Source: Candidatus Dojkabacteria bacterium (GTDB lineage: Bacteria > Patescibacteriota > Dojkabacteria > SC72). From it: a stretch of 32,020 bases of DNA. The notes beneath the pieces are model-generated. The model saw only the letters and a program-made list of their open reading frames with translations, was not told the DNA's origin and searched no databases. Made by a program: the position numbers and the translations under genes. The stretch lies in contig JAQWFF010000003.1 of the NCBI GenBank assembly GCA_028704525.1, positions 1 to 32,020 of the forward strand. The letters are read 5' to 3'. Below are positions 1 through 32,020 of the stretch, piece by piece; position 1 is the stretch's first letter; every line of letters begins with the position of its first letter.

Positions 1-1326
1 AAAGATTTTGTAATACATACAGTTAACACAGCACTAATAACTGCACAAATGGGCTGTGATACAAGCACAATAATTGCATCAATTCTTCATAGTCTCGCAG
101 GTAAAGAGATAGAAATGAACGAGATTAAATCTATATTTGGAGACGATATATATAATTTAATCCTAGAAACAAAAAAAATCCAAAAAGCAACAAAGAATAT
201 TGAGACACCAGAAGAAATAATTACAAAATATATTCTTCACAGATCCAAAGACTTAAGACCAGTCCTTATAAAACTAGCCAGCGCACTTCACAATGTTAAA
301 ACAGTCCAATATCTACCAGAAGAAGAACAGAGGCAAGCATCAAAAAGAGTTTTTAATGTATACAGCATAATAGCAGAATATCTTAATCTAAATGACATGA
401 AGAAAGAGCTAGAGGAATATGCTTTTAAACAGTATCAACCTGTTGAATATGAGAGCATAAAGAATAAAATGCTTAGAGAAGATATCAATCAGGGACTCCT
501 TAACAAATACTGGAAAAAACTTGAGGAATATACAAACGGGATGGATATTAAAATACTTGGAAGGGTTAAAGGAGAATACAGTATATACAACAAATTAAAA
601 AAATATGAAAAAGAGTGGAAAGATCCAAAGATTGAGGAGTTAACAGACCTAATAGCATTCAGAGTCGTAACCAAATCTAATGATGACTGTTTCTTGGTAT
701 TAGAGAAAATCATGGACAACTCTCAGGTCAACACAGATTTGTTTGATGACTATATATCAAATCCAAAACCAAACGGGTATATGGCAATACATACAGTTAC
801 AAAATTTCCTGACATATCAAATTTAGGAATAGAGGTGCAAATATTAACAGAGGATATGGAATATACAAATACATATGGGAAAGCATCACACATATCATAC
901 AAAGCACAGAAGAGCAGATATGCAAAACCAACAGATGAATACAGCTGGGTAGAGGATGTACATAACAAGATTAAAGAACATATATCAAAGAGAGAGGATA
1001 ATATATCAAACCCAATACTATGTAATATATTTGAAAATGATGTATACGTATTCACACCCAAAGAAGAGATCATTCCACTTGACAAAGGTGATACTGCATT
1101 AGACTTCGCTTACAAGGTACACTCTGATATAGGTAATAGTGCTGTAGGAGCAAAAATAAATGGTTTGGCAGGGAGATTAGATACCGTACTTAAAACTGAC
1201 GAAAAAGTTGAAATAAAAATACAAAAAGACAAAGACTCTCAACCAATTAGTGCTCTTTCTTTTGTACATAACCCTAGTAGTAAGAGTAAAATATTACGTT
1301 CCCTATCAAAAAAGAAAAAAAACTAA
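1..1326 (+). CDS. RelA/SpoT-family (p)ppGpp synthetase-like protein with TGS domain, 5' end outside window
   Basis: Frame 1 is open from base 1 (KDFVIHTVNTALITAQMG...). Synthetase-like motifs GRVKGEYSIYNK, DLIAFRVV, NPKPNGYMAIHT, IEVQI; TGS-like NDVYVFTPKEEIIPLDKGDTALDFAYKVH. No ACT domain before the stop. Confidence 0.9.
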   Translation, partial: KDFVIHTVNTALITAQMGCDTSTIIASILHSLAGKEIEMNEIKSIFGDDIYNLILETKKIQKATKNIETPEEIITKYILHRSKDLRPVLIKLASALHNVKTVQYLPEEEQRQASKRVFNVYSIIAEYLNLNDMKKELEEYAFKQYQPVEYESIKNKMLREDINQGLLNKYWKKLEEYTNGMDIKILGRVKGEYSIYNKLKKYEKEWKDPKIEELTDLIAFRVVTKSNDDCFLVLEKIMDNSQVNTDLFDDYISNPKPNGYMAIHTVTKFPDISNLGIEVQILTEDMEYTNTYGKASHISYKAQKSRYAKPTDEYSWVEDVHNKIKEHISKREDNISNPILCNIFENDVYVFTPKEEIIPLDKGDTALDFAYKVHSDIGNSAVGAKINGLAGRLDTVLKTDEKVEIKIQKDKDSQPISALSFVHNPSSKSKILRSLSKKKKN

Positions 1327-1340
1327 TATAATCATCAAAT

Positions 1341-1451
1341 ATGAAAAAAGATACAAAGAAAAAATTACACAACATAATAAATATCTTGATAGCAATAATA
1401 CTAATAGGAGGAATAACAGTTCCAATTATTCTCAGCTTATTCTCATTCTAG
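1341..1451 (+). CDS. Possible 36-aa single-TM small protein (MKKDTKKKLHNIINILIAIILIGGITVPIILSLFSF)
   Basis: ATG at 1341, TAG at 1449-1451, fits exactly between the RSH stop and the recG ATG (1455); basic N-terminus followed by a hydrophobic stretch. Confidence 0.45.
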   Translation: MKKDTKKKLHNIINILIAIILIGGITVPIILSLFSF

Positions 1452-1454
1452 TAT

Positions 1455-3446
1455 ATGACTTTAAAAGCAAATTCCAAGATTACAGATATAAATGGAATTG
1501 GCGATATACTATCAAAGAAATTCGAAAAATTAGATATAAAAACTGTTAAGCAACTTCTTTTCCATATACCTTTCAGATATCAAGACTCATCACATCTTCT
1601 CTCTATACAAGAGTTTATAGAGAAAGGGGAGGGGACATTCATTGCAAAAATTATAGATGTAAAAAATGCATATACAAGATTTAGAAAAATAATCACTACA
1701 GTCAAAGTAACTGATGAGGAGAAGACTCTTTCAATTACATTCTTCAGACAACCATATCTTTCAAAAATACTAATTAAAGGGGAGACATATATTTTTGATG
1801 GGAAGGTTACAAAAAAGAATGGGCGAAAGAATATATATAATCCAAAATACGAACTATTTAAAGGAGAAAAAGAGAAACAACGAAATCTTGGAAAACTTAT
1901 TGGGATATATCCAGAGACAAAAGGATTAACATCCAACATAATTAGAAAAAATATATACAAGATTAAAGAAGATATATCCAAGATAGTAAAGGACCCTCTC
2001 AAGCAAGGAGATCTGGAAACACTCCCAAATGCAATATTAAAAGTTCATTTTCCAAAAGATCCAGATGATATTGTACATGGGAGGCAAAGACTTGCTTTTG
2101 ATGAGATGTTAAGTGTTGCATTTAAAATTGAAAAAAATATGTCTGAAAGAGAAAATTTTAAATCGGAAAAGATCGAAACAAATAATAAGTTGGTACAAGA
2201 CTTTATAAAATCACTTCCATATAAACTAACAGAAGATCAAGAAGATGCACAGGAGATAATACTAAAAGAGATTAATAAAACAATTCCAATGAATAGACTC
2301 ATTAATGGTGATGTAGGTAGTGGAAAAACAGTTGTAAGTGCTATAGCAATATTAAATACAATAAAGCAAGGGTACTCCGCAATACTTCTTGCACCAACAA
2401 CTGTTCTTGCCAAACAGCATTATGATACATTCTCAACTTTATACAAAGGTTTTAAAATTCCAATAGAACTCTGTATATCAAAAGAGAAGAAAATAACAAA
2501 AACAAAAAACAAATTAATAATTGGAACACATGCAATTCTTTTCAAGAAAGATATTCCAGATAATGTGGCTCTAGTTGTCACAGATGAACAACAAAGATTT
2601 GGTGTAGAACAAAGAGAGTTTCTTTTAACAAAATCTAATACGACTCCACATCATTTAACAATGACAGCAACACCAATCCCAAGAACTTTAACAGAGGCTT
2701 TTTTTGGAAACGTATCCGTTTCAGAAATTAAAGAAAAACCAAAAGGAAGGATAGATATAAAGAGTTTCTATACACCGTATAGAAAAAGAGATGACTGCTT
2801 TAAATGGATAGCAGAAAGGATAAAGAAAAGTAGATATAAAGAACAAGCATTTATTATATATCCTCTTATAGATGAGTCAGATATTACAAATACAAAATCT
2901 GTTCTAAAAAGCTATGAGGAATTAAAAGAGAAATACTTCAACGATATCCCAATAGCATATCTACATGGAAGATTGAAAGAAAAGAATGAGATATTAAATG
3001 ATTTTAAAGAGAAGAAATACAATATTCTTGTATCAACATCTGTTATAGAAGTAGGAATAGATATACCAGATGCGACAATAATGGTCATAGAGAATGCTGA
3101 GAGATTTGGTCTTGCACAACTACATCAATTAAGAGGAAGAGTCGGAAGAAGTTCAAAGGAATCATACTGTTATGTAATACCAGGAAATAGTGTTGAAAGA
3201 AAATCAGAAGGAGAAGAGCGATTAATATACTTTGCAAAACATGATAGTGGTTTTGATGTAGCACAGTATGACCTAGAGAGAAGAGGTCCGGGAGAGGTAT
3301 ACGGTACGATTCAATCTGGGATACCAAATTTTAAAGTTGCTTCTATACACGATTTAGGAACCCTTAAAAAAGCAAGAAAAGTTGCTAAAGAGATATTAAA
3401 GAAAGATAATAATGTAGATAAAATATTAGATAATATATTTAGATGA
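1455..3446 (+). CDS. recG: ATP-dependent DNA helicase RecG
   Basis: Motifs NGDVGSGKTVVSA, VTDEQQRFGVEQR, TMTATPIPRTL, VSTSVIEVGIDIPDATIMVIENAERFGLAQLHQLRGRVGR. Confidence 0.97.
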   Translation: MTLKANSKITDINGIGDILSKKFEKLDIKTVKQLLFHIPFRYQDSSHLLSIQEFIEKGEGTFIAKIIDVKNAYTRFRKIITTVKVTDEEKTLSITFFRQPYLSKILIKGETYIFDGKVTKKNGRKNIYNPKYELFKGEKEKQRNLGKLIGIYPETKGLTSNIIRKNIYKIKEDISKIVKDPLKQGDLETLPNAILKVHFPKDPDDIVHGRQRLAFDEMLSVAFKIEKNMSERENFKSEKIETNNKLVQDFIKSLPYKLTEDQEDAQEIILKEINKTIPMNRLINGDVGSGKTVVSAIAILNTIKQGYSAILLAPTTVLAKQHYDTFSTLYKGFKIPIELCISKEKKITKTKNKLIIGTHAILFKKDIPDNVALVVTDEQQRFGVEQREFLLTKSNTTPHHLTMTATPIPRTLTEAFFGNVSVSEIKEKPKGRIDIKSFYTPYRKRDDCFKWIAERIKKSRYKEQAFIIYPLIDESDITNTKSVLKSYEELKEKYFNDIPIAYLHGRLKEKNEILNDFKEKKYNILVSTSVIEVGIDIPDATIMVIENAERFGLAQLHQLRGRVGRSSKESYCYVIPGNSVERKSEGEERLIYFAKHDSGFDVAQYDLERRGPGEVYGTIQSGIPNFKVASIHDLGTLKKARKVAKEILKKDNNVDKILDNIFR

Positions 3447-3898
3447 AAATACATATAGTACTAGATAATATACGATCTGTATTTAATGTAGGAAGTATAT
3501 TTAGAAGTGCAGATGGTGCAGGAAGTGTAGAGAAGATATATCTATGTGGAATAACGTCTGATATTGATAATCCTAAATTAGAAAAAACAGCACTTGGTGC
3601 TATAGATATGGTCTCATCTGAACACTACGATACTACACATGAAGCATTGGAAGAAATCAGAAGCCAGAATATTCCTATATACTCTGTAGAATTAACAGAT
3701 GATGCAAAAGATTTCCAAAAAGTTAAATATCCACAGGAAGTTGCGATAGTATTTGGTCATGAGAAGAAGGGAGTAGAAGAGGATATATTAAAAGAAAGTG
3801 ATGAAAGAGTAATGGTACCTATGAGAGGAAAGAAAGAGTCTCTTAACGTTGCTAACTGTGCAAGTATAATACTGTATGAAATAACAAGAGAAAGATAG
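3443..3898 (+). CDS. SpoU/TrmH-family RNA 2'-O-methyltransferase
   Basis: NVGSIFRSADGAG, VFGHEKKGVEEDIL, ESLNVANCASIILYEI SPOUT motifs; ATGA overlap with recG. Confidence 0.9.
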   Translation: MKIHIVLDNIRSVFNVGSIFRSADGAGSVEKIYLCGITSDIDNPKLEKTALGAIDMVSSEHYDTTHEALEEIRSQNIPIYSVELTDDAKDFQKVKYPQEVAIVFGHEKKGVEEDILKESDERVMVPMRGKKESLNVANCASIILYEITRER

Positions 3899-3910
3899 TA
3901 ATATATAGTA

Positions 3911-6900
3911 ATGAAGATATCTAAGAATACATTAATAATAGGGGCATCTATACTAGCGGTAGTTGGTGGTGTTGCTGGATATTATCTCCTTACACAGGAT
4001 GAACCAGAGACATTAGGATGGATGAATAGTAGCTGGTTATATAGAAAGGCAATAACGGTTAGTAATAGTGGGAGTGAACTATTAAATGAGGATGTACTAG
4101 TAACTATAGATACAGAATCCCTTATAGATGCATCTAAACTACAGAGTGATTGTGATGACCTAAGATTTACAGATAGTGATGAAACAACAGCTCTAGACTA
4201 TTGGGTAGAGGGTGGATGTGATACAAGTACAACAAGGGTATGGGTACAGATACCAACATTACCTAATGGAGGAAAGACTATATATGTGTATTATGCAAAT
4301 CCAAGTGCAACTAATTCTGAGGAGACATGGTCAGAGTATTTCATAGCATTAAATGATGAGGCATGTCCAGCAGGATGGACAAGAGATAGCAACTTTGATG
4401 ATGCGTTTCCACTGGCATCTGCAACAGCCAAAACCGCTGGGGGTTCAAACACTCATTCACATACAGCATCTGGAAGTACTAGTAGTCAGAATCAAGGATG
4501 TCAAAATGGAACTGGACAACAGTATGGATATGGTTCACATGGCTGGTCTTCAAGTGTAACAAATGATACAAAATATCCGCCATATTTAGATATGGTATTT
4601 TGTAAAAATAGTGATTACAATCCGTATGCTGGGATGATTACTCTCTTTGACGCTACAGTTCCAAGTGGATGGACAAGATATAGTGGACTAGATTCATACT
4701 TCACAAGAGGAGCAGCTTCATACAGTGCTACCCCAGGAGGGGCAACTACACATACACACTCATTTTCTGGTGGTACAACAGGTGGCTCAGGATCAGGAGC
4801 CACATCAGGATTATGCTTCACCACAAGCTGTGTACTTTCTCATTCTCATTCATTTTCAATAACCTCTGTTGGGAGTGGAAGTAGCTTGCCTCAATATAAA
4901 ACAGTTATATGGGGAGAAGCAGATGGAGCAACAGTATTAGATGAAGTCATATTTATGGTAACAGGAAATCCTCCACTTGGATGGAGTACACAATCTACAT
5001 TAAATGGATACTACCTTTATGGCTCATCTTCATATAACAGCTCTGGTGGAGATGCAAGTCATACTCATTCAGTATCGGGAAGTACAGGTTCTACGTCTAG
5101 CTCTAACTGTTGCGGGAATGCCCCACTTAACTACGGCTTTGGGACAAGCGCTTCACATTCTATAGCTGCAACTACAAGCAGTGCTGCAAACAATACACCT
5201 GCATACTACTCTGTCATAATTAGTAAGAGAAAAGCATCTGTTAGTACATCTTTAGGAACAGAAGAATCCCAGAATACAGCCCCTGATGCACCATCTGCTC
5301 CATATTGTGAAAGTACAACTAATCCAACATTGGTAACAGATAGTACTCCTGAGTTTAGTGCAGTGTTTACAGATGATGATTCTTCTGATACAGGTAACTA
5401 TTATCAGATACAAGTTAATACAGCTTCTGATTTTAGTGGTACTTCTATGTGGGATAGTACAAAAACTGCATTTGGTACTCCCATTACTAATGGGGCCAGA
5501 TGTTCTGATATATCATATGATGGTTCTACATTATCTTGGGGAACTCAATACTATTGGAGGATAAAGTTCTGGGATAACCAATCAATGAATAATGAAAGTG
5601 ATTGGTCTACTACTCAAAACTTCACTATGAACGCAATACCAACCTCTACAGCTCCATACTGTGAACAAACAACTAACCCAACAAAGGTAACGGATAGTAC
5701 ACCTGAGTTTAGTTCGGTATTTACAGATACAGACTCAGGAGACACAGGAAATTCTTACGAGATAGAGGTTAATACAACATCTGCATTTGATGGTACAAGT
5801 ATGTGGGATACAGGGAAGACATCCATTGCATCACCTCTTACAAGTACAAGCAGATCTATTGATTACTCATATGCAGGAACAGCCCTAGATGCTGGGGTTA
5901 CATACTACTGGAGAATGAGATTCTGGGATGTTAATGATGAAGAAACACCATATAGTACAACAGGATTAGTTGGACAATGGGATTTTAATGAAACAAGTGG
6001 TACCACAGCAGATAACGAAGGCAGTTGTGGTTCATTATGTGATGGGACATTAACAAATATGGTAACAACTGGACAGGATGATTCATCAAGTAGTGGATGG
6101 ACATATGATAAAAGGAAATGGGGTGCAGGAGCAGTTATGTTTGATGGTGGTAATGATAAAATAACTATGGGAGATAATACTAATTTAGAGTTAGCAAACA
6201 TTACTGTTGCAGCTTGGATTAAAGTCTCATCATCAACTGGATGGACAAGAATAGCTGGGAAATACAGTAGTACTAATAAATTAGGATATAATCTTACAAT
6301 AGATGGAGCAAATAATGGGAAACCTGTTTTCCAAGCAGGAAATAGTTCAACAACTGCTAGTGCAAGTTTAGTAGGGACTTCAGTCTACGATGATGAATGG
6401 CACTATATAGTTGGAACAGCAGATGGAACCGATGTAAATATATATATGGATGGTGAATTTCTAAGTTCTACTTCTTTTGCAAGCTCTATCTCTTATGGTA
6501 CAGAGGTTTTCTATATCGGTTCTAATGGTACTACAGCAGTTAATGGAACTGTAGACCATGTAACAATTTATTCTCGTGCTCTTTCTGAGGAAGAAATCCT
6601 TACAAACTATCAAACAGGAGCAGGAGGAGGGTCTTGGTCAACAACATCAACCTTTGTTATGTCAGGGCCCCCATCAAAACCAACCAATCTTAAAACAGAC
6701 GCTCAAACAAACCCAACACAACTAGCTAGTGCACACCCTATGTTCTCTGCTACATACTCTGATCCAAACAGTGATGACTCATCAGCATATGAGATAGAGG
6801 TTAATGCTGCTTCTAACTTCTTGGGTACTGTAATGTGGGATACTGGGAAAACAGCAAAAACTATAACAAGTGGTACAACAGGAGATATAGTAAATTACGC

Positions 6901-7063
6901 AGGAACACCCCTCTCTAACTCCACAACCACATACTACTGGAGAATACGATTCTGGGATACAGATGATACTGAAAGCGAATGGTCTGACACAGCCCAGTTC
7001 TCAGACTTCTATCCCTCTTTCAAATTCCAAGGCATAGGTATGGAAGGATTAAAGATAAACTAG
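3911..7063 (+). CDS. Large N-terminally anchored surface protein: DUF2341-like domain, three HTHS collar-like repeats, Fn3-like repeats and a LamG-like (concanavalin-fold) domain
   Basis: N-terminal TM (NTLIIGASILAVVGGVAGYYLL); WLYRKAITVSNSG...IYVYYANPSAT typical of DUF2341; GLVGQWDFNETSGTTADNEG...HYIVGTADGTDVNIYMDGEFL...YSRALSEEEI typical of LamG; repeated TNPT.VTDSTPEFSAVF...YYWR..FWD. Confidence 0.85.
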   Translation: MKISKNTLIIGASILAVVGGVAGYYLLTQDEPETLGWMNSSWLYRKAITVSNSGSELLNEDVLVTIDTESLIDASKLQSDCDDLRFTDSDETTALDYWVEGGCDTSTTRVWVQIPTLPNGGKTIYVYYANPSATNSEETWSEYFIALNDEACPAGWTRDSNFDDAFPLASATAKTAGGSNTHSHTASGSTSSQNQGCQNGTGQQYGYGSHGWSSSVTNDTKYPPYLDMVFCKNSDYNPYAGMITLFDATVPSGWTRYSGLDSYFTRGAASYSATPGGATTHTHSFSGGTTGGSGSGATSGLCFTTSCVLSHSHSFSITSVGSGSSLPQYKTVIWGEADGATVLDEVIFMVTGNPPLGWSTQSTLNGYYLYGSSSYNSSGGDASHTHSVSGSTGSTSSSNCCGNAPLNYGFGTSASHSIAATTSSAANNTPAYYSVIISKRKASVSTSLGTEESQNTAPDAPSAPYCESTTNPTLVTDSTPEFSAVFTDDDSSDTGNYYQIQVNTASDFSGTSMWDSTKTAFGTPITNGARCSDISYDGSTLSWGTQYYWRIKFWDNQSMNNESDWSTTQNFTMNAIPTSTAPYCEQTTNPTKVTDSTPEFSSVFTDTDSGDTGNSYEIEVNTTSAFDGTSMWDTGKTSIASPLTSTSRSIDYSYAGTALDAGVTYYWRMRFWDVNDEETPYSTTGLVGQWDFNETSGTTADNEGSCGSLCDGTLTNMVTTGQDDSSSSGWTYDKRKWGAGAVMFDGGNDKITMGDNTNLELANITVAAWIKVSSSTGWTRIAGKYSSTNKLGYNLTIDGANNGKPVFQAGNSSTTASASLVGTSVYDDEWHYIVGTADGTDVNIYMDGEFLSSTSFASSISYGTEVFYIGSNGTTAVNGTVDHVTIYSRALSEEEILTNYQTGAGGGSWSTTSTFVMSGPPSKPTNLKTDAQTNPTQLASAHPMFSATYSDPNSDDSSAYEIEVNAASNFLGTVMWDTGKTAKTITSGTTGDIVNYAGTPLSNSTTTYYWRIRFWDTDDTESEWSDTAQFSDFYPSFKFQGIGMEGLKIN
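4341..5235 (+). repeat. Three tandem protein-level repeats (about 95-100 aa) with P.GW...S.L..YF..G...Y...GG..THTHS.SG.T pattern
   Basis: CPAGWTRDSNFDDAFPLASATAKTAGGSNTHSHTASGST; VPSGWTRYSGLDSYFTRGAASYSATPGGATTHTHSFSGGT; PPLGWSTQSTLNGYYLYGSSSYNSSGGDASHTHSVSGST. Boundaries approximate. Confidence 0.8.
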
Positions 7064-7076
7064 TAGAATACATACC

Positions 7077-7829
7077 ATGAGTTTAAAAATAGAATCATTC
7101 AAAAAATTAAGAAAAGAAAAGAAGAAATGGAAAGTTGATACTCCTGTAGAGTTTGAAGAGAGAGAAGAAGTCTTTCTAAGAAAACGCCTAATGAGCAACG
7201 AACCAACCATAGATACATTCGTAAGGATAACTGGGGGAGAAAGAAAAAACTTTCGCATAGATATCCCTCGTAATACAAGACCACTAACAGATAGAATGAA
7301 AGTTAAGATATTTGATATATTAAGAGAAGACATAGTAAAAAAGAATATACTAGATCTATATGCAGGATCTGGTTCCTTTGGTCTAGAAGCTCTCTCAAGA
7401 GGAGCAGAATCTGTAACATTCGTAGATGCCTCTAAAAACTCAAACTTTGTAATACAACAAAATATCGCACATACCGGATACCTTCCTCAAACAACTGTTG
7501 TGAAAGAAAAGGTTGAAGAATATCTATACAAAAAAACAAATAAGGAGATAGAAGAAACATTCGATATAATATTTATGGATCCTCCATACAAACTATACAA
7601 CACAAAAAAAACATTCAAGATGCAAAATATTATGAATATGGCAAGCAAACTTCTCCCAGGGATAGTAAATAAAGACACAAAGAAATTTAAAGGTGCACTG
7701 ATTGTCAAACATCCAAGAAGATATCCAATAGACACATTAAAAATTGAGAAAATGAAGAAAATAGATACCATAGAGATAGGATTAAACTGTATATCAATAT
7801 ACATAGTACATTGCAAAAGTAACAATTAA
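7077..7829 (+). CDS. rsmD: 16S rRNA (guanine966-N2)-methyltransferase RsmD-like
   Basis: VRITGGERKNFRIDIPRNTRPLTDRMKVKIFDIL, ILDLYAGSGSFGLEALSRGA, FMDPPYKLY. Confidence 0.9.
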   Translation: MSLKIESFKKLRKEKKKWKVDTPVEFEEREEVFLRKRLMSNEPTIDTFVRITGGERKNFRIDIPRNTRPLTDRMKVKIFDILREDIVKKNILDLYAGSGSFGLEALSRGAESVTFVDASKNSNFVIQQNIAHTGYLPQTTVVKEKVEEYLYKKTNKEIEETFDIIFMDPPYKLYNTKKTFKMQNIMNMASKLLPGIVNKDTKKFKGALIVKHPRRYPIDTLKIEKMKKIDTIEIGLNCISIYIVHCKSNN

Positions 7830-7839
7830 AATATAGAAT
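7811..7839 (+). promoter_or_regulatory. Candidate sigma70-type promoter: TTGCAA (7811-7816), 17-nt spacer, TAGAAT (7834-7839)
   Basis: Visual match with exact 17-nt spacing; followed 7 nt later by an ATG (7847) of a 22-codon ORF upstream of thrS. Confidence 0.5.
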
Positions 7840-7846
7840 TACAGAT

Positions 7847-7915
7847 ATGTACAAAAAGATAGGTATAAATAATTCAAGGTTTTGCAGAATTGTATACACA
7901 ACATACACTTTTTAA
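7847..7915 (+). CDS. Putative 22-aa leader peptide upstream of thrS (MYKKIGINNSRFCRIVYTTYTF)
   Basis: ATG 7847, TAA 7913-7915; Thr codons ACA ACA ... ACT near the end; immediately downstream of the candidate promoter; contains an inverted repeat at 7863-7897. Confidence 0.35.
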   Translation: MYKKIGINNSRFCRIVYTTYTF

Positions 7916-7966
7916 AACATGTTCCTTTTACCAAATATTCCACTTTTAAATTTTTAGATTATATTT

Positions 7967-9736
7967 ATGGATAATAACGAAGAAAACAAAATAGAAAAAA
8001 TGAGACACTCAGCATCTCATGTATTAGCACAAGCAGTATTAAAACTATATCCTGATGCGAAATTAGGAATAGGACCTGCTATAGAAAATGGCTTCTACTA
8101 TGATTTCGATTTTGCAGAACCAATAGAGGAAGAAGACCTAAAAAAGATAGAGAAAGAGATGAAAGATATTATAAAAAGAGATCTTCCAATAAAGCAGGTA
8201 CTACTAAAGAGAAAAGAAGCAACTGACTATTTACAAAAAACAGACCAAGTATATAAATTAGAACTTCTAGAAGAAATCCCTGATGAGAAATTAAGCTTCT
8301 ATATAACTGGAGATAACGAGTTCGCAGACCTTTGTAGAGGACCACACGTAGAAAGTACAGGTGAAGTTGGTCATATTAAATTAACCAAAACAGCAGGGGC
8401 ATATTGGAGAGGTGATGAGAAATTGAAAATGCTAACAAGAATATATGGAACAGCATTTGAAACCAAGGAAGAATTAAAAGATTATCTTGCGAAGATGGAC
8501 GAAGCAGAAAAGAGAAATCATAGAAAACTTGGGAAACAGTTAGAACTATTTGCAATAATTCCCGAGATAGGACAAGGACTTCCAGTCTGGTTACCCAGAG
8601 GGTATGTGATGAGAAGAATACTGGAGGACTATATGCTTGATTTAGAGAGAGAGGCAGGATATCAACACATACTAACTCCACACATTAATAAAGAAATACT
8701 ATTTAAAACCTCTGGACATTTAGACTTCTATAAAGAATCTATGTATGCGCCAATAAAGGTTGAGGATGAAACATACTACCTTAAACCAATGAATTGTCCT
8801 GCTGGGATGATGGTATACAATCTATCACCAAAAAGCTACAGAGATCTACCATATAGATTAGGAGAGTTTGGAACTGTATATAGATATGAGAAGTCTGGTG
8901 AATTACACGGCTTACAACGTGTAAGAGGCTTTACCCAAAACGATGCACATATATTCTGTACCCCAGAACAGCTAGATGATGTCCTAAATGAGACTCTCAA
9001 CCTTTTAGATACTTTCTATAAAGATGTAGGATTTGATAAATATACCTTTAGACTCTCAATCTCAGATTGGGAGACAAAAGGAGATAAATATGCTGGGGAT
9101 CCAGAGAAGTGGAAAATTGCAGAAGAGGCACTTAGAAAAGTTCTCGTAGAAAGAGGATTAGAATTTGAGGAAATGCCTGGAGATGCGGCCTTCTATGGCC
9201 CGAAGATAGATGTACAGGCTGTAAATGTATTTGGGAAAGAAGACTCTATATCAACACTACAATTAGATTTTAACGAACCAGCAAAATTTAATATCAAATA
9301 TATAGATGAAAAGGGAGAAGAAAAAGAACCATTTTTAATACATAGAGCCTTAATTGGTTCTTTTGAAAGATTTTTTGCCTTCCTCATAGAGCATCACGGG
9401 GGAGATTTTCCTCTATGGTTTGCCCCTGAGCAAGTATATATAATCCCTATCTCTGAGAAACATAATAAATATGCTAATGAGGTATATCAAAAGATTAAAG
9501 ATGCAAAAATGAGGGTAAGGATAGATGACAGAAATAAGAGTATGCAGTCAAAAATCAGAGATGCAGAGAAATTTAAAATACCATATATTTTAATAATAGG
9601 AGATAAAGAGATAGAAACTGAAACTGTTTCTATAAGAGCAAGAAAGAGCAAAGAACAGGGATTAATGAAAGTACAAGAGTTTATAGATACTCTTAAAGAA
9701 GAGATACGAACAAAAGGAGTATCTGAAAGTAATTAA
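7967..9736 (+). CDS. thrS: Threonyl-tRNA synthetase
   Basis: RHSASHVLAQAV, YYLKPMNCPAGMMVY, GLQRVRGFTQNDAHIFCTPEQ, PLWFAPEQVYIIPIS. Confidence 0.98.
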   Translation: MDNNEENKIEKMRHSASHVLAQAVLKLYPDAKLGIGPAIENGFYYDFDFAEPIEEEDLKKIEKEMKDIIKRDLPIKQVLLKRKEATDYLQKTDQVYKLELLEEIPDEKLSFYITGDNEFADLCRGPHVESTGEVGHIKLTKTAGAYWRGDEKLKMLTRIYGTAFETKEELKDYLAKMDEAEKRNHRKLGKQLELFAIIPEIGQGLPVWLPRGYVMRRILEDYMLDLEREAGYQHILTPHINKEILFKTSGHLDFYKESMYAPIKVEDETYYLKPMNCPAGMMVYNLSPKSYRDLPYRLGEFGTVYRYEKSGELHGLQRVRGFTQNDAHIFCTPEQLDDVLNETLNLLDTFYKDVGFDKYTFRLSISDWETKGDKYAGDPEKWKIAEEALRKVLVERGLEFEEMPGDAAFYGPKIDVQAVNVFGKEDSISTLQLDFNEPAKFNIKYIDEKGEEKEPFLIHRALIGSFERFFAFLIEHHGGDFPLWFAPEQVYIIPISEKHNKYANEVYQKIKDAKMRVRIDDRNKSMQSKIRDAEKFKIPYILIIGDKEIETETVSIRARKSKEQGLMKVQEFIDTLKEEIRTKGVSESN

Positions 9737-9757
9737 TTTTTAAATAATAAATGTTTA

Positions 9758-10303
9758 ATGTCGTACAACCAAAATAATGGATTCAAGAAGGACTACGGTC
9801 CAAGAGTAAATGAATACATTAGAGTTCCCAAGGTTCAATTAATTAATGAGCAAGGGGTTAATGAGGGAGAAGTAGATACAAATACCGCTCGTTTAAAAGC
9901 ACAAGAAGCAGGATTAGATTTGGTAGAGGTTGGACCAAATGTACAACCTCCTGTATGTAAAATTATGAATTTCTCTAAATATCTATATGAGCAAAACAAA
10001 AAAAAGAGATCAAATAAGAGTGGAAAACTAAAAGAACAAAAGGAACTCCGTTTTACACCAGTAATGGATATAGGAGATACAAACTACAGAATAAAAAGAG
10101 CATTAGAATTTCTTGAGAAGGGACATCCTGTTAAAGTAACAATGGTTAGAAAGGGGAGACAATCCATGGAGCTAGCACAGTCAAATTTTGCCGAAATATT
10201 GACTAATTTTACAGATTATAGTAGTATCGAGACCGAACCAAAAAGAGAAGGTGACAGAATTTCAATAACGTTTAAAAAGAATGTCAAGACAAAAAACAAA
10301 TAA
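9758..10303 (+). CDS. infC: Translation initiation factor IF-3
   Basis: NEYIRVPKVQLINEQGVNEGEVDT, AGLDLVEVGPNVQPPVCKIMNFSKYLYEQNKK, KELRFTPVMDIGDTNYRIKRALEFLEKGHPVKVTM. Confidence 0.97.
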   Translation: MSYNQNNGFKKDYGPRVNEYIRVPKVQLINEQGVNEGEVDTNTARLKAQEAGLDLVEVGPNVQPPVCKIMNFSKYLYEQNKKKRSNKSGKLKEQKELRFTPVMDIGDTNYRIKRALEFLEKGHPVKVTMVRKGRQSMELAQSNFAEILTNFTDYSSIETEPKREGDRISITFKKNVKTKNK

Positions 10304-10493
10304 AACTGCAAAGAAAAGAATCAGGCTTTCTAATCCAAAGGGGAACAGGACTCCTAAGTTAAGATATAAACAGAGTCACCAAGGACATCTTAAGACAAAA
10401 AGATCAACAAGATCTAAAAGAAGACAGAAATCCAATGCAATAATTGGGAAAACAAATGATAGAAAGATAAGAAGAAAAGTAGTTAATATCTAA
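10281..10493 (+). CDS. rpmI: 50S ribosomal protein bL35
   Basis: NKTAKKRIRLSN...QSHQGHLKTKRSTRSKRRQKS; canonical position between infC and rplT; overlaps infC by 23 nt. Confidence 0.9.
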   Translation: MSRQKTNKTAKKRIRLSNPKGNRTPKLRYKQSHQGHLKTKRSTRSKRRQKSNAIIGKTNDRKIRRKVVNI

Positions 10494-10504
10494 ATAAAAC
10501 ACAC

Positions 10505-10843
10505 ATGAGAGTTAAAGGTGGTACAGTAAGAAGTAGAAAACACAATAAAATCCTAAAGAGTACTAAAGGATATAGAATGACCAAAAGTAAGCTGTATAGA
10601 ACAGCTCATCAAGCATATATGCATGCAGGACAGTATGCATACAATGATAGACAGAGAAAACAAAGCAACATGAGAAGGATATGGATATCTAGAATAAACG
10701 CAGCTTGTAAAAATAATGACATAAAATACAACACCTTTATATCAGGTCTTAAGAAAAAGAATATAGAATTAAATAGGATGGTACTTTCTGATATAGCCTT
10801 AAATAATCCAGAAGTTTTTTCATTTATAGTAAAATCATTATAG
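10505..10843 (+). CDS. rplT: 50S ribosomal protein bL20
   Basis: MRVKGGTVRSRKHNKILKSTKGYR...AYNDRQRKQSNMRRIWISRINAACKNNDIKYNTFISGLKKKNIELNRMVLSDIA. Confidence 0.97.
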   Translation: MRVKGGTVRSRKHNKILKSTKGYRMTKSKLYRTAHQAYMHAGQYAYNDRQRKQSNMRRIWISRINAACKNNDIKYNTFISGLKKKNIELNRMVLSDIALNNPEVFSFIVKSL

Positions 10844-10873
10844 AGTTCTTTTTGTTGTAATTTTAAGGACTCT
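10842..10873 (+). promoter_or_regulatory. Candidate antiterminator hairpin overlapping the rplT stop codon
   Basis: AGAGTTCTT (10842-10850) pairs with AAGGACTCT (10865-10873), 9 bp with one G-U; the second arm is also the 5' arm of the terminator. Confidence 0.5.
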
Positions 10874-10895
10874 AAAGTGAGTCCTTTTTCTTTTT
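10865..10895 (+). terminator. Rho-independent terminator between rplT and pheS
   Basis: AAGGACTC-TAAAGT-GAGTCCTT perfect 8-bp stem followed by TTTCTTTTT. Confidence 0.85.
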
Positions 10896-10919
10896 AAGAT
10901 AAAAATATAGAATATATAA

Positions 10920-11939
10920 ATGGAATACAATTTAAAAGAATTAAGAAAAAAGATAATTGCAGATAAAAAGGATTATGAATCTTTTAAGAAGACATATCTA
11001 GGTACAGATGGCTTTGTAAAGAAGGCACTAGATAATATAAAGGATATCCCAAAGGAAGAAAAAGCTTCCTATGGGAAAGAGATAAATGATATAAAACAAT
11101 TATGTATAGATATACTAGAGAAAAAGAGAGTAGGGGTTACACAAAAGAATAATGAGAAGATAGATCCAACTGCACCATTTGATATAAATACAGCTAAGGA
11201 TAAAAGACCCGAGATATTAGATCTAAAAGGTAGTAAACATCCCATACACAAAGAGGTTGAGAGATTCATAGAGATATTTAAGAGCATGGGATTTGATGTT
11301 ATGGAGAGCAGACAATTAGATGATGACTACCATATGTTTGAATCATTAAACTTTCCTAAAGGACATCCCGCAAGAGATATGTATGATACATTTTGGACAG
11401 AGGATAACTTTGTACTACCAGCACATACCTCTACAATGCAAAATAGGGCTATGAAGGAATTTGGACCTCCGCCAATAAGGGCAGTACTTCCTGGGAGATG
11501 TTTTAGAAATGAGGCGACAGATGCAAGTCACGAACATACCTTTTATCAGATAGAGGGTGTATATGTTGATGAAGGGATATCAGTTGGGAATATGCAAGCT
11601 ACAATTAAAGCATTCCTTGAGGCATATCTTGAGAAAGAGTTAGAGGTTAGAATACAACCATCATTCTTTCCTTTCACAGAACCCGATTGTGAGTTTGTAA
11701 TAGGCTGTCCATTCTGCTCAAAGGCCGGTTGCAGTGTCTGTGGTCACTCAGGATGGATAGAATTAATGGGATGTGGAATGATACACCCAAATGTACTATC
11801 TCAAGCTGGTATAGACCCAGAGAAATACTCCGGTTTTGCATGGGGTTTTGGTGTAGACAGATTAACAATGATAAAACTTGGAATAGATGATATACGATAT
11901 CTAAGAGATTCTAATCTTAACTTTCTTAAACAGTTCTAA
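10920..11939 (+). CDS. pheS: Phenylalanyl-tRNA synthetase alpha subunit
   Basis: HPARDMYDTFW, RNEATDASHEHTFYQIEGVYVDEGISVGNMQATIKAFL, FFPFTEPDCEFVIGCPFCSKAGCSVCGHSGWIELMGCGMIHPNVL. Confidence 0.98.
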   Translation: MEYNLKELRKKIIADKKDYESFKKTYLGTDGFVKKALDNIKDIPKEEKASYGKEINDIKQLCIDILEKKRVGVTQKNNEKIDPTAPFDINTAKDKRPEILDLKGSKHPIHKEVERFIEIFKSMGFDVMESRQLDDDYHMFESLNFPKGHPARDMYDTFWTEDNFVLPAHTSTMQNRAMKEFGPPPIRAVLPGRCFRNEATDASHEHTFYQIEGVYVDEGISVGNMQATIKAFLEAYLEKELEVRIQPSFFPFTEPDCEFVIGCPFCSKAGCSVCGHSGWIELMGCGMIHPNVLSQAGIDPEKYSGFAWGFGVDRLTMIKLGIDDIRYLRDSNLNFLKQF

Positions 11940-11941
11940 CC

Positions 11942-14413
11942 ATGAAAATATCTCTTAAAACATTAAAAAATATAAGTGGAATAGATTTAAAGCTTGAAGA
12001 GTTAGTCTCCCTTATCAAGAATCACATAGGACAGGTTGAAAGCTACCATAATATAGAGAATGATTACAAAGATATAGTAGTCGCACAAATAACTAAAAAA
12101 GAAGCTCATCCTGATGCAGATAAACTATGTGTCTACAATATAGATTATAAATCTGGTACAACAACTGTAGTAGCAGGAGACAAAGATTTAAATGTTGGAG
12201 ACAAAGTTGCATATCTAAAACCGGGAGCAGTAGTACCATACAGTATATATTCTCTTCCAGAACCCATTGTAATATCTAAAAGGAACATGAGAGGCATTGA
12301 TTCAGATGGTATGCTCGGTTCAAAAATGGAGCTTAATATAGGGATGAATCATAAACATGTTATGATTCTTCCTAAAGATGCTCCAATCGGAAAAAGTTTC
12401 TCTAAATATTATGGTCTAGATGATTGTGTAATTGATATAGAGAATAAAGCATTAACAAATAGGGGAGACCTATTCGGATTAATAGGAATAGCAAGAGAAT
12501 TATGTGCTATAACAGGCACAAAGTTTGAGAACCCAGAATGGTATACGGATTATGAAAAAAATATAAAACCAGAAATTAATTGCCTAAAGATAGATATAAA
12601 AAATGATGCCGAATCTCTATGTACAAGATACTGTGCAATAGTTATGGATGATATCCATATAGAGAAATCTCCTGATTGGCTACGTTCTCTTCTCTTAATA
12701 TTAGGTATACCCTCTATAAACAATATAGTAGATATAACTAACTATATTTCATTCCTAATAGGCCATCCACTACATGCTTTTGATTATGACAAAGTTGTAA
12801 AAAATGGAGATGCAGAGATACATGTAAGAATGGCAAAACAAGAAGAGAGTATACTCTGTCTAGATAAAAAGAATCACATATTAGATGACAAGGTTATAGT
12901 TATCGCAGATAAAGAGAATCCTATTGGTATCGCTGGTATGATGGGTGGGGTTGAGACAGCAATAAGTGATGATACAAAGAGAATAATTATTGAAAGTGCT
13001 ATGTTTGACAAAACAAGTATACGAAGAAGTAGTATGAGATTAGGAATATCTACAGATTCAGCAACCAAATTTAAACATTCCCTAGATTTAAATCATTGTA
13101 TAGTATCACTTAAAAAGTGTGTAGAAATGATTAAGGAGCTAACAAATGCGAAAATTGCTTCAGAGATAATAGATATATACGACAATGAGAAAAGTATCAT
13201 AGATATAGAACTTAATATAGAAGATATAAATACAATACTAGGAACAAATTTAGAGAAAGCGATAATCATTAATATATTAACTAATCTCGGATATAAGATA
13301 CTACAAAAGAAAGGAAACTCAATACACGTAGAAGTACCTTCCTGGAGAGAAGATGTAAAAATAAGAGAGGATATATATGAAGATATAGGAAGAATATATG
13401 GATATAACAATATAGAGTCTAAACTTCCTAAAAGAGATATAAAACCCGTTAAAGAGAATGCTATTTTTGAATTAAAAAGAAATATTAGAAATATTCTCTC
13501 TAATTGTGGTGCTAATGAGACAGATACATACAACTTTACCAATATAGATAATATAAAGAAGTGTACACAAAATCCTGATTTAGCTTTTATAATTAAAAAT
13601 CCACTTGCACCAGAGCTTTCATTAATGAGAACTAGTCTTAACCAATCCCTTCTTATAAAGGGGAGTGAAAATACACAGAGGGGTTTTGATACATTTGTTC
13701 TATATGAGATGAATATACCACATCAAAAAGGTTTATATGATGGAAACGAGTTACCTTTAGAGAATTGGTATCTTTCTCTCTTTATTACAGACAGAAATGA
13801 TTCATACTCTGGATCCCCATTCTACTTAGCAAAAAAATATCTTGAGAGAGTATTCAACAGTCTAAATATAGAGAATGTGTCATATATACTAGCATCAGAA
13901 AGTGAGCAAGAGAATTTAGGCATTGATATAAAAAATCTTATGGATTTATTTGATTCTAATACCTCTGCCATTGTATATATTGGGAAAGATGCTATAGGTG
14001 TAGTGGGGGAATATAAGAATATTGTTAAAGAGAATTTTAAATTGGCTAAATACTCAGCAGGTTTTGAAATTAACTTAAATAGTATAGCAGGTAGTGTAAA
14101 TGGTCTGAAAAGATATTTAGATATTCCAGTATATCCATCTGTAATAAAAGATTTCTGTTTTGAAGTTGATAATAGTACAAAGTATATTGATATTGAGAGA
14201 GAAATTAGAAAAGTAATAAATAAAAATAAACTTTTTGGAATTACACAATGTGTAGATATTTATAAGAAAGAGGATAAAGATAATACTAAAAGAATAACCA
14301 TAAGAATAGATATTAAACATTATGAAAAAACACTCTCTAATACTGACATAGAGAGTATATCTAAAGATATAATAAAAACGGTAAAAGCGAAGTATTCTGC
14401 AAAGTTAATTTAG
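11942..14413 (+). CDS. pheT: Phenylalanyl-tRNA synthetase beta subunit
   Basis: HPDADKLCVYNIDYKSGTTTVVAGDKDLNVGDKVAYLKPGAVVP, GIAGMMGGVETAISDDTKRIIIESAMFD, HPLHAFDYDKV; follows pheS. Confidence 0.97.
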   Translation: MKISLKTLKNISGIDLKLEELVSLIKNHIGQVESYHNIENDYKDIVVAQITKKEAHPDADKLCVYNIDYKSGTTTVVAGDKDLNVGDKVAYLKPGAVVPYSIYSLPEPIVISKRNMRGIDSDGMLGSKMELNIGMNHKHVMILPKDAPIGKSFSKYYGLDDCVIDIENKALTNRGDLFGLIGIARELCAITGTKFENPEWYTDYEKNIKPEINCLKIDIKNDAESLCTRYCAIVMDDIHIEKSPDWLRSLLLILGIPSINNIVDITNYISFLIGHPLHAFDYDKVVKNGDAEIHVRMAKQEESILCLDKKNHILDDKVIVIADKENPIGIAGMMGGVETAISDDTKRIIIESAMFDKTSIRRSSMRLGISTDSATKFKHSLDLNHCIVSLKKCVEMIKELTNAKIASEIIDIYDNEKSIIDIELNIEDINTILGTNLEKAIIINILTNLGYKILQKKGNSIHVEVPSWREDVKIREDIYEDIGRIYGYNNIESKLPKRDIKPVKENAIFELKRNIRNILSNCGANETDTYNFTNIDNIKKCTQNPDLAFIIKNPLAPELSLMRTSLNQSLLIKGSENTQRGFDTFVLYEMNIPHQKGLYDGNELPLENWYLSLFITDRNDSYSGSPFYLAKKYLERVFNSLNIENVSYILASESEQENLGIDIKNLMDLFDSNTSAIVYIGKDAIGVVGEYKNIVKENFKLAKYSAGFEINLNSIAGSVNGLKRYLDIPVYPSVIKDFCFEVDNSTKYIDIEREIRKVINKNKLFGITQCVDIYKKEDKDNTKRITIRIDIKHYEKTLSNTDIESISKDIIKTVKAKYSAKLI

Positions 14414-17383
14414 TGTTATAGATATACTATTCCCTGTTATTGTTATACCAGATTTCACAGCCTTAACAACAATTGTATACTGCCCTGCTGTTGCACCATT
14501 ACTCCAAACAGCAGACCATCCTCCTGAATCGCTTGAATCTGTTAAAGTCTTAGTATAACCACCTCCAACTTTTGATATATAGAAAGATACATTATCAACT
14601 GTACCCCCAGAAACAGTAGCAGAAAGTGTAACAGGAGATGTAACAGTAGCACCATTAGAAGGAGCAGACATAGAGACTGTAATACCGGATACATTTTCTA
14701 TAACCTCAACTGTTACTGATTTTGTAGCACTCTTCCCAAGATTATCTGTTACAGAAACAGTTACTGTATGATTTCCCAAAGATGTAGCAGCATCAACAAA
14801 ATAATTAATAACAAAAGTACCATTACTATTTAATGAAGCTCCTATTATAGGTACACCATCAAATTTAGCACTAAAGCTAGCAACACTTTGGAGTACAGTT
14901 ACAGAACCAACCAATTCAAGATTTTTCCCTCTTTCTGTTTTTTGTCCATTAACTGGTTGAGACATATCAATCATAGGAGCATTGTCAGGACCGAGTGGAA
15001 GTGGACATGTCCCTGTAGCTGGAGCGTCTGCAAGATATACTGAATTTTTCATACCTAAAAGATATTTCTCATACGCACCTCTCTGATATGGATTCTCAAG
15101 GGTTGTAGAGAGTACGATTTTATCTGTTGTAAGACCATATTTTACAGCTAGGTCTAAATTGTCTGGTATTAAGTTGTTGGCAGTACATATTGTATATACT
15201 TTTCTATTATCTGTTTGAGGAGCTTTCCCAGAGATATACACAGAAGCCTCCTTAGAACAATTTACACCATCTGCAGGAGTAGCACCCGTATCTTTACAAA
15301 CTGTTGTAGATAAAACACCAGCAGGTCTGTTATAAACAACTGGTTTGTATCTCCCTTGTACTCTTGTCATAAATGAATTAGCAATGCTTAATGGGACAAT
15401 AGAACCCCATGCTCCTGGCATTATCTTGTTATTATTGTTTCCATTCCAAACACCCACAACTAAATTTTTATGATACATAACTGTAGTTAAATCTTTAGGA
15501 CCATCAGTTGTCCCAGTTTTAGCACATATTCTTTGTCCTCCAATTTTATACTTGGCATTATTTGGTCTGTCGTCCATACCTCCTAAATCACAGAGTATCC
15601 AGTTAAGAAGATATACATCCTTCTCATCAAATACTCTTTGACCTTCATTCTCTTCTACCTCCTTTATTATCTCCCCTTTAGAATCTTCTACCTTTAATAT
15701 CGATACTACATCTCTCTTTATACCTCCCGTAGCAAATACAGCGAATCCTGCTGTATGTTCGAGGAGTTTCTCCTCCCCAGAACCAAGAGCCAAACTCAAA
15801 CCATATGATTCTCTATTTGAGAGAGTTGTAACACCAACTTTCTGCATAGTTTGAAGGAAAGCATCAATACCAGCCAGTTGTAACATATACACAGCAGAAA
15901 CGTTTCTAGATTCTACCAAGGCCTTTCTAGCGGTTAATAACCCTATGTTCTTACTATCCCAGTTTTTTGGATCATATTTCCCAAATGTAATTTCCTTCAA
16001 GTCTGGAGCCAATGTCCAAGGACCATATCCCTGTGTTATTGCTGTAAGATATACAAAAGGCTTAACAGATGAACCCATCTGCCTTTCACTAACAGCAATA
16101 TTTACATTTCCATCAACTCTTGGATCTTCTGTATTCCAATAATCAACAGAGCCAACCATAGCCAAAATCTGACCATTATTAGGATCTATAACAACCATAG
16201 AACCATTATTAACGTTATATCTTTTTCCACTTGTCACACCTTTTATTATCTCCTCTTCTGCTATCTCCTGTAATGAATAATCAAGTGTAGTTGTAACTTT
16301 CAAACCACCTCTTTCAACTCTATCTACCCCAAACTCCTTCTCTAGAAGACTCTTAACATAGAAAACAAAGTGAGGTGCTTTAATATCTATTCTTCTAGTT
16401 TTATATTCCAATTCTTCTGCTTTTGCAGCCTCTATTTCCTCTTCTGTTACTCCTGTTAAGTTTTTATGCTTTAACATTTGGTCTAACACATAATCTTGTC
16501 TCATTTCTGCTAAATCTGGATTTGTACCATATAGAGGAGAATATATACCTGGGCTTTGAATTAATCCCGCTATTAATGCACTTTCCGCAAGAGTAAGCTC
16601 GTCTACATTCTTCCCAAAATACGCATTAGCTGCAGCCTGGAAACCATAATTAACTCCACCGAGTGGAATTTCATTCATATACATCTGTAATATCTCATCC
16701 TTAGAGAATGTTTGTTCAACTTGCATTGTAATCAATATCTCCTTAATTTTTCTGGTATACGTTTGCCTATATGCCTCTTCTCCTAGAATATCAAACAGAA
16801 GCGTAGTCTTTACCAATTGTTGTGTTATGGTACTTGCACCTCTTACAACCGTCCCTGCTGTTAAGTTTTGTAATGCCGCCCTAGCTATACCTGCATAGTC
16901 TATCCCCTTATGTTGATAGAACTCTATATCCTCAGCAGCAAGAACAGCCCACTTAGTATATTCTGGAACTTTATCTATACTTACAAACTCTCTATTCTGA
17001 TCTCCATATATCGTATATAGAAGCTGCTCATTCCTATCAAATATCTGAGTACTTTGATCTGATTTCCTTTCAACTAATTGATCTGGAGAAGGGAGAGAGT
17101 TTTGCAATCCTTTAAGATATAAACCTATTACTATTAATCCTATACAACCTATGAAAAAAAGAATTCCTACAAGTATGTAAAATGCTTTCTTTAATTTTTT
17201 CTTTAATGGGCCCTCTTTCTTCTCCCTTTTGCCCTTTGTTGTTATACCACTTTTCCTGTTTTTTATATTCTTTGAGCCAAATTTCTTAAAACCAGAATAT
17301 TTTAGGAATGAAGGTCTTCTGAGAACACGTCTAGGAGCAGGGCTTTTTCTATTTCTATCAACTAAACCGACACTATACTTCAT
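14405..17383 (-). CDS. Class A penicillin-binding protein (transglycosylase/transpeptidase) with C-terminal Ig-like modules
   Basis: GASTITQQLVKTTLL, GSSVKPFVYL (SxxK), SRNVSA (SxN), KTGTTDG (KTG); C-terminal DNLGKSATKSVTVEV... and APSNGATVTSPVTLSATV Ig-like segments. Confidence 0.95.
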   Translation of the reverse strand: MKYSVGLVDRNRKSPAPRRVLRRPSFLKYSGFKKFGSKNIKNRKSGITTKGKREKKEGPLKKKLKKAFYILVGILFFIGCIGLIVIGLYLKGLQNSLPSPDQLVERKSDQSTQIFDRNEQLLYTIYGDQNREFVSIDKVPEYTKWAVLAAEDIEFYQHKGIDYAGIARAALQNLTAGTVVRGASTITQQLVKTTLLFDILGEEAYRQTYTRKIKEILITMQVEQTFSKDEILQMYMNEIPLGGVNYGFQAAANAYFGKNVDELTLAESALIAGLIQSPGIYSPLYGTNPDLAEMRQDYVLDQMLKHKNLTGVTEEEIEAAKAEELEYKTRRIDIKAPHFVFYVKSLLEKEFGVDRVERGGLKVTTTLDYSLQEIAEEEIIKGVTSGKRYNVNNGSMVVIDPNNGQILAMVGSVDYWNTEDPRVDGNVNIAVSERQMGSSVKPFVYLTAITQGYGPWTLAPDLKEITFGKYDPKNWDSKNIGLLTARKALVESRNVSAVYMLQLAGIDAFLQTMQKVGVTTLSNRESYGLSLALGSGEEKLLEHTAGFAVFATGGIKRDVVSILKVEDSKGEIIKEVEENEGQRVFDEKDVYLLNWILCDLGGMDDRPNNAKYKIGGQRICAKTGTTDGPKDLTTVMYHKNLVVGVWNGNNNNKIMPGAWGSIVPLSIANSFMTRVQGRYKPVVYNRPAGVLSTTVCKDTGATPADGVNCSKEASVYISGKAPQTDNRKVYTICTANNLIPDNLDLAVKYGLTTDKIVLSTTLENPYQRGAYEKYLLGMKNSVYLADAPATGTCPLPLGPDNAPMIDMSQPVNGQKTERGKNLELVGSVTVLQSVASFSAKFDGVPIIGASLNSNGTFVINYFVDAATSLGNHTVTVSVTDNLGKSATKSVTVEVIENVSGITVSMSAPSNGATVTSPVTLSATVSGGTVDNVSFYISKVGGGYTKTLTDSSDSGGWSAVWSNGATAGQYTIVVKAVKSGITITGNSISITLN

Positions 17384-17389
17384 AGTTAG

Positions 17390-17418
17390 AATATAACTGA
17401 TTTAGACATATCTTTCAA
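17390..17418 (-). promoter_or_regulatory. Candidate promoter for the PBP gene: minus-strand TTGAAA, 17-nt spacer, TATATT
   Basis: Plus-strand TTTCAA 17413-17418 and AATATA 17390-17395; -10 ends 6 nt before the ATG (17383). Confidence 0.6.
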
Positions 17419-17446
17419 TACTAAGTTACTCAGAAGTGTAATGCTT

Positions 17447-17475
17447 TTGTAAGATTAAGAAATTTAAAATATAAC
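17447..17475 (+). promoter_or_regulatory. Candidate promoter for the OmpR-like regulator: TTGTAA, 17-nt spacer, TATAAC
   Basis: Exact 17-nt spacing; implies a start site near 17482, so ATG 17488 would be the true, near-leaderless start. Confidence 0.5.
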
Positions 17476-17478
17476 AGC

Positions 17479-18171
17479 ATGAGAAAGATGCCTAGTAAGG
17501 ACATTCTAGTGTTATTATCCTCTAATGAAATAAAAGAACAGATACGAAATATATTATTAGGGATTTCAACCTTTAATATTCATTTCCAAAAAATCCTAGA
17601 TCATGCAATAAATGATATCCAATCACATTACTATAAAGTCATTGTAATAGATGAAGATTTTAGAAAAGATAGTAAATTTAACACTTTAATGTCTGTACTA
17701 TTTTCTGAATATTTAAATAGTGAGACAGTAATATTACTCAATGATAATTCTTTTGATAATCTTCAGTTCTATCTAAGATATAATATTACCTGTTTGATTG
17801 AGAAACCTATTAAAAAGGATTTACTGAAAGCTATAATCTTTTGTAAATTAGAACTGTTAGAACAGTATAAAAATAAATTAATACAGAATTACGGGATATC
17901 TTTATATCCACATCTTAATTACCTTATTGTAAAAGGATGTAAAATATATTTATCTAAAAGCCAGCTTGATATAATATTCTTTTTATTAACTAATAATAAT
18001 CCCTGTGAGAGTAGGAGTATTTTAAAATATTTGTCATACTGTAGAGATAGAGATATAACACAATCATATTTATCTGCGAATATAGCACAACTTAAAAAGA
18101 AATTTACAAAACATACAGGATTGGTAGTAATAAAAAATAGAAAAGGATTCGGATATTATATCTCAATCTAG
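17479..18171 (+). CDS. OmpR-family-like regulator: degenerate receiver domain plus winged-helix DNA-binding domain (start may be 17488)
   Basis: YYKVIVIDEDFRK, TVILLNDNS, IEKPIKKDLL in the N-half; winged-helix SKSQLDIIFFLLTNN...LSANIAQLKKKFTKHTGLVVIKNRKGFGYYISI. No histidine kinase in the window. Confidence 0.75.
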   Translation: MRKMPSKDILVLLSSNEIKEQIRNILLGISTFNIHFQKILDHAINDIQSHYYKVIVIDEDFRKDSKFNTLMSVLFSEYLNSETVILLNDNSFDNLQFYLRYNITCLIEKPIKKDLLKAIIFCKLELLEQYKNKLIQNYGISLYPHLNYLIVKGCKIYLSKSQLDIIFFLLTNNNPCESRSILKYLSYCRDRDITQSYLSANIAQLKKKFTKHTGLVVIKNRKGFGYYISI

Positions 18172-20753
18172 GTTTTCTTCTTCCATTCTACTATCTTATT
18201 TAAAGCCTCAAGTGGTGTCATATTATCTATATCTATACTAATTATCTCCTTCTCTATCTCAGAGCTCTTTACAGTAAATAAAGGATACTGAGACACTACG
18301 CTCTTTAATTTCTCCTTCTTTGTATCGGGGATATCTGTATCCCGCAACTTATGGTTACTACTAAACATATTCTCTTGTTCAAAGCTTTCTAATATCTCGC
18401 TAGCACGCTCTAACATTTCGGTTGGTAATCCTGCCATCTTGGCTACATATATACCATAACTTCTATCTGTTCCCCCTTGTACTATCTTTCTAAGAAATAT
18501 AACTGTACCTTTCTCTAAATCTTCCTCTACAAGTACATTATAATTTTTTACACTTCCTGGGAATTTATCCGAGAGTTTTAATAATTCATGATAGTGGGTA
18601 GCAAATATTGTTCTTGCTTTTATCTTATTTACAATATACTCTGCCAATGCCCAAGCGATACTAACACCATCATATGTACTTGTCCCCCTCCCAACTTCAT
18701 CTAATATTATTAAGCTGTATTTTGTAGCATTATTTATAATATTAGCTGCCTCCTCCATCTCAACCATAAAAGTACTTCTTCCTCTAGACAGATCATCAGA
18801 AGCACCAACTCTAGTAAATATCCTATCTACTATTGATATAACAGCACTTTTTGCAGGAACAAAAGAACCTATCTGTGCAAGAAGAATTATAGTAGCAACC
18901 TGCCTAATATAAGTCGACTTCCCTGACATATTAGGACCTGTAAGTATTGATACAAGATTATCTTTGGTATCAATATGTGTATCATTAGAAATAAATTCTT
19001 CCTGACCTAAACTTTCTACAAGAGGATGTCTCCCTGAAGATATTTCTATAATCCCATCTTTTTCCCCAACCTCATACACTGTTGGTCTACAATAGTTATT
19101 CTCTATGGCTAAATATGCCAAACCAGAAAGAACATCTATCTGTGATATATATGATGCATATTTCTGTAATATATTTAAGAATGGTATAAATGTATCTCTA
19201 AAATTAGTAAATATCTCGTACTCTAAGGTACAAACCTTTTCTTGGGCATTTAGTATAATATTTTCCTTCTCCTTTAATTCCTCTGTTATATATCTCTCAC
19301 AATTTACAAGTGTCTGTTTTCTGATATATCTTTCTGGCACCTTATCTTTATGTGTATTGGTTACTTCTATGTAATATCCAAATACTTTATTAAAACCAAT
19401 CTTAAGAGACGAGATACCTGTTTTAGCTTTCTCCATCTCTTCAAATTCTTTTATCCATGATTTACTATCCTTTGTTATCATTCTCAATTGGTCTACCTCT
19501 TTGTTATAACCACTTCGAATTATCTCTCCCTCTGTCAGTGAAAGAGAAGGGGTATCAGAGATACATTTATCTATTTTTGAAATTAACTCCTTAATTAACT
19601 TCCTATCCACTTCATATTTAATATCTAATTCTTTTTTAAATATTCCAACTATATCCAATAGATTTCCGAGAGTTGAAGAGAGAGAATTAAAATCCCTTGC
19701 ATTAACTCTATTTAGACCAATCTTCCCTATGATTCTTTCTAAATCAGATGTATTATCTAATTTCTCCCTTATCTCTTCTAAAACCTTTTTCTTCTTAAAT
19801 AGTGCATTTACAATACCTAATCTCTGATCAATCGTTTTTTTCTCTACTAGTGGATTAATTATCCAAGAGTACAAGAGTCTTTTTCCCATAGGTGTTAATG
19901 TCCTGTCTATTACAGAGAGAAGTGAATTTGATATATCACCAGTATACGCATTGCTGACTAATTCTAAATTACGTATTGTTGCTCTATCCAATACCATAGT
20001 TCCACTTAAAGAAACTTTCTGAGGCTTCTGAATATGCTTTGGGATCATAAGTTGAGTCTCTTGTATATACTCAAGAATCATTGCAACTGATACAACATCT
20101 AATGAATTCCTTTCTATATCTAATGCTTCAACATTCTTTATCTCAAAAAATTCTTTACACACTGTATTACAATACTCTTTGCTTTTTAAACCTTTTGGAA
20201 GAAGATGTACTGGCCTATCTGATATGTTAAATCCATCTTCACCCTCTATTATTAAGACCTCTTCTGGTTCATATGATGTTAGAACTTGTTTTACACTTCC
20301 TTTTGATACAAGTATAAATTGACCAGTTGATATATCACAAATCGATATTGAGATACTTCCTTTCTCTTTATATATGGCTATTAAATACTGATTCTTTATA
20401 CTACTTGCCTTGTCTCCATCAAGTGTTCCTGGTGTTACAACTCTTGTTATCCCTCGTTTTACGATACCCTTTGCGAACTTAGGGTCTTCTAATTGATCAA
20501 CTACGACAACACAATACCCTGCCTGTATTAGCTTTGGGAGGTATAGGTCTATTGCCTTATGTGGAAATCCGGCAAGAGGGGTAGGGTTATGTTTTTTATC
20601 TCTTGTTGTTAATGTTATATTTAGAACCTTAGATGCAATCTTCGCATCATCACCAAAAGTCTCAAAGAAATCTCCCATTCTGTAAAGGAGTATTTTATCT
20701 GGGTACTGTTTCTTAAAACCCAAATATTGTCTCATCATTGGAGTATCTTCCAT
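18168..20753 (-). CDS. mutS: DNA mismatch repair protein MutS
   Basis: YPDKILLYRMGDFFETFGDDA, LTGPNMSGKSTYIRQVATI, DEVGRGTSTYDGVSIAWALAEY, FATHYHELLKL. Confidence 0.98.
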   Translation of the reverse strand: MEDTPMMRQYLGFKKQYPDKILLYRMGDFFETFGDDAKIASKVLNITLTTRDKKHNPTPLAGFPHKAIDLYLPKLIQAGYCVVVVDQLEDPKFAKGIVKRGITRVVTPGTLDGDKASSIKNQYLIAIYKEKGSISISICDISTGQFILVSKGSVKQVLTSYEPEEVLIIEGEDGFNISDRPVHLLPKGLKSKEYCNTVCKEFFEIKNVEALDIERNSLDVVSVAMILEYIQETQLMIPKHIQKPQKVSLSGTMVLDRATIRNLELVSNAYTGDISNSLLSVIDRTLTPMGKRLLYSWIINPLVEKKTIDQRLGIVNALFKKKKVLEEIREKLDNTSDLERIIGKIGLNRVNARDFNSLSSTLGNLLDIVGIFKKELDIKYEVDRKLIKELISKIDKCISDTPSLSLTEGEIIRSGYNKEVDQLRMITKDSKSWIKEFEEMEKAKTGISSLKIGFNKVFGYYIEVTNTHKDKVPERYIRKQTLVNCERYITEELKEKENIILNAQEKVCTLEYEIFTNFRDTFIPFLNILQKYASYISQIDVLSGLAYLAIENNYCRPTVYEVGEKDGIIEISSGRHPLVESLGQEEFISNDTHIDTKDNLVSILTGPNMSGKSTYIRQVATIILLAQIGSFVPAKSAVISIVDRIFTRVGASDDLSRGRSTFMVEMEEAANIINNATKYSLIILDEVGRGTSTYDGVSIAWALAEYIVNKIKARTIFATHYHELLKLSDKFPGSVKNYNVLVEEDLEKGTVIFLRKIVQGGTDRSYGIYVAKMAGLPTEMLERASEILESFEQENMFSSNHKLRDTDIPDTKKEKLKSVVSQYPLFTVKSSEIEKEIISIDIDNMTPLEALNKIVEWKKKT

Positions 20754-20791
20754 AAAAGAGAGTATACCATGAAATATTTGCTAACTACAGG

Positions 20792-23317
20792 TTACTTTGA
20801 GAGTATTAATTTGCTTTCTTCCTCGTAAACAACATTTCTTGCTTCTTTAATATCTTTTGCAAAAACTGATATCCCATAAACTCCAACCTCTACACAATAT
20901 TTGATAAGAGGTTTACTATTCTCTGCTACTACAATAACTTTTGTATCACACCTTTTTACTTCTTCTAATACACTCTCTACTATCTTGAATATACTATTTC
21001 TATTTAAATCATACTTCGCATTTTTTGCTCTAATATCTATTCCCTGTACCTGCCTTGCTATTAATGGCATGTTAAGAATTAAACCATCTATTTTAGTATC
21101 TACAATATCGTCTGCTAGGATAATTTCTGCTGGGTTATCTAGTATTGCATATATTTTAAAGGAAGATGTCCTCTTTAGTTTCTCACCTAAAAGAATTCTT
21201 TTGAACTCTTTCATAATATCTTCATTCATAGGACAATGAAGAGCAAGTGATACATTTCTTTTCTTATATACCGTTCTTATTCTCTTTATAATTCTTAATA
21301 CTCTTCTTAATATCTCGATATTATTAACATATCTCACACCTCCATAGACTTCATTTGAAAGCGTTGGGTTCTCATATTCCTTTCCACCTGTTAATGCCTT
21401 AAATTCTGCAACCATACCAGAACCAATAGAGAGAATGACCTCTTCTCCCTGTGCTAACTCTACATATTCCAAAACTTTCTTTGATATATCAGAGGAGTAG
21501 TCTACAAATTTCTTCTTATCTACATATGAGAGTATATGCCTTCCATCTTCGAGCATAATTCTATCTAGATCTATATATACTATTCCATTTGAATCTCCTA
21601 TGTATTCGAACAATTCTTTTGGTTTTAAATCTGCCATACAAAATATCTTGGTAGCTGATGGTGGGAGATTTATATCTCTAGGAATATTTAATTCATTTTC
21701 TTCTTTTACTACGATAACCTCTTCTTTCTTATTAAGTAGGTCAATTCCTCCAACTTTATCCTCTCCATATGCTTCTACAACAGGATGTACTTCTTCTTTT
21801 GCATCAACATCTAACTTATATATACTTCCCGTATTACCATCTATCTTTACACTATCTCCATTCTTTAATATATCTGATGCTTTCTGAGTTCCAACTACAG
21901 CAGGTATCTTACATTCTCTACAGAGTATTGCTGTATCACTTGTTAGACCCCCTGTATCCATAATTACACCTCCAGAAGCAATAATCATAGTCTCCATATC
22001 AGATGAATATTTCTTTATTAAGAGAATATCCTCTTTAGTAAATGCATTATCTACTGGGCCATCAACAATTGTTACTTTTCCTTGTGCTGTTCCAAAGCTT
22101 GCTCCTATACCAGAGAGAAGAAGATCACTTGTATCTGTATTAGAATCTTGTATTTTCTCTTTCTTCTGTTTTGCGATTTGTATTAACCTCTCAAATCTTC
22201 CCTCTCTTTTAACCATTTTCTGAGCTTCAGTTACAGCCTGAGAGACAATCTCTCTTTCCCCTCTATATTTTTCTAGGAATCCAACTAATACCTCCCTTAA
22301 TGTTTTCCTAGAAGGATTTATAACACTCGTATCTATCCTGTCTTCTAGATTTGTACTGAATAATGACTTGTTTTGAAGAATCCATACTCTCCCACCTGAT
22401 ATAACCCATTCTACATTCTGAATCTCCCTTGACTTGTTTTCTATGATAAGGGCTATCTTTGATATCTCTTTCATATCTTTATCATTAACTTTCTGTCTGT
22501 GACTCCAATTAGATGATATCTTTATCCTCTCCTCGTTCTTTCCGTTGTTTGCTTTCATTGTTCTAACCTTCATCCATTCTTGAGGAGATATATGTTTTTC
22601 AACAATAGTTAAATCTTTTTTGTTTAGAACATATGTATCTGGAGTTATTTCTCCTAAAGATATAACATCACCTAATCCGAATACAGCTTCTATACTGAGT
22701 TTTGTTTCGTCTTGAGTTATAGGATCTGTTGTAAATACAACACCTGATATTTCTGATTGAACCATTCTTTGTACTACTACGGCAATCTTTACATCTGCTA
22801 AATCTATATTCATTTTTTGAGCGTAGGATACAACATCATCAGTAAACATTGAAGAAAAGACTCTCTTTATAGCATTAAGAAGATCGGGAAATTTTCTAAC
22901 ATTAAGTTGAGTGGCAAATATTCCACTAAAAGAAACTTCTTCTTTCTCTGGAAATATAACAGATGATCTCACAGATACCCAGGCATCTGTAAATCCAGAT
23001 AGTCTAGTATATGCACTTAATATCTCTTCCTGAACATCCTTTGGAAATTCATATTTTAATATTGCATCTTCAACTTCTTCATTCTCAGGATTCTTCCCTT
23101 TATCAAGCAACTTTTTCTCATAGGTATCAAAAGCCCCAAGACAAAAATTTACAAAAGACAATCCCGATATCACAAAGAAATCAGGGACAGGTACATCCAT
23201 ATCTTTAAGTTTAAAGAGACTTAATCCCTTTCTTCCAACCTTATTCTCATTTAAATCTTTTGCTGAAAAATCCTCACAAAAGAAGACATTACTCTTTTTG
23301 ATTTCTGTATTTTCCAT
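20792..23317 (-). CDS. Phosphoenolpyruvate synthase-like protein, probably catalytically degenerate
   Basis: KVGRKGLSLFKLKDMDVPVPDFFVIS, WVSVRSSVIFPEKEEVSFSGIFATQLNV, QRMVQSEISGVVFTTDP, DTGGLTSDTAILCRECKIPAVVGT; the barrel-like C-terminus is recognisable but diverged. Confidence 0.8.
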   Translation of the reverse strand: MENTEIKKSNVFFCEDFSAKDLNENKVGRKGLSLFKLKDMDVPVPDFFVISGLSFVNFCLGAFDTYEKKLLDKGKNPENEEVEDAILKYEFPKDVQEEILSAYTRLSGFTDAWVSVRSSVIFPEKEEVSFSGIFATQLNVRKFPDLLNAIKRVFSSMFTDDVVSYAQKMNIDLADVKIAVVVQRMVQSEISGVVFTTDPITQDETKLSIEAVFGLGDVISLGEITPDTYVLNKKDLTIVEKHISPQEWMKVRTMKANNGKNEERIKISSNWSHRQKVNDKDMKEISKIALIIENKSREIQNVEWVISGGRVWILQNKSLFSTNLEDRIDTSVINPSRKTLREVLVGFLEKYRGEREIVSQAVTEAQKMVKREGRFERLIQIAKQKKEKIQDSNTDTSDLLLSGIGASFGTAQGKVTIVDGPVDNAFTKEDILLIKKYSSDMETMIIASGGVIMDTGGLTSDTAILCRECKIPAVVGTQKASDILKNGDSVKIDGNTGSIYKLDVDAKEEVHPVVEAYGEDKVGGIDLLNKKEEVIVVKEENELNIPRDINLPPSATKIFCMADLKPKELFEYIGDSNGIVYIDLDRIMLEDGRHILSYVDKKKFVDYSSDISKKVLEYVELAQGEEVILSIGSGMVAEFKALTGGKEYENPTLSNEVYGGVRYVNNIEILRRVLRIIKRIRTVYKKRNVSLALHCPMNEDIMKEFKRILLGEKLKRTSSFKIYAILDNPAEIILADDIVDTKIDGLILNMPLIARQVQGIDIRAKNAKYDLNRNSIFKIVESVLEEVKRCDTKVIVVAENSKPLIKYCVEVGVYGISVFAKDIKEARNVVYEEESKLILSK

Positions 23318-23351
23318 CTAGAGTAGGACAGTTAAATAATGGTTATATATA

Positions 23352-24515
23352 CTAAACGATACCTTTAGCCTTAAGTTTTTGCAAGTCTATATAGAATTCG
23401 TATATTATCTTTGCTATTACCATCAGAGGGACAGCTATTAGTGCACCAAAGACTCCAAAAAGGAGAAGAGATATAACAACTCCCAACATTACAATTACTG
23501 GCCTAATACCTACAGCATTGCCCATTATCTTTGGAGATATGAAGTTATTCTCTATCTGTTGATATACTATTAAACTAACCAATACTATAACAGCACTAAC
23601 TGGTCCTACAGTAATTAACGCAACTATTGCTATTGGTATCATAGCTATCGTAGCACCTATATTGGGCACAGAGTTCATTAAAGCAACAAATACAGCAAGT
23701 GGGAGAGCAAACGGGACTTTAAGAATAGTTAACACTATTCCTGCTACAACTCCTGCTATTGTACTAATAGTTGCTTGACCAAGTATCCATCTCCCTAATT
23801 TTCTCTGTACATCAACAAATAATTTCTTCACTCTCTGTCGTTTCTGATCAGATGGTATTCTAATCAATCCAAATTCCAAAAGTGAATCATACTCTAAAAC
23901 AAGATACATAGAGAAAACTATAGATGTAATAACTAAGGTTGTAGTGCTAAGGAATCCTGATACTACATCAGTTAGGTTCTTTATACTATCCGCAGTAGGA
24001 ATAGATTTGAGAAAATCTGTAAGCATAGTAGATACATTTGGTGATGCTAATATATCAGATATAACTTTTATGTTCTTCAAATCTTCTATCGTTCTAGTTA
24101 TCCAGTTAGGAAGAGCAACTACTAAATCAGACAATTGGTTTGTAAATGGAATTATTACTATAGAAAAAAGACCAAAAAACACTATTAAGAAAAGTATATA
24201 CGATATCGCCACAGCCCATCCTTTTGATATCTTTTTTGAAACCATCCAATCAACAGAGGGTTTTATAGCAGACATGAATATAAAGCCTAGAAATAAAAAT
24301 ATTAAGACAGTAGATAACTGCTTCCACATAAATATAACTGCAAGTAGAAGAAGAACGAGTAGTACTAATTTCCAAGAGAATTCTATGACAAACACAGGCT
24401 TATCTTCTTTCCTTCTTTGGTATTTTATAACCTCACTTAATTCTTCAAGATGCTTACTTTCTTGCTGTTCTATTATTTTTGATTTATTACTCTTAAAAGA
24501 GAATATCTTCCCCAT
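23352..24515 (-). CDS. AI-2E family (PerM/UPF0118) membrane permease
   Basis: Multiple TM segments; IVYQQIENNFISPKIMGNAVGIRPVIVMLGVVISLLLFGVFGALIAVPLMVIAKIIYEFY signature. Confidence 0.9.
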   Translation of the reverse strand: MGKIFSFKSNKSKIIEQQESKHLEELSEVIKYQRRKEDKPVFVIEFSWKLVLLVLLLLAVIFMWKQLSTVLIFLFLGFIFMSAIKPSVDWMVSKKISKGWAVAISYILFLIVFFGLFSIVIIPFTNQLSDLVVALPNWITRTIEDLKNIKVISDILASPNVSTMLTDFLKSIPTADSIKNLTDVVSGFLSTTTLVITSIVFSMYLVLEYDSLLEFGLIRIPSDQKRQRVKKLFVDVQRKLGRWILGQATISTIAGVVAGIVLTILKVPFALPLAVFVALMNSVPNIGATIAMIPIAIVALITVGPVSAVIVLVSLIVYQQIENNFISPKIMGNAVGIRPVIVMLGVVISLLLFGVFGALIAVPLMVIAKIIYEFYIDLQKLKAKGIV

Positions 24516-24587
24516 AGGTATCTATATTTAAATAATAGAAAATTATACCAAAAAATAGGATTATCCAAAAGAAATTTGTTCCGAGAT

Positions 24588-25499
24588 TTAACTTCTTTTC
24601 TTATTAATCATATATATTGTACTTCCTGATGCACCAAGTAGGGCAACTATGCCAAATATAATCATAAGAACATTACCTAACATAATAATTTTTGCATTAT
24701 CTAAGTTACCATCAGCTACCGGTATTGTAGAATCAGAAACAGCATCTCCATTTACACTACTACTAGATGAATAAATAGTTTTAATTTTTTTGTCTGATAC
24801 AATCTCATTCCCTGCTTCATCTTTTATAACTACACTAAATATATTAGAACCTTCATCTAATCTAATACCAGAAACCTTGAAATTCCCATTCTCATCACAT
24901 ACACCACCAAATACATCTGTACCTCTCTTTATACTAATTGTTGCATTCTTCTCAATCTTTCCTGTAACTGTAAATGTCTTGGTACCAACCTCTATTGGAT
25001 ATTTAATATCAGAAAGTACAGGTGCTGTTCTATCTATTATAATTGTATCTCCTGTTGTCTGTGGTGATATATATCTTTTTGGGAAACCTTTTACACCAGC
25101 TACAGATATAATATACTGACCCTCTTCTATAGGAGTAATATACTCATAGCTACCATCTTTGCTCACATTAACCCTTGCAACTTCCTGACCATTTATATAT
25201 ACGAAAACCTTCTCGTACTCTATTGCTGACCCCTTAATTGTAACCAACTCTTCATTTGTAATATCCTTTAATCCAATAATAACTGGTGGTTGATATTCTG
25301 CATTTAACTCTGGATTTCTGTTATATCTAATAAAAGAATATATACCAAACGATATTAATATAATTCCAAATAGGATAAAGATAGAACCAACAATTCTTGA
25401 TATTCTTTCCTGATCTTGAGGATTTTTAACCTCAATCTTTGCAACCATTGAATCTTTCTTAATATTTTGAGCAGTAGATTTAGCTTTCTTTTTTGCCAC
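24588..25499 (-). CDS. Two-TM exported protein with Ig-like/Big-like modules (GTG start)
   Basis: GTG at 25499-25497 read on minus; N-terminal TM SIFILFGIILISFGIYSF; NENGNFKVSG-like and INGQEVARVNVSKDGSYEY Ig-like segments; C-terminal TM IIMLGNVLMIIFGIVALLGASGSTIYMINKKRS. Confidence 0.75.
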   Translation of the reverse strand: MAKKKAKSTAQNIKKDSMVAKIEVKNPQDQERISRIVGSIFILFGIILISFGIYSFIRYNRNPELNAEYQPPVIIGLKDITNEELVTIKGSAIEYEKVFVYINGQEVARVNVSKDGSYEYITPIEEGQYIISVAGVKGFPKRYISPQTTGDTIIIDRTAPVLSDIKYPIEVGTKTFTVTGKIEKNATISIKRGTDVFGGVCDENGNFKVSGIRLDEGSNIFSVVIKDEAGNEIVSDKKIKTIYSSSSSVNGDAVSDSTIPVADGNLDNAKIIMLGNVLMIIFGIVALLGASGSTIYMINKKRS

Positions 25500-25600
25500 C
25501 TCTAACCCTATATTAAAATTTATATAGTTCTAACCTAGGATAATACATCTTTTAAATTAATGCAACAGATATAGAAAAATAGTAAAATAGGAGTATATAT

Positions 25601-26287
25601 ATGAAGAAGATAATAAAAATATTAACAACCCTCTTTCTTGTACTATTGGTAATTATTCCTGTCTTTTTTCTCTTCGTATACCCTCAATATAACAATATAT
25701 TAATAAATAGGAGTAAGTTTGATATATACAAAATAACAAAAGATACTGCTATAAAGATATTAACAAAAATATCTCCAAGCCAAGATCTATACGCACAAGA
25801 GGTACTTGCTGCATCCTCTATGGAAGAAACTCTCTCTAAAGAGAATATTAATCTTTCAGAAAAAATACTCGAAGAAAACAATACAAGAGTCATTATAAAA
25901 AGTATAAATATAGAGGGTAGAATATCACAGGGAGAAACAGCAAACAGTATGAATGAAGGATTCTGGCATTTCCCGATATCTGCATACCCTGGAGAGTTAG
26001 GGAATATGGTAATCATAGGACATAGATACCAATTCCTCCCTCCAGCCAAAAACACATTCTTCAACTTAGACAAAATAATGATTGGCGACGAGATAAAGGT
26101 TATAGATAAATACAACGAATTTACATATATAGTTACAGGAAAAAAGGATGTTAATCCAAATGATATATCTGTACTTCAACCAACCAATGACTACAGACTT
26201 ACCCTTATAACATGTACACCTTTATGGACACATGAGAAACGTCTTGTTATAACGGCTAAACTAGACAAGTTATATAAAAAAGTATAG
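25601..26287 (+). CDS. Sortase family transpeptidase
   Basis: N-terminal TM; GNMVIIGHRY (catalytic His), RLTLITCTPLWTHEKRLVITAKL (Cys and Arg). Confidence 0.92.
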   Translation: MKKIIKILTTLFLVLLVIIPVFFLFVYPQYNNILINRSKFDIYKITKDTAIKILTKISPSQDLYAQEVLAASSMEETLSKENINLSEKILEENNTRVIIKSINIEGRISQGETANSMNEGFWHFPISAYPGELGNMVIIGHRYQFLPPAKNTFFNLDKIMIGDEIKVIDKYNEFTYIVTGKKDVNPNDISVLQPTNDYRLTLITCTPLWTHEKRLVITAKLDKLYKKV

Positions 26288-26324
26288 AATTTCACCACAA
26301 ATTAATAAATTAAAGAGATATAAC

Positions 26325-27362
26325 ATGGAGCAAACATATACAAGAAAAGATATAAGTAAGGATACAATAGAATTAACAATTACAATTCCCCACGAAAGTT
26401 TTAAAAGTAGTTACGAGATTGTTTTAAAAGACTACACAAAAGATACAAATATAAAAGGATTTAGAAAAGGGAAAGTTCCTTCTGAACTCCTAGAACCAAA
26501 TATAAAAGAGAACATAATCATAGAGACAATAGAGAAGCTTGCCCCACTATATATTAATATGGCAATTCAGAAAGAGAACTTAGAGATAATTGCACCACCT
26601 ACATATAAAGAATTCCCAAAGATTAAAGATGGTCAAGACATACAATTCACAATAACAATTACCATCCTTCCTGAATTTAAATTAGGTAATCTTAAAAAAA
26701 TTAAGATTAAAAAAGAGAAAGCGATAGTGGAGGATAAAGAGGTAGAGGATGCGATAGAAGATATAAAGAAAAATAGGGAAACCAAAGCAAAGAGTATTGA
26801 TGACAAGTGGGCATTAGAGATAGCAAAGATGCTAAAGATTGAAAATATTAAAACGTTACAGGAACTCAAAGAACATATTAAAGATGCACTAACTGCACAG
26901 AAAGAGCACATGCTAATACACAAGAGAGAACAAGAAGCATTAATAGAAGCAATTAAACTATCAAAGATAGAGATACCCCAAGCAGCAATAAAATATGAAG
27001 CAAGTGAAAGAGAGAGATCTTTTATAAACGACATGCAACAGAGAGGTGTTAAGGTTGAAGATTTTCTTAAATCTCAGAATATAACAATGGATAAACTTAG
27101 AGAACTTTGGGAGAGAGATTCTAAAGAGGCTCTAGAAACAGATGTGTTTCTAAAAATGTATACAAAAGAAAAAGACATTAAGATAACAGATAAAGAGTTA
27201 AAAGAGAGAATTGATTATATTAAAAAAGCATCTCCTGATAATAAAGATACAAGCATATATGAAGACCCAAGATGGCAGAACTATGTAAAAACAGTACAAA
27301 CAAAAGAGAAAGCTTTTGAAATGTTTAGAGAGGAAGTGTTAGGAGATACACATAAAGATTAA
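26325..27362 (+). CDS. tig: Trigger factor-like chaperone lacking the FKBP/PPIase domain
   Basis: Ribosome-binding motif NIKGFRKGKVPSELLE; LPEFKLGNLKKIKIKKEKAIVEDKEVEDAIEDIKKNRE runs directly into the SurA-like C-terminal part SIDDKWALEIAKMLKIENIKTLQELKEHIKDAL; upstream of clpP. Confidence 0.88.
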   Translation: MEQTYTRKDISKDTIELTITIPHESFKSSYEIVLKDYTKDTNIKGFRKGKVPSELLEPNIKENIIIETIEKLAPLYINMAIQKENLEIIAPPTYKEFPKIKDGQDIQFTITITILPEFKLGNLKKIKIKKEKAIVEDKEVEDAIEDIKKNRETKAKSIDDKWALEIAKMLKIENIKTLQELKEHIKDALTAQKEHMLIHKREQEALIEAIKLSKIEIPQAAIKYEASERERSFINDMQQRGVKVEDFLKSQNITMDKLRELWERDSKEALETDVFLKMYTKEKDIKITDKELKERIDYIKKASPDNKDTSIYEDPRWQNYVKTVQTKEKAFEMFREEVLGDTHKD

Positions 27363-27378
27363 TTTAAATATATAGAGT

Positions 27379-27960
27379 ATGTATTTAATACCTACAGTCA
27401 TAGAGAAAGACAAAGAGGGGGAAAGAGCATACGATATTTACTCTAGATTACTTAAAGACAGGATTGTATTCGTAAGTGGGAAGATAGATACAGAAATGGC
27501 TAATACTGTTGTAGCACAGTTACTATTTCTAGAAAAAGAAAACCCCAATGAAGATATACAAATGTTTATAAACTCATATGGTGGAGAGATAACAGCTGGT
27601 ATGGCAATACTTGATACTATGAACTACATAAAGTGTGATGTCTCAACAATAGCCGTTGGACTTGCTGCATCAATGGGTTCTATCCTTCTTGCTAATGGTA
27701 CAAACGGAAAACGATTTGCACTTCCAAATAGTAAAATACATATACATCAACCACTAGGTGGGGTGGAGGGACAGGCAAGTGATATAGCAATAGAGGCTGA
27801 AGAGATACTAAAAACAAGAAAAATCCTTTATGAACTTCTATCAGATAAAACAGGGAAGAGTGTAAAGGATATTGAAAAAGATGCAGATAGAGATAAATAC
27901 TTTACAGCCAAAGAGGCTAAAGAGTATGGGATAGTAGATAAAATTATTAAAAAAAGATAG
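27379..27960 (+). CDS. clpP: ATP-dependent Clp protease proteolytic subunit
   Basis: [36 protein letters not shown] (Ser), [14 protein letters not shown] (His). Confidence 0.98.
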
Positions 27961-27962
27961 TT

Positions 27963-28457
27963 ATGAGTATATCAGAAGACCCATTTAAAGAAGCAGCCAT
28001 GCAAGGTTCGTTAGATATAATAAGAGATGGTATTAAAAGTACCATAGAGGGAGGATCTATAGATAAAGAAGTAATGGACATAAACAGGGAAGATGTTGAT
28101 GTATATATGAGAAAGATAGTAGATGATCAAGACCTGGAATATAAATTAACTAGAGTTAGATCTTTACACGTAGATGACTTAAAAACATTCTGGCTACTTT
28201 GTGATAGCGCTAATGTATGTAATGTTGAACCCCCTTTAATAGGTGAACAAAAAGTATATTTTCTTGAGACTTCTGATTCAGCTGTGTTTTTATACCCAAT
28301 ACAGATGAGTCATAAGAAAATGCACATACATATAGAACTCTTTAATGATAATACTTCCAAATTTATTAAAGATATGCGGGACAAACTTAACGAAGAAAAA
28401 GATTTAAAAAATATTGATTTCGTTAAGTTTAATAAGGTGGAAGTTCAAAAGGAGTAG
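27963..28457 (+). CDS. Hypothetical protein translationally coupled to clpP
   Basis: 164-aa ORF starting 2 nt after the clpP stop; no family recognised. Confidence 0.75.
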   Translation: MSISEDPFKEAAMQGSLDIIRDGIKSTIEGGSIDKEVMDINREDVDVYMRKIVDDQDLEYKLTRVRSLHVDDLKTFWLLCDSANVCNVEPPLIGEQKVYFLETSDSAVFLYPIQMSHKKMHIHIELFNDNTSKFIKDMRDKLNEEKDLKNIDFVKFNKVEVQKE

Positions 28458-29046
28458 ACTGTTCAACTTTCCTTATACCAAACTCATTTACTACATACTC
28501 TTGATTTTGGATTGTATTTACAGTAACAAAATCACAATCTTCATTCCCTCTAAATGATAAAACTGGTTTATATCCCTCATCTGTTAATATAAATGTAGAG
28601 GTATTACAATCCTCATAGAACTTAGAAGTATTTTCAAGATTACTAAGTGTTTCAAACAAGAGAGGACCACCATATCCCTCAATTAAAAGTATATCTGGTT
28701 TCAATGTATAGCTCTGGCAATTCTTCTTTCCTCCAGTTTTCTCTTTAAAAGAAATGAATCTATAATCAGGAGATTCATATATATTTGTTGTTACTTTAAT
28801 TTCTCCATTCGATATATTATCCCCATGTAACAATCTTCTTTTTCTTTCATTAAGAAATAGACATGACACAGAGCAATTTTCCTCTCTGCTATTACTGCCT
28901 TCATATCTATATATTATTATTGGGGAATTATTTAAATCTGGTTTGGGAAAGGATAAATACTTTTCTTGTTTTAGAAGATGTCTGTTTGTTCTATTTATCT
29001 TCTCTAGGGTAGTAATAGATTTAGTTTCTTTTAAATCTGTTAACAT
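28429..29046 (-). CDS. Hypothetical protein
   Basis: 205-aa ORF convergent with and overlapping the previous one by 29 nt; no family recognised. Confidence 0.65.
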   Translation of the reverse strand: MLTDLKETKSITTLEKINRTNRHLLKQEKYLSFPKPDLNNSPIIIYRYEGSNSREENCSVSCLFLNERKRRLLHGDNISNGEIKVTTNIYESPDYRFISFKEKTGGKKNCQSYTLKPDILLIEGYGGPLLFETLSNLENTSKFYEDCNTSTFILTDEGYKPVLSFRGNEDCDFVTVNTIQNQEYVVNEFGIRKVEQSTPFELPPY

Positions 29047-29048
29047 AA

Positions 29049-29071
29049 TACTAAATACCTATAATTTAGTA
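29049..29071. repeat. Inverted repeat TACTAAAT-ACCTATA-ATTTAGTA
   Basis: Perfect 8-bp arms, 7-nt spacer, 2 nt upstream of the 28429-29046 start codon. Confidence 0.6.
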
Positions 29072-29099
29072 CTATAAACTCTATCATAACAATATATTA

Positions 29100-29128
29100 T
29101 TATCAATATCATATAAAAAGGGTATAAT
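29100..29128 (+). promoter_or_regulatory. tRNA-Val promoter: TTATCA, 17-nt spacer, TATAAT
   Basis: -10 TATAAT at 29123-29128, about 9 nt upstream of the tRNA 5' end. Confidence 0.7.
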
Positions 29129-29137
29129 ACAAAAGAA

Positions 29138-29214
29138 GGACGATTAGCTCAGCTGGTTAGAGCATCACATTGACATTGTGAAGGTCACAGGTCCGAGCCC
29201 TGTATCGTCCACCA
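29138..29214 (+). tRNA. tRNA-Val (anticodon GAC), CCA encoded
   Basis: Acceptor GGACGAT/ATCGTCC, D-stem GCTC/GAGC, anticodon stem TCACA/TGTGA with loop TTGACAT, T-stem ACAGG/CCTGT, discriminator A plus CCA. Confidence 0.95.
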
Positions 29215-29324
29215 TTAAATATGTAGAAATGTAACAAATGTAAAAGATATAGATAAAGAGATACTAGAATGGATTAAAGAGGCTTACAATTTAGAAAAAT
29301 GTTAATTAATAATCAAAAACTACA

Positions 29325-29954
29325 ATGAGCAAAATGGAGAACGAGATACTTGCTGTTCAATCGAAAGATGTATCAGAGATTACAAAAGCTTGTATAGAAA
29401 ACAATGGCTTTAAGTTATTTGAAAACGAAGAAGAATATGAAGAGTTATTAAATATCAGCCTTACAAAACAAAGAGGTAAATTAGAAAATGATTCTTCATA
29501 TAAACAAATAATCCCATATTTAATGATGCTATATAAAAACAAAATATTCTATTATATTAGAGCACAAGGTGGGAATGAGGCTAGATTACACAATAAATTA
29601 TCTATTGGAGTAGGGGGACATATAGAGATAGAAGATACAGAATCTCCAGATGAAACCATTAGACATGCACTCATCAGAGAAGCTCAAGAAGAAATCGGAG
29701 AGAATATTAATCTTTCAAATATATATCCACTAGGATTTATATACACAGAACAGAGTGAAGTGGATCAAGTACATTTGGGTATACTCTTTGTTGGAGATAT
29801 ACTGAACGAAGATATAAATGTAAACCATGAGGAAGTAGGAGAAAATGGTTTTCTAAACAAACAAGAAATGGATAAACTCATGCATAATGGAAATTATACT
29901 CCCGAGAACTGGACCAGAATAGCATGGTGTATGGCACAAGAATTAATTAACTAA
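29325..29954 (+). CDS. NUDIX/MutT-family predicted phosphoesterase
   Basis: LSIGVGGHIEIED...ETIRHALIREAQEEIGENI Nudix box. Confidence 0.85.
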   Translation: MSKMENEILAVQSKDVSEITKACIENNGFKLFENEEEYEELLNISLTKQRGKLENDSSYKQIIPYLMMLYKNKIFYYIRAQGGNEARLHNKLSIGVGGHIEIEDTESPDETIRHALIREAQEEIGENINLSNIYPLGFIYTEQSEVDQVHLGILFVGDILNEDINVNHEEVGENGFLNKQEMDKLMHNGNYTPENWTRIAWCMAQELIN

Positions 29955-29976
29955 ATTTTTATCATTCTACTTTTTA

Positions 29977-30531
29977 ATGATTTTATACATAACCTCAAAT
30001 CAGAATAAAATAGTAACTGCGAATAGATTACTGAAACCATTTGGAATAAGTGTAGAAGGTTTGAAAGTAGATGGTATTATCGAACCTCAGATGGAAGATA
30101 TTGAAGAGATATCAAAGTTCAAAGCACAACAAGCATTTGATAAAATACAAAGACCATTAATTGTAAGTGATTGTAGTTGGATGATTGCTGCACTAAATGG
30201 TTTCCCAGGACCATATATGGCATTTGTTAACAAATGGTTTACATTCCAGGATTTTCTTAACTTAATGAGAGACAAAAAGAATAAAGAAATAGTTCTCAGA
30301 GAATGTGTTACATATATTGATGAGAAACAATTAAAAACATTTATTCATGATACAAAAGGTTTATTACTTGAGAGAGAATCTGGAAAAGCTACTCCTATAG
30401 ATCAAATAATAACATTTAGAGAAGATAAAAAATCTGTTGCTCAATGTCAAAATGAAAATCTTCCAAGAATTCCACAAAATGAATTATGGAATGAAGTGGG
30501 AAATTGGTTGAAAAAGAATAATCTTGGATAA
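29977..30531 (+). CDS. HAM1/RdgB-like non-canonical NTP pyrophosphatase, divergent
   Basis: ILYITSNQNKIVTANRLLKPFGI, IEPQMEDIEEISKFKAQQAFDKIQRPLIVSDCSWMIAALNGFPGPYMAFV match the HAM1 N-half; the C-half diverges. Confidence 0.8.
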   Translation: MILYITSNQNKIVTANRLLKPFGISVEGLKVDGIIEPQMEDIEEISKFKAQQAFDKIQRPLIVSDCSWMIAALNGFPGPYMAFVNKWFTFQDFLNLMRDKKNKEIVLRECVTYIDEKQLKTFIHDTKGLLLERESGKATPIDQIITFREDKKSVAQCQNENLPRIPQNELWNEVGNWLKKNNLG

Positions 30532-30993
30532 TTAATCTCTTTCTTTTAAATATTTATTAAGAGAATTCACAATCCACTCTTTAACTGCTCCTGAATACAA
30601 TTTTAATCTAGGGACATCTGTAAGTGATACCCATATAGGTTCGTAATAATTGGATTCATCCGTCTCTCTTGATTCTTCTCCAGATAGTGTAGGTTCTCCT
30701 GATTTCCATTTACCAACAAAGTAATATTCTAATTTTTCTATATCTTTATCTTTATGATTCTTAAATTCAAATGCCAATTCAAAATTACTTACCTCTACTG
30801 TAGTTTCCTCTTTAACTTCCCTAATAACTGTATCTATTGGTTTCTCTCCTTTTTCCATATGTCCACCAGGAAGTACATAATACTCTCTTCCTTTCTTTCT
30901 TCTAAACATTAGAAGTATTTGATCATCCTTTAATACAATTCCTCTACACTGAACATTTTCTATTCTTATATCTGCATCTTCTGGAGTTCTCAT
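30532..30993 (-). CDS. NUDIX hydrolase
   Basis: GGHMEKGEKPIDTVIREVKEETTVEV Nudix box. Confidence 0.9.
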   Translation of the reverse strand: MRTPEDADIRIENVQCRGIVLKDDQILLMFRRKKGREYYVLPGGHMEKGEKPIDTVIREVKEETTVEVSNFELAFEFKNHKDKDIEKLEYYFVGKWKSGEPTLSGEESRETDESNYYEPIWVSLTDVPRLKLYSGAVKEWIVNSLNKYLKERD

Positions 30994-31007
30994 TAAATAT
31001 ATTTAAT

Positions 31008-31027
31008 TAGTTAAATTGATTTAACTA
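31008..31027. promoter_or_regulatory. 20-bp palindrome TAGTTAAAT-TG-ATTTAACTA, candidate operator
   Basis: Perfect 9-bp arms with 2-nt spacer in the divergent intergenic region between the NUDIX (-) and leader/GNAT (+) transcription units. Confidence 0.55.
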
Positions 31028-31045
31028 GATTATACTATAAAATAC

Positions 31046-31054
31046 TGATATAAT
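31046..31054 (+). promoter_or_regulatory. Extended -10 promoter element TGATATAAT for the GNAT leader
   Basis: TGnTATAAT consensus; predicted start about 31061, 3 nt before ATG 31064; -35 weak. Confidence 0.6.
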
Positions 31055-31063
31055 TTCCCCATT

Positions 31064-31159
31064 ATGAAATACATAATACAGATAAGAACAGATTTAAATC
31101 ATGTTAAGGCCATGTCATATTGTGGTCTTAACTCTGCTGCTTATCTTTTCATTATGTAA
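31064..31159 (+). CDS. Putative 31-aa leader peptide MKYIIQIRTDLNHVKAMSYCGLNSAAYLFIM
   Basis: ATG just downstream of the promoter, TAA at 31157-31159, followed by antiterminator/terminator structures. Confidence 0.5.
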   Translation: MKYIIQIRTDLNHVKAMSYCGLNSAAYLFIM

Positions 31160-31190
31160 TCTTTAAACACATTTAACGAACAAGATAAGC
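31139..31190 (+). promoter_or_regulatory. Candidate antiterminator stem
   Basis: GCTTATCTTTTC (31139-31150) pairs with GAA(C)AAGATAAGC (31178-31190): 12 bp with one bulged C; the 3' arm overlaps the terminator 5' arm by 4 nt (AAGC). Confidence 0.5.
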
Positions 31191-31211
31191 TTCCAAACGG
31201 AAGCTTTTTTT
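31187..31211 (+). terminator. Rho-independent terminator upstream of the GNAT gene
   Basis: AAGCTTCC-AAAC-GGAAGCTT perfect 8-bp stem followed by a T-tract. Confidence 0.85.
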
Positions 31212-31328
31212 ATATAAAAACCATTTGGAAGTTTCTCTCACTTGTTAAATCCAACAGAATGAATGGAGGTAAACATTCTTCTAACAGGTGAGCTCTTTAA
31301 CTAAAAACTAATAAATATGGAGGACAAA

Positions 31329-31970
31329 ATGTTTGGATGTACTTTTAAAATTGTCGGAAACAATCTCAGTCTTATACTGAGACCAGCGTTAGATAGTGAT
31401 GTCCCAAAGATGGCCAAAGATCTTTCAGATTGGGAAGTAAGAAAATATTTAGGTTTTGTAGAAGGATTAACAGAAAATGGCGAACGAGAATGGATAAAGA
31501 AAACAGCTGAAGATAAAAGCTGTATTACATGGTTAATACAGCCAGAGGGTATTACAGAAGCCATAGGGAGTACAGGACTTCATAGATTAAATGATGCACA
31601 TTCTTGTATATCAGGACTTGCCATATGGGACAAGAATTGGTGGAGAAAAGGTGTAGCATACACAAGCCATATTGGAAGAACATGGTTTGCTGCCAAACAA
31701 ATGGAGAAGTATACGATAACAAGCTTTGTCTTTTCTCCAAACATTGGTTCATGGAAAGCCCTAGAGAAAGTGGGATACACAAGAACTGGGATAGAACCCG
31801 TAAGTAAGGTTGTGAATGGAGCCTTTGTAGACAAATATATCTACACATGGATTAATCCTCTGTACACATCTATTCTCTTTCCTAATGGCATTCCAGAAGA
31901 GTATGCACCTTCTATAAAGAAAGCCAAAGAAACTTTGGAGCTGGGAGATGCATATATCAAATATATTTAG
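31329..31970 (+). CDS. GNAT-family N-acetyltransferase (RimJ/RimL-like); ORF track start 31317, SD-supported start 31329
   Basis: LSLILRPALDSDVPKMAKDLSDWEVRKYLG, AIGSTGLHRL, ISGLAIWDKNWWRKGVAYTSHIGR, SFVFSPNIGSWKALEKVGYTRTG; GGAGG at 31319-31323, 5 nt before ATG 31329. Confidence 0.88.
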   Translation: MFGCTFKIVGNNLSLILRPALDSDVPKMAKDLSDWEVRKYLGFVEGLTENGEREWIKKTAEDKSCITWLIQPEGITEAIGSTGLHRLNDAHSCISGLAIWDKNWWRKGVAYTSHIGRTWFAAKQMEKYTITSFVFSPNIGSWKALEKVGYTRTGIEPVSKVVNGAFVDKYIYTWINPLYTSILFPNGIPEEYAPSIKKAKETLELGDAYIKYI

Positions 31971-32020
31971 TTTTTTAGTTAGGGGAACCTAGGTTTGTGT
32001 GAGTATTATATACTCTTTAA

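What the first reader, a model, noticed from the sequence alone, without database searches (positions are those of the whole stretch)
20792..23317. PEP synthase homolog that has apparently lost its catalytic residues
The swivelling-domain signature expected as TSHAAI...GIPAVVG reads GGLTSDTAILCRECKIPAVVG (about 21890-21960), replacing the phospho-accepting His with Asp. In the barrel domain the usual R-x-x-D-F-K...ENPMLGWRGA pattern reads LSIGSGMVAEFKALTGGKEYENPTLSNEVYGGVRY; SIGTNDLTQ reads LILNMPLIARQVQGID; the CGQ-PS segment reads VAENSKP with no Cys. The N-terminal nucleotide-binding half looks better preserved (VRSS, ISGVVFTTDP, GLGDVISLGEITPDTYV). This suggests a repurposed regulatory or structural protein, or different chemistry.
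Basis: partly seen in the sequence, partly recalled or inferred. Interest (0 to 1): 0.6.

Follow-up and report, generated by a model that had tools for sequence, protein, structure and literature searches.

The report
Conserved PEP-synthase-like protein lacking catalytic residues
Tiny-genome bacteria of the Dojkabacteria (WS6) group keep, under strong selection, a relative of the sugar-metabolism enzyme PEP synthase that still has its ATP-binding half but has swapped its key histidine for aspartate and lost its other PEP-handling residues, so it is probably an ATP-driven protein with a new, unknown job rather than the enzyme it is annotated as.

Summary
ORF 20792-23317 (-) encodes a full-length three-domain PEP synthase homologue. 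The phospho-accepting His of the swivelling domain is Asp461, and none of the PEP/pyruvate-site motifs is left in the barrel. The ATP-grasp half keeps Lys30, Arg117, Thr136, Glu303 and Gln315. The host is a Candidatus Dojkabacteria (WS6) MAG. Orthologues occur in 40 of 42 genomes of the order. One well-supported clade spans 7 families and has Asp at this position in 25 of 28 sequences (Asn 2, Glu 1). Twenty of 20 PpsAs sampled elsewhere in the phylum keep every catalytic residue. dN/dS is mostly 0.03-0.12 in all three domains, so this is a conserved pseudoenzyme, not a decaying gene. Some relatives have dropped the barrel entirely (440-447 aa), which leaves ATP-grasp plus swivel(Asp) as the core. 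The gene is linked to an AI-2E-family transporter gene and to mutS across families. The host has pyruvate kinase but no recognisable intact PpsA, PPDK or PTS Enzyme I, and no PpsR. Best reading: an ATP-operated conformational switch or scaffold, not a PEP synthase; the identity is firm, the mechanism inferred. A carrier phosphorylated on Asp is not excluded.

The parts
20792..23317 (-). Pseudo-PEP synthase gene, 841 aa
   Evidence: ORF; full-length homology to PEP synthase models; orthologues in 40/42 genomes of the order
22358..23293 (-). ATP-grasp domain (residues 9-320); Lys30, Arg117, Thr136, Glu303, Gln315 retained
   Evidence: PPDK_N 1.9e-62; invariant columns; register to RPH-Lm and P. 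furiosus PpsA
21809..22126 (-). Swivelling (mobile) domain, residues 398-503
   Evidence: PEP-utilizers mobile domain 4.9e-17
21935..21937 (-). Asp461 codon, in place of the phospho-accepting His (E. coli H421)
   Evidence: 26 Asp + 1 Glu among 27 family members
21677..21808 (-). Low-confidence, variable linker between swivel and barrel (residues 504-547)
   Evidence: pLDDT mostly below 50 over 504-543
20795..21676 (-). Barrel domain (residues 548-841): eight-strand fold kept, PEP/pyruvate-site residues lost
   Evidence: AF2 model; fold match to PpsA C-terminal structures 9dae and 8a8e; motifs absent
23352..24515 (-). AI-2E family transporter, directly upstream (34-bp gap)
   Evidence: Pfam; same neighbour in 19 of 21 loci
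24588..25499 (-). Ig-like-domain membrane protein, first gene of the co-directional set
   Evidence: Pfam; found in 20 of 21 loci
18168..20753 (-). MutS, directly downstream (38-bp gap)
   Evidence: Pfam; adjacent in 15 of 21 loci and within a few genes in 20 of 21; also next to the homologue in families f10 and f13

Best explanation
A vertically inherited pseudo-PEP synthase of Dojkabacteria. An ancestral PpsA lost its phosphohistidine (His->Asp, once, at the base of the clade) and its PEP/pyruvate site, but kept an ATP-grasp module. Proposed mechanism: ATP binds in the retained site; closing of the ATP-grasp domain creates or removes a docking face for the swivelling domain, where the permanently negative Asp461 stands where phospho-His would stand; the resulting domain movement, without phosphate being carried to PEP, alters contacts made by the swivel and barrel with a partner, so the protein works as an ATP-driven switch or scaffold. 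Shown here: homology, loss and its conservation, retained ATP-site residues, purifying selection, gene linkage. Inferred: that ATP binds, that the swivel moves, that the output is regulatory. Partner unknown; neighbouring gene products (AI-2E transporter, MutS) are only candidates. Separate confidences: not a PEP synthase and conserved for another role, about 0.93; ATP-driven switch/scaffold as the mechanism, about 0.45.
For: Loss of all PEP-handling residues with the ATP site kept. Orthologues in 40/42 genomes and 20/20 genera of the order. One clade, 100/99 support, 28 sequences in 7 families, 25 Asp, 2 Asn, 1 Glu. dN/dS mostly 0.03-0.12 in ATP-grasp, swivel and barrel alike. Eight-stranded barrel still predicted, matching PpsA C-terminal domains (TM by target 0.79-0.80). 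Family f10 has 440- and 447-aa versions that end right after the swivel and still keep ATP-site residues and Asp, so ATP-grasp + swivel is the core. Host has pyruvate kinase but no over-cut-off PEP-utilizers_C domain and no PpsR kinase, so neither PEP synthesis by another copy nor the usual PpsA regulation explains it.
Against: No binding or activity data. The barrel is as constrained as the swivel within the family, so it may hold a ligand and a reaction of its own. Invariant Lys30 (Lys22 in RPH/PPDK, needed for phosphoryl transfer) suggests that phosphate chemistry, not only binding, may persist. Asn at position 461 in two members speaks against a strict need for negative charge. Gene linkage does not identify a partner.
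Confidence: 0.55

Rival explanations
1. A new enzyme: the ATP-grasp domain still performs chemistry, transferring phosphate to Asp461 (an aspartyl phosphate in place of phospho-His) or activating another carboxylate, with the changed barrel binding a different acceptor.
For: The residues that handle ATP phosphates are invariant, including Lys30, Arg117 and Thr136; their RPH counterparts are implicated in the first phosphotransfer step and Lys22Ala is dead (PMC4844700). The position is acidic in 26 of 28. ATP-grasp enzymes commonly form acyl phosphates (own knowledge). The barrel is constrained and keeps its fold.
Against: Asn in two members. Some f10 members lack any second substrate domain. 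PpsA-type transfer attacks the beta-phosphate, not the gamma, so an Asp acceptor needs changed geometry. No pathway context.
Confidence: 0.2
2. A purely structural scaffold: the PpsA fold is kept for oligomerisation or for holding a partner, and ATP is at most a structural ligand.
For: Archaeal PpsA forms large symmetric particles through the C-terminal domain (8a8e and 9dae, 24 chains each). All three domains are constrained although catalysis is lost.
Against: The f10 versions without barrel are still kept. Conservation is highest in the ATP-grasp domain (mean pairwise identity 0.64 v. 0.56 for the barrel) and the ATP-contacting residues are invariant.
Confidence: 0.17
3. Still a PEP synthase with a rearranged active site.
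For: Full-length homology; only PpsA-like gene in the genome.
Against: No invariant Cys; the only invariant His residues are H273 in the ATP-grasp domain and H594, whose counterpart also exists in P. furiosus PpsA. All PEP-site motifs lost, and the barrel itself is missing in some relatives. H->Q in the related HpeH gave no detectable activity (PMC12167813). The host has pyruvate kinase.
Confidence: 0.03
4. A decaying gene on its way out.
For: Loss of catalytic residues in a reduced genome.
Against: Present and almost always open in 12 genera of the family and 20 of the order, low dN/dS in every domain.
Confidence: 0.01
5. A regulatory subunit of an intact PpsA/PPDK paralogue.
For: A few genomes of the order (G023, G033, G040) do carry an intact PpsA/PPDK.
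Against: Nearly all other genomes of the order, including this one, have none.
Confidence: 0.02

Closest known systems
Phosphoenolpyruvate synthase (PpsA; PRK06464/TIGR01418)
   Same: Same three domains in the same order over the whole length; ATP-site residues kept; barrel fold kept
   Different: No phospho-His (Asp461), no PEP/pyruvate-site Arg/Glu/Asn/Cys; scores far below both models' cut-offs
VadK (Rv1127c), a kinase evolved from PPDK that lacks the pyruvate/PEP domain (PMC13400623)
   Same: PpsA/PPDK-fold protein repurposed away from PEP; the barrel-less f10 relatives have the same two-domain architecture
   Different: VadK keeps its catalytic His422 and autophosphorylates; this clade has no His there
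Rifampin phosphotransferase (RPH; PMC4844700) and the HpeHI two-component dikinase (PMC12167813)
   Same: Closely related ATP-grasp domain (K22, R117, T136, E297, Q309 of RPH all matched); swivel mechanism
   Different: Both keep the catalytic His and have an unrelated second substrate domain
Prodigiosin ligases PigC/RedH (NCBIfam NF052631/NF052632)
   Same: Homologous ATP-grasp domain found by model search
   Different: Partial match, far below cut-off; the rest of the protein differs; not studied further here

Membership tests
PEP synthase (PpsA, EC 2.7.9.2) | Score above the curated equivalog cut-off | tested here: not met
   304.6 v. 598 (PRK06464) and 286.6 v. 739.75 bits (TIGR01418)
PEP synthase (PpsA, EC 2.7.9.2) | Catalytic His in GGxT[SC]H | tested here: not met
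   Asp461; 0/28 in the clade v. 24/24 intact PpsA
PEP synthase (PpsA, EC 2.7.9.2) | PEP/pyruvate-site residues in the barrel (R511, R578, R608, E680, N703, C751 in E. coli numbering) | tested here: not met
   D, S, Y, D, P, V in the window protein; motifs absent
PEP synthase (PpsA, EC 2.7.9.2) | ATP-grasp domain with Lys/Arg/Glu/Gln ATP contacts | tested here: met
   K30, R117, E303, Q315 invariant in the 23-row family alignment
PEP synthase (PpsA, EC 2.7.9.2) | Pyruvate + ATP + H2O -> PEP + AMP + Pi activity | not testable with these tools
   needs assay
VadK-like PPDK-derived kinase | ATP-grasp + swivel with autophosphorylating His, no PEP domain | tested here: not met
   Asp in place of His; PEP-domain fold still present in the window protein
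Rifampin phosphotransferase | Swivel at the C-terminus after a rifampin-binding domain, catalytic His | tested here: not met
   Swivel is central and followed by a barrel; no His

The most novel reading that the evidence does not exclude
The clade uses ATP to phosphorylate Asp461 (or another carboxylate), i.e. a PEP-synthase-type swivelling carrier that works through an acyl phosphate instead of a phospho-histidine, reduced in some relatives to a bare ATP-grasp plus Asp-swivel protein acting on a partner protein.
Probability: 0.12. Interest if true: 0.85.

Novelty: new variant of a known kind. Interest (0 to 1): 0.55.

Why it matters
The published repurposed members of the PpsA/PPDK superfamily that I read about here (RPH, HpeHI, VadK) keep the catalytic histidine. 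A lineage-wide replacement of that His by Asp, with the ATP site kept, in genomes that have discarded most of metabolism, points to a role that these cells cannot spare. It is also a concrete annotation warning: a PEP synthase call in these genomes, and the PEP/pyruvate bypass that metabolic reconstructions of CPR bacteria propose where pyruvate kinase is missing (PMC7304191), should not rest on this gene. The set of relatives, from full length to barrel-less, makes the core function directly testable.

Tried and rejected
Pseudogene or sequencing error: rejected by conservation and dN/dS. Active PpsA with moved residues: no candidate residues. Regulator of a paralogous PpsA: no paralogue in most genomes. 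PpsR-type control through the conserved Thr459: PpsR family absent from 42/42 genomes. Giant 24,769-aa frame around a distant homologue in G085: artefact of masked N bases. First genome-contig scan with the single protein found nothing; the alignment query worked. A paper search for a described PEP-synthase pseudoenzyme found none in the held open-access library, which does not prove absence. Whole-chain TM-scores are low (about 0.3) because domain arrangement differs or is not reliable (pTM 0.55), so only single-domain matches are used.

Full report
OBSERVATION. The ORF at 20792-23317 on the minus strand (841 aa) is a full-length PEP synthase homologue: PRK06464 aligns from residue 9 to 839 (E 1.3e-90, 304.6 bits against a cut-off of 598). 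Pfam sees the ATP/AMP-binding domain and the mobile domain but not the C-terminal PEP-binding domain. Aligned to E. coli PpsA, the phospho-accepting H421 is Asp461 (codon 21935-21937), and R511, R578, D581, R608, E680, N703 and C751 are D, S, S, Y, D, P and V. The ATP-site Lys27, Arg127, Glu320 and Gln334 are kept. Against rifampin phosphotransferase the register gives R117=R117, T136=T136, E303=E297 and Q315=Q309; K30 is the counterpart of K27/K22. In RPH, Lys22, Arg117 and Thr136 are implicated in the first phosphotransfer and Glu297 sits at the Mg2+ (PMC4844700).

HOST AND DISTRIBUTION. The genome is a 0.77-Mb MAG. Titles of the closest contigs are Candidatus Dojkabacteria / WS6. The gene is the only match in its genome. 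It is in 30 of 32 genomes of the family (12/12 genera) and 40 of 42 of the order (20/20 genera, five families); the two misses (G015, G021) are assemblies of about 150 and 100 contigs. In the family, 26 sequences have Asp and one has Glu at the His position. In a tree of the ATP-grasp and swivel domains these proteins form one clade (100/99) with homologues of families f10 and f13: 28 rows, 25 Asp, 2 Asn, 1 Glu (the root is drawn at the midpoint). The simplest reading is one His->Asp change and three later Asp->Asn/Glu changes. As control, 20 PpsAs from elsewhere in the phylum keep all listed residues, and four alignment-free motifs are present in 24/24 intact enzymes and 0/28 of this clade. 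So the loss is not a general feature of CPR bacteria.

SELECTION AND STRUCTURE. Pairwise dN/dS in close pairs is mostly 0.03-0.12 in ATP-grasp, swivel and barrel (many dS values are near saturation, so the clearest pairs are L011/L012, L003/L004 and L015/L016; two more distant pairs reach about 0.2 in the swivel). Mean pairwise identity is 0.64, 0.59 and 0.56 for the three domains and 0.30 for the linker between the first two. AlphaFold2 with the 23-row alignment gives mean pLDDT 76.7, pTM 0.55: all three domains fold, the barrel with eight strands, while domain arrangement is not reliable. The barrel matches the C-terminal domains of PpsA structures 9dae and 8a8e (TM by target 0.80 and 0.79). 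The barrel fold is therefore kept while its catalytic residues are gone.

A NATURAL TRUNCATION SERIES. In family f10 the homologues shrink from about 750 aa to 440 and 447 aa. The shortest end directly after the swivel domain, keep the ATP-site residues and the Asp, and in L061 still lie directly upstream of mutS. The barrel is thus dispensable in these; ATP-grasp + Asp-swivel is the common core.

NEIGHBOURHOOD. The gene sits in a co-directional set Ig-domain protein - AI-2E transporter - pseudo-PpsA - MutS with 34- and 38-bp gaps on either side of the pseudo-PpsA gene. The AI-2E gene is directly upstream in 19 of 21 loci and mutS directly downstream in 15 of 21. mutS lies next to the homologue in f10, and both mutS and AI-2E in f13. 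Ancient linkage is shown; a functional link is not.

METABOLIC CONTEXT. The host has pyruvate kinase. No PEP-utilizers_C domain scores over the cut-off in this genome, so no intact PpsA, PPDK or PTS Enzyme I is recognisable; in the family only G023 has an intact one (PPDK-like). The PpsR regulatory kinase is absent from 42/42 genomes. The protein can therefore not be regulating a paralogue in most hosts.

INTERPRETATION. Shown: a lineage-wide conserved homologue without the residues for PEP synthesis. Inferred: ATP binding and an ATP-dependent swivel movement with a fixed negative charge where phospho-His would be, giving a switch or scaffold. Not excluded: phosphate transfer to Asp461 or to another carboxylate. 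Literature precedents for repurposed PpsA/PPDK modules (RPH, HpeHI, VadK) keep the catalytic His, so this clade is a variant of another kind. I found no earlier description in the held library, which lacks most subscription journals.

Noticed in passing
L050-L054, L057, L062, L063, L071 (families f14 and f15 of the same class): Other PpsA-like proteins with Tyr, Arg, Lys or Ile in place of the catalytic His (deleted in L062), outside the Asp clade; apparently separate losses. Seven of eight f15 genomes also lack a pyruvate kinase match.
   Followed up: partly
L060 and L068 (family f16): PpsA-like proteins that keep the His motif but lack the barrel Cys; possible intermediates.
   Followed up: no
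G022:C4:100292-100486: 59-aa piece of a PEP-utilizers_C domain with a stop codon: likely remnant of a lost PPDK/PpsA.
   Followed up: no
families f7, f8, f11 of the class (L072-L076, L079-L082, L085, L086): Very divergent homologues that have lost the swivel motif and, in many, the VRSS ATP-site motif as well; no mutS seen beside them. Orthology not established.
   Followed up: partly
window 3911-7063 and 25601-26287: A 1050-aa protein with DUF2341, LamG-like and three Ig-like domains (possible surface protein), and a sortase gene in the same window.
   Followed up: no
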